Of a DNA stretch of 60,698 bases, positions 1 through 60,698 are shown piece by piece. A program made the position numbers and the translations under genes. The stretch is from Okeania sp. SIO2B3. Its GTDB lineage: Bacteria > Cyanobacteriota > Cyanobacteriia > Cyanobacteriales > Microcoleaceae. The notes beneath the pieces are model-generated. The model was not told the origin of the DNA. It worked only from the letters and a program-made list of their open reading frames with translations, and did no database searches. The stretch is from contig NZ_JAAHGH010000001.1 of NCBI RefSeq assembly GCF_010672525.1, positions 1-60,698 of the forward strand. Reading direction: 5' to 3'. The first letter of the stretch is position 1. Each line of letters opens with the position of its first letter.

Positions 1-118
1 ACATGAAGCAATGATACTCACTCCCCTGAGTGATGTACAGATTGTCGGGAGCCGGATGCACGGAAACGGGCACGTCCGGATCTAACTGGGAGTTGCCCTG
101 GGTAATACCAGGCTTCGA
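1..118 (+). mobile_element. 3' end of a group II intron (domains V and VI), truncated by window edge
   Basis: A domain V-like hairpin begins near position 49 (GAGCCGGATGC, GGAAAC loop, GCACGTCCGGATCT). It is followed by a domain VI-like stem-loop whose outer arms are GGGAGTT and CTTCGACCC, with an inner GCCCTGG/CCAGGC hairpin. This is the usual 3' end of a bacterial group II intron. The rest of the intron and any reverse transcriptase would lie left of the window. Its strand and domain V sequence differ from the two minus-strand introns that follow, so it is a separate lineage. The exact 3' splice site near 110-118 is approximate. Confidence 0.7.
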
Positions 119-231
119 CCCAACCAGAGTCATTTCAATTATCAGTTATCAGTTGTCAAAAAATTAATATTTTTCTGTTGAAACATATAAGTTATTGTTT
201 TGGAATTTAGCAAAATAATCAGTTACAGGTT

Positions 232-275
232 CTTTTTGACATCCTCCCCGGCCTAAAGGCACGGGGATTCCTACC
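232..275 (-). repeat. IS200/IS605-type right-end hairpin of the tnpB element
   Basis: The sequence TTTTTGACATCCTCCCCGGC followed by CTAAAGGCACGGGGATTCC forms a hairpin (CCCCG/CGGGG) just beyond the tnpB stop codon. It matches the typical subterminal right-end structure of IS200/IS605 and IS1341-like elements, where the end of the tnpB transcript forms the guide (omega) RNA. The element therefore probably ends near position 232. No guide RNA boundary can be set from this sequence. Confidence 0.6.
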
Positions 276-442
276 GGGCCTTTAGCTCCTCAGCGGGTTG
301 ACGTTTTGCGCTCCGCAAAGCTCCGCTAACATAGGCTGCTGCACCCACCCCTCTTGCTCCCCTCCCGGGAGGGGATGGGGGTGGGTTACGCTTGCCTCCA
401 CGTCCGTTTTTTGTCTCGGACTGCCCGCCCGCGACTAATATA

Positions 443-2344
443 ATTAAAGTCAACGACTCTCTCACGAAAGCCGTTGCTCTTCAAAACGGAGCGTGATACT
501 TTCGTATCACTCCGCTCCTCAACGAAACAGCCTTTTGACATAGGCACATCAAATCAGGAAAATTTGTATATTACATACTCTTTTCCATCAGCATTTCTGC
601 CCCAAACTTGACCTTGTTTGTCTGCCATATATGGAATATCGTTAACCCAGATATAGTTAACATTGTCCCAAGTTTTTAGTAACTCTTCACCCCGTTTTTG
701 GGTGTTGTGTTCCTTAATTTTTCTGAGGTCGTACTTGGTTTTTTCATCGTGGCAATGTCGATGAAGAAGTTGCCAGTTCTTGTATTCATTCTTTCCACCA
801 ATGGCTTGAGGAATGATATGGTCGAGTTCTATAACATCCTCTTCATTGAACCACAGCCCACAGTGAGTACATTTTCCTTTTTGCTTCTTGAGCAGCAATG
901 CCGTTCGCACTGGCATCTCAGGATGTTTACCCATTCTGGTACTCCAGTAGACTAAATCGCCGTTATATGGAGAAGCTTCCCCTTTAACTTTGACAAATCG
1001 AACTATTTCAATATCCGAATGTTTGATTAGTTTTAAGGGGTTTTTTTTCCTCCCTTGTAGCGAATGTCCATTTATTACCGTCAATATTATGAAAGTATCT
1101 GAGATAGACCCATTTTTTTCCTTTGTTTCTATGACGGTGTATTCCCCATTTAATTAGTTTCCATATCAACAAGTGATATAGTTTTTCAAACACTTTTTGA
1201 CTGACTACTGTTGAGTAATAATTGCACCATCCTCTGATGAGTGGGTTCAATCTTTTGATTAAGAGAGATTGGTTAATACCCCTGCTTTTATCAATTATTT
1301 CTGCTAGTTGTCTATAGTGTCTCTTTTGACTTTCTTTACTGGGGGTGATGATAGTTTTAAACCCTAATAATTTGCCATTGACCAATCCTTATGAATACTT
1401 ACCAACTTTAAATTGTCGGATGTTAAACCCCAGGAAATCAAATCCTGGTTTTTCTTGCTCATACTCATTCAGTGTGTGGGTAAGTCTTGTTTTACTCTTG
1501 TTTAGTTCTCAACCCATGTCTTTTAACCATTCAGAGATAATCTCTTTACATCTTTGGACAACGGTTATGTCTTCGTGGAGAAGCACAAAGTCATCGGCGT
1601 ATCGTATAAAATTAAGGGATTTTCTCTTGTCCCTTTGACTCAATTGTGTGCCATCGGGACGTTTCATATCTATGGTATTTGCAAATTCCTTAATCTTTTC
1701 TTCCATTCCGTGGAGGGCAATATTGGCTAGGAGGGGTGATATTACTCCTCCTTGCGGTGTGCCCTCAGATGTGGGGAACAGCTTATTTCCATCCATGACA
1801 CCAGCTTTTAACCAAGCTCGAATTTGTCTGCGTAGGGTAGGATAGGTATTTAATTTTCTGAGTAGCTGTTGATGGTCAATGCGGTCGAAGCATTTGGCTA
1901 TGTCTCCATGACGATACTTTTTACCGAGATTATGGGTAGCACTGTCAGATCGACGAAAATTCTTCTGACACCCTGTACTGTTGACCTTTTGGTACTCAAG
2001 CGCGTATCAATCTATTTCGCTGGTTCGCAGTAACGGTAATTCACACGCACCTTTGCTTACGCTATCCATAAGAACTTACTCACGGGGTTAGGGGTAGATT
2101 CCCCGCTCCTTTCCGCTTCTATTCCCGCTTCAGAGATTGATGGCTAGTCGCTCCCTGGGGAATATGTTTTCACTACAGTGCTTGTAGGGTAAGACTTGGC
2201 CATTTCTAGAGTAATTTGGCCTCACTTACAAGGTTATGAAGTTGTCATGGCTAAAGGATTTAAGTGCGAACCTTACCTTTTATTTGGTTACTTTAGCCAC
2301 GCTCCCCGTCCCTCTTGTTAAGATTTGGGGGAAACGAATCGCAC
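443..2344 (-). mobile_element. Group II intron 2 (1902 nt, internally deleted), inserted in tnpB
   Basis: The minus strand starts with GTGCGATTCG at 2344, the conserved group II 5' end. Domain V is readable at about 485-518 (GAGCGGAGTGATAC, GAAA, GTATCACGCTCCG) and domain VI follows, ending GACTTTAAT at 443. Removing 443-2344 joins tnpB codons ATA-AA and T-ATA in frame (Ile-Asn-Ile). Compared with intron 1 it is 737 nt shorter, and the missing part covers the N-terminal reverse transcriptase blocks. The 5' ends, domain V/VI layout and 3' ends match intron 1, so the two belong to one lineage. Confidence 0.88.
554..1960 (-). pseudogene. ltrA: Broken group II intron-encoded reverse transcriptase-maturase-HNH protein (intron 2)
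   Basis: Reading down the minus strand, fragments appear in the normal order of an LtrA-type protein: HGDIAKCFDRIDH (about 1900), GTPQGGVISPLLANIALHG, FIRYADDFVLLHE (the catalytic YADD, about 1590), the maturase segment LIRGWCNYYS, and a C-terminal HNH endonuclease (554-1084) with CTHCGLWF, ELDHIIPQAIGG and LLHRHCHDEKT. The N-terminal RT blocks are deleted. In-frame stops occur after EWLKDMG (1509) and after GKYS (near 1390), and the maturase and HNH parts are in different frames. The protein cannot be made intact, so any mobility or splicing help would have to come in trans. Confidence 0.88.
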
Positions 2345-2449
2345 TTTATTGCTGCGTTCTCGTCTCTATCGTGTTTTGCTCCACAATTGAGACAAAACCA
2401 TTCTCTCACTGAAAGTTCTAATTTACCTCCTCGAAAACCACAGCTAGAG

Positions 2450-5088
2450 ATTAAAGTCAGTGAAGAAGTCACCCCCTCCACTGCTCTCCAGAACGCAGCA
2501 TGATAGTTTCCCATCACTGCGCTCCTCAGTAAAACAGCTATTGTCATTAGTACGTCACCACAAACATATCTTCGATCCATCTGTAATTTGATGGGATGTC
2601 TGATAGTTGTTTGGGCATGGCACTATTACAGCCAGTTTTGTTGCCAGACCTTTCCAAACTTCCGTCTGTTCTGGTCTTTTCATCATGGCAATGCCGATGG
2701 AGTAGTTGCCAGTTTTTGTATTCGTCCTTTCCGCCTTTTGACTTAGGGATGATATGGTCTAATTCTATTACGTCTCCATCTTTAAAGAACAATCCGCAGT
2801 GGGTACACTTCCCTTGTTGCTTTTTCAGCAGCGATGCTGTTCGCTTCGGCATCTGAGGGTGTTTACCCATTCTTGTACTCCAATAAGCTAGGTTCCCATC
2901 ATAAGGACTGGCATCGCCTTTAACTTTTATATATTGTTGGCTCTTGAATGAGCCATATTCCACGCTTGGTTAAAGGGTTATTTTCCCGTGAGGTAGAAAA
3001 GACCCAATTTCTATTCCCTATTTTTTGCCAATACTTGTTAATCCAGTGTTCGCCTTTGTTGGGGTGTCAACTCTATTGCCCATCTTCGGAGTTTCCAGTA
3101 TAATAAGTAATCCATTCGGTAAAATACCTTTGTTGGACATCCTATGGAAAAATAGTTACACCATCCTCTGATTATGGAATTGAGGTTTTTGATAAGTGCA
3201 GCTTGCGGTTTAGCTTTGTGCTTGTCAATAACTTCTGTGATTTTGGTGTAATGTTCCTTTTGACTTTCTTTGGATGGGGTGATGATTGTGGAAAAACCTA
3301 GTATTCGTTTTTGTGAATCTTTTCCAGATGTATATTTTCCTGCTTTAAACTGTCGGATGTTGAATCCGAGAAAATCGAATCCTGGTTTGTGTCCTTCGTT
3401 TTCTTGCAGTGTATGGATCAATCTGGTTTTGCTGGGTTTTAATTCTAAACCCATGTCTTTTAACCATTCAGAAATAACTTCTTGACACCTTTGGACAACG
3501 GTTAGACTTTCGTGGATGATAACAAAGTCATCGGCATATCGAATTAGTGTTACGGATTTTCTTCTATTTGGGAGGCTGACCTTACGTCCGCTGTCTTGGT
3601 CGATTGGATATGGCGAGGGGACCTCGCCATCCCTCGACCGCTTTTTTCTCTCATATCAAAATCCTTGGCAAGTTCTTTGATTCGAGATTCCATCCCGTGG
3701 AGGGCTATATTTGCAAGTAAGGGGCTGATGACCCCACCTTGGGGTGTACCCTCAGATGTTGGAAACAACTCTTTCCCATCCATCACACCAGCTTTTAACC
3801 AAGCTCGGATTTGTCTGGTGTAGGGTCGGATAGGTATTTAATTTTTCTATGAGTCGTTGATGGTTGATATTATCGAAACATTTGGCAATGTCTGCATCAA
3901 GCACATATTTGGCCTTTTGATTGATTGCTATAAAAATTGCTTCGATGGCATCTTGACATGAGCGCCCTGGCCTGAAGCCGTATGAGGACGGTTCAAATCG
4001 GGCTTCCCATTCTGGTTCTAAGGCCATTTTTACTAGCCCTTGCAATGCGCGGTCGTACATGGTCGGTATTCCCAAAGGTCTTTTTTCATCCTTACCTGGT
4101 TTCGGAATCCATACTCTCCGAGTGGGTTTTGCCTTTGAGCCTATTTTTACTTGGTTGACCAGGATGAGACGTTGCTTTGGGGTCAGCGACTTAATGCCAT
4201 CCACACCTGCCGTCTTCCTACCTTGATTGTCTTGGGTTACTCGACGCACCGCTAAACATTTTGCAGACCATGATTTTGTTAGTAATTTTTGGAGTCTACG
4301 AACTGTTCTGACATCTCCACGACGTGACGCTTTGTAAATCCGATGAATGCAACTTAAAGACACATCTTTGGGCTTTTCGCCAGTTGATGTCCCTCCATTT
4401 ATACATCGGCTTTGGTTCCGTGTTCATAACTTGACATTGCTACTTGTAGCTTTACATTCCGTATTACCGTGAGTCCGTCTGCATATCCTCATCATTACAA
4501 TGAGGCGTTGGCAATTGAGCTCAATCTTTCCCATCTATTACCTACACCTGTGGTAGATTTTCCGTCTTAGCTGACTACTTAATCAATCGACCTTGACTAA
4601 GAGTAATAAATGGGTTACTTCGTTCCAAATAACCATTGGTTTATTCCTTGAGGACGATACTCTCCGCCTATATTCGGGAAACACATATCAGATTGAGGTA
4701 TGATCTCTCCGATTCCCTTAGTCTTTGCCCTTTTGGGACTTAAGCGTGTATCAACCTATTTCACTGGTTTTCACTCAAGACGGTTCGGACGTATCTTTGT
4801 ATTTCTATCCATGGGAACTTGCTGAGGTGGCATTGACTCTAGGTTGAGTTACCTTTACCCTTTCATCCCTGCTTCAAAGATTGATGGCTAGTCGCTACCT
4901 TGAGGGAAAGTGCTTTCACTCCTGTGTCTGGAGGACTGGACTTGAGTTTTCGTTTGATACTTGCTCGCACCAGTATGGTTATTTAGTTGTCATCTGTTGA
5001 GGATTAAAGTGCGAACTCTACCTTATTGGTTACTCAACACAAGCCAATCATCCCCCTATTTTTTAGGTTTCGACTGAACGAATCGCAC
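2450..5088 (-). mobile_element. Group II intron 1 (2639 nt), inserted in the zinc-ribbon codons of tnpB
   Basis: The minus strand begins GTGCGATTCG at 5088 and ends GACTTTAAT at 2450. Domain V lies at about 2493-2527 (GAGCGCAGTGATG, GGAAAC, TATCATGCTGCGT), with domain VI immediately after. Excision joins TG to C-TCT-AGC, making the first cysteine of the TnpB CxxC zinc ribbon, so the insertion site is fixed to the base. The 5' ribozyme domains occupy about 4364-5088. The length is normal for an intron carrying an RT gene. It lies only 105 nt upstream of intron 2 in the host gene. Confidence 0.9.
2547..4363 (-). pseudogene. ltrA: Frameshifted group II intron-encoded reverse transcriptase-maturase-HNH protein (intron 1)
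   Basis: The protein starts at MSLSCIHRIYKASRRGDV (4363) and carries RT blocks VTQDNQGRKTAGVDG, KRPLGIPTMYDRALQ, YGFRPGRSCQDAI, DADIAKCFDNINH, GTPQGGVISPLLAN, IRYADDFVIIHES (about 3520), maturase SIIRGWCNYF and a C-terminal HNH module (CTHCGLFF, ELDHIIPKSKGG, LLHRHCHDEKT). It is in at least four frames. The shift near 3800 is a 1-nt gain seen by comparing CTACACCAGACAA with CTACGCAGACAA in intron 2. Others lie near 3555, 3060 and 2945. A small palindrome (GGCGAGGGGACCTCGCC) sits at about 3611-3627 beside the 3555 shift. All catalytic motifs survive, so decay looks recent, unless some shifts are sequencing errors. Confidence 0.88.
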
Positions 5089-5873
5089 CATACTTGGGAC
5101 GTTGGTTCAAGGGCGACTTATTACTCTAAAATCACGACCGTACTTTTCTGCCTTTCCTTCTAATAGCGTTCTAAATTGCCTCCAACCTAAATCTGATACC
5201 CAACCCACCCCCATCCCCTCCTGGGAGGGGATGGGGGTGGGTTGCGGTTTTTCACCATTCCTGAAACATTCAAATCCTCTAAAACAATCGTTTGGTTTTC
5301 ACGAATTATTTCAGTAGACAATTTATGCAGAAAATCTGTTCTAGTATCCTTTAGCTTGGCATGTTTGCGTAGCATTCCGTAGGAAAATTTAGCCACTTTC
5401 AACCGAGCTTTTTCGTACCTTTTAGAGCCTCTAGTTTTTCTAGACAAAAACTTACTTAACTTACGTTAGCGTTTGCGTAGCATTCCGATAGGAAAGCTCC
5501 TCTGAAAGAGGCTACTTATTAATTCTTTTCTTTAAGGGTTTTGGTGCATCAATTTTTTCTCCATTACTCAATGTAGCAAAAGTTTTGATACCTAAATCTA
5601 TACCTACTGAATTATCAGTTTGAGGTAAAGCTTCAGGCAAAATTTCTACTACAAAACTTAAAAAATATCTATTAGCAGAGTCTTTGATAATAGTTACTGA
5701 TGATGGAGCAGCAGGTAATTCTCACAGGCGAAACTATTTTTAGTTTCCCAATTTTAGCTAAATAAACTTTGTGTTGACCTACTTGAAAACCTCTTCTTGT
5801 AAACCTAGCAGTTTGTTTTGACTTTCTAGTTTTGAATTTAGGAGGTTTAACAGGTCTACCTTTTCTCTTACCT

Positions 5874-5901
5874 AGGGACGTTGCATGCAACGTCCGTACT
5901 T
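5874..5901. repeat. 28-bp perfect palindrome inserted in frame in tnpB
   Basis: AGGGACGTTGCATGCAACGTCC reads the same on both strands and adds a few residues to the TnpB N-terminal part without breaking the frame. The same palindrome type occurs at about 22975-23002, 38278-38304 and 40321-40345, with a half-copy near 40409. Confidence 0.7.
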
Positions 5902-6181
5902 TGAAAAAGTTTTGATAGGCTTGGTTTAAATCATTCAAAGATTGCTGCAATGGTATAGCAGAAACTTCTGATAGCCATTCTCTATTCTCAGTCTTTTTAG
6001 CTTGAGTGATAAAAAGCTTTTGTAGTTCTGAATTAGTGGCTTTATTTTCTCCTGATTTATGCTTCTTTTGGCAGCAAGCTAGACTATCATTCCAAATCAC
6101 ACGGACACAACCAAATAGTTTGGCTAATCGGTATTTTTGTCCCGGTGTTGGATAGATACGATACTTAAATCTAGCTTTCAT

Positions 6182-6270
6182 AATCTGATTATTAAACTAA
6201 CAACATGATAACATATTTATTGAAATAAAATCAACTCAAAAGTCGCCCGCTTATGGGCGAGGCTTTAAAC
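6182..6270 (-). repeat. IS200/IS605-type left-end region and tnpB leader
   Basis: Upstream of the tnpB start on the minus strand is a hairpin (GCCTCGCCCATAAGCGGGCGAC, about 6241-6262) followed by an AT-rich leader. This is the usual layout of the left end of a TnpB-only IS605-family element. With the right end near 232 the whole nested element is about 6 kb, of which 4.5 kb is intron. Confidence 0.5.
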
Positions 6271-6301
6271 CCAATTTTCTGGTAAAAATAGCTTTAATAT
6301 G

Positions 6302-6593
6302 TAGGGTTTGCGTATGGAAAGTCTTTTTGCTGAGGTAGGAGACAACCCACCCGCGGGTCCCGACCAACCCACCCGCGGGCCCCGACCGTGGAGGGGAGGG
6401 GAAGACAGGAGAAATGGCTCGGGAGCGAGGAGGTAGGAGTAACAATTATCAATTTGGGATTTTTCTGCCCAACTATGAGCCTAAAATACGCTCCATGCAT
6501 GAGCTGTTCGGTGGAAAAGCTAACACTTTTTTAGACCTAAAAATGCTACAACCTTTATCTGTCAATGCTTTTATATTTAATCAGCAAGCCCTA
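6302..6593 (-). repeat. Non-autonomous TIR element (copy 2), about 292 bp
   Basis: Ends TAGGGTTTGC and GCAAGCCCTA form an imperfect terminal inverted repeat. The reverse complement matches 14991-15261 over most of its length: the start GGGCTTGCTGATTAAAT, the middle CATGCATGGAGCGTATTTTA and GTTGGGCAGAAAAAT, and the CTCCTACCTCCTCGCTC block. It contains a doubled ACCCACCCGCGGG motif. There is no coding potential. The stretch 6182-6643 is otherwise without genes. Confidence 0.72.
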
Positions 6594-6643
6594 ATTATTT
6601 TAATACTGTTGATAGCTCCCCACCTAATAGTCAAACGGCGCTG

Positions 6644-7717
6644 TTAGTTGACACCGACTTGCTTTTCAGTCAAGTGAGGCATCACTTCTTCAGCAAACAA
6701 TTCTACAGAAGCCGTAGCATTTTCTACTGAAATAGTGTTAAAGTTCACCTGCATAGATGCAACCTCAAAACCTCCAACCCTTTCATAGTAGTTGGCAATT
6801 GTCTTGCGCAATTTTTCAGGGGTACCAATCCAAGCAGCTCCCTTTTCTATCTGAGATTCAAAGGTTTCTTGTTGTAGTGAAGCAATAATTTTATCGTAAC
6901 CTGGATAATCTACCGAGCAAGTACCCGTTAGCCAATCAGAAGCAGCTTCTACTAAAGATTTCAAATAGCTATTTAATGGTTGACGAGCAATGGCGATCGC
7001 CTGCTCCTCCGTTGGCGCACAGAACATATGAAAAGCCAACATTACCTTACCTTGGCCTGGATGACCGGCAGATTTCCAGGCATCTCGATATAGCTTAATT
7101 AACTCGGCCATTTTCCCACCAGCTAAAGGAATTGCCATTACTCCATAACCCTTTTCACCAGCAGTAACAAAAGATTCTGGTGTAGCCAGACACGCTACCC
7201 AGAAGGGAGGGCGGGGAGTTTGAGTAGGACGAGGCAAAGAAGTAACATTATCAAAGCTGTGAAACTTACCCTCCATCGTTACGTTTTCTGCTTCGAGGAG
7301 GCAACGTACCTGTTCCATTCCCTCCACAAAGCGGGCGCGGCTTTCATTCAAATCAATCCCAAATCTAGCAAATTCATGGGGTAGAAATGCACGGGCAAAG
7401 CCAACTTCTAGACGTCCGTTGGAAATGGCATCTAACATCCCAATTTCTCCAGCAAGTTTAAGTGGATTATTGAAGACAGGCAAAACTGCTCCGGTAATCA
7501 AGCGAGCTTTTCGAGTTTGTTGGGATGCTGCGGTGAGAAAAACGATAGGATTAGGGCTATATCCGCCGTATGGATGGAAGTAGTGTTCGACAATTCTAAC
7601 ATTAGTATAATTAAGTTTGTCGCACAGACTTACCAGATGGAGAGCTTCATGAAAATACTGTGCTCCTGACTTCTGTTGAGGGCTAACATCGGGAAAAAAC
7701 TGTAAACCAAATTCCAT
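6644..7717 (-). CDS. LLM-class (luciferase-like) flavin-dependent monooxygenase
   Basis: A soluble bacterial-luciferase-like TIM-barrel enzyme expected to use reduced FMN and O2; the substrate is unknown. The family start MEFGLQFFPDVSP is at 7717; an upstream ATG at 7759 would add 14 hydrophobic residues and is less likely. Family features include RIVEHYFHPYGGYSPNP (residues about 40-57), LITGAVLPVFNNPLKLAGEIGMLD, GRLEVGFARAFLPHEF, the PPFWVACLATPES strand and the C-terminal IGTPEKLRKTIANYY. The length of about 357 is normal. It follows the chorismatase gene by about 60 nt on the same strand, so the two are probably co-transcribed. It may hydroxylate or oxidise a benzoate or dihydrobenzoate-derived intermediate; that is inference only. 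Confidence 0.85.
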   Translation of the reverse strand: MEFGLQFFPDVSPQQKSGAQYFHEALHLVSLCDKLNYTNVRIVEHYFHPYGGYSPNPIVFLTAASQQTRKARLITGAVLPVFNNPLKLAGEIGMLDAISNGRLEVGFARAFLPHEFARFGIDLNESRARFVEGMEQVRCLLEAENVTMEGKFHSFDNVTSLPRPTQTPRPPFWVACLATPESFVTAGEKGYGVMAIPLAGGKMAELIKLYRDAWKSAGHPGQGKVMLAFHMFCAPTEEQAIAIARQPLNSYLKSLVEAASDWLTGTCSVDYPGYDKIIASLQQETFESQIEKGAAWIGTPEKLRKTIANYYERVGGFEVASMQVNFNTISVENATASVELFAEEVMPHLTEKQVGVN

Positions 7718-7779
7718 TTTGTTTTTCAAGTTGATAAAGAATAAAATCGAGTAGCTCAATTGCTGGGCAGTTATGGTAG

Positions 7780-8742
7780 CTACTTTTCAGTAATGATGGC
7801 TTCAATTTCCATGTCTAGTTCTGAGCGACATATATCTGAATGCAAATAGATAAGTCTATCGGCAGCAGCGAAATTTTTCTTAACCATCTGTTGAACAACA
7901 GGCAAATCAGAAGGATGGCGGATGTAAATGGTGAAGGAGCGATCATAAAGCATTGGGTCTGGAAGTCCTCGATTAAAACCCATACGTTCAAACACCAGTT
8001 TCATGTTATCTAGAGTTACCTCAAACTGTTTTTCAATATTGCCTTTGCCCACAGAATCATGTCCTTTGATGCTAGCTGTTCCTGACAGATAGCCAATACG
8101 TTTACCATTGCACTTAATAACGGTTCCTCTCGCAAAACTTGGCGAACGTGGTCCATACTGGGGTGGGTATTTGTAGGCTGAAACTTGTTCGGGATTTTCC
8201 ACATTACTAATATTTTCCTTAACTGCAATAAAATAGATTGCATAGGTGTCATCAGCAATTCCTATACCTGTCCCTGCTGGTAATTTTACAGAAAAGTTTG
8301 CCCCGTAAAAACTTTCAAATGCCAGGGATCTACCTTGACAGAAAGATTTATAGTTTTCCAGACCTCTACTTTCATTATTAATGTAGGGAACATAATTCCA
8401 AATGCGACATAAATTCCAGTCTTGGGTCAGCTCTAGCAAACTTAAATATGTTTTGTATACAAATTCGTTTAGAGGATATTTTATCGGTACAGTGGAAGCA
8501 CCTATTAGTTGTGATTTTGTTTGTAGCAGATGAAAGCCTTGTTCGCTGTATTTTTTTCCTAATTTGCTAGAGTAATTAATAATAGATCGCCCTTCCAGAA
8601 TAGGAATTTTGAGGTACAAATTAATTTCATCTATGGTTGAAATGCAGAAGGTTCGATCTTGTCCAAAATAAATATTCATATTACTTTTAACTATGCAACT
8701 ATTAGTTATATAGCAATTCCCATGCTGGTGATGTACCGTCAT
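7780..8742 (-). CDS. Chorismatase, FkbO/Hyg5/XanB2 family (chorismate to hydroxybenzoate or dihydroxy-dihydrobenzoate plus pyruvate)
   Basis: Chorismatases convert chorismate into 3-hydroxybenzoate, 4-hydroxybenzoate or a trans-dihydrodiol, and usually feed starter units or pigments in secondary metabolism. Conserved family segments are RIWNYVPYINNE, GLENYKSFCQGRSLAFE, the highly characteristic PPQYGPRSPSFARGT, the LSGTASIKGHDSVGKGNIEKQ block and the C-terminal RidA-like fold ending SELDMEIEAIIT. The size (299-320 aa) fits. The start is uncertain: 8742 or the ATG at 8679 (MNIYFGQDR), which fits the family better. The monooxygenase gene lies immediately downstream. The product cannot be told from motifs alone, so 3-HBA synthase and dihydrodiol-forming types both remain possible. 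Confidence 0.85.
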   Translation of the reverse strand: MTVHHQHGNCYITNSCIVKSNMNIYFGQDRTFCISTIDEINLYLKIPILEGRSIINYSSKLGKKYSEQGFHLLQTKSQLIGASTVPIKYPLNEFVYKTYLSLLELTQDWNLCRIWNYVPYINNESRGLENYKSFCQGRSLAFESFYGANFSVKLPAGTGIGIADDTYAIYFIAVKENISNVENPEQVSAYKYPPQYGPRSPSFARGTVIKCNGKRIGYLSGTASIKGHDSVGKGNIEKQFEVTLDNMKLVFERMGFNRGLPDPMLYDRSFTIYIRHPSDLPVVQQMVKKNFAAADRLIYLHSDICRSELDMEIEAIITEK

Positions 8743-9561
8743 TCGTTGGTTTTAAGGCACAGCAAATAGGGAACAGAATACAAATAAAAATAGGTATACC
8801 TCATTGGGCTGAGAAACCCTATATCACCTGCTTCATCGCTTTTGATACTAACTTTTACATTTCATTCCTGTCAAGTTGAATAAAAAATAAATTTATTTTG
8901 ACCAAAAAATAAGGTTTCAAGGCTCCCCTTTCAAGGGAATGAAAAAAATAAAGTTCAATATTTCAATTCACTTTCTTTCCTAGGTCATACTGTGCAAACA
9001 GGCAGAGGTACTGATAACTAATAACTTATAACTGATAACTGAAATGACTACTTGTGATAATTTTTGTCTGATTAGAATAATTTGATGTTAAAGTTTTTCC
9101 TCCCTCCAAATTAGATAAATAGAATTATAAAAAAATAAAAATAAAAATAAAATCAATTATTATCCATAAAGTATAATTTTATTCTACTATTTATTGTTTC
9201 CTGTTCGGGTGCATCTCAATTGATCTAAAAGTAATTTTACTCAATAAATAGGGATAAATAGGGTGTGTCTCTTATGTGCAAAAAAACTTTTTTCCTATAT
9301 ATTCCCTGTTGTCTTTCGGAGCTGTTGCCTGTTGCCTAAAAGCGATAATTTTTTGGCTTTATTCTTGCATTGAGATGTACCCTCCTGTTCCCTATTTTAT
9401 CAAAATAATATGGGTCTAAAACCCCGCCTTTTAAAGCGCAATATTTTTGGAGCGAAGCTCAAATCCCCGTCACAAAAATAACTTTTGATTTCTGAGTTAT
9501 GACTTCTGACTTCGTTAAGGATATGTCTAATAATAATAGTAATTCTAATATATAGAAGAAC
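8743..9561. other. Gene-free spacer
   Basis: AT-rich, with no ORF of interest. It contains poly(AAAAATA) tracts at 9127-9160, a GATAACT-type tandem remnant (about 9011-9045), GTTGCCTGTTGCC tracts (about 9323-9337) and a hairpin-like CCCCGCCTTTTAAAGCG segment (about 9421). Promoters of the divergent flanking genes must lie here, but no clear boxes were recognised. Confidence 0.5.
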
Positions 9562-10515
9562 ATGAAAAAAGTGAATGTTTTAGGAATTGATGGCGGTGGC
9601 ACCAAAACAGAAGCCGTTTTAATGGATGAGAATTATCAAATTCTTGGTAGTAGTAAAAGCGGTCCGTCAAATTATCAGAGTGTAGGAATTGAAGTAGCAA
9701 AAAAATCGATTCAAACCGCTATTAGTCAAGCAGTTAGTAATAGTAATAGCCATCAACCAATTTCTGGAATTTGTCTTGGTTTAGCAGGAGTAGGAAGACC
9801 AGAAGATATTCAAGTAGTAGAAAATTTCCTCCAAGAAATTATTACCAATCTTCCGATAAAATGGGCATTACAGCCAAATACAATAATTATATGTAGCGAC
9901 AGCCCAATTGCTCTGGTCGGTGGTACTGGTCATTCCGTAGGTATTGTTGCTATGGCAGGTACAGGCTCTCAAATATTTGGACAGAATAGTCAGGGGTTAA
10001 CTAAACGAGTTGGTGGTTGGGGCTATCTGTTGGGAGACGAAGGTAGTGGTTATAATATAGCTATTCGGGGTTTACAAGCAGCTTTGAAAAGTTATGATGG
10101 ACGTGAATTACCCACGACTCTAATTACAGATTTTCAAGCATATCTGGGCCTAACAAATATTGAAGGTCTAATAGAAGTAGTCTATCGTCGTGGATGGGGT
10201 CCAAAACAGATAGCAGCACTTGCTCCTATTGTCTCCACAGCCGCAGATAAGGGAGATAAGGTTGCTAAGAAAATTATCAACGATGCTGTAGAGGAGTTAA
10301 GCATAGCTACAAAAATTGTGATATCTACCTTATTTCAGCCTCACGAAACTTTTGAGGTTGTTACTATTGGAAATGTCTGGAAGAGTATGATTAATTTTCG
10401 CGGTCAATTTGAAGATTCTATCATAGCGGTCGCTCCTGCTGCCAAAATCATATGGCCTCGAAATCAACCTGCTTATGGTGCAGGAATTTTAGCCTTGAAA
10501 GCTATTGCTATGTAG
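9562..10515 (+). CDS. BadF/BadG/BcrA/BcrD-type ATPase, N-acetylglucosamine kinase-like
   Basis: An ASKHA-fold sugar kinase-like protein. The N-terminal phosphate loop VLGIDGGGTKTEAVLMDE (residues about 5-22), ICLGLAGVGRPED, CSDSPIALVGGTG and the adenosine-side GIVAMAGTGSQIFG, followed by RVGGWGYLLGDEGSG, are diagnostic. The length of 317 is normal. Relatives phosphorylate N-acetylglucosamine during cell-wall recycling, so a cytosolic amino-sugar kinase role is likely; the exact sugar is not shown. It stands alone, with 800 nt upstream and 350 nt downstream free of genes. Confidence 0.87.
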   Translation: MKKVNVLGIDGGGTKTEAVLMDENYQILGSSKSGPSNYQSVGIEVAKKSIQTAISQAVSNSNSHQPISGICLGLAGVGRPEDIQVVENFLQEIITNLPIKWALQPNTIIICSDSPIALVGGTGHSVGIVAMAGTGSQIFGQNSQGLTKRVGGWGYLLGDEGSGYNIAIRGLQAALKSYDGRELPTTLITDFQAYLGLTNIEGLIEVVYRRGWGPKQIAALAPIVSTAADKGDKVAKKIINDAVEELSIATKIVISTLFQPHETFEVVTIGNVWKSMINFRGQFEDSIIAVAPAAKIIWPRNQPAYGAGILALKAIAM

Positions 10516-10867
10516 GTAAAGAATAGGGAATAAAAAATCTTGTTATATAAAAAATTTAGCAATTTTCCCTGACCTTAAAAATTTAAATAGCTATCAGCTT
10601 TTAGCTAGCCTCTTGGGTCGGAACTACGTTAACAGCGCTTCAGCTTTGAGCAGCTCTGGGTAAAAATTCCCAGCTTCTGAGCAACCGGATGGCCTTCGGA
10701 GGAGTTGAAATCTCCTTTCCGTTCCGGAATGCTCCGCTCTCCGAGGGTGTCTCAAAAAAAATCTGCTGATTGCTGAGGTGCTTCTTTCAATAGCTGAGGT
10801 TGCACTGCTATATCTAATCAGATATTTATGACACTACTGGAAATTTTCTATTTGGAGAATATTATCT
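10516..10867. other. Gene-free spacer with hairpins
   Basis: Contains structured sequence at about 10586-10740 (CAGCTTTTAGCTAGCC, CTGGGTAAAAATTCCCAG, GGAGTTGAAATCTCC, and TCCGTTCCGGAATGCTCCG). It looks like a composite of small inverted repeats rather than a gene. The 10868 gene is preceded by TTTGGAGAATATTATCT, with a plausible GGAG ribosome site. Confidence 0.4.
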
Positions 10868-11587
10868 ATGTTTAATTCAAAAAAAAGCCGTTTTGGAACA
10901 TCTTTATTATTAGCTTTAGGTATGACATTAACCACAGCAACACCTCTAATTTCAAATCCTGCTATGGCTCAATTTTATCGGCGAAGAACATTTCTTGGGA
11001 ACCAACAAAGTCAATTTCCAAACAACCAACAAAGGCAAATTCCAAACAACCAACGAAGACAATTTTCTGTAGCAGGAATACCAGCAGGAACACTTATACC
11101 TGTGGAATATGAGGAAGCAGAAAAAGTAGTCCTAAGTCCAGATGAATCTATGAGATTAACGTTAACAGTAGCACAAGATATTCGAGATGTTCAAGGAAGA
11201 GTAATCATACCCTTTGGCAGTCTCATAGAAGGTCAACTACAACCTGTTTCAGATGGTACTCAATTTGTTGCCGAACAGTTAATTATCCGCGGTCGCAGAA
11301 GGTTTCGTTTTGACGCTATTTCTAGGGTAATTACCGATACTGAAAAAATCACAAAGGGTGCCGATGCTGGAGATATTTTGAAGGGTGCCGCTGTGGGTGG
11401 TGCTGCTGCTACTTTACTATCTGGCATTACTGGGGATAAAGTAATTGCCACAGAAAGAGTGTTAGCTGGTGCTGGGTTGGGTGCTTTAGCTGGAGTATTA
11501 TTGGGTCGGGAAAAAGCAGAGGTGGTCGTGATTTATCCAGAGGAAGATTTGGACTTGAGATTGCGGTCTGATTTTGCATTGCGTTAA
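10868..11587 (+). CDS. Exported protein with glycine-zipper-like C-terminus (TrbI-like cyanobacterial family)
   Basis: Residues 1-35 form a Sec signal peptide ending NPAMA-QF. A basic, Gln/Asn/Arg-rich linker follows (about 36-66, three QxPNNQ-like repeats). A beta-rich domain then spans about 68-165 (GIPAGTLIPVEYEEAEKV, VIIPFGSLIEGQL). The segment about 168-215 has alternating Gly/Ala (DILKGAAVGGAAATLLSGITG, VLAGAGLGALAGVLLGR), typical of glycine zippers that insert in or across a membrane. Database homologues are often labelled conjugal transfer TrbI, but no conjugation genes are nearby, so an envelope role is all that can be claimed. Confidence 0.75.
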   Translation: MFNSKKSRFGTSLLLALGMTLTTATPLISNPAMAQFYRRRTFLGNQQSQFPNNQQRQIPNNQRRQFSVAGIPAGTLIPVEYEEAEKVVLSPDESMRLTLTVAQDIRDVQGRVIIPFGSLIEGQLQPVSDGTQFVAEQLIIRGRRRFRFDAISRVITDTEKITKGADAGDILKGAAVGGAAATLLSGITGDKVIATERVLAGAGLGALAGVLLGREKAEVVVIYPEEDLDLRLRSDFALR

Positions 11588-11958
11588 TTTATATGCAAAA
11601 TCAAGATTTATAGCAAATATTCATCCAAATGGCATGAGTAGTAGTTATAATAGATTCAATGTGCGTTATCCTTATGCAACTTGATTGAGATCGAGTTCCA
11701 ATAATTGAGCAATCAAAAAGCCGATCCTATCTATACAGAAGATATCCCTCTATTATTCATTTACTACAGCAGTTTTGGAGTTGATGAAGTACAAAGTTTT
11801 ACGAGTATAGGAAATAGGGAATAATATCATGTCTGCTTAATAGCGCGATAGAACTCCGTTCCGCTTACGCGACCAAAAACTTCCTTCTTTATTCCCTCCT
11901 AACTCCTGACTCCTCCGAAGTATTCAACCAGACATAATATAACGTTATCTCTCAGGTA
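11588..11958. other. Gene-free spacer
   Basis: No ORF of interest. It includes a GGAAATAGGGAATA tract and a CTCCTAACTCCTGACTCC polypyrimidine tract near 11896, of the type scattered through the window. Confidence 0.4.
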
Positions 11959-12696
11959 CTAAAGTAGATCGTCTAACTGTTCAAAACTTTGAACCTTCAA
12001 TTTATTCAAAGCAGATTTAGCTGCAGCTTGTTCCGCAGCTTTAATTGATGGTCCCTTACCCATGCCAAGTTTCTTGCCTTTAAACCAAACTTCTGCAAAG
12101 AAACGTCCGCGATCGCCATGAATCTTATTAGTTTCCTGAACTTGATAATTTGGCAGTGTTTTGTAATGACCTTGAGTCCATTCTTGGAGAGCTGCTTTAT
12201 AATTTTGCCTAGCTGGGTCACTGCGAATTTCTGCAATCAAGATTTCAAAGTGAGAGTCTAACCAGGGGCGAATTAATTCTAAGCTATTGGTGCTTAAATA
12301 AAGAGCAGCTAAAACAGCTTCAAAAGAATCTGCTATTCGTGACTCTTCCCCAGCTCGATCTCCTGCCGCACTTTTAGATACCAGTAAATAACGACTCCAC
12401 CCATATTTATTAGCAATTTGTGCTAGAGAGCGATCGCTCACCAAAATAGAACGAATGGCAGCAAATTCTCCTACTGGGTAATTTGAATATTTTTCAAATA
12501 GTAACTCGGCAGCTACCAGTCGTACTACTGCATCACCTACAAACTCTAATTGTTCATAATTATGTGTTGAGGAAACTGTAGAATGGGTTAAAGCCAAATC
12601 TAGTAAATTCCATTTTATTGCTGCTTGTTGAGGTATGGATAACTTTTCTATTAGAGATTGAAGTTGCTTTTGGCGAGGATGATATATTTGAGTCAT
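11959..12696 (-). CDS. rnc: Ribonuclease III
   Basis: Cleaves double-stranded RNA in rRNA and antisense-RNA processing. The catalytic domain carries the RNase III signature NYEQLEFVGDAVV with acidic residues E60 and D64 (numbering from the 254-aa form) and the second acidic site ADSFEAVLAALYL (D132, E135). The C-terminus is a dsRNA-binding domain with NYKAALQEWTQGHYKTLPNYQV and KGKKLGMGKGPSIKAAEQAAAKSAL. The MTQIY start at 12696 is likely; the ATG at 12723 would add nine residues. Cyanobacteria often carry several RNase III paralogues, so which one this is cannot be decided here. Confidence 0.93.
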   Translation of the reverse strand: MTQIYHPRQKQLQSLIEKLSIPQQAAIKWNLLDLALTHSTVSSTHNYEQLEFVGDAVVRLVAAELLFEKYSNYPVGEFAAIRSILVSDRSLAQIANKYGWSRYLLVSKSAAGDRAGEESRIADSFEAVLAALYLSTNSLELIRPWLDSHFEILIAEIRSDPARQNYKAALQEWTQGHYKTLPNYQVQETNKIHGDRGRFFAEVWFKGKKLGMGKGPSIKAAEQAAAKSALNKLKVQSFEQLDDLL

Positions 12697-12723
12697 TGTT
12701 TGGATGCTTTTGGTCTCTCCCAA

Positions 12724-13060
12724 TTTATTTGTTTACTTTTAGGGTTAAGGAATAGCAAAAACTAAATTATCCAATTTTTGGACTCTCCTACTCCCTACTC
12801 CCTACTCCCTACTTCCTACTTTGCTAATTTTAGTGCAATGGAATATTTGTTTCAGAACTTACCCATCAGGTCCGGGAAACTAGGATTTGAGATAGCTGTT
12901 CCGGACTCCTCCGTAAACCCTGTCGGTCGTTTCGGGCGAAAATACGTTGCAGGTGGGTAAGCCCTAAATTTATTTTTACAGTTAAACAATCTATATATTA
13001 TTACATAAGGTCGATGAAGATATATCGATCTAGGGTCTAAATTACCAACACCCAGAAAAC
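12724..13060. repeat. Gene-free spacer with tandem CTCCCTA tract and a possible 100-bp inverted-repeat element
   Basis: A tandem CTCCCTACTCCCTA tract lies at 12788-12815. At about 12857-12960 a stretch is bounded by ACTTACCCA and TGGGTAAG, a short terminal inverted repeat, and contains the GGTCCGGGAAACTAGG...GTTCCGGACTCC arms. This could be another small non-autonomous element. No gene is visible. Confidence 0.4.
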
Positions 13061-14425
13061 TTACCAAGGATTACCAATTAATGTAAAAGCTGACCAATAA
13101 TAAGGGTGGGAAAAAATTTCATCGCCAAACTCTGACAACTCTGGTGGTAGTTGTAACTCTCCCCTAGTTCCACTTAACTCACCCATATTTATACCTACTT
13201 CCCCTCGTATCATTGCAATTTGAGCTTGTCGGAGCGCTTCTGCTCTCAGTAGTGTTTTTTGCAAGTGTTGATAAAATTCTGTCATTAATGCCAATGTTCC
13301 AATATCGCTGACATTCCACAAACTTGCTAATGCTGATCTAACTCCTGACTTCACTGTTAACCCCGCAAAACCCAATTCTGCTTGTCTATCCCCCAAAGCA
13401 GTGCGACAAGCACTTAATACTAATAATTCTACTGGAGGGTCATTCAGTTTCAACTTTTCTATTTCATCTAATCCAATTTTTTCATCATTCCAAAACTGTA
13501 TATAAGACCGTTCTGGTTTTCCTGGTCTAAACTCTGCATGGGTAGCCAAATGAACTATGTCATAAGATTTTTTTTGTCGTTGTTCTTGTAAATTGTTAAC
13601 TGTGAAATCTTGATTCATCAAAGCATTACCTTGCCATGTAAATCGTGTGATTTTGTTAATTTCTACTGGTACTGCTGGTAAAGGTTCTAGTTCTTTAAAT
13701 TCTGATGCTCCCATTGCTAATATTTCAGCATTTTTAATTTTATTATAGTTAGTATCTATCAGATTAAATGCGGGAATTCTAGTAAGAGCATACTTTTCTA
13801 TCAAAAAGTTTTCTCCATCATGTAATGCTGCTAATGGTAAAGTTCGTAATCCCATCCCTAAACAGAACATAATAGTATCTATTCCCTCCTGTTCTAAAGC
13901 TGGCTCTAATGGCTTTACAATCCATTTATGCAACTTTTGTGCTGATTCTAAATATGATTTAGTATTGCGTTTTCTAGGATTTGTAATTTCTACATTTAGC
14001 CTTCTAACTGTATTAATTAACTGTGGTTTATCTGCATCACTAACACTATAAATTTCTGGTTTTTTGCCTGGAGTTATTAATACTAGCTGCAATTGTTCGG
14101 CTCGTGACCAAACCCAAATAACAGCAGGTTTTGTACCAGTTTGTTGAGATATATTTGAAAGAGTTTCAGCAATATCTTCAGCCGTTACTGAAAAGTCACC
14201 TAGATTTTCATCAAAATATTTTTCATAGTCTCTTTCCCAATGTTGTTCAACTTGATTTACTGCTTCAATAAAATCTTTCTGCTCTAAAAATCTATCCCAG
14301 TCCTCTTCTTTAACAGCGATCGCTGATTGTTTTACCAGCAAAATATTTAAGATAATGGTACTAAAAAAAATTAAGATAAATAATAAACAAAAAATAATTC
14401 TTTTTTTCCATTTCTGATGATACAT
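13061..14425 (-). CDS. Membrane-anchored CHAT-domain (caspase-like) protease
   Basis: A stand-alone CHAT peptidase of the caspase/separase clan. Residues 8-32 form one N-terminal signal-anchor helix (IIFCLLFILIFFSTIILNILLV), placing the rest outside the cytoplasm. The segment about 60-240 (ETLSNISQQTGTKPAVIWVW, TKSYLESAQKLHKWIVKPLEP, MGLRTLPLAALHDGENF) is the usual cyanobacterial pre-CHAT region. The catalytic histidine is H296 in HLATHAEFRPG and the cysteine C340 in LSACRTALGD, 44 residues apart. The C-terminus ends SHPYYWSAFTLIGNPW, as in the family. It is a close paralogue of the C-terminal 370 residues of the giant protein at 28477-38094. Substrate and trigger are unknown. Confidence 0.9.
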   Translation of the reverse strand: MYHQKWKKRIIFCLLFILIFFSTIILNILLVKQSAIAVKEEDWDRFLEQKDFIEAVNQVEQHWERDYEKYFDENLGDFSVTAEDIAETLSNISQQTGTKPAVIWVWSRAEQLQLVLITPGKKPEIYSVSDADKPQLINTVRRLNVEITNPRKRNTKSYLESAQKLHKWIVKPLEPALEQEGIDTIMFCLGMGLRTLPLAALHDGENFLIEKYALTRIPAFNLIDTNYNKIKNAEILAMGASEFKELEPLPAVPVEINKITRFTWQGNALMNQDFTVNNLQEQRQKKSYDIVHLATHAEFRPGKPERSYIQFWNDEKIGLDEIEKLKLNDPPVELLVLSACRTALGDRQAELGFAGLTVKSGVRSALASLWNVSDIGTLALMTEFYQHLQKTLLRAEALRQAQIAMIRGEVGINMGELSGTRGELQLPPELSEFGDEIFSHPYYWSAFTLIGNPW

Positions 14426-14587
14426 AGTTTTACTCCAGAGGCTAATATTACTGATTAAACTTATATTTATCCCTAGCAGTCCTATTTGAATTATGCAGAA
14501 AATATCTTAAGAATTAGGAAGGATTATAAATTTTTAATTATACTATAATTTTGCTATTTTGTCAAAGTTAAATTTGGCTTCTGAGTA

Positions 14588-14877
14588 ATATCATGTCCGG
14601 TTGAACAGTTATAAATAAATAACGACGGAGTCCTCAGGAGTCAACCCACCCCTAACCCCTCCGGTGGAGGGGAAGTCAGGAGTCAGGAGGGAAGAAAGAA
14701 GAAGGAAGAAGAACAGGAGGAGAAGGAGAAGGTTTTTTTATCACTAATAGACATCTCCAAAAATCAAAAATAGAATCAATTCTTATCCATAAATTATCAA
14801 TTATTTCCCCCTGTTGCCTGTTGCCAGATGAGCTGTTGCCTCTTTTCTGGAGAAGTCTAATTATCCGGACATGATAT
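14588..14877. repeat. TIR element of the ATATCATGTCCGG family with a nested AGACATCTCC element
   Basis: The left end is ATATCATGTCCGGTTGAACAG and the right end CTAATTATCCGGACATGATAT, giving 13-bp terminal inverted repeats about 290 bp apart. Inside are a GAAGTCAGG polypurine tract, an ACCCCTCCGGTGGAGGGG palindrome, and at 14744-14861 a second nested repeat that starts AGACATCTCCAAAAATC and ends CTGGAGAAGTCTAATT. There is no ORF. Confidence 0.65.
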
Positions 14878-14990
14878 AAGTTTGTAAATTATTCGGTAGT
14901 CTTCCATAGTAATAGTCAAGCTCTGAATATGGAATCAAAGATTCAGTTTGTGGCAATGAATTCAGTTGTTTCCATAAGCATTACCTTAAG

Positions 14991-15261
14991 TAGGGCTTGC
15001 TGATTAAATCTAAAAGCATTGACATATAAAGAATTTAGCCTTTTTGGGGCTTTTCAAAAGTGCCTGGTTTTCAGCTATTGATGCTCATGCATGGAGCGTA
15101 TTTTAGGCGTATAGTTGGGCAGAAAAATTAAGGGACAAAACGCCCGCTCCTACCTCCTCGCTCATTCCCATTTCTCCTGTCTCGGTCCTTCCCCTACTGG
15201 GAGGGGTCCGCGGGTGGGTTTCTCCTACCCCTACTAAAAGACTAGTGAAGCGCAAACCCTA
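14991..15261 (+). repeat. Non-autonomous TIR element (copy 1), 271 bp
   Basis: Ends TAGGGCTTGC and GCAAACCCTA form the TIR. It matches the reverse complement of 6302-6593 and carries the same CATGCATGGAGCGTATTTTA core and CGCGGGTGGGTT motif. A short third fragment begins at about 50640 (GGGTTTGCTGATTAAATCT). Beyond it, 15262-15998 holds a partial ATATCATGTCCG-type repeat (15357-15428), an AACCCACCCCTAACCCCTCC palindromic motif (about 15608-15640) and CTCCCCCACTCCC tracts; no gene was seen. Confidence 0.72.
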
Positions 15262-15998
15262 AGTACATCTGCTCTAACTATGGGGATATTCCCTGTGTCT
15301 TCTGCAAATTTCAACTCCGATAATTTCAGTTTTGATTTTTCTCAAAAGTTTATTTATATCATGTCCGTTGGGGCGCGTTTGTGTAAACCCAAGGGTGAAT
15401 ATCTGGAAATTTAAGTTTTTTTGCAGTATGTGCTTTTGGCTGCAAGACTCAGAAGTCAGAACTCAGGAGATGCAGTTAGAGAATAGGGGAAAAAGAAACA
15501 TGGGCAGTCTTGCAGCCGTAATGGTATAGAACCCCTAAGCGTATCTTCATAAATATGCGCGTTTTTTTAGCCTTGAGACAGGAGACAGCTATACAGGAGA
15601 CAGGAGACAACCCACCCCTAACCCCTCCCAGGAGGGGAAGAAGGAAGAGGGAAGAGGGAAGATGTGGGGAGAAATAATACAAAAAATTCAACACACCAAC
15701 ACCAAGATTTTTCTTCAAAATTGATGCGCGAAAAGACTTGACTAGCATAATTATATAGATATCAAATGGGTTGTATACAAGAACAAGGGGTGCCTGGCAA
15801 AGGAGCAAAATGTTCCCACTGCCTTACGTCACAAAATAATGATAATGCACCACCACCGAAAAATCCTCCCATCTCCCCCACTCCCCCACTCCCCTACTCC
15901 CTTCCCTAACTATATAATATGGATAGAATTCATTTGATATCTATACAATGTAGGCGATCGCAACTTCCTCATCCCTAACTTGCCATCATAAAGAAAAA

Positions 15999-17246
15999 CT
16001 AGATATCCAACATATTTCTTGCCCACTCAATACATAACTTTGCCTGTTCCGCCCAAAAATCAGAACCCCAATAAACAAAACAACTGGTTTCACACAACAA
16101 TAACGCTCTAGTTTTTTCAACAGACCCCTTACCAGACTCTACAACCTTGGCATAATCTTGACTCAACTTTTCAACTGCTGCCAATACCTCTTGTCTTAAG
16201 TCTCCTTCTTGCCATTGCTGATGACCCCCTATCCACGAACCCCCGGTTGACTTCAGTCTTACCTCTGTCGCTGAACCCTCTGATAAATATGTATCGATAT
16301 ATTGACTTACAGTCAGAAAACCTACATCAGACCAACGATCGCTCTCCCGAAACAGAGGAACAAAAGAATTCTTAAAATATTCAAACATCATCACATTACC
16401 ATTTTCCCCATCAGAAGTCGGCACTACCAAAGCAGGCGGTTTCATTCCCACTTCTTGCCCACGATATCGCACATCACTAATACAACCATCAGCATTTTGA
16501 CCACTTTGCTGTCGAATACCCATATCCGTATCCCTAAGCACACAGAGAATACGTTCCGACTCACCATCTGACTCTACCACCAACCAATGCACTCGGTTTT
16601 CTAACTCTGGCGTACTCCAACCTTCAGGATGTTCCAATGCTGCATTAGGTAAAATAATCCATTCATAACCACACTTCTTCAACAGACGTATAAATCTCAA
16701 TGCTTCAGCAGAGTCTCCTGTCATACCCATCTCCGGTAACCAAAACCCTCTTATCCGTGATAGTGCCTCTGTCCCAAATAAATCGGCAAAGACTCGTCGC
16801 CATTCCATAATTTGAGCTTCGTGGTCTCGTTCAGGAGTGGCCGGAAAATAGCAATGACTATATGCACTACCAGTAAATTCTATCGTGTCTGAATATTCTG
16901 TGAGAACTTCTCGCCAAAGACCAATGACATCTCCTACTGGTTCGTTATCAACGTGAAGATGAGAAAAAATACCATTGGTCGAAAGCTTGGCCATTTCTTC
17001 CAGCAATACTCCAGAGTAATCTACCATCATCCGGGGTTGATAACCTTCTTGTGTAAGTTGTTTCGCATAACGGGCCGGATTTTTGTATGCTTGAGCAAAC
17101 CATTGAGCATTCCAATGCTCTTCAGAGTTTTCTTCACCACCAAGCATTTTTTCTAAGTTGCCCTGTAGTTGACCATTATTCCAAATCGGAGGTTGATGAA
17201 AATGTAACCAGGGGACAAATATAGACAGAGAATTGGGACTTGACAC
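15999..17246 (-). CDS. Glycoside hydrolase family 57 protein
   Basis: A GH57 enzyme, a family of alpha-amylases, branching enzymes and 4-alpha-glucanotransferases acting on glycogen or starch-like glucans. The N-terminal strand FVPWLHFHQPP holds the invariant HQP motif (residues 15-19). GFWLPEMGM places the candidate nucleophile at E172, and VVPTSDGENGNVMMFEYF (about 285-302) has the usual Asp acid/base region. The length of 415 is shorter than branching enzymes and typical of the smaller cyanobacterial GH57 group. The exact activity is unassigned. It is a single gene, 116 nt from the next minus-strand gene upstream. Confidence 0.87.
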   Translation of the reverse strand: MSSPNSLSIFVPWLHFHQPPIWNNGQLQGNLEKMLGGEENSEEHWNAQWFAQAYKNPARYAKQLTQEGYQPRMMVDYSGVLLEEMAKLSTNGIFSHLHVDNEPVGDVIGLWREVLTEYSDTIEFTGSAYSHCYFPATPERDHEAQIMEWRRVFADLFGTEALSRIRGFWLPEMGMTGDSAEALRFIRLLKKCGYEWIILPNAALEHPEGWSTPELENRVHWLVVESDGESERILCVLRDTDMGIRQQSGQNADGCISDVRYRGQEVGMKPPALVVPTSDGENGNVMMFEYFKNSFVPLFRESDRWSDVGFLTVSQYIDTYLSEGSATEVRLKSTGGSWIGGHQQWQEGDLRQEVLAAVEKLSQDYAKVVESGKGSVEKTRALLLCETSCFVYWGSDFWAEQAKLCIEWARNMLDI

Positions 17247-17361
17247 GTTCTGACACTCTTCCTGGTACTAAACTATTCATGGATTTATTACTTATAGCAC
17301 TATTAAGAAAAGTTAGGAAAAGTTCTCAAATCTTGAAGCTCGATCGAACTTTTGGGGAGTT

Positions 17362-17943
17362 TCAGAAGCCAAAGTTCAAATCTACAATTATTAGTTGACC
17401 GTCAAAAGCATAGAAACTAACTTTGTGAATGTTCTCGGCATTCACAGTTAATTGAGCATTTGGAGGAATATTTGAATTAGAGTCAAGCAAATTTGAGGCG
17501 GACATTTCGTCTTTGGCCAGAAGTTCTTCATTTTTATTATAGGCTGACAAGACTGTTCGGCGAGAACTGGTGACCACTGCACTGACAAACTTGACTGGAG
17601 ATTTAAAGTAAATTTCTATTAGGCCACTTTTTGGCGCTCCCATTAATACTTTGACACCTGGAGGAACTGCAAAAGCAGGGTTTGAGGGTTCAATTGCAAT
17701 TGCATTAGAGAAAGTGAGGCCCCAATTTTTAAATTGATGGTCTACTACTTCAAAGGATTTTAAGTTTTCTAGGCCAAGGCGAATACAACTAGGCATTGTT
17801 GAGAGTTGTAAGAATTCTAATTCAGTATTTTCATAGCCAGGAGTAGCTACGAATGTATATCCATTGTTGAAATTGTTGACCCTGAAGTTATTAGTTAGAG
17901 GATTGATGTTTTTAGTTGTATCAATCGGAAAAGTCTTTAGCAT
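17362..17943 (-). CDS. Beta-sandwich (carbohydrate-binding-like) protein, function unknown
   Basis: A 193-residue beta-rich protein. The middle and C-terminal part (SGLIEIYFKSPVKFVSAVVTSSRRTVLSAYNKNEELLAK, then PPNAQLTVNAENIHKVSFYAFDGQLIIVDLNF) resembles the jelly-roll module common in cyanobacterial surface and PEP-CTERM-type proteins. No signal peptide and no PEP-CTERM tail are visible, so it may be cytosolic, or this start may be internal. Neighbours give no functional clue. Confidence 0.6.
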   Translation of the reverse strand: MLKTFPIDTTKNINPLTNNFRVNNFNNGYTFVATPGYENTELEFLQLSTMPSCIRLGLENLKSFEVVDHQFKNWGLTFSNAIAIEPSNPAFAVPPGVKVLMGAPKSGLIEIYFKSPVKFVSAVVTSSRRTVLSAYNKNEELLAKDEMSASNLLDSNSNIPPNAQLTVNAENIHKVSFYAFDGQLIIVDLNFGF

Positions 17944-18432
17944 TGGACATCCTTGATAAATTGGTAATCGCGTCGAGGGGTGAGACCCCTCACCATATTA
18001 TTACTTATAGCTTATTCTTTAGAACTTTGCGTTGCTCAGGAGAATTTTCATTTTATTTAAAACTTCACTTTGAGCAAGAGAATTTTCGCTTTGTATCGAT
18101 GACTAAGATTTACAAATTTTAATCAAGCTTAAAACTCAGACAACGTAATATTTTTCCTTCTTTCTTCTGCTAGCTATATATATATGTAGGTTTATAGCGC
18201 TATGCATTAAAGTCAGGACATTTCTAAACCCTCAAACCCTTTAACAGTTTACTATTCCCTATTCCCTGTTCTCTGTTCCCTAGAGCAATAAACTTTGTAC
18301 CTCATCAACAAGATAACTGCTGTAAGATATAAAAAATTAACCGAGTCTCTGACTAAAGCAGTGTAGAAACTCGGTATGTGGAATTTTTGACCCAATTTTA
18401 AGTTTTAAGAATCATTTGTTGCTGACAAAACC
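17944..18432. other. Gene-free spacer with dispersed repeat
   Basis: Contains a minus-orientation copy (about 18124-18178) of the repeat GCGTTGTCTGAGTTTTAAGCTT plus polypurine tract that recurs at 22644, 25136 and 52474. A terminator-like hairpin at 18331-18375 is listed separately. Confidence 0.5.
18331..18375 (-). terminator. Rho-independent terminator for the methyltransferase gene
   Basis: On the minus strand, ACCGAGT and ACTCGGT form a 7-bp perfect stem (extendable by mismatch pairs), followed by TTAATTTTTT. It lies about 58 nt past the stop codon at 18433. Confidence 0.6.
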
Positions 18433-19134
18433 TTAAGAGATCAAGCCTATTTCACCTTCAATATTAAATTTTTTTTGAGGATGTTCTTTTAAGAACAATT
18501 CCACCCCTTGTCGTACTTGTTGTCCCCAATAATCTAAACCAACATCATGAAGAATAATTGTTCCTTCTGGTTTAATATAACTAGAAAGTAGTGTTAGGTC
18601 TTGTTTGACCGCTTCCGTTCGATGGTCTGCATCCAGAAATGCTAGGTCGAATGGTCCATATTCTTCACATAGCTCTCGACCAATAATTTCTCTGTCCTCA
18701 AGATTAATCCCATAATTTACTACTTTCTCTAAATCTTCTTTGTTAGGAAAACCGCAAGAAAAAAAACCTCGTTTTAAGGTAAATCTTGTCAAAATATCAA
18801 AGTGTTTAAGGACTTTTTCAACAAAATATAAATGAGTTTGTTTATTTTTAATTTCAAATTGTTTAACACAAAGAAGATTTAGAAGTTCTACAGGAAGGTC
18901 GGCATCCACACAAACAATTTTTGACTCTGGCAGACACAATCCTAATATAGCAGTGGAAACTCCGACAAATGTGCCAATTTCTAATATCTTTTGAGGATTT
19001 TTTTGACGGCTGATATTAATCAATTTTTCTGCATCATCAAGTTTGACTGAAGCATTTTCAATAAATTCTCTTTCAAGTCCTTGTTGACTAAGAAAAGATA
19101 ATGCTTTTTCTCTTGCTTCTTTGACAGTTATCAT
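18433..19134 (-). CDS. Class I SAM-dependent methyltransferase (Methyltransf_24 / O-methyltransferase-like)
   Basis: The Rossmann SAM-binding motif is ILEIGTFVGVSTAILGL (residues about 51-67), followed by acidic strand end IVCVDADLP. FDLAFLDADHRTEAVKQDL and EGTIILHDVG are the post-motifs seen in CmcI/caffeoyl-CoA-type families. At 233 residues the size is normal. The acceptor is unknown, and no biosynthetic cluster surrounds it. It has its own terminator. Confidence 0.85.
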   Translation of the reverse strand: MITVKEAREKALSFLSQQGLEREFIENASVKLDDAEKLINISRQKNPQKILEIGTFVGVSTAILGLCLPESKIVCVDADLPVELLNLLCVKQFEIKNKQTHLYFVEKVLKHFDILTRFTLKRGFFSCGFPNKEDLEKVVNYGINLEDREIIGRELCEEYGPFDLAFLDADHRTEAVKQDLTLLSSYIKPEGTIILHDVGLDYWGQQVRQGVELFLKEHPQKKFNIEGEIGLIS

Positions 19135-19267
19135 GGTTACAGTGGCTTTTTTTTTATATGTAGGATCTTTATATTTTTAGCATATTCTATAGGAGGATAA
19201 TCTTTAAACTTCAAAAAATTAAATCCTGAAAAGAACAATTAGGATGCGTAAGGAACTTAATTTACTC

Positions 19268-19753
19268 TCAAATCTCATTTACCTTGGCATCTCTTTTTTT
19301 CCAAAAATCATCACGCATAGTTTGCTCTGATTTTAAGCGAGCAAGTTTTGCTTTTTCCAGGTCTTCATTAAATTTACAAACTATTGCTTGTTCATACTGA
19401 TAATTCACTATTTCTCCAGGTGTCAAAACAGGTTGTATAAGAGAAACCATTTTAGCTCCAATGGCAGTGTGAATTTTTTCTTGAGTTTGCCCAGAATAAC
19501 GTCTTCCAGTAATAATATACCAAGCAAACATTTCACAATTATTAGTATGAATATTGTATTTGCCAAACTTGTGTAAATATTCACAAGCTCGCTGTTCTTG
19601 TTCAACTGTTAATTCTGCCCCTTTTCCCCGATATTCAATTCCTTGAGGACCCCATCCAATTGAATTTTTAAATGTTCCATCAGACGAAATAAAATAATGT
19701 CTAGCAATTCCAGCAGTGGGTTCAATTGCAATACTATAAATTGAGGTACTCAT
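19268..19753 (-). CDS. LRAT/NlpC-P60-like (NC domain) thiol acyltransferase or hydrolase homologue
   Basis: A 161-residue protein with the LRAT-type motif NNCEMFAWYIITGRRYSGQ (candidate nucleophile C73) and an N-terminal histidine segment GIARHYFISS (H19). Two hallmark positions of the papain-like lipid acyltransferase fold therefore appear in the expected order. The C-terminal 30 residues are a charged helix. Relatives transfer or hydrolyse acyl groups on lipids, and bacterial functions are largely unknown. It lies 133 nt from the methyltransferase gene on the same strand, but the spacing does not prove an operon. Confidence 0.6.
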   Translation of the reverse strand: MSTSIYSIAIEPTAGIARHYFISSDGTFKNSIGWGPQGIEYRGKGAELTVEQEQRACEYLHKFGKYNIHTNNCEMFAWYIITGRRYSGQTQEKIHTAIGAKMVSLIQPVLTPGEIVNYQYEQAIVCKFNEDLEKAKLARLKSEQTMRDDFWKKRDAKVNEI

Positions 19754-20085
19754 ATATTTTATACTCCTTTTATTTATCTGTATTTTTTAAAGTCTATGCT
19801 ATTGCAAATTGCTTAATAGACTGCTTGCAGAAGTCAGGTAATAGGGAATAATAAATAGGGAAGAGGGAGATTAAATTGTTGATTTCAGTTCTTAAATTAA
19901 TTTAATTAAAACTTTTGCAAGAGGTCTAATATACATCTGGTAAAAATCAAAAATAAAATCAATTATTATCCATAAATTATCAATTATTCCCCTCCTGGGA
20001 GGGGGAAGGGCTAGGGGTGGGTTCCCTGTTTCCTGTTCCCTGTTCCCTCTTTTGGAGGAGATGTATAATGTATTTAACAAGTGCT
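19754..20085. repeat. Spacer with TIR-type AGACATCTCC-family element and GC-rich palindrome
   Basis: About 19926-20070: CTAATATACATCTGG at one end and GGAGGAGATGTATAATG at the other, enclosing AATCAAAAATAAAATC, TCCATAAATTATCAATTA and a CCCCTCCTGGGAGGGG palindrome with GGGTGGGTTCC. The inner part matches 14744-14861 and a piece of 9131-9170. Confidence 0.55.
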
Positions 20086-21351
20086 TTAAAAAATAGAAAT
20101 TATCATCTTAGCTAAACGTTCCATTCCTTCTTTAATATCCTCATCAGAAGCAGTTAAACTAATCCGAATACACTCCTGTTTATGAGACCATTCTTCGTGC
20201 AAACCAGGGAAAAAAGAACTGCCAGGCACAACAATAACCCCCACCTGCTTCAACTTTTGATACAGTTCCCAGTCAGTTATCGGTAAATCTTGAAACCATA
20301 ACCAAGCAAAAATTGCCCCCTCAAAACTATGGAGAAACCAAGGCAAATTTTTTGGTAGAGCTTTTGATAAAGTTGATTCTAAAATTGAAAACTTATTTTG
20401 GTAAAAAGGCCGAATTACTTCAGTAGAAATTGCTGCCAAGGCCCCAGAATTAATTGCATAAGTAGCGATCGCTTGTCCATAACGAGGAGAATGAATACAC
20501 ATATTAGTCTGGAAAGCCTGCAAAACCTGAATTATTCTTTCATCCCCAATCGCAATGCCGATTCTTTCTCCAGGAAGTCCAGCTTTCGATAAACTCATAC
20601 AATGACAGATATTGTCCCCAAATATTGGCTCCATCTCCACAAAATTTAATCCTGGATATGGGGGAGCATAAGCCGCATCCACAAATACTGGCACATCATA
20701 AACAGCGGCATGATCTGCAATTTTCTTAACCTCATCAGCACTAATCACATTACCAGTAGGATTACAGGGGCGTGAGAAAATGACACAGCCAGTATTTTCA
20801 TCAATGACCAGTTGACTAAAGTCTGGACAATATTTGAAGCGATGAGACTCAGCATCTATTTCCAGAGTCGGTTTATAAGCAACCACCGCTTCTGGCACTA
20901 AACTCACTCCGCCATAACCTGTATAATCTGGACTGAGAGGCAGAACAATTTTTTTCAGAGTTTGACTGCTAGTATATCCACCAAAAGCATTAGCAGCATA
21001 GAAATATATAGACTGAGAACCAGGAGTAATTAAAATATTGCGATCGCTTAAATTCAGGCCATAGCGACGATTAAAATCATTAATAACTGCATCAATCAAC
21101 GGTTGATAACCCTGAGATGAACCGTAACGCCCCACAACTTCCCCATATTCTGGACTGGCCAATAATTTTGTGGTACAATCCCGCCACAACTTTTCTAATT
21201 CTGGCAAAACCAAGGGATTTCCTGAACTGAAGTTGAGAAACTTCTGTCCCTGGCCTACTTGTAGGGTAGCAATAATATCTGCCATAATTGCCCGCACACC
21301 TGTGAGGCGGGACATAGTTGTACCAAATTCACTTAAGGCAGGATTGACCAT
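20086..21351 (-). CDS. avtA: Valine--pyruvate aminotransferase (class I/II PLP aminotransferase)
   Basis: PLP-dependent transaminase interconverting valine/2-oxoisovalerate and pyruvate/alanine. The N-terminus LSEFGTTMSRLTGVRAIMADI and the FLNFSSGNPLVLPELEKLW segment match AvtA rather than general aspartate aminotransferases. GRYGSSQGYQPLIDAVI, ITPGSQSIYFYAANAF, FSRPCNPTGNVIS and the PLP lysine region CMSLSKAGLPGERIGIA are all present. The 421 residues are full length. It is divergent from the Tab2 gene, with 113 nt between the starts. Confidence 0.9.
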   Translation of the reverse strand: MVNPALSEFGTTMSRLTGVRAIMADIIATLQVGQGQKFLNFSSGNPLVLPELEKLWRDCTTKLLASPEYGEVVGRYGSSQGYQPLIDAVINDFNRRYGLNLSDRNILITPGSQSIYFYAANAFGGYTSSQTLKKIVLPLSPDYTGYGGVSLVPEAVVAYKPTLEIDAESHRFKYCPDFSQLVIDENTGCVIFSRPCNPTGNVISADEVKKIADHAAVYDVPVFVDAAYAPPYPGLNFVEMEPIFGDNICHCMSLSKAGLPGERIGIAIGDERIIQVLQAFQTNMCIHSPRYGQAIATYAINSGALAAISTEVIRPFYQNKFSILESTLSKALPKNLPWFLHSFEGAIFAWLWFQDLPITDWELYQKLKQVGVIVVPGSSFFPGLHEEWSHKQECIRISLTASDEDIKEGMERLAKMIISIF

Positions 21352-21464
21352 AGCATCTAATCAAATATAAATATATTGACAATTTTTTAATTGTAGCCAA
21401 GAGTAATTCTAGCAGGCAACTGTCCTTCTTCCTTCTTCCTTCTTCCTTCTTCCTTCAAAAATAA

Positions 21465-22298
21465 ATGAACAATAGTATTTGGCAAGCAGATTATTATCGC
21501 CGTCCACTCAAGGATAAACAAGGCCAACAATTATGGGAATTATTAATTTGTACTCCCACTCGTAGCCTAGAATTTACGGCTATTTGTCCCCAGTCAGAAG
21601 TTAATGCCCATTGGCTAGTGGAGCAACTTAGAAAAGTGGGTCAAGGCCAGGATGTACCAGATACAATTCAAGTATTTCGACCTCAATCTTTGGGTTTAAT
21701 TGAAACCGCAGCTCAAATGTTGGGGGTAAAAGTGGAAGCGACTAGACGTACTACTGCTTTAAAACAATGGTTACTGGAGAGGGTGCAAGAATATCAGAAA
21801 ATGGAAACATATACTGAGGAATCTTACGATCCCTTAAAATTAGATTCTCCTCCACCCGTGCCATTAGCTGAAAATCTTTGGGGCGATCGCTGGAGATTTG
21901 CTACATTACCTGCAGGTAATATTAAGGATATTATTGAGCGCCCAATTCCTATTTTGGCAGTACCTGAATTTCTTTTACCCTTGAATTTAGGATTATCTTC
22001 AACACTTCCTATACCAGGGGTTGTTATAGATGGAGGTCGTCAGTCTATGAGATTAGCTCAATGGTTAGAAGCAGCGCAACCATACTTTTTAAAGTATGTT
22101 TCTGGCGATCCTGACGGGTTAATTTTAGAAGCGGGATTAGTAGATCGGTGGGTAGTTGCTACTTTTTCAGACCAGGAAGTGTCACTAGCAGCTCAAGTTT
22201 ATCAACAGAGAAAACAATATAGTCAGGGGTTACATTTTCTGTTAGTACAACCAGATGATTCTGGGATGACTTATAGTGGATTTTGGCTTTTACAATAA
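21465..22298 (+). CDS. Tab2/Atab2-family RNA-binding protein
   Basis: A protein family restricted to cyanobacteria and plastids; Tab2 of Chlamydomonas and Atab2 of Arabidopsis bind psaB/psbA-type mRNAs and activate translation of photosystem proteins. IWQADYYRRPLKDKQGQQLWELLIC, WLVEQLRKV, LPLAENLWGDRWRFATLPAG and the C-terminal LVDRWVVATFSDQEV and SGFWLLQ blocks match the family. The length of 277 is normal. The start is preceded by a TTCCTTCTTCCTT tract and no clear Shine-Dalgarno. Confidence 0.88.
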   Translation: MNNSIWQADYYRRPLKDKQGQQLWELLICTPTRSLEFTAICPQSEVNAHWLVEQLRKVGQGQDVPDTIQVFRPQSLGLIETAAQMLGVKVEATRRTTALKQWLLERVQEYQKMETYTEESYDPLKLDSPPPVPLAENLWGDRWRFATLPAGNIKDIIERPIPILAVPEFLLPLNLGLSSTLPIPGVVIDGGRQSMRLAQWLEAAQPYFLKYVSGDPDGLILEAGLVDRWVVATFSDQEVSLAAQVYQQRKQYSQGLHFLLVQPDDSGMTYSGFWLLQ

Positions 22299-23397
22299 AA
22301 AAAATGGCGTTGCTGAAGCACGTGTATGATATTCATCTTAATTACTGAGGACTCAGGAGTCAGGAGTAAACCCACCCGCGGGTCCCGACCGTGGAGGGGA
22401 AGTCAGGAGGGAAGAAATAAGAAGAAAGAGTAGTAGAAGAGAAAGTTTTTTGTTCGCGCTCTTATCCGGACATGATATCATGTCCGGTAGCATCGGAGCG
22501 TGTATAAAATTAAGGTGACACTCTTGAGAAAACCTCCTGCCTCCTGCCTCCTGCCTCCTGCCTTCCTTCCACCAAAGTCTAATTATTCAACCGGACATGA
22601 TATGACATCACATTTCTTTTCACCAACGCCAAAAAAATTAATTTATAGCAGAAGGAAGAAGGAAGAACGAAGAAGGAAAAATCTTGCGTTGTCTGAGTTT
22701 TAAGCTTTTGATATGTTCTAAAAGTAATGGCGACTGCTATAACTCATGGTCAAGCTAGGAAACATGATTAAAGGTTTTCCAATTGTTTATCTGTATAGGT
22801 TGTCACCTAAGGGAAGTCTATTGAAGCTAATTTGAGGAAAAAGTAAGTAACATCATGTCAGTTTAATTGAGACCTGAAAAAACCGACCCTCTCACTTCAA
22901 CCGCAAATACAGCATTTTTAAAGATGCTGAGGTACAGTTCAACATTACAGTGGTTTTCATTTGGGTAGACCACTGTAGGGACATTCCATGGAATGTCCCT
23001 ACAAGGTTTTGCTTGTGAATATGTGTGGTTCATCAATTTGAAAAGCGCTGTAATCTATCTTTCCTACTCCCTGCTCCATTCTCCCTACTCCATTCTCCCT
23101 ACTCCCTGCTCCACTGCTGCCCAAAATAGATTGTACCTCCGGAAAGTTGGACAGTGCTATATCTGTATTCTCCCTGCTCCTTTGCGAGACCGATAGGTCA
23201 TAGGAAACAGTAAAATGTCTAGCAATACTAAACATTTCAGGATTTAGCTCTACTGACTACTAAATTAAATTAAGGTTGTTCAACCGGACTTGATATGATG
23301 AGGAATTAGAAGGAAATCATCACGAATTGACTCTAGACTCTGAAGCAACATTCAAAAGTCATAACTTCAGAGAAATTTTAAAAAGTTCATACAATTC
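22299..23397. repeat. 1.1-kb gene-free block of dispersed elements
   Basis: Holds, in order: a repeat starting GGCGTTGCTGAAGCACGTG (22303, shared with 27938); an ACCCACCCGCGGG/GTGGAGGGG palindromic motif (22372-22405); back-to-back ATATCATGTCCGG termini (22462-22490) and a matching CCGGACATGATAT end at 22591-22603; the polypurine/GCGTTGTCTGAG repeat (22644-22716); the palindrome GGGACATTCCATGGAATGTCCC (22978-23000); and CTCCATTCTCCCTA tracts. There is no convincing ORF. Confidence 0.6.
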
Positions 23398-23652
23398 CTA
23401 TTTGACAACACTAATTCGTCCAGCCATTAATTCTTCATAAACTTGTTTAATCTGGTTTTGTTCTGTGATACTTAAAAGATTAGGCAAAAACAATGCTGCT
23501 CTTAAAAACTGGCGATCGCTAGCCGAAATTTTACGAGCGGCAAAAATATTACTGACAACTAATTCTAGGGAAGTTGTTTTAGCTTTAGCTTGGGATTTGT
23601 TCATTTTTCCTAATAAATCAGATAATTGTCCGACAAAAGAGAAATATTCCAA
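23398..23652 (-). CDS. Small cyanobacterial protein, function unknown
   Basis: An 84-residue soluble protein. The C-terminal half (ISASDRQFLRAALFLPNLLSITEQNQIKQVYEELMAGRISVVK) resembles a short helical module common in cyanobacterial genomes, with the pattern D-R-x-x-L-x-x-A-L, E-x-x-x-I and a terminal G-x-[IL]-x-V-V. No role is known. Its 5' side faces a gene-free stretch with no mapped promoter. Confidence 0.6.
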   Translation of the reverse strand: MEYFSFVGQLSDLLGKMNKSQAKAKTTSLELVVSNIFAARKISASDRQFLRAALFLPNLLSITEQNQIKQVYEELMAGRISVVK

Positions 23653-24161
23653 AAATATTGGCTACCCGCAGAAAATAGAAAAAATATCTGGGTAGGAGAA
23701 TTGCTTAGCAGAATCAAGAAAGGGCAAGACAGAAAATTGATTAATTCTTATTTTCCTACAATATTACAAAAGTATAGTTTGTTTTATGAAAATTTGGTAA
23801 AGATTAAGCATTAACATTGAATATTTTGAAAAATTAATTTTTTTTTATACATTTGGCGATGAAAAAGACTTAGATATATAGTATCATTAATACATAAGTA
23901 TTAATGATAAACACTTACTTGACTCTGTGCCCTGTTCTCTATAGTCCCCTATTGCTAGTTATTTATCTTTATCTGTAATGGGTCTAATACCCCACCCCAC
24001 TGTGACCTGCGGTACCAATGCTGTTGGTGGGGTAATACCCCCCACAGGCCGTATTCTTAGTCACTTCCTTCAATAAGTATTTAAACCTATACAATCTCAA
24101 ATAATTTCACCAGAAATCAGGTAGAATACCTAAAAAATCAAACATATTAGCTAACCTCAGG
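23653..24161. other. Gene-free spacer with a strong hairpin
   Basis: TACCCCACCCCACTG and GTTGGTGGGGTAATACCCCCC form an inverted repeat at about 23990-24045. A related GGTGGGGTATTAAAC piece occurs at 49737. The mtnP promoter should lie at the right end but is not recognisable. Confidence 0.4.
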
Positions 24162-25034
24162 ATGACCAAAGTAAAAATAGGAATTATTGGTGGTAGTGGT
24201 CTGTACAAAATGGAGGCACTCACAGATTTGGAGGAGATACGGGTAGATACCCCCTTTGGGTCTCCCTCTGATAGTATTATTGTTGGTACTTTAGAAGGAA
24301 CACGAGTAGCATTTCTCCCCAGACACGATCGCAACCACGCTTTATTACCATCTGAATTACCATTTCGCGCCAATATCTATGGTATGAAAAGTCTAGGTGT
24401 GGAATATTTAATCTCTGCTTCTGCAGTTGGTTCTCTCAAAGAAGAAGTCAAACCACTAGACTTAGTAGTAGTAGACCAGTTCATTGACCGGACAAAAGGT
24501 CGGATATCTACTTTTTTCGGTGAAGGTATAACAGCACACATTACTTTTGAAAATCCTACTTGTCCTCAACTAGCAAAAATGCTGGCGGATGCTGCGGAAA
24601 GTTTAAATTTGCCCGATGTAAATGTGCATCGCACTGGCACTTATTTATGTATGGAAGGGCCAGCTTTTTCCACTAAAGCGGAGTCGAATTTATATCGCAG
24701 TTGGGGCGCAACAGTTATCGGGATGACAAACTTACCAGAAGCGAAGTTGGCAAGGGAAGCGGAAATAGCTTATGCAACTTTAGCTTTATCTACAGATTAC
24801 GATTGTTGGCATGAAGAACATGATAGCGTGACTGTCGATATGGTGATTAATAATTTAAAGAAGAATGTTGTGAATGCCCAAAAAGTTATTCAGGAAACGG
24901 TGCGGAGATTGAGTCAAGAACAGTTTGTTTCTGATTCTCATTCAGCTTTGAAAAATGCCATCTTAACTCCTTTGGATAGGGTACCTACTCAGACGAAGGA
25001 GAAGTTGAAATTATTATTGCAGAAGTATATATAG
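24162..25034 (+). CDS. mtnP: S-methyl-5'-thioadenosine phosphorylase
   Basis: Phosphorolysis of methylthioadenosine to adenine and methylthioribose-1-phosphate, feeding methionine salvage. The N-terminal [15 protein letters not shown], the phosphate-binding [90 protein letters not shown] and the STDYDCWHE segment follow the MtnP (PNP-II) pattern, and the methionine in GMTNLPE fits MTA rather than purine nucleoside use. At 290 residues it is full length. No other methionine-salvage gene lies in the window. Confidence 0.93.
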
Positions 25035-25716
25035 AAATCTCTCAAAAATATGATTTGAGGGCACATTTAGACACCTGATAGTACCAAGCAATGTCTAATC
25101 ATGTCACTTTTTTCCAATTATTTAACTTCAGTAGTTATAGCAGAAGGAAGAAAGAAGAACCGAAGAATCGAAAGAGCAAAAAATCTGGCGTTGTCTGAGT
25201 TTTAAAATTTTGATATGTCCGTGCTCTTTCCTTCGACTATAAATAAACGACGGAGGAGTCAGGTAGGGGAGCCGTCGGATTGGCAATGTACAGTCCTCAT
25301 GAGTCAGGAGGAAATAAAGAAGAAGTAAAGAGGAGGAGAAGGAGAAAGTTTTTTGATTGCTGGCGCAAAACTTTGTTAACGCGTAAGAGGAACGTAGTTC
25401 TATCACGCTCTTATCCGGACATGATATGACCCCTTACGACTAACGTTGTTGCGGGGTCGCATCCGCTTTTTCCCCTATTCTCGTTCCTGAATTTCCACAA
25501 CTTGTGAGGACTGAAGACCGCAGTCAGAAGTATATACCCCCTGCAAAGAGACGATCAGGGGTTCTATAAATATCACTATATCTACAGGAATATCAATTTT
25601 CCGCCAAAACAATAGTGCAAATTATACCTATTTAATCACCGAAAAACTCCTTTCTACCTACTCTGTTGACTCACTCTTCCTGACACGTTCCTCCTGAGGA
25701 CTGTGAAATCATACAT
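25035..25716. repeat. Gene-free spacer with dispersed repeats
   Basis: 25136-25218 is a plus-orientation copy of the polypurine/GCGTTGTCTGAG repeat (match to 22644-22716). 25239-25430 holds AAATAAACGACGGAGGAGTCAGG, a GAAGTAAAGAGGAGGAG tract and a CTTATCCGGACATGATATGA terminus of the CATGTCCGG family. Confidence 0.55.
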
Positions 25717-27105
25717 TTATTCAGCAACGCCTGATTTTCCTTCCAAAAAATTAGGACTCATCAGATGAACCCTATTGTGATTAATATCAGTTACTTTCCT
25801 GCTATAACCATGAAGATTTTGATTCTTTGTTTTATGACTTGCTTTTTGCAATTGCTCTTGAGTTTTTTCGTCTAATTTAGTGTTTTGATCTATGAATATG
25901 CCAGTTAAGTCAGCATCACTTATATCAGTACACCACAATTGTGCAGCACAAAGATTTGCATTACTGAGATTAGTATTATTTAAACCGGCATGAGACAAGT
26001 TAGCACCATTTAGGTTAGCATTACTTAAATCTGCATCACTGAGAATAACTCCACTGAGGTTAGCGTTAGTTAGGTTAGCACCATTTAGGTTAGCATTACT
26101 TAAATCTGCATCTGTGAGATTAGCAGACGAAAGATTAACATCACTAAGGTTAGCTGAGGATAAATCTACTCCACTGAGGTTAGCACCAGACAAATCAACC
26201 TGACCCAGTTCAGCATGATTCAAGTTTGCGTAGGATAGATTAGCAACTGCCAAATCTGCACCTGTTAAATTAGCATTGCTAAGGTTAACATCTGTGAGAT
26301 TGGCATTATTTAAACAAGCACCACCCAAGTCAACACCACTGAGGTTAGCATCTGTTAGTTTTGCATTCTTGAGATAAATACCACTGAGGTTAGCATCTGT
26401 CAGCACTGCATCTTGAAAATTGACAGGATTCAAATCAAGTCGCTTTTGCACTGAAGTAATAGCTGTTTCAATTTTACCAAAAAACTCTGGTTGAGGCAGA
26501 CTCTCAACACGATTATTCAAAATTTGCAGATTTCTACTAATATGACCAAAGTTACTTTCTAAGGGTGCGATGGCAGCAGCTCTATCTTGTAGCTCCTCAA
26601 TCGCTGAAACTGCCCAAGGTAAGCGTTGACTAATGATTTCTTTCTGCTGGCGTTCTAATGGATCTAAACGTTGAATGAATTGTTGTAGTTCAGTTGGTAT
26701 TGACTCTATAGCTTCTTGTAATTTATGCCTTTGTTGCTGAGTTTGCTGCTCTAAGGTTTCCCTTTCAGCGACTAATTTTTGATTCAGCTGTTCTGTTATT
26801 ACTTCTAATTTCTTTTGTTGTTCCTCAGTTTGAAGATTCAGTTTTTCTTGCAACTGAGATGTTTGACTATCAACTCTATCCACATCTTCTAAGAAGGTTT
26901 TCTGAATATCTGTAAGCGCCACTCTTTGTTCTTGTTGTTGCAATTTATCTAGCCGCTTTCTATTAGCTACACTTGCAGATAAGGCCAAAGTCAAAGGTGC
27001 TGCTGCGTATATTGCCTGCCCATAAGTAGCTGAAGCAATGGTTCCTAAAACTGAACCTGCTAGGCAGACATATTCACTTATATCTAACCAGTGTTGCTTG
27101 CTCAT
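25717..27105 (-). CDS. Membrane-associated pentapeptide-repeat protein with coiled coil
   Basis: 462 residues in three parts. About 10-45 are hydrophobic (VCLAGSVLGTIASATYG, IYAAAPLTLALSASVA) and could span or dip into the membrane. About 50-215 are a long Gln/Glu-rich coiled coil (QQQEQRVALTDIQKTF, KLEVITEQLNQKLVAERE). About 230-400 are A(D/N)LSX pentapeptide repeats forming a right-handed quadrilateral helix, around 33 units. A short Lys/Asn-rich tail ends the protein. The architecture suggests a membrane-bound scaffold; pentapeptide proteins have no single function. Confidence 0.85.
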   Translation of the reverse strand: MSKQHWLDISEYVCLAGSVLGTIASATYGQAIYAAAPLTLALSASVANRKRLDKLQQQEQRVALTDIQKTFLEDVDRVDSQTSQLQEKLNLQTEEQQKKLEVITEQLNQKLVAERETLEQQTQQQRHKLQEAIESIPTELQQFIQRLDPLERQQKEIISQRLPWAVSAIEELQDRAAAIAPLESNFGHISRNLQILNNRVESLPQPEFFGKIETAITSVQKRLDLNPVNFQDAVLTDANLSGIYLKNAKLTDANLSGVDLGGACLNNANLTDVNLSNANLTGADLAVANLSYANLNHAELGQVDLSGANLSGVDLSSANLSDVNLSSANLTDADLSNANLNGANLTNANLSGVILSDADLSNANLNGANLSHAGLNNTNLSNANLCAAQLWCTDISDADLTGIFIDQNTKLDEKTQEQLQKASHKTKNQNLHGYSRKVTDINHNRVHLMSPNFLEGKSGVAE

Positions 27106-28476
27106 AATATTTTTTCCCTATTCTCATTTTTATACTACTTTTTTTCTAATTTAGCTAAAGTCTAAAAGACTACTTTCATCCTTCAAACCCTCGTCCCCTG
27201 AGAACTATGCTTTAATTTTCTATTTTTTGGAAGAGGTGCTTATATTGGTAATTCAATAGCAGAAATCTTGATAAAATACAATAGTTAGGCTTTACTGAAA
27301 AAGTCTTTTGGTGAAAGTGGAAGTTAAGATTCAGGTGTTAAGAAGTTAGCGATCAGAATTTATAAGCCAGTATACATGAGAATTACAGAGTATTTAGAAG
27401 GAAAAGTTGTCGGAATTTTTTTCGCCTTTGTCTGTTCAATATCTTCACATTTTTAGCTTTTCGCCTCTACAACCTTGCACTTTTTGTTGTGAAAAAAGCC
27501 TAAAGTATTTACAGATAAAGGTTTTAGACTTAATCAACCAGGTCTGGTTAAAGTTTTCGTGTCACAAGTATTGCAAAAAGTAGTATTTATTGTTATACTG
27601 TACCTTAAGTATTTAAAGTAAACTTTTTTTAATTATCAACCAAATATTTTATAATATCAAATCCGTTTAATTGGACATAAAAAAGTTCTTCAATCGTCAT
27701 AACTACGCTCATCTTTGTGATTCTCTCTCCTCCTGATATCATGTCCGGTAGCATCGGTATTGTATAGCGAAGGTAAGGAAGAAGGAAGAAGGAAGAGGGA
27801 AGAAGGAAGAGGGAAGAAGGCTTAAAAGCTGGAAAAAACAAACGTAAATTTTTTGTAGATATTCACCCTTGGTTTTACACAAACAATACCAACGGACATG
27901 ATATGACTCCTGATCTCTGCTGTATATTTTTTGGCGTTGGTGAAGCGCGTGTATGATATTAATCTTAATTACTCAGAACTCAGAACTCAGGAGGAAAGAA
28001 AGAAGAAGAAAGAGAAAGTTTTTTGGTCGCTTCAGCGGAACAGAGTTCTATGGGGCGTTGCTGAATTGAAGTATGAATGCGCGATTGTTTGGTTCTCGCC
28101 TTCGCCCCCGCGCATCCCCCATTCAACAAAAAGCGCAGCATCCTCTGGCTTCCCATCCTTCAAATGCGCAGCATCCTCTGGCTTTCCCCCTTCCCAAGGG
28201 GGACGGGAGGGGGATTAATAAGGGGGAACTTTTAGAGTTTTATTCCCCCCAAAATTGGGGGGAAAGGGGGGCTTGCATCATACCCAGAATCAGCAACGCC
28301 TTCTATGGCACTCTGCTCTAGATACGATATCATACCTCAAATCACCAACGCCTATTTTTTAATTTCTCCCCTACTCCTCTACTCCCCTACTCCCCTACTC
28401 CCCCGCTCCCCCACTCCCTTCCGTATCCGTGTATCCGTGGCATAATCGGTGTGAACCACTCCCCTACTACCAAAAA
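27106..28476. repeat. Gene-free block; repeats from 27736 onward
   Basis: 27106-27735 shows no gene. 27736-27906 is a TIR element listed separately. 27938-28000 repeats the GGCGTTG(G)TGAAGCGCGTG unit of 22303. 28120-28200 has a duplicated GCGCAGCATCCTCTGGCTT unit, and 28196-28275 has the CCCCAAAATTGGGG palindrome type also found at 40037-40400. CTCCCCTACTCCC tracts follow. Short ORFs here are repeat translations. Confidence 0.5.
27736..27906 (+). repeat. MITE-like element, about 170 bp (copy A1)
   Basis: Terminal inverted repeats GATATCATGTCCGGTAGCATCGGTATTGT and, at the far end, the complement ACAATACCAACGGACATGATAT. The interior has a polypurine tract, GGCTTAAAAGCTGG and AGATATTCACCCTTGG. 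The reverse complement matches 38639-38790 over nearly the full length, so these are two copies of one mobile unit in opposite orientation. Confidence 0.78.
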
Positions 28477-31400
28477 CTACCAAGGACTACCCACCATAGT
28501 AAACCCTGCCCAATAATAGGGATGAGATAAATTTTGATTTTCAAACTTTCCTAACTCTGACGGTAATACCACTGCACCACGAGCTGCTGTTCCCCTTAAC
28601 TGACCTTCTGTAATAACTACCTCTCCTCGTAACATTGCTAACTGTGCTTGTCGTAAAGCTTCTGCTTTAATCTTGGCATTATTTAGTTGGGTGTAAAATT
28701 CTGTCATCAATCCTAACGTACCTTCATCACTCACATACCACACACTCGCTAAGGCAGACTTTGCTCCTGCTGCGACTGCTAACCCGGCAAAACCTAACTC
28801 AGCATTTTTGTCACCAACAGCGGTACGACAAGCTGACAATACTAATAATTCTACTGGAGGATCGTTCCAACCTAATTCCCGTATTTCGTCTAACTGTAGT
28901 TGTTGGTTACCCCACAGTTGAATATAGGAATTGCTGATAGCACCAGGTCTAAATTCTGCATGAGTTGCTAGGTGAATGATCGGATAGGGATAATTTTGTC
29001 GTTGGTTTAGCAGGTTATTACGGGTGAAGTCTTGATTGAGAAATTGAGTACCTTTCCACAACTGTTGGGAAATAGTTTTTAATTCTACTGGCACTGCTGG
29101 TAAGGAATTGTGTTCGATAAACTCACTTGCTCCCATTGCTAATACTCGGGTATCTTGAATTGGGCGGTAGTTGATGTCCATTAAGCTGATACTGGGAATT
29201 AAACTGAGGCTGTATTTTTCGACGAGGAATTGTTCGCCATCGTGTAATGCTGCTACAGGTAATGTCCGTAGACCTTCATCCATACTGAATAGTAAGGTAT
29301 CGATATTAGCTGCTTCTAATTCTGCTGATATGGGTCTAATGAGCCAATTGTACAATTTTTGTGCTGGTGGCAAATAGCTTTGAGTTTTGCGACGTGAGGG
29401 ATTTGTGACTTGAACTCGTAATTGTAGGACAACTTCCATGAGTTGTTGGCGATTAGCTGCCGGAATAGTTTTGAGGATGGGGTCGCTGTCTGATGTATAT
29501 AATACCAGTTGCAGTTCTTCTTGGTAAGCTGTGACATAGATAATTGCTGAGTTTTTGCCTGTTTCACGGGCGATATCTGTCAGCACTTCCCGGATATTTT
29601 TGATGGATATATTTTGAGTTGATGGGTCTTCTCCAAGGTGGTCGGTAAATTCATTGTTCCGATTTTGCTCTAAGGTTATCAACATCTGGGAGTTAGCAGC
29701 AACAGTTAAGGGAGTATTGTTAATAATATTGATGTTTTTTAAAGCTGTTTTGGTGTCGGTATTGATGTTGATTTGTTGGTGATCGCTATTTTTGTTTGGC
29801 AGATTAGGATTGTTTGTTGTGCTGATGGTACTGTTACTCTGTACTGACTGGATAATGTTAGTGGCGATCGGATTTGAGATTGGGTTGTTTGGCAAAATGT
29901 TATTTGTTGGGATGACTGGAGTTGTTGTTGGTTGCACTGGGTTTGCTGCTGGTGGGATGACTGGAGTTGTTGTTGGTTGCACTGGGTTTGCTGCTGGTGG
30001 GATGACTGGAGTTGCTTGTATCTGAGGTAATTGTTGTGGCAAAGTATTGCTTATTGGTATTGATGGAGGTGGACTAATTTGAATGACTTCACCAGTATTA
30101 AGTTCTCCACCTGGTAGGTTAATGATATTTGTTGTATTACCTATTGCTATTTGGTCTTGGGTAGTAATATTACCTGTTGCTTGATTATTAATACTGGCAT
30201 TACCTTGGTTTGTTATCGCTGTTTGGTTTCCAGTGGTAATATTACCTGTTGCTTGATTATTAATACTGGCATTACCTTGGTTTGTTATCGCTGTTTGGTT
30301 TCCAGTGGTAATATTACCTGTTGCTTGATTATTAATATTGGCATTACCTTGGTTGGTTATCGCTGTTTGGTTTCCAGTGGTAATATTACCTGTTGCTTGA
30401 TTATTAATATTGGCATTACCTTGGTTGGTTAGCGCTGTTTGGTTTCCAGTGGTAATATTACCTGTTGCTTGATTATTAATACTGGCATTACCTTGGTTGG
30501 TTATCGCTGTTTGGTTTCCAGTGGTAATATTAGCTCCTGCTTGATTATTAATACTGGCATTACCTTGGTTGGTTACTGCCGTTTGGTCTCCAGTAGTAAT
30601 ATTACCTGTTGCTTGATTATTAATACTGGCATTACCTTCTTCAGTAGTAGCAGTTTGGTCTCCAGTAGTAATATCGCCACCAGCTTCGTTATTAATATTA
30701 CTATCACCAGTCGCACTATCAACAGTTTGGTCTCCAGTTTCAATATCCTCCCCTGCCTGAACATCAATACCTCCAGCATTTCCAGACTCAGAAATAGATT
30801 CCAAATCTTCAGTAGTAACCGAACCATCGGGAGCAAGAATTTCAACTGTTCCAGCCGCTTCTCCCCCTTCAGTGCTAACATTTGCAGTTCTAATATCCCC
30901 TTGAGTGCTAAAAGTATTTAAAGTAATATTACCACTGGTGCCATTGGGGGCGCGAGTCTGAATAGTCCCGGTATTAATACTACCGCTATTACTTTCAATA
31001 CTTACATCTCCACTACCTGCATTGCCAAAAGATGCTACGTTATTAATATTGACAACACCACTAGCATTCAATTTTATCTCACCCCCAGTACCATCCTCAG
31101 CAGTAGAATAAGTAGCAATATGATTAATATTTAAGTCGCCGTTATTCAGAGTTTCGATAGATATTCGATCGCCTGCACCGTTAATAGCAGTGGAAAAAAT
31201 TACACCCGTGTTAATATTGCCGTCATTGTTGGTGATATTAACAGCTCCGCTACTTTCCCCGCCAAAAGAACTAATATTGCTAGTGGTAATCTCTCCTTGA
31301 CCCCGCTGAATAATCACAATATTGCCTCCAGTACCTTCTGGAGCGTAGGAACTCAGGTTTGCGCGTTCCTGCTCGAAGGTAGTCGCAACATCTTCTGAAG

Positions 31401-34400
31401 ATACATCCGCATCAGTGGGAATATTTGCCTCTTCACCTAAAAACCCAACAGTAGTATCAATATTGCCATTAATTGTTTCCAAAGTAATATTACCACCTCT
31501 TGCTCCCGCACCGCTAAAGCTTTCGATAAAACCTGTAATAATATCTCCTGTGGCGCTGAGAATAACATTTCCACCTTCCCCTGTTTGGGAACTAGAGACT
31601 AACTCGCCAACACTGGTATCTATTGCACCATCTGTAGTAGTAATAGATATATTTCCGCCTGTACCACTACCTCCGGCAAATGATTCAATATTTGCTGTTT
31701 TGATATTGCTATTACCTGTAATAGTCACATCTCCACCATTACCATTACCTTCTGATTCTGAAAAAATCGTTTCTACTAGAATATTACCTGTACCGATAAT
31801 CTCTATATTACCGCCGTCACCTGTTCTGGAAGAAGAAGCTAACTCACCATTGATAGTGTCAATACTACCTGTTTGACTTTGGATTAAAATATTACCACCA
31901 CGACCTCTATTATCAGCGCGGGAGTCAATACCAGCAATATTAATATCGCCGTTACTGATAATACTAACATTACCTCCATTTCCTTGATTACTATAAGAAA
32001 TGAGTTCCCCTTGAGTTGTTACGTTACCCTCCAAACTCTGGATGCTAATATCGCCCCCAGGACTACCTGTTTCTGACTCAACCTGAGACTGAGTAATGGT
32101 GGCGTTTTCTGTATTGTCTCTTGAGGGTGGAATATTTTCTGGGTCTCCTGCTAAAGAAATGATTTCACTTGTGGTAATATTACCTTTAGCTTCGATGCTA
32201 ATATCACCTCCTTCTCCTTGACGAGAAAATGACTCTATGACTCCTGCTGTAGTATTTATTTCACCTTCAGCTATTAGAGTAATGTTACCCCCGCGACGTC
32301 CGCTATTTTCGACCGTATTAGAATTATCTGTTTGTTGTTGGTTTTCACTAGGTAAGATGGATGGGTTGTTATTTGAACCTCGTGGGTTGCCACTTGAGGA
32401 AAATATCTCACCTGTTATCAGATCGCCACTACTGGTAATAGTCACATTTCCACCATTTCCTGATTCTGACAAAGAAGATAATTCACCACCAGTTGTATCA
32501 ATATTTCCCCCTGTACTTTCTAGAGTAATATTCCCACCTCGACCATTACCTTTTGAACGGGAGTTAATACTTGCTGTAGTCAGATCGCCACTACTGGTAA
32601 TAGTGACATCTCCAGCAGTTCCTAATTCTGAGAAAGAAGATAATTCACTATTGTCAAAAGTGATGGTAACATTGACTTCTCCAGCATCTCCTGATTCTGA
32701 AAAGAAAGATAATTCACCACCTGTTGTATTAACTTTTCCTGTGATACTTTCGAGGGTAATGTTGCCACCCTGACCATTACCGTCTGAACGAGAGTCAATA
32801 CTACCTGTGGTCAGATCGCCATTACTGGTAATAGTAACATCTCCAGCATCTCCTAATTCTGAAAAAGAAAATAATCTACCCTGACTGGTATTAACATTTC
32901 TGGTGATACTTTCGAGGGTAATATTGCCACCCTGACCATTACCGTCTGAACGAGAGTCAATATCACCTGTAGTCAAATTCCCATTACTGGTAATAGTAAC
33001 ATCTCCAGCATTTCCTAATTCTGAAAAAGAAGATATTCCCCGATCGCCGTTAGTGGTATCAATATTTCCATCTGTACTTTCGAGGGTAATATTTCCACCA
33101 TTACCATTAACATCTGAACGGGAGTTAATATCACCTGTGGTCAAATTGCCACGACTTTTAATAGTTACACTGCCACCATTACCAGAAGTGGCAAAGCTAT
33201 TTATTTCTTCTGTTGTAGTTACTGCACCTTCCGTACTTTCAATGCTGATATTACCACTGCTCCGCTCATTTATTTCTGTTTGTGTTAGGGGTGTGATATT
33301 ACTATTATCTTCGGGGTTACCTGCTTGGGGGTCGCCAGCGGTAGAAAGAATTTGTCCTGTTGTAATGTCACCTTTAGCTTCCAGACTAATATTACCACCT
33401 GAACCTTCTCGAGAAAATGACTCTAACTTAGATTGATCGTTAGTTCCTGCGGTAGTATCAATATCTCCCCCTGCTTTCAGGGTAATATCTCCCCCATTAC
33501 TGCTGCCACTCTGGTTTTGAGAATCTTCTGATTCTTCGACTTCATCTGTTCCGCGACCTGCGAAAGAAAGGATACTTCCTGTTTTGATATCACCCTGACT
33601 GGTAAGACTCACAGTTCCCGCATCACCCCTACGGGAAGAAGACCTGACTTCACCAGCACTGGTATCAATATTTGCACCTATACTTTCTAAAGTAATATTC
33701 CCACCTTGACTATTAGTTGAACGGGAGTCAATATTACCTGTAATCAAATTTCCGTTACTTGTGATGGCAACGTTTCCTGCATTCCCCTCCTCAGAAGCAG
33801 CAAATATTCCTGCTACATCTTGGTCTGTTCCCAAGGTTTCAATACTGCCACCTGTACTTTCAATAGTAATATCTCCACCCTGACCTGCTTGTGTCTGGGA
33901 ATCAATATTACCTGTCTGAATATCGCTCAGACTTTTGATAGTTACACTTCCAGCATTTCCTGTTTGTGACCTAGACACTATTTCACCAACCGTTGTATCA
34001 ACACTTCCATTTGTACTTTCGAGAGTAATATTGCCACCTTGACCACTGCCTTTTGAACGGGAGTTGATATTTGCTGTTTTCAGATCGCCACTACTGATGA
34101 TAGTGACATCTCCTGCATCTCCTAATTCTGAAAAAGAAGATAATTCACTGCCTGTATCATCGTTACTTGTCTCAACATCTTCATCATTTCCTGTTTGTGA
34201 CAAAGAAGCTATTTCACCACCTGTTGTATCAATATTTCCCCCTGTACTTTCGAGGGTAATATTCCCACCTTGACCACTACCGTTGGAACGAGAGTCAATA
34301 TTACCTGTACTTAAATCACCATTACTGGTGATAGTCACATCTCCTGCATCTCCTAATTCTGAAAAAGAAGCTATTTCACCACCTGTTGTATCAATATTTC

Positions 34401-37400
34401 CCCCTGTACTTTCTAGAGTAATATTCCCACCTTGACCACTACCTTTTGAACGGGAGTCAATATTACCTGTACTCAAATCTCTATTACTGGCGATCGTCAC
34501 ATTTCCTGCATTTCCTGTTTGTGACAAAGAAGCTAATTCACCACCCGTTGTATTAATATTTCCACTTATACTTTCGAGAGCAATATTCCCACCATTGCCA
34601 TTCATTGAATTGGAGTCAATATTACCTGTGGTCAAGTTCTCATTACTGGTGATGGTAATGTTTCCTGCATTTCCTTCTTCAGAAGCAGAAAATATTCCTG
34701 CAACTTCCTCATTCCCCATGGTATCGACAGTAACGCCAGTTGTATCAATATTTCCATTGGTACTTAAAAGAGTAATATTCCCTCCCTGACCATTTTGTGA
34801 AGTGGAGTTAATATTACCTGTAATCAAATCCCCATTACTGCCGAGGGTAACATTTCCAGCATCTCCTGTTTGTGATAAAGAAGATATTTCACCACTACTT
34901 GTATCAATTCCACCTGTACTTTCTAGAGTAATATTTCCACCTCGACCATTCAGTGAACTGGAGTTAATATTACCTGTACTCACATCTCCTTGACTATTGA
35001 TAGTAATATTTCCTGCATTTCCTTTCTCAGAAGCAGAAAATATTCCTGCATCTGCTTCTACCTCAGTTCCCATAGTATTAATAGTAGCAACCCTAGTATC
35101 AACAGTACCACTTCTACTTTCAATAGTTATATCTCCTCCTTCACCACCACCTGTCCTTGATTCAATACTTTCAGTCTTAATATCTCCAAAAGCCTTGATA
35201 GTAATATCTCCAGCATTTCCTGCCTCGCCAACAGTATCTATTTCTGCGGTGATAGTTACTGCCCCTTCTGTGCTTTCAATACTGATATTACCACTATTGC
35301 CACTATTTATTTCTGTCTGTGTTGTTCTGGTAGTGTTATTATTTGCAGAGTCGCCTACATCAGGGTCGCCAGCAGTGGAAAAAACTGCCCCTGTAGTAAG
35401 ATCGCCTTTGCTGGTGATGCTGATATTACCTCCATTGCCTAGACTAGAAAATGATTCCAGGACTCCTGCGCTAGTATCAATAATACCTTCTGCTGTCAGG
35501 GTAATATCTCCTCCACTACCGTTTGCACTCTGAGTTTGATTTGAGTCAGTGTTATTTGTCTCGAATGGTGATGAATTTGTTAAGTCTCCGTCTGCATCTA
35601 ATGGTTCACCTGCGGAAGAAAAGATATCTGCTGTTTTGATATCGCCATTACTGGTAATACTGACATTTCCTGCATTTCCTCTAACTGAAAAAGACGCTAA
35701 TTCTTCGCTACTGGTATCAACATTACCACCTGTGCTTTCGAGAGTAATATTCCCTCCATTACCACTACCCTCTGAACGAGAGTCAATATAGCCAGTTTTT
35801 AAATCGTTCTCACTGGTAATTGTTACATTTCCACCATCACCATCAAAAGAAGCAGAAAATATTTCCCCCGCAGTTGCATCAACTTCACCACCACTATTTA
35901 TGGTAATATTTCCACCTCTATCATTACCCATGGTAGAAGCATTAATATCTCCTGTTTGAATATTGCCATCAGCAGTGAGCGAAATATCGCCACCTGTAGT
36001 TGATTCAGAATTTGACTTAAGTGTGGTTTGAGTAGTATCAATATTCCCAGTACTAGAAATAGTAATTTTTCCTGGTTGCCTGTCAGGAACTGATGTAGAT
36101 ATTTCTTCATTCGCAGTGAAATTCCCATCAATATTTAGTTCAATATTACCGCCTTCTCTAGTAGAAATTCCTGTTACTTCTTCGCTAACTCCACCAATGG
36201 TTAAATCACTTATTGAGTCAATAAATATTCCTTGTTCCCCTGTCAATACTTCTAAATTATTTACATCTATTCGCAAAGGTGTTTCAGCTAAACCTACTCC
36301 ACCAGAATTTTGAGTTTCAAATATTGCTCTATTAGCAGTAATTAAAGAATTAGGAGAAACTTGTCTAATATTGCCTTGGTCAGCATTGATGAATAGTTGA
36401 CCAGTAGTAGTTAAATTAGCCAGATTTATATCGCCATTTGTACCTAAATTTCCTAGTCTAATTGTAATATCGCCACTACCAGAATTTAATGTTGTACCTT
36501 CTCTTTGATTAATTGAACCTGCTCCTTGGTCGCGATTATTAATATTTGCACTATTGTCGTTACCAAATAGAGAAATATTACTATTGCTTTGAGATGTATC
36601 TATATCTGCATTTATATTAATATTTCGTCCGGCTTTTAATTCTATTGCATCTGAAGTTTCTATTGGTTCATTAACTGTTATATCATTATCCGCTTGAAGA
36701 ATTATTTCACCCTCTAATTCTTCTATTTCTTCTACAGAAAATGTGACATTATCATCTTCATTTTGCTCCGGTGGTTCGTTGCTACTTTCTGATTCTCCTA
36801 TATTAATATTTTTAGGGTCAAATAATATTGTTCCTGTTTCTCCAAATGCTGCCGCAACATTAACATTTCCATCAAATATTAATTGTTCTTTTCCAGAGAT
36901 TTCAACAAAGCCTCCATCACCAGAAAAGTTTCCGCCTTTAGCACTAATATTCCCGGCAAAATTAGTCGTCTTATCCGACCAAATTATGACTTGACCGCCA
37001 TCTCCATTATTAATAGCATCAGCAGAAATAGTTGAGTTATTGTTAACAAAAGTTTGCTGAGAATTGGGAACAATTCCATTACCTTGAAAGTCGCCTCCAA
37101 TTAATATTTTGCCCCCTCCATTGAGACCATTGGCACTAATATTAGCATCGATAACTGCCACGCGATCGCCCAATACATTCACCTGTCCCCCAATACTTCC
37201 ATTGGAGGTATCTGATACATTAATATTACCAGAGGCTATCGCTACTCCTGCTGTATCGGTCAATTCCAAATTACCCTGAGCATTCATAACCACAGATGAG
37301 GCGTGATGTATGTCACCACCTGTTAATAATTCTGGTAATGACGTTGGTGTAATAGACTGTCCTGATAAATTATTAGAAGTAGGTGATACATCTAAACTCA

Positions 37401-38094
37401 ACAGATGGCCTGGTTGAGATATTCTTAATGTATCTCCACCATTAACTGCAGCGATGGTGATATTACCTCCTACCGTAGATAATTCACCTGTGTTGATAAC
37501 CGTACCACCTGCTAAAGTTAAATCTTGTCCAGGATTTAAACTTAAATTTCCTTCGTTAACTATTACGCCTGGGTTTGAGACATTAAAATTGTAGCCACTG
37601 GGGTTGCCTACTAAATTTGAGTAGTCATTTGTTCCCATTGCCTGAAACCAGAAATTATTACTGTTGAAACCTATACCTGTGGCAGTAGTAACGCTGAAGG
37701 AAGCGGGAATATTGAGACTCGCATTAGGGCCAAACATGACTCCGGCAGGGTTCATTAAGAAAAGGTTGGAGTTACCACCTATAACTTGAATTAAGCCATT
37801 AATTATAGAAGGGTCTCCACCTGTAATTCTGCCAAGAATATTACGGGTATCTGGGGTGGAGATGAAGTTGGCGGTTTGACCGGAGTTGAGGTTAAATTTA
37901 CCGAAGCTGTGAAAGAGGTTAGTGCCGTTATGAGTACCGCCTTGAATATTAAATTGATTGCCGTTTTGATTTACAGTCGTTCCTGTACCGTCATTTGCCG
38001 GAGTAATAGGTTGACTATGAGCAGGAAGAGCAACTGTTCCCAATAGAGACACGAAGCTTATCAGAGGACAAAGATGTAATGTGATTAGTTTCAT
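28477..38094 (-). CDS. Giant secreted hemagglutinin-type beta-helix protein with C-terminal CHAT protease domain
   Basis: 3205 residues. A signal peptide ends ALPAHS-QP (about residue 28). The two-partner-secretion hemagglutinin domain follows (NQNGNQFNIQGGTHNGTNLFHSF, FLMNPAGVMFGPNASLNIPASF), then FHA-type strands (GGQVIIWSDKTTNFAGNISAKGG) and about 1900 residues of Gly/Asn/Ser/Thr-rich beta-helix turns such as GDAGDVTITSNGDLTTG. Near residues 2420-2650 there are about nine 24-residue repeats. A Pro-rich linker (NPVQPTTTPVIPP) leads to the CHAT module (about 2830-3205), with H3045 in HLATHAEFRPG and C3089 in LSACRTAVGD. The stalk should be exported through an Omp85/TpsB pore, but none is in the window. 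The CHAT end is a paralogue of 13061-14425. Strand inversions and plus-strand ORFs within are shadows. Confidence 0.92.
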   Translation of the reverse strand: MKLITLHLCPLISFVSLLGTVALPAHSQPITPANDGTGTTVNQNGNQFNIQGGTHNGTNLFHSFGKFNLNSGQTANFISTPDTRNILGRITGGDPSIINGLIQVIGGNSNLFLMNPAGVMFGPNASLNIPASFSVTTATGIGFNSNNFWFQAMGTNDYSNLVGNPSGYNFNVSNPGVIVNEGNLSLNPGQDLTLAGGTVINTGELSTVGGNITIAAVNGGDTLRISQPGHLLSLDVSPTSNNLSGQSITPTSLPELLTGGDIHHASSVVMNAQGNLELTDTAGVAIASGNINVSDTSNGSIGGQVNVLGDRVAVIDANISANGLNGGGKILIGGDFQGNGIVPNSQQTFVNNNSTISADAINNGDGGQVIIWSDKTTNFAGNISAKGGNFSGDGGFVEISGKEQLIFDGNVNVAAAFGETGTILFDPKNINIGESESSNEPPEQNEDDNVTFSVEEIEELEGEIILQADNDITVNEPIETSDAIELKAGRNININADIDTSQSNSNISLFGNDNSANINNRDQGAGSINQREGTTLNSGSGDITIRLGNLGTNGDINLANLTTTGQLFINADQGNIRQVSPNSLITANRAIFETQNSGGVGLAETPLRIDVNNLEVLTGEQGIFIDSISDLTIGGVSEEVTGISTREGGNIELNIDGNFTANEEISTSVPDRQPGKITISSTGNIDTTQTTLKSNSESTTGGDISLTADGNIQTGDINASTMGNDRGGNITINSGGEVDATAGEIFSASFDGDGGNVTITSENDLKTGYIDSRSEGSGNGGNITLESTGGNVDTSSEELASFSVRGNAGNVSITSNGDIKTADIFSSAGEPLDADGDLTNSSPFETNNTDSNQTQSANGSGGDITLTAEGIIDTSAGVLESFSSLGNGGNISITSKGDLTTGAVFSTAGDPDVGDSANNNTTRTTQTEINSGNSGNISIESTEGAVTITAEIDTVGEAGNAGDITIKAFGDIKTESIESRTGGGEGGDITIESRSGTVDTRVATINTMGTEVEADAGIFSASEKGNAGNITINSQGDVSTGNINSSSLNGRGGNITLESTGGIDTSSGEISSLSQTGDAGNVTLGSNGDLITGNINSTSQNGQGGNITLLSTNGNIDTTGVTVDTMGNEEVAGIFSASEEGNAGNITITSNENLTTGNIDSNSMNGNGGNIALESISGNINTTGGELASLSQTGNAGNVTIASNRDLSTGNIDSRSKGSGQGGNITLESTGGNIDTTGGEIASFSELGDAGDVTITSNGDLSTGNIDSRSNGSGQGGNITLESTGGNIDTTGGEIASLSQTGNDEDVETSNDDTGSELSSFSELGDAGDVTIISSGDLKTANINSRSKGSGQGGNITLESTNGSVDTTVGEIVSRSQTGNAGSVTIKSLSDIQTGNIDSQTQAGQGGDITIESTGGSIETLGTDQDVAGIFAASEEGNAGNVAITSNGNLITGNIDSRSTNSQGGNITLESIGANIDTSAGEVRSSSRRGDAGTVSLTSQGDIKTGSILSFAGRGTDEVEESEDSQNQSGSSNGGDITLKAGGDIDTTAGTNDQSKLESFSREGSGGNISLEAKGDITTGQILSTAGDPQAGNPEDNSNITPLTQTEINERSSGNISIESTEGAVTTTEEINSFATSGNGGSVTIKSRGNLTTGDINSRSDVNGNGGNITLESTDGNIDTTNGDRGISSFSELGNAGDVTITSNGNLTTGDIDSRSDGNGQGGNITLESITRNVNTSQGRLFSFSELGDAGDVTITSNGDLTTGSIDSRSDGNGQGGNITLESITGKVNTTGGELSFFSESGDAGEVNVTITFDNSELSSFSELGTAGDVTITSSGDLTTASINSRSKGNGRGGNITLESTGGNIDTTGGELSSLSESGNGGNVTITSSGDLITGEIFSSSGNPRGSNNNPSILPSENQQQTDNSNTVENSGRRGGNITLIAEGEINTTAGVIESFSRQGEGGDISIEAKGNITTSEIISLAGDPENIPPSRDNTENATITQSQVESETGSPGGDISIQSLEGNVTTQGELISYSNQGNGGNVSIISNGDINIAGIDSRADNRGRGGNILIQSQTGSIDTINGELASSSRTGDGGNIEIIGTGNILVETIFSESEGNGNGGDVTITGNSNIKTANIESFAGGSGTGGNISITTTDGAIDTSVGELVSSSQTGEGGNVILSATGDIITGFIESFSGAGARGGNITLETINGNIDTTVGFLGEEANIPTDADVSSEDVATTFEQERANLSSYAPEGTGGNIVIIQRGQGEITTSNISSFGGESSGAVNITNNDGNINTGVIFSTAINGAGDRISIETLNNGDLNINHIATYSTAEDGTGGEIKLNASGVVNINNVASFGNAGSGDVSIESNSGSINTGTIQTRAPNGTSGNITLNTFSTQGDIRTANVSTEGGEAAGTVEILAPDGSVTTEDLESISESGNAGGIDVQAGEDIETGDQTVDSATGDSNINNEAGGDITTGDQTATTEEGNASINNQATGNITTGDQTAVTNQGNASINNQAGANITTGNQTAITNQGNASINNQATGNITTGNQTALTNQGNANINNQATGNITTGNQTAITNQGNANINNQATGNITTGNQTAITNQGNASINNQATGNITTGNQTAITNQGNASINNQATGNITTQDQIAIGNTTNIINLPGGELNTGEVIQISPPPSIPISNTLPQQLPQIQATPVIPPAANPVQPTTTPVIPPAANPVQPTTTPVIPTNNILPNNPISNPIATNIIQSVQSNSTISTTNNPNLPNKNSDHQQININTDTKTALKNINIINNTPLTVAANSQMLITLEQNRNNEFTDHLGEDPSTQNISIKNIREVLTDIARETGKNSAIIYVTAYQEELQLVLYTSDSDPILKTIPAANRQQLMEVVLQLRVQVTNPSRRKTQSYLPPAQKLYNWLIRPISAELEAANIDTLLFSMDEGLRTLPVAALHDGEQFLVEKYSLSLIPSISLMDINYRPIQDTRVLAMGASEFIEHNSLPAVPVELKTISQQLWKGTQFLNQDFTRNNLLNQRQNYPYPIIHLATHAEFRPGAISNSYIQLWGNQQLQLDEIRELGWNDPPVELLVLSACRTAVGDKNAELGFAGLAVAAGAKSALASVWYVSDEGTLGLMTEFYTQLNNAKIKAEALRQAQLAMLRGEVVITEGQLRGTAARGAVVLPSELGKFENQNLSHPYYWAGFTMVGSPW
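30140..30760 (-). repeat. 72-bp coding tandem repeats (about nine units)
   Basis: Units encode NITTGNQTAITNQGNASINNQ plus ATG. At least six are near identical at DNA level, so recent unequal exchange or slippage is likely. They lie in the giant protein just before the Pro-rich linker and the CHAT domain. Confidence 0.9.
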
Positions 38095-38804
38095 ATTATG
38101 AACTGAGAGTTAACGGTAAAACTCACAAATATAATTATTATTAACTCTAGTATATCTTTTCTCAAATTGAGATACCTCACTAATAATACTGAAGGGAGAT
38201 GGGGAGTGGGGGAGATGGGGAGATGGGGAGAGGTTTATAGTCGCATTGATGAACCACATCTTCACAAGCAAAATGTTGTAGGGACGTTCCATGGAATGTC
38301 CTACAGTGGTGGTAGTGGTGCGTTGAAATGGTAAAGTTCTAATGATTTTTGTCACCGTATAGTCTAGTGGGAGCATCTTGCTCCCGTTCTAATGATTTTT
38401 GTCTCCACCTACTATTACTATCAGAACTTACAGTAGTTTCGGAGTTATTGAGGTACAAAATTTTAGGACTTTAGGCAACAGGCAACAGAGAATTAATAAA
38501 CTGTACCTCACTATCCTAAAAAGTGCTGTAATATCATCAGGACTTAGGCATTGACAATAGATATAGGGTTTTGGTGTGTTATATCATGTCCGCATAAGAG
38601 AGCGATCAAAAAACTTTTTCCTCTCCCTTCTTCCCTCCTGATATAATGTCCGCTGGTATCGTTTGTGTAAAACTAAGGGTGAATATCTACAGGAAATTTA
38701 CGTTTTTTCAGCTTTTAAGCCTTCTTCCCTCTTCCCTCTTCCTTCTTCCTTACTTCACTATACAATACCGATGCTACCGGACATGATATGACTCCTGACT
38801 CCTC
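38095..38804. repeat. Gene-free spacer with palindromes and a CATGTCCG element pair
   Basis: A GGGGAGATGGGGAG tract lies at 38193-38230, the palindrome GTTCCATGGAAT inside GGGACGTTCCATGGAATGTCC at 38281-38302, a GGGAGCATCTTGCTCCC palindrome at 38370-38386, an ATATCATGTCCG terminus at 38581, and the element at 38639-38790. There is no gene; the promoter of the giant gene is not obvious. Confidence 0.5.
38639..38790 (-). repeat. MITE-like element, about 150 bp (copy A2)
   Basis: An inverted copy of 27736-27906. It shares the GGTAT(C/T)GTTTGTGTAAAAC segment, AAGGGTGAATATCTACA, TTTTAAGCCTTCTTCCC, the polypyrimidine tract, ACTATACAATACCGATGC and TACCGGACATGATATGACTCC. A 5' part is also found at 15357-15428. 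Confidence 0.78.
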
Positions 38805-39824
38805 CTACTTACTAACTAAATTCCAGAAATAACCATCAGGGGCGACAAAAGAAAAACTTTGTTCGCCAAACTCGTTATCAACAATATCTGTTACTTCCGT
38901 TGCTGCTGAATTTTTAACTCGGTCAAAATAATATTTTATATTCTCTACCCGATAAGTATACAAAGACATTCCTAAACAACCTGGCCGCGAATATTCAAAA
39001 CAGCTTTCCAACTTCATTGCTTCAGGAAATCGAATAATATACATTCTGCCAGAGCGTGCCTCCTGCCAATTTATTGAGGACCGTGGATCGTCAAAAGTTG
39101 TAACTATAAACTTTTCCCCCGGTTGCAAATCAAAAATTTGCCTGCCTGCTTCTGAACTTTCATAAGTAGTTTCTGAGTCATCCCGCGATCGCAACAAACC
39201 TAACACATCCTCGTAAAACATCAATGTTTCTTTGCTATCATCTTGCACCACCATACCCGCATGGGTAAATTGACTGGTTTTGAGAGTAGAGTGATGATTA
39301 ATTTTGCCATATTCGGGAACTGTATAATTGAAACGTTGAAACAATACCTGACGTGTTAATGGTTGCAGTAACATCATTTCCCGCACTCCCACTACCGGAT
39401 CGATAAACGGGCGACCTTTCTCCATTTTGAAAATCATTTCCCACTGAGGAAAAGTATATTTAATTGGCAAACCTGCTAACTGAGCATCCTCAGCATGGTT
39501 AAGAATATTCAAAACATCTGCAGTTAAGGTCGTACCCCAACGGTTGCCCAAAACTTTCATTGATGTCATTTCTAAACCTTCATTAGTGGGGTTTTCCCAA
39601 GCCATGAGGCGAATTATACCATGATCTATATTTTGGTGTTCGAGTCGAATTGAGCGCAGATTAGAATTTACTCCATATAAATTTTTCACTATGGGAGCAG
39701 TTAATTCTCCTGTTTGCCCGATGCGATAGCCAAATTGTTGCCAATATTGAATCATTGATAAGGTTTCAGTTATACCTATACAAACTTCGTAAATGCCTTT
39801 GATAGTAGGATTTTTCTTCATCAT
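38805..39824 (-). CDS. Two-domain VOC (glyoxalase/dioxygenase superfamily) protein
   Basis: 339 residues with two vicinal-oxygen-chelate halves. The first begins IKGIYEVCIGITETLSMIQYWQQFGY and the second SQFTHAGMVVQDDSKETLMFYEDVLGLL, ending with the metal-end strand GEQSFSFVAPDGYFWNLVSK. Many members chelate a divalent metal for isomerase, dioxygenase or resistance functions. In the second half, H and E positions (FTHAG and near the C-terminus) are visible but the ligand set is not certain. Function unknown; the gene stands alone. Confidence 0.75.
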   Translation of the reverse strand: MMKKNPTIKGIYEVCIGITETLSMIQYWQQFGYRIGQTGELTAPIVKNLYGVNSNLRSIRLEHQNIDHGIIRLMAWENPTNEGLEMTSMKVLGNRWGTTLTADVLNILNHAEDAQLAGLPIKYTFPQWEMIFKMEKGRPFIDPVVGVREMMLLQPLTRQVLFQRFNYTVPEYGKINHHSTLKTSQFTHAGMVVQDDSKETLMFYEDVLGLLRSRDDSETTYESSEAGRQIFDLQPGEKFIVTTFDDPRSSINWQEARSGRMYIIRFPEAMKLESCFEYSRPGCLGMSLYTYRVENIKYYFDRVKNSAATEVTDIVDNEFGEQSFSFVAPDGYFWNLVSK

Positions 39825-40472
39825 TTTTACCGCTATTTTTCAAGTAGAGACCTTCTATAAAAGAAAGTCTGTTTTTATTCAGAACTTACGCAAAACAGTG
39901 ATATCTAGTAGGGGCGAACGGCATTTGTCCTCTACAAATAGCGTGTTATCTAAGAATTTGCCTAAGTCCAGTTATTAATATAACAATCCTATTTGATTCA
40001 TGTACAAAATCTCATTATATTTAGATGATATCTGAAATTTGCCCCCCTAACCCCCCAATTTTGGGGGGAACAATAGTCAATTTGCTTGCTCTAGTCCCCC
40101 AATTTTGAGGACTGAAATTTGCCCCCCTAGCCCCCCAATTTTGGAGACTGAAATTTGCCCCCCTAACCCCCAACTTTGGGGGGAACAAGAGTCAATTTGC
40201 TTGCTCTAGTCCCCCAATTTTGAGGACTGAAATTTGCCCCCCTAGCCCCCAAATTTTGGAGGGAACAAGAGTCAATTTGCTTCTCAAAGTCCCCCAGAAT
40301 TGGGGGATTTAGGGGGCTTGGATGTTGCATACAACGTCCCTACTAAAAAGGTAACAAGAGTCAATTTGCTTGCTCTAGTCCCCCAGAATTGGGGGATTTA
40401 GGGGGCTTAGATGTTGCATACAACATCCCTACTAAAAACTGATAACTGATAACTGATAACTGATAACTGAAT
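39825..40472. repeat. Gene-free spacer with C-rich tandem repeats
   Basis: At 40037-40440 about three direct copies occur of a roughly 100-130-bp unit built from CTGAAATTTGCCCCCCTA, CCCCCCAATTTTGGGGGG and GTCAATTTGCTTGCTCTAGT, then two copies of GAATTGGGGGATTTAGGGGG with the GATGTTGCATACAAC palindrome, and four GATAACT units (40439-40466). There is no gene. Confidence 0.65.
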
Positions 40473-43400
40473 TTACTCTCCCTGACACACCCACGCTCCC
40501 CAAAAATACGGATGAGCTAATGGTTGAATGTCAATTTTTAGATTATTTCCTAACTTTAATTCGGCTAAAATATCGCTACCTAATTGGCTTTTTTGTAACT
40601 CTCCAACGGTGATATTAATGATATATTGCTGTGCTTTTTTCAATGCTTCCGCACGACTAATACCTGCTTTTAAATAATCTAAAAATTGCTCCATTAATAA
40701 CATAGTTGCTAATGTTGGTACGCTCCACAAACTCATTATTAATGTTTTACTGCCAGCGACGGCAAATGCACGACGCAACCCGAAAACTCCTTCTCCCGTT
40801 TGCACGTCTCCTAACCCGCTTTGACAGGCAATTAAAATCGTGAGGTCTGTTGACCAGAGGTCAATACCCGCAATATCTTGAGCAAATACCATTGTTGGGA
40901 AATCTGGGGGTAATTGGCCGCCTGAAAACCAGGTGTTGGCTCCAGTAAAAGCGATCGCCGAACGCATCATCGGGTTTTCGACTTTTGCTTGGTGGCGGTT
41001 TAGTTTGAAGGTTTCAAATTCGATGTTATTAACTGGGGGTTTTACTGGAGTGGCGGTTATCTGTTGTTTCACCAAAGCATATATCGCTCCCAACCATTCT
41101 CTGATTTCATTATCAAAATCTTCCACGTTTCGCCACACTTCAATATATTCCAGAAACTCTTCATCAACGAAACCATAATTTTTTGCTAATATCTCTGCTT
41201 CTTTTTCCTGGGAGCATTTCAGCAACTCTCTCAACAAACGCCAATATTCTTCGTTTCTCTGGGAGTAATAACCGTGAGTAGCAACGATGAGCAGTTTGGG
41301 AGATTTACAATTGAGTAGGCGATCGCCTGTTGCTTCATTTTGCAAGAAAGGTTTAACTCCTAACTGTTGTCCAATAGTAAGAGCAAAATCAGCGGTTGCT
41401 TTCACTCGTTCAAATTTTACACTGGCAAGAGTTCCGAACATTTGGCTAACATTCAGACTAGAAACAGCCATATTTGACTCTGGTTGTGCAATACCTGGAT
41501 CGCCCTGAGACCAATCAAAATTAGGATCGGCGATAATTAATGGTTCGTTTGCTTTACCCTTTGTTTTGATGCGACGGCGCAATAACTCTCGCCCGACGCT
41601 GACATAACTAATGTTGTACTCATCTTGCAATGTTGTCTCATCATCCTCTGGCAATATCTGAAATGGCACCAAGTTTAAATCCCCATCGGGAGCTATTACT
41701 AAATGACTGCAACCTGCCAATTTATCCCGCAATTTATCAAAAACTGCCTCTCGTAGTTGCTTACCTGGTTGGGAGTCGTAGACATAATGTTTTGCGGGTG
41801 TTTTGGTAGAGTTGCGATTCCACATCATCTTTTGTGGTAATGGTAACTCTATTACTGAGTTTCGGTAAGTAGAAATTAGGCGATCAATATTTTTTGCCTC
41901 TCCTAAATCAATCATTTCCACCTCAGAAGGTTTTCCCGCAGTTAAAACAAACGCTAGATACCGCGCCTCCTGCACACTATCATTCTGAAAATCAACGACT
42001 CGAAATCGCACGAGTTCCAACAACTTCGCCCCCTCTGGTAACTCTGAAGCTACTGCCCGTCTATCGCCCATTTGTTGCTGTATGGCAATTTCTGGCACTT
42101 CTCGCGTTAACTGTCTTTCTAACTCATTACATTCTTTTTGCAGTTGAGCTAAATGTTGTTTGTGAGCTTCCAGTTTTTCTGGTGGGGGTACTTGATAGGT
42201 AAATGCTAAAAGTTGGTTGCACTTTTGTCGCCACTGTGGGAAAATCTCTTGGAGTTGGGGATAACGCTCGCTGAATACTGCTTGGTTTTGAGCAGCAAGA
42301 GCAGCTGCAGTTAGAGCTTTCCTTTTGAGGACGAGATTTAATGCTGCTTGTTTTGCTGCTTGGGAGTGGGAGAAATATTTGTAAACAAAGGAGAGGAAAT
42401 ACTCAAGACTAGGTCTGACTTCTTGCTGGATATGGGCAAGGCGATCGCCTTCGGAACTAGAAGCAAAGATAACCTGGATAGTTTTATCTTGGATTTTGCT
42501 GGCTTTGAGCATCAGTTTGAATGCTTCTTTAGGGCGATCGGTTTTTTCTAGTAACAAAGCTAGGTTGTTGAGGTAGGTGGCACATTCTGGATGATTAGCA
42601 GGTAGGGATATTTTGGCGATTTCTATGGCTTGTTGGTACAATGGCTCCGCTTCCGAGTATCTCCCTTGAGATTTATATAATCCTGCCAGGTTATTGAGAT
42701 CGATAGCAAGGGATGGATGATTGGCAGGTAGGGCGATTTTGTCGATTTCTATAGCTTTTTTGAACAAAGGTTCTGCTTCCGAGTATCTTCCTTGAGAATG
42801 ATATAATTCTGCCAAGTTGTTCAGGTTGCTGGCAAAATAAGGACGATTGGCAGGCAGGCAGATTTTGTTGAGGATTTGTATAGCTTGTTTGAACAAAGGT
42901 TCCGCTTCCGAGTATCTCCCTTGAGAACGATATAATTTTGCTAGGTTGTTCAGGTTGTTGCCAAGATAAGGATGATTAGCAGGCATGGCTATTTTGTAGA
43001 TTTCTATAGCTTGTTGGAACAATGGTTCTGCATCTGAGTATCTCCCTTGAGACTCATATAGTAAAGCCAGGTTGTTGAGATCGGTGGCAAGGAATGGATG
43101 ATTGGCTGGTAGGGCTATTTTGTAGATTTCTATAGCTTGTTGGTACAATGGCTCCGCTTCTGAGTATCTCCCTTGAGAACGATATAATTCTGCTAGGTTG
43201 ATGAGGTGAGTGGCAAGGGATGGATGATTGGCTGGTAGGGCAATTTTGTCGATTTCTATAGCTTGTTGGTACAATGACTCCGCTTCTGAGTATCTCACTT
43301 GAGAACGATATAATTCTGCTAGGTTGTTCAGGCTTTTGCCAACATCAGGATGATTGGCTGGTAGGGTAATTTTGAAGATTTCTATAGCTTCTTGTAACAA

Positions 43401-44321
43401 AGGTTCTGCTTCCGAGTATCTCTCTTGAGATTTATATAATCCTGCTAGGTTATTGAGGTCTCTGGCAAGGGATGGATGATTGGCTGGTAGGGCAATTTTG
43501 TCGATTTCTATAGCTTCTTGTAACAAAGGTTCCGCTTCCGAGTATCTCCCTTGAGATTTATATAATTCTGCTAGGTTATTGAGGTCTCTAGCAAGGGATG
43601 GATGATTGGCTGGTAGGGCAATTTTGTCGATTTCTATAGCTTCTTGTAACAAAGGTTCCGCTTCCGAGTATCTCCCTTGAGAACTATATAATTCTGCCAG
43701 GTTACTGAGGTAGGTTGCGAAGGATGGATGATTGGCAGGCAGAGCAATTTTACCAATTTCTATAGCTTCTTGTAACAAAGGTTCCGCTTCCGAGTATCTC
43801 CCTTGAGATTTATATAATCCTGCTAGGTTATTGATATCTCTAGCAAAGTCTGTATGATTAGCAGGTAAGGCAATCTTGTCGATTTCTATGGCTTGTTGGT
43901 ACAATGGCTCCGCTTCCGAGTATCTCCCTTGAGAACTATATAATTCTGCTAGGTTATTGAGGGAAGTTGCTATCTTGGCATGGCTTTCTCCCCAGAGTGC
44001 TAGTGCTAATGCTGCCACTTGTTTCGCAACGGGTATTGCTTCATTGTATTTACCTGCGTTGTAGAGTTCAATCACCTGGTCATTTAGCTGTTTACACTCC
44101 TCCATCATTTCTCCTAATAGTTCAGCAAAGCTTTGCAACCATTCTGCATTACTGTCCCTATATTCTGCCATTTTAGCTGCCACCAATTTCATTACTTTCA
44201 CAAAAGCATCGTCTAATAACTGAGAATTAGCGTGTAAAGTTGCATGCACCTCGCCATTAGGGCAAGTTAGTAGTTGGCAAATTAAATTTAGATAAGCTTC
44301 TGCGAGTTGTTCTTCGTTCAT
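40473..44321 (-). CDS. TPR-CHAT protein (caspase-like protease with TPR sensor)
   Basis: 1282 residues, no signal peptide, cytosolic. About 1-90 are the N-terminal module common to cyanobacterial TPR-CHAT proteins. About 95-640 are at least 11 near-identical 42-residue TPR units (LNNLAELYKSQGRYSEAEPL, then EAIEIDKIALPANHPS), plus one degenerate unit at each end. About 640-880 are a helical linker. The CHAT domain carries H1016 in IVATHGYYSQ and C1166 in LIACQSGLGD, with GVFGLRRAFAVAGSKTLIMSLWSVP after it and ends HPYFWGAWVCQGE. TPR-CHAT proteases in other systems are activated by partner binding to the TPR arm. A good ribosome site (AAGGAG) precedes the ATG. The DUF433 gene lies 93 nt upstream on the same strand and could share its transcript. 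Confidence 0.93.
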   Translation of the reverse strand: MNEEQLAEAYLNLICQLLTCPNGEVHATLHANSQLLDDAFVKVMKLVAAKMAEYRDSNAEWLQSFAELLGEMMEECKQLNDQVIELYNAGKYNEAIPVAKQVAALALALWGESHAKIATSLNNLAELYSSQGRYSEAEPLYQQAIEIDKIALPANHTDFARDINNLAGLYKSQGRYSEAEPLLQEAIEIGKIALPANHPSFATYLSNLAELYSSQGRYSEAEPLLQEAIEIDKIALPANHPSLARDLNNLAELYKSQGRYSEAEPLLQEAIEIDKIALPANHPSLARDLNNLAGLYKSQERYSEAEPLLQEAIEIFKITLPANHPDVGKSLNNLAELYRSQVRYSEAESLYQQAIEIDKIALPANHPSLATHLINLAELYRSQGRYSEAEPLYQQAIEIYKIALPANHPFLATDLNNLALLYESQGRYSDAEPLFQQAIEIYKIAMPANHPYLGNNLNNLAKLYRSQGRYSEAEPLFKQAIQILNKICLPANRPYFASNLNNLAELYHSQGRYSEAEPLFKKAIEIDKIALPANHPSLAIDLNNLAGLYKSQGRYSEAEPLYQQAIEIAKISLPANHPECATYLNNLALLLEKTDRPKEAFKLMLKASKIQDKTIQVIFASSSEGDRLAHIQQEVRPSLEYFLSFVYKYFSHSQAAKQAALNLVLKRKALTAAALAAQNQAVFSERYPQLQEIFPQWRQKCNQLLAFTYQVPPPEKLEAHKQHLAQLQKECNELERQLTREVPEIAIQQQMGDRRAVASELPEGAKLLELVRFRVVDFQNDSVQEARYLAFVLTAGKPSEVEMIDLGEAKNIDRLISTYRNSVIELPLPQKMMWNRNSTKTPAKHYVYDSQPGKQLREAVFDKLRDKLAGCSHLVIAPDGDLNLVPFQILPEDDETTLQDEYNISYVSVGRELLRRRIKTKGKANEPLIIADPNFDWSQGDPGIAQPESNMAVSSLNVSQMFGTLASVKFERVKATADFALTIGQQLGVKPFLQNEATGDRLLNCKSPKLLIVATHGYYSQRNEEYWRLLRELLKCSQEKEAEILAKNYGFVDEEFLEYIEVWRNVEDFDNEIREWLGAIYALVKQQITATPVKPPVNNIEFETFKLNRHQAKVENPMMRSAIAFTGANTWFSGGQLPPDFPTMVFAQDIAGIDLWSTDLTILIACQSGLGDVQTGEGVFGLRRAFAVAGSKTLIMSLWSVPTLATMLLMEQFLDYLKAGISRAEALKKAQQYIINITVGELQKSQLGSDILAELKLGNNLKIDIQPLAHPYFWGAWVCQGE

Positions 44322-44360
44322 ATTAGTTTCTCCTTATTTACATAATTGTATTATGTTTGA

Positions 44361-44411
44361 TTAAACATTAACTGGCAGCGGGTATTGTTCATCCGCATAT
44401 AAACGTGCCAT
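44361..44411 (-). pseudogene. Remnant of a PIN-like (DUF5615) toxin gene, 16 codons
   Basis: Reads MARLYADEQYPLPVNV then stop. The first 14 residues match the start of DUF5615 PIN-like toxins that normally follow DUF433 antitoxins, including the first acidic D of the PIN active site. The rest of the toxin is gone, and sequence passes straight into the leader of the TPR-CHAT gene. The ATG is 3 nt after the antitoxin stop, the usual spacing of an intact pair. Confidence 0.65.
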
Positions 44412-44414
44412 AGC

Positions 44415-44792
44415 TCAAGCTTCCTCATTTTCTTGAATAGCGCGTTTGATTTCCTCCGTATTAGCTTCAGCATAAATCCAAGCATTTTCTAAATCGGAAA
44501 TACGCAGACTAGGATAACACTTGAGCAGTTCAGCATCGCTTACTTGCAAATTTCGATAATTCACTAATACCCACACAGGAATGCGAGTACCGACAATACA
44601 AGCATCACCACCACAAACACCGGGAGTCTTTTCAATACCAGACCAACTGCTAACTAAACTTTCCTTGTTATCCTGAATAGCATCTGCTTCTACCAAAATC
44701 ACCTTAAGTTTTTTTCCTTCTAATTCTGGACTGAGTTGTTCGCTAAATATCAGATTGCCATTTTGACAAGTTGCTTGTAGAATTTTGTACAT
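44415..44792 (-). CDS. DUF433-family antitoxin-like protein, without a toxin partner
   Basis: 125 residues. The N-terminal segment (YKILQATCQNGNLIFSEQL, LKVILVEA) resembles short beta-rich antitoxin N-domains. The C-terminal half (KTPGVCGGDACIVGTRIPVWVLVNYRNLQVSDAELLKCYPSL) is a winged-helix DUF433 domain, with the G-D-A-C-I-x-G-T-R-I-P signature. In intact operons this precedes a DUF5615 PIN toxin; here only the toxin's first 16 codons remain. The protein may still autoregulate, and the next gene downstream is the TPR-CHAT protease. Confidence 0.85.
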   Translation of the reverse strand: MYKILQATCQNGNLIFSEQLSPELEGKKLKVILVEADAIQDNKESLVSSWSGIEKTPGVCGGDACIVGTRIPVWVLVNYRNLQVSDAELLKCYPSLRISDLENAWIYAEANTEEIKRAIQENEEA

Positions 44793-45037
44793 ATTAATTT
44801 GCTCCTTTTATTGGAAAAGTATTATGAGAAGTGGCACAACAAAATAGTTACAAAATGTTATTGTTGTTGGGTTTATCCTACGGATAAGCTCCGCTAACGT
44901 TCCCTCAACCCAACCTACAGTTACTTAACTTCTACTAACATAAGCTTAATTTGGTATAATACCCATCTAAGGCAATTTTTTCCCTCAATTCCTTTTTCGG
45001 GAAATAGAGGCGATCGTTTTTTAAATGGAGTAAAACA

Positions 45038-45253
45038 ATGACCAATAAAGAAAAAATTTACGCAGAAATAGAGAGTATTTCAGAAGAATATTTCGAGGAA
45101 CTCTACTGGTTAATTAAAAAGTTTGCAGAGGCAAAACCGATTAAAAAAAAATCTACATTTATGTCTAAATTGAAAAGTATACAAATAGACGGTCCAGAAG
45201 ATTTTGCTGCTAATTTAGATTTGTATCTAAACGGAGAGAAAAGTGTCGAATAA
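45038..45253 (+). CDS. VapB-like antitoxin of a type II toxin-antitoxin pair
   Basis: A 71-residue acidic and basic small protein (MTNKEKIYAEIESISEEYFEELYWLI) with no recognised DNA-binding motif but the size and position of a cyanobacterial antitoxin. A TGGAG ribosome site precedes the ATG. Its last 11 nt overlap the GTG start of the PIN toxin. Confidence 0.75.
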   Translation: MTNKEKIYAEIESISEEYFEELYWLIKKFAEAKPIKKKSTFMSKLKSIQIDGPEDFAANLDLYLNGEKSVE

Positions 45254-45647
45254 AACATTTGTAGATACCTCATTTGTAATAGCTTTAATCAATAAGCGAG
45301 ACCAATACCACCAACAAGCTAGGGAATTAGCCGATCGCTTTGATGGCTATCCTTTATTAAGTACCGATGCCATTTTGCTAGAAATTGGTAATGCTCTGGC
45401 ACGAAATTATAAAGATAAAGCGATTGAAATAATCGAACACTTTTTGAGTTCCCAAGAAATAGAAATTGTTCGGTTAACTCCTCAATTATTTGACAAAGGA
45501 TTTACTTTGTACAAAAGTTACCAAGATCAATCTTGGGGATTAGTAGATTGTATTTCTTTTGTAGTTATGCGTGAGGCAAATATTACCCAAGCTTTAACCT
45601 GCGATCGCCATTTCAGACAAGCTGGTTTTCAGACTTTAATGAGTTGA
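45243..45647 (+). CDS. PIN-domain ribonuclease toxin, VapC-like
   Basis: 134 residues with PIN acidic residues D8 (TFVDTSFVIALI), E47 (LLEIGNALA), D102 (GLVDCISFVVM) and D121 (TCDRHF), in the correct order and spacing for VapC. It starts with GTG, with coupled translation from the overlapping antitoxin. VapC toxins cleave tRNA or rRNA. The active-site set is complete, so it is probably functional. Confidence 0.88.
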   Translation: MSNKTFVDTSFVIALINKRDQYHQQARELADRFDGYPLLSTDAILLEIGNALARNYKDKAIEIIEHFLSSQEIEIVRLTPQLFDKGFTLYKSYQDQSWGLVDCISFVVMREANITQALTCDRHFRQAGFQTLMS

Positions 45648-45852
45648 TTTTATAGATTTTACAGATTTTTTATGTAATAGATAAAAAAGTTTAAATCAGT
45701 TGAGGTTTAAAACTTCAAAGTTCAGGTTTTAAACCTTTCAGTAGCAACAATAAATCCGTACATCCGTGGCCAAATCAGTGTCTAGCTCCCATTGTCAGAA
45801 ATCACAATAAACTCTGCTAGTGCGTTACGCTTCGCTTAAACACACCCTACAT

Positions 45853-46743
45853 CTACGCTACTTTATAATTCATATACCACAAGGTACAGTCTGACTCGCA
45901 CTCAAAATATACCAAAAATTCCTGTAAATGCTTTCCCTGTAACTGCAAAGGTTCTTGATCTGGTTTCGGCAACCAATCTAACTTTGGACGTTCAGGAGCG
46001 ATCGCCACTATTATCTCCTCAACCCCAGGTTGAAGACTCAGTTCAAAAAATTCTATAGGTGCTCCCTCCATTGGTAACAATACTTTACTCGCCTTTTTAA
46101 AATTAGGATAAGGTGCAAAAAGCGATGATGGAGACAAACAGAAAAATTCGCCAGTAGTACCTTTTTCTAATAGAGTTAAATATCCTGGACGTTCCAACTG
46201 TACCTCAAATTTAATCTCAGTGCCCGGAGGTATAGTATTACGATAATTAGAATCAGGTGTATACATATTCATGTCGCTAACCTTTGGGATAACAGGACCC
46301 ATTTTATTAGTTGAAACAGCCCGAAATCTTAACTCTTCCCAGAGGCCAGAAATTGTTAATAACTGTAGTCTTTGTAAAAGTCCTTCCAACTTTTGTTTTT
46401 CCTTCAACCACTCTGGATACTTAACTTCAACTAACCATTTTCTAACAAACTGCCACTTGTTTTTCCCATTAAATTGATAGCCATCGTTTTCCATCTCTTT
46501 AGTGAGGGATGAGTAGATGTTGTTATTCCAGCAATCTTTCAGTAATTGCACAACATTTTTTGTTTTTTTAGCATTTTCTATCAGTTGTGGCTTCAAATCC
46601 TCCGCCAGTTGTTCCCAAGTTTGCACATTTGTATTGTAGAGACGTTCAAAAAAAGCTAGTTCCGTATTACCAGAAAAGCAAAACTTAACTGCCATAGCCC
46701 TGAGAAATTCTTTTTCATTATCTTTATAGTCTGAACTGACCAT
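45853..46743 (-). CDS. DUF4384-like protein with N-terminal helical domain
   Basis: Starts at MVSSDYKDNEKEFLRAM (46743); the upstream ATG at 46809 adds a poorly typed leader. Residues about 1-145 are helical and charged. About 180-296 is a beta-rich domain (TIPPGTEIKFEVQLERPGYLTLLEKGTTGEFFCLSPSSLFAPYPNF, then PIEFFELSLQPGVEEIIVAIAP) resembling DUF4384, which often accompanies caspase-like and kinase modules. Function unknown. It sits 200 nt from the VapC-like toxin, convergently transcribed, and 1.5 kb from the TPR-CHAT gene, which makes it a candidate partner, but only by position. Confidence 0.6.
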   Translation of the reverse strand: MVSSDYKDNEKEFLRAMAVKFCFSGNTELAFFERLYNTNVQTWEQLAEDLKPQLIENAKKTKNVVQLLKDCWNNNIYSSLTKEMENDGYQFNGKNKWQFVRKWLVEVKYPEWLKEKQKLEGLLQRLQLLTISGLWEELRFRAVSTNKMGPVIPKVSDMNMYTPDSNYRNTIPPGTEIKFEVQLERPGYLTLLEKGTTGEFFCLSPSSLFAPYPNFKKASKVLLPMEGAPIEFFELSLQPGVEEIIVAIAPERPKLDWLPKPDQEPLQLQGKHLQEFLVYFECESDCTLWYMNYKVA

Positions 46744-46954
46744 AATTTTAATTTTCCCTAAATTTTTAGTACAGTTATACCCTAGCAAATTATTTAATAT
46801 CAATGCCATGGAAATAGATATTTAAAACAGTTTTTTCTACTTATTTCTACATTTTTCTACTTCTACATTATTCGACTTTTTTCACTTCTCAGTGAGTGCT
46901 AATTTTGTTAGATTAAAAATGTCAAATTTGAACTGAATAATTTAACAAGATAAA

Positions 46955-47131
46955 ATGTATAAATCGAAGAAAAAATTATTAATCTCAGTTCTTGCTGGAG
47001 GTGTTTTCAGCATCCTATCAATTAGCACTAATCAAAATACCAAAAAAATTAGTCAAGCTATTGAAAGTGGAGTAACTATGACATCTAGTATATCTGTTTT
47101 ACTAATCAGCTTAAAAGATACCGACGAATAA
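46955..47131 (+). CDS. Possible small exported or membrane peptide, 58 aa
   Basis: MYKSKKKLLISVLAGGVFSI starts with a basic N-region and a hydrophobic core typical of a signal peptide. It ends LLISLKDTDE. Upstream ribosome site is weak. It may be a real micropeptide or the start of a lost gene. Confidence 0.3.
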   Translation: MYKSKKKLLISVLAGGVFSILSISTNQNTKKISQAIESGVTMTSSISVLLISLKDTDE

Positions 47132-47513
47132 TTAAATAGGGACGTTTATAATAATTAATAATTAATAATTGTTGAACGTATAGTGATCGAAGTCTTTAGC
47201 TGACATTATAGCAACTGCCAAGGGGGTTAGAACAATGAGTGCGAGCATCTTGCTCGCGTCATAAATCATCATAATTACCTGATGTCCTAACTATAGTGGC
47301 GACTGCTATAATTCTTTTTGTAGAATGGATAAATAAATATATAAATCAAAGAAAAAGTGGGAGCATCTTGCTCCCTAACTATTCTTGCCTTAACAGATAC
47401 AACGGATGCCATCTTGGTGAGGTACACCCACGCGAGCAAGATGCTCGCACTGGGAACATTCAATTATTAATATCTGTACTTCATATACTTGGAATCTGCT
47501 GTATTACTACATT
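47132..47513. repeat. Gene-free spacer with GAGCATCTTGCTC palindromes
   Basis: Three palindromes: GCGAGCATCTTGCTCGC (about 47239-47255), GGGAGCATCTTGCTCCC (47358-47374) and GCGAGCAAGATGCTCGC (47432-47448). Tandem TTAATAA units (47152-47170) precede them. Related palindromes lie at 38370-38386 and 51917-51938. Confidence 0.6.
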
Positions 47514-49190
47514 CTAAGAAATCATTTGTCCACTTACAACAAATAGCTGTTTTTCTCTACCATTTCGTAGAATGTTAAATTGCAATTTTTGACCTACACC
47601 ACCAGCTTCAACTTTTCTCTGTAATTGTTCTGCATTAACAATTGATTGATTGTCAATTTCTACAATGACATCTCCTCTCCGAATGCCTGCTTTTTCTGCC
47701 GCAGTACCAGACAATACTTTCGTTACTAAAACTCCATTTACCTCTGGCAAAATTAAAATAGAATTGGGGTCAGCATTATTTTCTTTGGCAATTTCTGGTG
47801 TTAGAGAAATCATCTGAATACCAACAGAAGGATAGGGTAGTTGTTCTCCACGAGCTAGTATATATTTGATTTCTTTTAAATCTGTAACTTCATCTGTTCC
47901 TTTTACTTCCCCAATAAACTGTCTAACATCATTCAAACTCACAGTTACTGTGTCAACTTTATCTACTACATGAGCAGAAGAAATCATTTGTCCACTTACA
48001 ACAAATAACTGTTTTTCTCTACCATTTCTCAGAATTTTGAACTGTAATTTTTGACCTACACCACCAGCTTCAACTTTCCTCTGTAATTGTTCTGCACTAA
48101 CTATTGGTTGATTGTCAATTTCTAGAATTACATCTCCTCTGCGAATGCCTGCTTTTTCTGCCGCAGTACCAGACAATACTTTTGTCACTAAAACTCCATT
48201 TACCTCTGGCAAAATTAAAAAAGAATTGGGGTCAGTATTATTTTCTTTGGCAATTTCTGGAGTTAAAGTAATCATCTGAATACCAACAAAAGGATGAGGT
48301 ACTTGTTCTCCACGAGCTAATACATCTTTAATTTCTTTCGCTTTATTGATGGGAATAGCAAAACCAATACCCATAGCATCAGCTCTAATTGCAGTATTAA
48401 TCCCAATTACTTCACCTATTCCATTTAACAAAGGGCCCCCAGAATTTCCAGGATTAATCGCTGCATCTGTTTGAATAAAATCTAATCTTTTATCAGGAAT
48501 TCCTACTGCTGAACTAGGACGTTTTAAGGTACTAATAATTCCTAAAGTAACAGTGTTATTAAATCCCAAAGGATTTCCTACTGCTATTGCCCAATCTCCT
48601 ACCTGTACTGAGTCAGAATCACCTAAAGTTGCTACTGGTAAAGTTTCACCTTTTGTCTCAACTTTAACTACTGCTAAATCTGTAACTTCATCTGTTCCTT
48701 TTACCTCTCCAATAAACTGTCTCCCATCATTTAAACTCACAGTAACTTTGTCAGCTTGATCTACTACATGAGCATTGGTTAAAATTATGCCTTTCGAGTC
48801 AACAATAAAACCAGAACCTTGACCTTTTAACAATTCTTGTGAAGGAGGTTCTATTGGTAACTCACTACCAAAAAAACGTTCAAAAAAAGGGTCTTCAAAA
48901 AAAGAATTGGTTGGGCGAGTAATTAATCTTTCTGTGTCAATTCTCACCACAGCTGAACCAACTTTATTGACTGCCTCTGTCACAAAACTATTACTACTTC
49001 TAGTATTTAGATTTTCTGGTGAAGTTTGCAATGCTAATAACTGAGGATTTGATAATCCTTGGAATAGTCTTGAAGCTGCCATTGCTGGAAGGGTAGGCAG
49101 ACAAGTAACTATTAAAGTAAAAACAACAAGAATGGCCAATAATTGAGAAGCTATTTTGGTAGTTATTTGAGAAAATTTCTGCAATTTCAT
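47514..49190 (-). CDS. HtrA/Deg-family periplasmic serine protease with internal partial duplication
   Basis: 558 residues. A signal peptide or anchor ends near residue 38 (LPAMAAS). The trypsin fold has H141 (NAHVVDQ), D171 (EVTDLAVVKV) and S250 (NPGNSGGPL), the full triad. PDZ1 spans about 295-400. Residues 404-438 repeat 140-172, and 439-558 repeat about 286-404, so a second block carries a stub of the protease fold (histidine and aspartate strands) and a second PDZ but no serine region. The DNA identity is high, so the duplication is recent or conserved by exchange. This gives a two-PDZ Deg, unlike the single PDZ of usual cyanobacterial HhoA/HhoB/HtrA. It is divergent from a CsoR-type regulator. 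Confidence 0.92.
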   Translation of the reverse strand: MKLQKFSQITTKIASQLLAILVVFTLIVTCLPTLPAMAASRLFQGLSNPQLLALQTSPENLNTRSSNSFVTEAVNKVGSAVVRIDTERLITRPTNSFFEDPFFERFFGSELPIEPPSQELLKGQGSGFIVDSKGIILTNAHVVDQADKVTVSLNDGRQFIGEVKGTDEVTDLAVVKVETKGETLPVATLGDSDSVQVGDWAIAVGNPLGFNNTVTLGIISTLKRPSSAVGIPDKRLDFIQTDAAINPGNSGGPLLNGIGEVIGINTAIRADAMGIGFAIPINKAKEIKDVLARGEQVPHPFVGIQMITLTPEIAKENNTDPNSFLILPEVNGVLVTKVLSGTAAEKAGIRRGDVILEIDNQPIVSAEQLQRKVEAGGVGQKLQFKILRNGREKQLFVVSGQMISSAHVVDKVDTVTVSLNDVRQFIGEVKGTDEVTDLKEIKYILARGEQLPYPSVGIQMISLTPEIAKENNADPNSILILPEVNGVLVTKVLSGTAAEKAGIRRGDVIVEIDNQSIVNAEQLQRKVEAGGVGQKLQFNILRNGREKQLFVVSGQMIS

Positions 49191-49220
49191 AGCATTAAAG
49201 TTTGATTGACTAACTGAGTG

Positions 49221-49247
49221 GGATTAGTGTTATAATAATCCTAATCC
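49221..49247. promoter_or_regulatory. Inverted repeat between divergent htrA-like and csoR-like genes
   Basis: GGATTAG (49221-49227), 13 nt, CTAATCC (49241-49247): a perfect 7-bp inverted repeat overlapping AT-rich promoter-like sequence, 24 nt from the csoR-type start. It could be an operator for this metal sensor, but CsoR/InrS sites are usually G/C-tract repeats, so it is tentative. Confidence 0.35.
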
Positions 49248-49270
49248 TAACTATATTATACTAAAAATCC

Positions 49271-49642
49271 ATGGTGTTATCTCAGGAACAACAAAAAGAA
49301 CAGCTACCTCATAATCAAGCCAAAGCAGAGTCAAATTCGGAACATAACCACAACTGTTCTGCTCATCCTCATGTTCATAGTGAAGAATCCCTACAACGTC
49401 TTGTGAATAGATTATCAAGAATTGAAGGGCACGTTAGAGGAATTAAAACTATGATCAAAGATAGTCGTCCTTGTCCTGATGTCTTAGTACAAATAGCTGC
49501 TGTTCGTGGTGCTTTAGACCGAGTAGCTCGTATGGTTTTAGATAACCATTTATCTGATTGTATTGCCCGGGCAACTCAAGATGGAGATATTGATGTTGAG
49601 ATGGCAGCTTTAAAGTCAGCTTTAGATAGATTTTTACCTTAA
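49271..49642 (+). CDS. CsoR/RcnR-family metal-responsive repressor, InrS-like
   Basis: 123 residues. C68, H93 and C97 have the spacing of the Ni(II) site of Synechocystis InrS (Cys-x24-His-x3-Cys), and the His/Cys-rich N-terminus (HNHNCSAHPHVH, residues 25-36) can supply further ligands. The four-helix CsoR body is VNRLSRIEGHVRGIKTMIKD, then VAAVRGALDRVARMVLDNHLSDC-type segments. InrS derepresses nickel efflux; no efflux gene is next to it here. It is divergent from htrA. Confidence 0.88.
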   Translation: MVLSQEQQKEQLPHNQAKAESNSEHNHNCSAHPHVHSEESLQRLVNRLSRIEGHVRGIKTMIKDSRPCPDVLVQIAAVRGALDRVARMVLDNHLSDCIARATQDGDIDVEMAALKSALDRFLP

Positions 49643-49649
49643 TTGAAGA

Positions 49650-49685
<36 letters not shown>

Positions 49686-49920
49686 AAATTTCTTATCGAT
49701 TCGCTCCCCCAAACAATTTTAAGCACCCCCGTTGACGGTGGGGTATTAAACCTATAAGGAAAATGATAATTTTTTACCTTTATCCACTAAAATTAAATCA
49801 ATGGTTTGACTAGAAAATTCAGTTATCGATTAGCTGCAAAATCAACAGTAAATTTCATCATATTCCATCAAATAATTTGACTTTTTAGCAAAGCAAGAAA
49901 AAGATTTCATTAAACAACTT

Positions 49921-50601
49921 ATGTTAAAAAAAATAGCTTTGTGGTTACTTTGGATTGGTTTTAGCATTTACGCATTTATGCTAGCACCTCCTGACCAACC
50001 AGATACTTTTGAATTAATTCAAAAATTGTCAACAGGTCAATGGGAAAATATCAATCCGTTGATTGTATCTCTATTTAATATTATGGGAATATGGCCATTG
50101 ATTTACAGTTGTTTAATGTTCTTTGATGGCAGAGGACAAAAAACACCAGCTTGGTTATTTTCAACATTATCATTTGGAGTCGGAGCATTTGCTATTTTAC
50201 CCTATCTAGGATGGCGTCAACCTAATCCAAATTTTTCAGGAAAAAAGAACTTATTTTTAAATATTTTAGATTCTCGAATTTTAGGAATTTCTTTAACATT
50301 AGCTACAATTTTATTACTAATATACGGTTTAACAAATGGCGACTGGGAAGATTTTATTCAACAGTGGCAAAGTAGTAGATTTATTCATGTAATGAGTCTA
50401 GATTTTTGTCTATTGTGTCTATTATTTCCCACTTTATTAGGAGATGATATGAGCAGGCGAGGAATGAAAAAATATCCGTGGTATTGGATAGCATTAGTTC
50501 CACTTTTAGGTCCATTAATTTATTTGTCTGTACGTTCACCTCTATTAGCAGCAGATGCCTCTACAATATCAAATCAACAAGAAGCTACATTCAACAATTA
50601 A
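49921..50601 (+). CDS. Six-helix membrane protein of unknown function
   Basis: 226 residues with six hydrophobic helices by eye: about 5-21, 44-66, 74-95, 115-135, 150-170 and 183-203, the first after two lysines. Loops contain GTGQW-type acidic/Trp segments (PDQPDTFELIQKL, GDWEDFIQQWQ). It resembles conserved cyanobacterial/plastid membrane proteins without assigned role. No signal peptide separate from helix 1. Confidence 0.7.
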   Translation: MLKKIALWLLWIGFSIYAFMLAPPDQPDTFELIQKLSTGQWENINPLIVSLFNIMGIWPLIYSCLMFFDGRGQKTPAWLFSTLSFGVGAFAILPYLGWRQPNPNFSGKKNLFLNILDSRILGISLTLATILLLIYGLTNGDWEDFIQQWQSSRFIHVMSLDFCLLCLLFPTLLGDDMSRRGMKKYPWYWIALVPLLGPLIYLSVRSPLLAADASTISNQQEATFNN

Positions 50602-50865
50602 TAATTAATAATTAATAATTAATAATTAATAATTAATAATGGGTTTGCTGATTAAATCTAAAAACATTGAAATATAGGCGAACGGCCGTTTGCTTCGCAT
50701 AACTATCGTTAACGCCCCTACAATATTGACTATTTTCCCCTAATCTTGAATTATACCAATGCTACCGGATTTGATATCAATCCAGAATAAAAGCTGCTTC
50801 ATAAAACCGATATAAAACGTCATAACAATTGACATTTTAATGTTTACTTCCTGCTTCTACTGAGG
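50602..50865. repeat. Tandem TTAATAA units and fragment of the TAGGG(C/T)TTGC element
   Basis: 50598-50640 is seven copies of AATTAATAA-type repeats. 50640-50680 begins GGGTTTGCTGATTAAATCTA, a fragment of the element at 14991. 50757-50775 has GCTACCGGATTTGATATCAA, a decayed terminus of the CATGTCCGG family. Confidence 0.55.
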
Positions 50866-51150
50866 CCGTCGGCGGTTACTCATCCACAGGCATTGACGGG
50901 TCTTGCCCGACCGCATTTCTTGAGTGCGTAATTCTGAGGAGACCTCAGAATTACGCACTCGCTCTCTCAAATTAATACTGGCGTTTAAATCTCAATAAGA
51001 TTGACAACCCACATTCTGGGCAATCATAAGTTCTCATATCCAAGGGCATATCTTGGACATGACCACAGTTAGAGCAAGTTTTTGATGACGGAAAAAATCT
51101 ATCAACTACCACTAGCCCAGAACCATACCATTCGCACTTATATTCTAGCT
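50866..51150 (-). pseudogene. tnpB: C-terminal remnant of a second IS200/IS605-family TnpB
   Basis: Reads YKCEWYGSGLVVVDRFFPSS, KTCSNCGHVQDMPLDMRTYDCPECGLSI, the TnpB zinc ribbon with its four cysteines. A frameshift follows (FKRQY stop at 50972). A further in-frame tail piece, PVNACG-stop-VTADGLSRSRK, can be read about 50870-50920. Upstream of 51150 the sequence is a GTGGGGGAGTG tract, so the N-terminal nuclease part is gone. Confidence 0.7.
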
Positions 51151-51193
51151 CTCCTACTCCCTCACTCCCCCACTCCCCCACTCCCTCACTCCC

Positions 51194-51637
51194 CTACTCG
51201 CATTCCCGTTTTGTCATATCATGTCTATACCGAAACATATCCTCTAGTCGAGAATCTACCCACCAACCTAAAAAAGATTCCGCTAACCAATCTCCAGGCA
51301 AAGAAAAAGCGATCGCATCAGTTAACCTCGTCTTACCATCTTCTTCACTAAACTGATGACGATGAGTCCAACTAGCCATTGGCCCTTCTTTCTGTTCATC
51401 AGTAAACAGACGATATTTTTCACACTCTGTATGTACGGCCACCCACTTCACAGGAATTGGACCGAGCCAAATCTGAAATTCTGATATGGCCCCTATTTCC
51501 AGTCCACCTTGACGACGGATGATTTGGACTGGTTGCCAAGGCGGTGTCAGAATTTGCAGAATATCGGAACGTTCGTGAAATTCCCAAACAACTTCAACTG
51601 GTGCATTGATTAACGTTGAATACCGAAAGTGCAACAT
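51194..51637 (-). CDS. Polyketide-cyclase/START-like (SRPBCC) protein
   Basis: 147 residues: FRYSTLINAPVEVVWEFHERSD at the N-terminus and a long C-terminal helix (FLGWWVDSRLEDMFRYRHDMTKRE) are the SRPBCC signature. The cavity-lining strands (EIGAISEFQIWLGPIPVKWVAVHTE) follow. Ligand and role are unknown. The gene ends in a CCCTACTCGC tract just beyond the tnpB remnant. Confidence 0.8.
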   Translation of the reverse strand: MLHFRYSTLINAPVEVVWEFHERSDILQILTPPWQPVQIIRRQGGLEIGAISEFQIWLGPIPVKWVAVHTECEKYRLFTDEQKEGPMASWTHRHQFSEEDGKTRLTDAIAFSLPGDWLAESFLGWWVDSRLEDMFRYRHDMTKRECE

Positions 51638-52114
51638 TCTTAATCCTCAAGAGTTATCACAATTATTGTTTTCTGAACTATTTTTATTCCAAACTTTACT
51701 AAATCTTTAAAATTTAAGTGTATTTGACTATAAAATTATGAAGATTTGGTAAAGTTGGCCCTGAGAGTACAGCAATATTACTGATTTTATTCCATAATAA
51801 TATTCAAGAACCATATTCAAGGTATATGATTCTTGATTAGAGAGTTTAAGTAATTTTTAGAGATGGGAGACAAGGGAAAATATATACAGATTCCACTAAG
51901 GGTGAGGTACACCCATCGCGGGCAAGATGCCCGCACTTGCATTAATTCAATTGTTAATCTCTGTACTTCTTATGCGAGGAATCTACTGTATGAGCGTGTT
52001 TTTTTATACTGCCGATCGCGATCATGTATATCAGTAATTATCCAATAGCGTAGCTCCCCCGGAGTTAGCACATAATATTAGTCAAAAACTCAGGTTAGAA
52101 CTGTATTCCAAAAT
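51638..52114. other. Gene-free spacer
   Basis: Contains AAGATTTGGTAAAG at 51730-51743 (also at 53086) and the palindrome GCGGGCAAGATGCCCGC at about 51918-51935. No gene was seen. Confidence 0.45.
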
Positions 52115-52123
52115 ATGTATTCT

Positions 52124-52276
52124 ATGAAAAGCTATCTAGCGATCACTACTGTATTGTCTACTTTGGGTATTCTTGCTGCTCCTAATGCTTTGGCAGCATT
52201 CTTCAACTTAGACAATATTAATGGATATATTGTAGAAACAGGAATAATTAGTGAAATAAATGAAACTGGACTTTAG
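52124..52276 (+). CDS. Small exported peptide, 50 aa
   Basis: MKSYLAITTVLSTLGILAAP followed by NALA-AFF is a textbook Sec signal peptide with A-x-A cleavage, leaving a mature peptide of about 25 residues (FFNLDNINGYIVETGIIS, EINETGL). An in-frame ATG at 52115 would add three residues. It may be a true micropeptide or the 5' end of a lost exported-protein gene. Confidence 0.5.
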   Translation: MKSYLAITTVLSTLGILAAPNALAAFFNLDNINGYIVETGIISEINETGL

Positions 52277-53364
52277 TCAAAAGTCATGCATCGAGTGCGT
52301 AATTTGTCGGTCTCCGTTGCTTCCGCAAAGACTATGCCAACAGTTGGGTAAGACGAACTCAAGACAGTCATGTATTCAAAAGTTGACTTCTCATAAGTTT
52401 CGGCCTTCAACAATATCCTAACATAATTGCGTAATGCTATATAGCAGTCGAAGGAGAGGTTAAGGAGATATCAAAAGCTTAAAGCTCAGACAACGCCAGA
52501 TTTTTCCTTCTTCCTTCTCTCATAGATAACTAAAGTAAAGCCTTCTTCCTTCTGCTTATCAGTACAGCACTTGATAGTCACTGATTTTACCCATTATTGG
52601 TATTACTGTAAGAGCTACTTCTCTGTAAGGCGATTACCAAATTGCTATTTTAACTGTCCCTGAAGTTACAGCTCTACTTGGCTTTTTGGTGGTTAGTACT
52701 CTAGTCTCAGACTAGAAGTAGAAGCTAATGTCAAAAACTAATCAAAAATACTTAATCTGACACAACAACATCTCTAAAGTTAGATGAGTTTTTTATTTCA
52801 AGAAATTTTACTTTCTGCAAATTAGTCTATTAATTAAGTATGGATTGTACTTTTTTATACAAGTTGTTTTGCTAATTAAAATTCAATTTTATATATTTTT
52901 AATAATCCACAACCTACTAATTCAATTTACGGGTTTACGGAAAAATATTGTATAGAAAAACAATGTATAGTTAGCAACATAGCAATTTGAGTAAAGTCGA
53001 ACATGACCAGTAGAAAGTTAGAGATATTGCAGACTTGGAATTGATATAGAATTATATACTTTTGACAAATTTATCTTATAAAGATTTGGTAAAGCAAATT
53101 TAAAATAATTGCTAGTTTTATGAAGATGGAATAAAGATATTCAGTTAAGTATAGCTATAAAAGCCTTATTAATTTATGATGTTGTTTAAGTTAAGTGATT
53201 AAACTTTCAAGTAAAAAATCTTCATGGGAGCAAAAAAATGTCTCAAAAAAGACTAACATAAATGGCTGATTTATTATGAAATTGAACGTAATTACTTATT
53301 TGATTCTTGATTAATTAAGTAGTGAAACGAAAATGTAGATGACCCCTAATAAATTACAAAACAA
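52277..53364. other. 1.1-kb gene-free stretch
   Basis: An inverted copy of the GCGTTGTCTGAG/polypurine repeat is at about 52474-52556. AAGATTTGGTAAAG recurs at 53086. At 53224-53265 a GGGAG followed by ATGTCTCAAAAAAGACTAAC gives only seven codons. No real gene is visible. Confidence 0.4.
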
Positions 53365-54438
53365 ATGACTATGATTTTACCTCAATCTATAAATCTGAAA
53401 ATCAAACCATCCCCAGCCTCAGTACAAGTACTGATGCCACGTGTAAAACCATTAAATCCTACTGCTGCTTCTTACTACGATCTGACTAACTTAGGAACAC
53501 TTGGAGGTGGTATAAGTGTAGCTAAAGATATTAACGATTCTGCTCAAATAGTCGGTTATTCAATTAACGATATAGGTCAAAAACAAGCCTTTGTATGGAA
53601 CCTTAAAGAAGGTATGCAAGATATTGGTACTATTGGCAATGATTCTAGCTGTGCCTATAGTATTAATGACTATGGCCAAGTAGTCGGCTATTCTGTATCT
53701 GATTGTGGTCAACGGAGAGCTTTTATTTGGGATAAGATAAAAGGCATACATTGCCTTGATGCCAAAAGTAATAATTTGAGTGAGGCTTATGGTATTAATA
53801 ATTCTGGTCAAGTAGTAGGTTTTTCTGTCACCAATAATGGTCAAAGAAAAGCTTTTATTTGGGATGAGACAAAAGGCATACAAAATCTTAGTATTTCTGA
53901 TGATATAGAAAGTAGTGCCTACGCAATTAACTATTCTGGTCAAGTAGTAGGGTATTCTGTCTCTTCAGATTTAATCGTAAAAACTTTTATATGGAATGGT
54001 GACAAAGATATCCAAGAATTACCAGGTTTTTTAGGTTCAGATCTTAATATGTCTGGTCAGGTTATTGGTTTTTATTCTGTACCTCAACACAATAACCGAG
54101 CTTTTTTGTGGAATAACACTGAAGAATTTCAAGACCTTGGTACTATTTCTAATAATGCCAACTTACAATTTTTTGACAGTGAAGCTCATAGTATTAATGA
54201 TTCTGGTGTAATAGTTGGTTCTTCTGACAAGCTAATAAATACGGAGCAAGAAGAATTTGCTCAAAGAGCTTTTATTTGGGATAGTGTTAATAAGATGCAA
54301 GACCTAAATGATTTGATCGATCCGTCCTCCGGTTGGGTTCTGACAGAAGCGCGCTCTATTAATAGTCATGGGCAAATTGTGGGATGGGGAACTAAAGGTC
54401 AAAGTTGTTGTGCTTTTCTTTTGACACCTATTTCCTAA
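53365..54438 (+). CDS. HAF-repeat protein (extracellular repeat family)
   Basis: 357 residues, about seven HAF repeats of 40-50 residues with the pattern Y-x-I-N-(D/N)-x-G-x-V-V-G-(Y/F)-S, then (R/K)-A-F-(I/V)-W-(D/N): for example INDYGQVVGYSVSDCGQRRA and INNSGQVVGFSVTNNGQRKA. The repeats form a beta-propeller-like structure. No clear signal peptide; the N-terminus (MTMILPQSINLKIKPSPASV) is atypical. Role unknown. Confidence 0.87.
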   Translation: MTMILPQSINLKIKPSPASVQVLMPRVKPLNPTAASYYDLTNLGTLGGGISVAKDINDSAQIVGYSINDIGQKQAFVWNLKEGMQDIGTIGNDSSCAYSINDYGQVVGYSVSDCGQRRAFIWDKIKGIHCLDAKSNNLSEAYGINNSGQVVGFSVTNNGQRKAFIWDETKGIQNLSISDDIESSAYAINYSGQVVGYSVSSDLIVKTFIWNGDKDIQELPGFLGSDLNMSGQVIGFYSVPQHNNRAFLWNNTEEFQDLGTISNNANLQFFDSEAHSINDSGVIVGSSDKLINTEQEEFAQRAFIWDSVNKMQDLNDLIDPSSGWVLTEARSINSHGQIVGWGTKGQSCCAFLLTPIS

Positions 54439-54666
54439 TAGAGATAATAGATAATACAATTAAATATTTATAGGTAGTGATTGTCCTAGATAATTCATTC
54501 TCAAACTTTAATACATATCGCTTTGCTTCTAAAAATAGGGGCAAAGCTACAAGGTCATAGCTTGTTTTTACTAGGATAAAATAAGCTATAGTTTTGATTG
54601 AGTAATTGCAAACAAAAAGTAATTTCATTAGATTTAAAATGAAGGGGATTTTCCTAGAAGATTTGG

Positions 54667-55090
54667 TTAATTTTCAGGTATAAGATAAGGCTCTAGAATT
54701 GCTTTAGTTTTTTCTTTTTTGCCATTGCTGATAACCTCTACTTTGATTTTTTTTCTAATTTTGCTTGATTTGATTTTTTCTTTGACTTCTGTTGCATCTT
54801 TACGCCTACTTTTACTTTGAATATTATAATTTTTATCTAGATGTTCTAAACGTGACTGGTAAGCACTATGAAAATATTGAAAATCTAGCTCATTCTTTCC
54901 TAATGAACAAACCAAAACCAAAAGATTAACATCATCATGCTGATTATCTTGATAAAAATTAGTTAGTGACTTTTGCCATTTTTCCTTGGAATTAGATTCT
55001 ATTAAAGTTTTTAGCAAAAGTTTTTCAAACTCCCAAGGAGCAGGTAAATACTGAAAACATCCACCAGTACAAGCCAAAACAAACCTTTCT
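54667..55090 (-). pseudogene. C-terminal remnant of a PP2C-type protein phosphatase
   Basis: RFVLACTGGCFQYLPAPWEF, then LLLKTLIESNSKEKW and DNQHDDVNLLVLVCSLG resemble the end of cyanobacterial PP2C-like Ser/Thr phosphatases (the FQYLP motif and the final metal-binding D-D). The upstream catalytic core is absent: upstream lies a gene-free spacer, and a stop precedes ERFVLACTGG. The last 55 residues are a basic tail. Assignment rests on two motifs only. Confidence 0.5.
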
Positions 55091-55383
55091 TATGAAAACT
55101 CAAATTTGCTGATAACTATAATTTTATCTTGATCCATCAGTCTTTACCCATGAAACTAGATATGTTTTTTCCTTGTTGTTAGATACTTCTAAGTTAAAAA
55201 ATATGTGGTAGTAATATTAAGTTACTACAATCTTAGTTATTACTGTAACAAACAGAAACTTATTAGATACTATTAACAATTGCTGCTATAATTTCTTCAT
55301 TTTCAAATTCTTCAAGACCTTCTCCAGCTTTTGAGGGATAATGAATAGTCTGCTTCCAAGAACTTGCAAATGACTTCTAACTT

Positions 55384-57024
55384 CTAATTTATGACTTCTG
55401 ACTTCTGACTTCTGACTTCCCCTATTGCCTCTGCTAAATGTTTCTTTAAAGTTGTTATTGGTAGAGGACCTTGAATATGATTCCAAGGCAAAATTTGCTC
55501 TAACTTCCAATCATTAAAAACATAAAAATCCAACTCTGGTAACTCCCCACGCAACTCTTTAAAAGCTCTCTTATAACTTCCCAAAGAATCCCCATAATTT
55601 CTTACCAATTCTAATAATTTAGATAACCTTCTATCTCCCCTAGAAATTAACCCTTGTATCATCGACCATTTATAACTTTCTGGGCGAAAATCTATCCCTT
55701 TTGACCGTAGTTGTTTCTCCAAAAACTTCAGTCTTTTTTCTGATTGAGAATTAACTCCAAACCATTGAAAAGGAGTGTGAGATTTCGGTACAAAAGTGCT
55801 ACATCCCAAACTTAATCTTAAACCAGGAGTAGCTTTTTTCAAAGCCAACATCATTTCTATAGTAGCATCCAAATCTTCTACTTCTTCTCCCGGCAACCCC
55901 ACCATTCCATAAAATTTAATTGCTTTTAAACCACCAGCTTTAGCATTAACAGCAGCTGCAATAATTTCCTCATTTTCCAACTTTTTATTTATAACTTTTC
56001 GCAGGCGATCGCTCCCACTTTCTACAGCAATAGTAATTGATTTTGTATCTCTATTACTTAAAATTTTTGCTAATTTTTCCGTCACCGTATTTGTTCTTAC
56101 CGATGCAATACTCAACCGAATATCATCATATTTTGGCTGATTCAAATAATCCAATAAACTATCAAATTCAGGATGTTGAGTTACCGAAGCTCCCAATAAA
56201 CCCAAACGTTTTGTAACAGTTAATCCCTTTTCAATAGCAGGAATTAGAGACCCTTCTAAACTAGCACTTCTAAATGGTAAAGTCAGATAACTTGCCAAAC
56301 AAAAACGACACATTTCCGGGCAACTTCTCACCACTTCTACCATAAAAATATTTTCCCAAGCTGCCTTTTCAGTCACGACAGTAGAAGCAGATAAAGTATT
56401 ACCCCGATAAGTTTGTTTTTGCACCACAGTAGAAATATCTTTATCTATAGGTTCAATAGATTTAATAGCACCATCAACACTTTCATAAGTTACTTCATAA
56501 AGACTAGGAATATAAACCCCAGGTACTTGAGATAAATGTTTTAATTGTACCTGTTTTTCAGCACCCCTAATTTCTTTATAAGCTTCAATAAAATCCCCTA
56601 ATAAATTCTCTCCATCTCCCAATAAAATTACATCAAAAAAATCAGCAAAAGGTTCAGGGTTTGCCGTTAAAACAGGTCCCCCACCAAATACTATTGGATA
56701 ATTTGTTGCCCAACGATTTTTAGCTCTAATAGGAATTTCTAAAGACTCCAGAATATTGAAAATATTCACATAATCAAGTTCCCAAGAAATAGAAAAACCA
56801 AATAATTCTACTTCTGGTGGAAGAGGTTCATTAATATCAGTAAATAAACGACTAACTTGTAGATCGGAACGCATTGCTAAAGTTGCCCAAACAATCTGAT
56901 AACCAAGGCTAGTTATTCCTACAGTATATTCATTAGGAAAAGCAAAAATAATCGGAATAGCATTAGATTCAGGTATTGCTGGAGTGAAGAGTAAACGTTC
57001 AGTATTAAATATATTAGTAGACAT
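55384..57024 (-). CDS. B12-binding-type radical SAM protein
   Basis: 546 residues. A cobalamin-binding-like N-domain (about 20-150; IIFAFPNEYTVGITSLGYQIVW, ELFGFSISWELDYVN, FGGGPVLTANPEPFADFFD) is followed by the radical SAM domain with CX3CX2C at C235, C239 and C242 (VRSCPEMCRFC) and IKFYGMVGLPGEEVEDLDATI. The C-terminal 130 residues match the family. It resembles the first half of TIGR03960-type proteins, conserved in cyanobacteria and elsewhere, with unknown substrate. No partner gene for the second half is adjacent. The last residues EVRSQKSEVIN read into a GACTTCTGACTTCTGACTT repeat. Confidence 0.88.
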   Translation of the reverse strand: MSTNIFNTERLLFTPAIPESNAIPIIFAFPNEYTVGITSLGYQIVWATLAMRSDLQVSRLFTDINEPLPPEVELFGFSISWELDYVNIFNILESLEIPIRAKNRWATNYPIVFGGGPVLTANPEPFADFFDVILLGDGENLLGDFIEAYKEIRGAEKQVQLKHLSQVPGVYIPSLYEVTYESVDGAIKSIEPIDKDISTVVQKQTYRGNTLSASTVVTEKAAWENIFMVEVVRSCPEMCRFCLASYLTLPFRSASLEGSLIPAIEKGLTVTKRLGLLGASVTQHPEFDSLLDYLNQPKYDDIRLSIASVRTNTVTEKLAKILSNRDTKSITIAVESGSDRLRKVINKKLENEEIIAAAVNAKAGGLKAIKFYGMVGLPGEEVEDLDATIEMMLALKKATPGLRLSLGCSTFVPKSHTPFQWFGVNSQSEKRLKFLEKQLRSKGIDFRPESYKWSMIQGLISRGDRRLSKLLELVRNYGDSLGSYKRAFKELRGELPELDFYVFNDWKLEQILPWNHIQGPLPITTLKKHLAEAIGEVRSQKSEVIN

Positions 57025-57830
57025 ACTTAAACAGTTATCAGTTATTAGTTATCAGTTATCAGTTATAAATCAAATTTAAGGACTAACAGTACCGATAGTA
57101 CCAATAGTACCAAATAAATACTAAGATTATCTTTACTTTCCTCCGATATTTTCTCTTTTCCTCCTGAATCCTAACTCCTCACAAAAGTTATTTATAAGTC
57201 TTCAACCGAACATGATATTATCAGTTCTTATACTAAGAGTAAAAAGGAATATTATGAATAATAAAGGTAGTAGGGGCAAATGACTATTCACCCTTGAAAG
57301 CAGATTTTTCTTTGACAAAAAAGATAATTTCCGACCTAAAAAATGGTATTCAAGCTATTCACTCTGACTTCTAATAAATAGCCGAGTACAGGATGCCAGA
57401 AATAACTAACCAATTATACCATTTTTCAAAAGTTTTGCTACATTTCCTTGGGAGTAGGGAGTAGGCTTTAAAGACATAATATATTTTGGATTAATGCCGA
57501 TAATCCTTACAAACATTACTGAATTATTATGATTATTACTTAATAAATGAAGTCCCATTGGAAGTATATTATTTTTGGTAATTTGTATTACAAAATCCTA
57601 AAACAATTACAAATCAATACTTTTTCTGAGAAGTATAGCAATCAGGAATCAGATGTGATAATTGAGGTATTCCTTTGAAGTATAGAAGATAGAACTTATC
57701 TTATTCTTATGTATTCGTTTTTTTTCTTCTTCCCTATTCCCTATTCCCTATTCCCTATTCCCTATTCCCTATTCATTAAAACAAAAGTCTCCAAGATATC
57801 AGAACTAAAATCATATTGCTATATATCGAG
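57025..57830. other. Gene-free spacer
   Basis: Contains ATCAGTTATTAGTTATCAGT tandem units (57040-57068), an ACCGAACATGATAT terminus (57198-57211) of the CATGTCCGG family and at 57730-57775 tandem CCCTATTC units. There is no gene. Confidence 0.5.
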
Positions 57831-58085
57831 TTATTTATACTTTAATTTAAACCACAAAATCGGGGAAGCTAAAGTCAGTGTAGCAACGTTAGTAAAAATA
57901 ACAGGTAAATCTTTAACCAGAATGCCATAAATTATCCAGATCAATACACCAGAACAAAAAATAGCAAACATTTCTAGAGAAATATCTTTTGTGGAGCGAG
58001 TGCGCCAAGTTTTGATAACTTGAGGTAAAAATGAAATAGTTGTTAAACTGCCTGCTAGTAGTCCTAAAGCTGTGACTAAGTTCAT
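57831..58085 (-). CDS. SemiSWEET (PQ-loop) sugar transporter
   Basis: 84-88 residues, three helices. The PQ-loop motif is SFLPQVIKTWRTRSTKDIS (about residues 19-37), followed by FAIFCSGVLIWIIYGILVKDLPVIFTNVATL, the typical SemiSWEET triple-helix bundle. SemiSWEETs dimerise to move mono- or disaccharides. The MNLVTAL start (58085) is preferred over 58097, which adds MIFI. Confidence 0.92.
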   Translation of the reverse strand: MNLVTALGLLAGSLTTISFLPQVIKTWRTRSTKDISLEMFAIFCSGVLIWIIYGILVKDLPVIFTNVATLTLASPILWFKLKYK

Positions 58086-58097
58086 AATAAATATCAA

Positions 58098-58716
58098 TAA
58101 TTAATTGCGATTACTAAATCATAATTTTATAGAATTTTGGAAATAATTGTTTGATATTAAATCCGGTTAATTACACATAGAATTCGATTCTATAATATCT
58201 GTTGAAATTCTATAATTACTTCAATATTAGACATCTCTACCGAAAGAGGGAGTAGGGACATTGTATCCCACATTCCGAACTTCAATTTGTAACATTAAAA
58301 TCAGTATAAAAATAGGGAAGTAATTGATAATTTATGTACAATAATTGATTGAATTTTTTATTATTGGAGATGTCTATTTAATCTTCCCTATTCCCCTATT
58401 CCCCTACTCTCAACTATATAATAAGTGTTTAACCTGATTTAATATTACTAAGAAACACTCAAAATTTATGAGAGTAATTCTTTCCTTCGTTAGATAGGTT
58501 GCTAAGAGATTACCCTTGCATAAAAATATCTATCATTTTATACCCATTATAACCACTAATTAAGGCATTACGGAGAGGCGGGATGAATATAAGTGGCATC
58601 CTGCTTGCCCAAAAATATTAAGAACGGCCAAGATGCCCATCCCACTTACACAAAACTATTAAAATCATCTACTTTCTATTAATTAATTAAACCGCCTAAG
58701 CTGATATTGATTAATG
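58098..58716. repeat. Spacer with AGACATCTC-family TIR element
   Basis: 58229-58376 begins TAGACATCTC and ends GGAGATGTCTA, with GATAATTTATGTACAATAATTGATTG inside. TACCCATTATAACC and GGCATCCTGCTTGCCC are further repeat pieces (58560-58640). There is no gene. Confidence 0.5.
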
Positions 58717-60698
58717 CTATAGATATTTTTTAGCCCAAGCATATTTCCTTTTATCTTTTTTCAGTAGATATTCTATAATTTCTTTTCGCTTATTCTTGTT
58801 GCTAGTCTCTTTAACTAATCGCTTAATTTCTTGATAAATATCTTTTGTATCAGCTCCTCTTTTTCGTGCCTCTTCAAACCAATAATCTCCATATTTATAT
58901 TCTCCTAGACCAAAACAAATAGCCCCCAATAAAGTACAAGGATGATGACTTTTAGAATCTATTTCATGCGCTTGTAAAGCAAGATTTTTTGCTTCATTTA
59001 ATTGTCTAACATCTCTAAAAGCAGCACCTCTAGTTACAAGTATTCTAGACTTAAGGTCATTATCCTTTAATTTCTCTAAATTGACTTTACTTTTACTTGT
59101 AATTTCTAATGCTTTTAATGATAGATTTGCTTTACGCCAGTAACTACTAATTTTAGGGATTAGCCATTTATCTTTAGTTCTTTTAAATTCTTCCTCAAAA
59201 AAATCAGCCTCAATCTGATAATAAGTAGTTGTAATCTTACTACCAGGAGTTAGCAAATTCTCAGTTGTTAACTGAGTAACCATTAATTTGTCTAATCGCT
59301 CTCCTTTATCTAACTTACTAAGAATATTGTAGAAAGGATCGAATTTTAATTCCCCGACTGTAGCTACATATTTATCTTGGAGTCTTATCCAATCTTTTTC
59401 CAAATATTTTTCTTCAGCTACTTTAATAATTTCAGTCAAACCATGTAACTTTAACCAATCAATATCTACCTCTGTTAGTCCCTCAACTTGCTCTACTTTT
59501 TGGAGAATTTTATACAAATTACTATCAGGTGATGAATCTTCAAATTCAGTCACTTTGTACTTTTTCTTGAGTATTGCAAATTTTCTTTTTCGTTTTTGTT
59601 TTTCCCGACCGGAATAAATTTCTAGAGTTTCCAAGAAACCATTATTTGACAACCAATTACATTCTTTCGTACTTAACAAATTTGCTGAGTAAATTTTTTT
59701 CAGAATAGGAAACAATGGTGTATCCGGGAAAAAATCTCGATATTTAGTAGCATGGTATTTAATTTTTAACTCGGCAAACTCTTGGATTTGATTAGCGGTC
59801 GCTAAAGTTTCATTAAGATTATAATATTTAAGTAATTTAATTTCTGAATTAGTTAATTTATTTTCAGTATCAAGTTTAAAAAGTAGTTCATGTAAAAAAC
59901 TATATTCCACATTTTTTGGTACTTTATATTTTTCTTTGAGATATAAAAACTCATTTTCTAATCTTTTAACTTCCTCATTATTTTGTTTTTGTTTCTTTGC
60001 AATGGAAAACGTCTCGGTTAGTTGATTTTCTTCTAACCAATCTAATTCTGATCGATCGAGAATAGTTTCCTTTTCTAGTTTTTCTAATATTGAAAATAAT
60101 GGACTAGAGATAGATCGATCGGGATATTTAGTAGCTTGATACTTATCTTTTAGTTCTGCAAACTTACCTTCAACCTCTTTTTGTTTTTCTTTCTCCTGCT
60201 TCAAATAAATTTTTAGAGTTTCCAATAAACCATGATTCGATAACCAATTATATTCTTGCTTACTTAATGTCTCTGCTGAGTCAATTTTTTTCAGAATATC
60301 AAACAATTTATCCGGGAAAAAATCTTGATATTTAGTAGCATGGTATTTAATTTTTAACTCTGCAAATTCTTTGATTTGATTAGCGATCGCTAAAGTTTCC
60401 TGAAGATTACAATCTTTCAGTAATTTAATTTCTGAATTAGTTAATTTATTTTTAGTATCAAGCTTAAGAAGTAGTTTATGCAAAAAACTATATTCCACAT
60501 TTTTAGGTACTTGATATTTTGCTTTGAGAGCTAATAACTCATCTTCTAATCTTTTAACCTCATTTTCCTCATTTTCCTTATTTTGTTTTTGTTTCTGTGC
60601 AATAAAAAACGCCTCAGTTAGTTGGTTTTCTTGTAACAAATCTAATTCTGATTATCAAGAATAATTTCTGTTTCTAGTTTTTCCAATATTGAAAATAA
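58717..60698 (-). CDS. Large repeat protein with TPR-like C-terminus; frameshifted and cut by the right edge
   Basis: The 640-residue part seen carries at least seven 75-residue modules of the form K-x-x-(Y)-x-(A/V), LFxILEKLxxxxxLDRSELDWL, (N/G)-L-x-E-T-L-x-I, arranged as a larger duplicated block of about 230 residues. The last 170 residues are TPR-like (GAAFRDVRQLNEAKNLALQA, TLLGAICFGLGEYKYGDYWFEEARKRGAD). No signal peptide is visible. Near 60652 a 1-nt loss (GATAATCAGAA against GATCGATCAGAA in the copy at about 60050) separates MLQENQ from upstream sequence that clearly continues as the same repeat (LFSILEKLETEI). The true gene extends past the window. Confidence 0.8.

Follow-up and report, generated by a model that had tools for sequence, protein, structure and literature searches.

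How did one tnpB gene come to hold two group II introns separated by 105 nt, and could either of them still work? The gene lies near the start of the window—the stretch of DNA analysed here, which covers bases 1 to 60,698 of contig C1 in the 10.0 Mb assembly of Okeania sp. SIO2B3—and an earlier note had read it as a dead tnpB interrupted by two closely related introns, both still spliceable, making a natural two-step splicing substrate. We argue for a different history, namely that tnpB was very probably invaded twice and independently by members of one intron lineage, aimed by their EBS guides at conserved codons, and that both copies are now remnants.

The Rfam group II intron model RF00029 matches the minus strand at 2450–2526 (53.3 bits) and at 443–519 (52.4 bits), so that domain V is present in both introns, and these matches together with the joined reading frame bear out the two introns and their 105 bp spacing at the coordinates proposed earlier. 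The upstream intron (i1, 2639 nt) and the downstream intron (i2, 1902 nt) share the 5′ start GTGCGATTCG and the 3′ end GACTTTAAT, and each has domains V–VI and a GUGYG 5′ end. The features of the locus are these:

236–6283, minus strand: IS605/IS1341-type element, the extent held in common with the Okeania SIO1I7 copy (L123)
5089–6181, minus strand: tnpB exon 1, frame-broken, with HTH_OrfB_IS605 and OrfB_IS605 in separate frames
2450–5088, minus strand: group II intron i1, in the first zinc-ribbon Cys codon (TG|C)
2345–2449, minus strand: tnpB exon 2 (105 nt), with zinc ribbon and RuvC-III DRDENAAI
443–2344, minus strand: group II intron i2, in the Asn codon of NAAIN (AA|T)
271–442, minus strand: tnpB exon 3, with a short repeat inserted ahead of the stop
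2450–2526, minus strand: i1 domains V–VI (RF00029), with a bulged A 8 nt from the 3′ end, identified by eye
443–519, minus strand: i2 domains V–VI (RF00029), with a bulged A 8 nt from the 3′ end, identified by eye
4696–4702, minus strand: i1 EBS1 (intron nt 387–393), pairing at 6 of 7 positions with the 5′ exon end at 5089–5095
4769–4774, minus strand: i1 EBS2 (intron nt 315–320), pairing at 3 of 6 positions with 5096–5101
1952–1958, minus strand: i2 EBS1 (intron nt 387–393), only 4 of 7 positions paired with its own exon
2025–2030, minus strand: i2 EBS2 (intron nt 315–320), pairing at 5 of 6 positions
1904–1913, minus strand: i2 deletion point, where about 760 nt are gone (the last part of D1, all of D2 and D3, and the beginning of the RT gene)
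3584–3648, minus strand: short dispersed repeat in the i1 reverse transcriptase gene, to which 41 of the 49 genome matches to i1 belong

Removal of both introns yields the single-frame reading EPTSQVCSSCGFRGGKLELSVREWFCLNCGAKHDRDENAAINILVAGGQSETKNGRGG, and across the joins the tnpB frame runs EPTSQV-C-SSCG...DRDENAAI-N-ILVAGGQSETKNGRGG. We lined up the two insertion sites with 17 of 30 tnpB loci from the same genome: 16 of the 17 show the i1 site (site A) without interruption, 16 likewise show the i2 site (site B), and 15 show both, with the two remaining loci showing one uninterrupted site each. Against these copies both intron joins are exact as well as in frame. The pair is not a twintron, or intron inside an intron, because the 105 nt tnpB exon separates i1 from i2. 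Contigs C61 and C181, which end within one base of the i2 site, carry plain tnpB 3′ ends only and give no grounds for proposing a hidden intron there.

The host is recognisably a tnpB of the IS200/IS605 type, its pieces and joined exons containing HTH_OrfB_IS605 (61.3 bits), OrfB_IS605 (49 bits) and, in the joined exons, Cas12f1-like_TNB (51.9 bits); the top NCBIfam model for the first piece is IS200_TnpB, at 86.2 bits, which, as the piece is a fragment, falls below the cut-off of 425. Frameshifts and inserted short repeats disrupt exon 1, which can be followed only through three frames, so tnpB would be dead even without its introns, in agreement with the earlier note. Similarity to the L123 element starts at 6283 and ends at 236 with different flanks on either side, which marks out the element at two loci without common surroundings; the interval first proposed, 271–6181, was therefore broadly right and slightly short. 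No tnpA was seen in the element between 236 and 6283. A hairpin at the left end is more stable than most shuffled sequences (z = −3.04, 2 of 200 shuffles equally good), and one at the right end is not special (z = −1.10, 23 of 200). Genes of this type are abundant in the genome, with at least 150 zinc-ribbon matches (all 150 of those scored, from 357 candidates), corresponding by our own arithmetic to at least about 1.7% of this one genome at roughly 1.1 kb per copy.

Evidence for aimed insertion comes from pairing between intron and exon across the lineage. In an alignment of 34 introns whose 5′ exon is defined, two columns stand far above all others, one in its pairing with the IBS1 of the same intron and the other with its IBS2; their own-minus-other scores are 7.9 to 9.7, and the next best columns reach at most 2.6. 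Introns pair on average at 8.85 of 12 positions with their own exons versus 5.10 with the exons of other introns, and none of 20,000 permutations was as high (maximum 6.5), in a test whose EBS columns were chosen on the same data. The signal is strong across the lineage taken together. Pairing is poor in several relatives (L091, L093, L104, L237, L246, L250), and the weak matches closer to hand—i1 EBS2 at 3 of 6, i2 EBS1 at 4 of 7 and one mismatch in EBS1 of L130—count against our preferred reading, as do the many copies that lie outside tnpB.

Guide and target can be followed within the family of i1. In three further Okeania genomes (L123, L097, L130), the Cys codon that i1 occupies here carries relatives 92–97% identical to it, within tnpB exons that are 69–79% identical and, where compared, between flanks that are not shared. 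At this one codon the EBS1/IBS1 pair reads CATAC/GTATG in the window, CATTT/AAATG in L097 and, with two G-U pairs, CAGGT/ATTTG in L123; as read from these sequences, the guide and its target have changed together within the family.

Movement of i1 along with its IS, by ordinary transposition or gene conversion, is possible and speaks against retrohoming as the route. On such an account i1 was carried by transposition of the IS, and gene conversion or uneven decay left the exons more different than the introns. Because similarity to L123 stops at the element ends, the whole element could indeed have moved. Yet i1 is 95% identical to the L123 intron while exons 1 and 2 are about 75% and 79% identical to their counterparts, and EBS1 and IBS1 differ jointly between copies, so that we regard carriage by the IS as unlikely. 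Our preferred reading, in which i1 itself moved between tnpB copies of the genus while EBS1 changed with its target, would have retrohoming as the route.

A second alternative is the one raised by the earlier note, in which two closely related, spliceable introns form a two-step substrate with a 105-nt middle exon. Both introns do retain their ends, domains V–VI and in-frame joins. They are not close copies, however: i1 and i2 are 68–69% identical over their alignable parts, reaching 84% in short ungapped stretches only, and in a DNA tree computed without the guide columns i1 groups with L123, L097 and L130 (support 100), whereas i2, on a long branch, groups with L237 (support 99). The two are distant relatives that probably arrived independently. 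Elsewhere in the assembly, i1 is matched only by pieces of less than 600 nt at 67–71% identity or by the short repeat, and the best two matches to i2, with the best two candidates per genome scored, are i2 itself and i1; on the same basis, none of the matches seen in the genus is a close relative of i2.

The two introns also differ in how they have decayed. Aligned at 95% identity to the L123 intron over its full length, i1 retains domains I–III, whose limits we took by eye from an RNAalifold consensus fold of 16 relatives (D1 ending near i1 nt 474, D2 at 475–559 and D3 at 566–619). The L123 intron is 55 nt shorter than i1 and encodes its IEP in a single open frame of 607 aa with RVT_N, RVT_1, GIIM and HNH domains; the corresponding frame of i1 is interrupted by stops, frameshifts and an inserted repeat. 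In sequence, then, i1 has an apparently complete ribozyme and a broken maturase gene, and any splicing of it would need a maturase provided in trans; among 16 RT matches in total, the best in the assembly outside the window is 54% identical to the intact i1-type IEP. By contrast, i2 is a remnant of a group II intron and probably not a working one. At i2 nt 432–441 its sequence jumps to the position of nt 1237 in L093, or about nt 1192 in i1, and there too the i2-to-i1 repeat spacing shifts abruptly, from 1988 to 2744. It follows that i2 retains D5–D6 but is missing the last part of D1, all of D2 and D3, and the beginning of its RT gene. A group II ribozyme lacking such domains is not expected to splice by itself, and given these losses i2 should not splice in cis.

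The locus is thus unlikely to be a two-step substrate, and with both IEPs and the frame of exon 1 broken as well, we give that account very little credence: the tnpB is dead as first described, but the claims that its introns are close copies and that both can still be spliced are not supported. The heavier decay of i2, together with the lack of a close relative among those matches from the genus, hints that it may be older than i1.

The double-intron layout had been called uncommon, which it is, but it is not unique. In Symploca sp. SIO3C6 (L090) another tnpB has the same layout at other codons, with one intron (528–3111) in the RuvC-II motif (IAVEDLNIKG), an exon of 217 nt and a second intron (3329–4841) in the RuvC-III Asp codon; both joins are in frame, and the insertion phases of the two introns differ. 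After its first 12 nt the second intron passes directly to the part equivalent to i1 nt 658, and D1–D3 are absent. In both tandems it is the downstream intron that is gutted, an observation on two cases that makes no rule. A composite intron, in which i1 D1–D3 would act with i2 D5–D6 to join exon 1 to exon 3 and skip exon 2, would fit the common phase and end sequences of i1 and i2 (so that an exon 1–3 join stays in frame) and the loss of D1–D3 downstream in L090, but i1 has D5–D6 of its own, plain deletion accounts for i2, the insertion phases in L090 differ and there are two cases only, which leaves this the least credible of the alternatives.

The conclusion that tnpB recurs as a target rests on two samples of introns, which overlap (at least L261, L283, L284 and L290 are common to both). 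The first was collected by similarity to i1, i2 or the IEP and comprises 37 distinct copies whose 5′ end can be recognised, i1 and i2 themselves among them. Our own TnpB HMM places the join within tnpB in 18 of the 37, and reading the other 19 adds L078, L104, L130, L238 and L241, for 23 of 37; these are not independent events, because the four Okeania copies of i1 are one family. The second sample was selected by the intron 5′ end only, using the pattern GTGCGATTCGTTNNNNNNAAAYC, which has a match in 124 of 388 genomes of the order (reversed control, 0). Its loci were drawn from the matches listed, where the genus of the window does not figure, as 30 loci and then 58 more, at up to three listed places per genome and with one already-studied locus skipped. 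Among the matches listed, 27 of 85 distinct copies lie in tnpB and 58 outside it. Copies whose first stem begins CAG, as in i1, are in tnpB in 14 of 19 cases among the matches listed, versus 13 of 66 for the rest, a bias that is suggestive only. Three of the 27 rest on a second TnpB HMM alone, built from four intron-bearing fragments, and one match to that model (L283) looks like the same copy as a training row (L104); without this second model, the counts among the matches listed are 24 of 85 and 11 of 19. Copies with unresolved hosts, such as L083, L240 and L251, were scored as not tnpB, and L310, with a 127 nt exon and DHNAAL ahead of the join, was scored as a miss.

Within tnpB, three codons are hit repeatedly. 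Site A, the zinc-ribbon Cys (TG|C), holds i1 and its relatives L123, L097 and L130 (the last on its 5′ side only). Site B, the Asn of NAAxN (AA|T or AA|C), holds i2, L239, L166, L245, L255, L078 and L241 (5′ side only), as well as L254 with AG|T, and site C, the Asp of DRD or DAD (GA|T or GA|C), holds L086, L092 (5′ side only), L246, L252, L100 and the second L090 intron. For copies of the second sample, the last model position reached by the TnpB match is 361 (site C) in three, 366 or 367 (site B) in seven, 202 (past a GIDLG-like RuvC-I motif) in two, 307 in two and one of ten other positions in one each; three further copies lie in a second TnpB family. Non-catalytic sites are used too, several of them near the C-terminus (L091, L105, L257, L287), and some introns, read by eye, have other hosts, such as a DnaB-like gene for L248 and L191 and the RT of a different intron for L094. 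Some cases look intact—L239 joins to a 430-aa frame with an IEP of 621 aa, and L166 to one of 392 aa with an IEP of 613 aa—and many other copies are broken. Mapped onto the intron tree, tnpB residence changes 8 times against a shuffled mean of 9.4 (84 of 500 shuffles as low), and since this clustering is not beyond chance, the data do not point to a single tnpB-specialised clade; the site labels need 5 changes on the same tree.

Taken together, these observations suggest the following course of events. An IS605/IS1341-type tnpB would have been entered by two introns from a single cyanobacterial group II lineage, whose IEP has RT, maturase and HNH domains, each intron aimed by its EBS at a conserved codon of the catalytic region: the first zinc-ribbon Cys for i1 and the Asn of RuvC-III NAAxN for i2. 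The RNP of each intron would have reverse-spliced into the tnpB codon matched by EBS1 and EBS2. As such codons occur in many tnpB copies per genome, a fitting guide would find many dispensable targets, and tnpB may thus be a supply of near-identical ones. The maturase of i1 and the ribozyme of i2 would have decayed later, in a tnpB that no longer mattered.

Related systems are known. In Thermosynechococcus elongatus, Mohr et al. (2010; PMC2882425) described, besides twintron families, family F4, of which three introns without an ORF occupy one conserved position in ISEL1, an element of the IS200 family. As here, these are cyanobacterial group II introns of one stock whose families differ in their EBS, and insertion into other mobile elements is named as a route of proliferation; unlike those described here, the F4 introns lack ORFs, and neither tnpB, nor catalytic codons, nor two introns in one IS gene figure in the passages concerned. 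Genes with more than one group II intron are mentioned for a filamentous marine cyanobacterium, Trichodesmium, by Pfreundt and Hess (2015; PMC4649490), who showed a twintron, but there splicing was demonstrated and the host gene is conserved, whereas here tnpB is dead and one intron gutted. IStrons likewise nest a tnpB-type IS and a self-splicing intron together in a single unit, but consist of group I introns joined to IS605-like elements, with the IS inside the intron or at its 3′ end rather than group II introns within tnpB (PMC4227781, PMC3073962). Enterobacterial group II introns, too, have mobile elements as their main hosts, and related IS carry copies at a single position, although the types concerned are ISPlu15-like and IS427-like (PMC3522654). 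Among the open-licence papers listed, none was seen to describe group II introns directed at tnpB codons. Since Thermosynechococcus already provides a published case of group II introns sharing a conserved position in an element of the IS200 family, the locus is a variant of a known mobile-intron strategy.

What such insertions do to TnpB is a matter for speculation. The guide RNA of TnpB spans the 3′ end of tnpB and the right end of the element (PMC8612924), so much of it may escape insertions that fall in the last motifs. It is conceivable, if rather doubtful, that several branches of the lineage redirect their guides to the tnpB codons of highest conservation (RuvC I, II and III and the zinc ribbon) and that splicing gates TnpB while the guide RNA stays mostly uninterrupted. 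Nuclease activity would then depend on splicing, in a two-layer conflict between two RNA-guided mobile elements.

The locus in the window is a double wreck, of value mainly as a pointer to the recurrence of introns in tnpB, for which the record spans several genera and is unusually clear. It shows that tnpB, which is related to the Cas12 nucleases, has repeatedly been host to another RNA-guided element. To the old question of how mobile introns keep finding safe targets it brings a system of many cases, in which the target is a dispensable, multi-copy gene entered at codons that can hardly drift, and in which guide and target can both be read, so that re-aiming can be traced across species.

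Tandem introns within a single tnpB are also found in Symploca sp. SIO3C6 (L090:528–4841), where one gene holds two introns in an arrangement that is independent of the pair in the window, i1 and i2, and where the second intron lacks ribozyme domains I–III. Among the related cyanobacterial introns, four have a twintron-like appearance, the frame of the outer reverse transcriptase (RT) being split by a second RT-bearing stretch—near i1 nt 870–936 in L254, L255, and L122, and near i1 nt 1140 in L097.

The window itself contains part of a further group II intron at its edge:

1–127, plus strand: further group II intron, 3′ end only (RF00029 match at 47–124, 46.9 bits)

These 127 nt are identical to terminal sequence of contig C119 (loci L007 and L008), in which a 2319-nt intron forms an apparent head-to-tail dimer, its copies abutting with no exon in between; this could be a real tandem or an assembly artefact. 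Two other contigs of the assembly, C61 at its start (L038) and C181 at its end (L037), terminate at most one base from the i2 insertion site, and outward from that site both carry tnpB 3′ ends with flanks that differ between the two. Lineage copies L248 and L191, both from genome G146, were read by eye as lying in a DnaB-like helicase gene.

Short dispersed repeats occur at three positions in the window and at loci L219, L222, L226, and L227:

358–393: short dispersed repeat
3584–3648: short dispersed repeat
5202–5249: short dispersed repeat

One such repeat disrupts the RT gene of i1, and it accounts for 41 of the 49 matches to i1 in the genome. TnpB frames of this genome stay open despite repeat insertions, as at L219, where SCGMLRK is an in-frame insertion, and at L222 and L226, where repeat-derived FAQHDLG sits between DRD and NAAIN with the frame kept. 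Repeats in TnpB frames and in the i1 RT gene are reminiscent of the small dispersed repeats of Nostoc.
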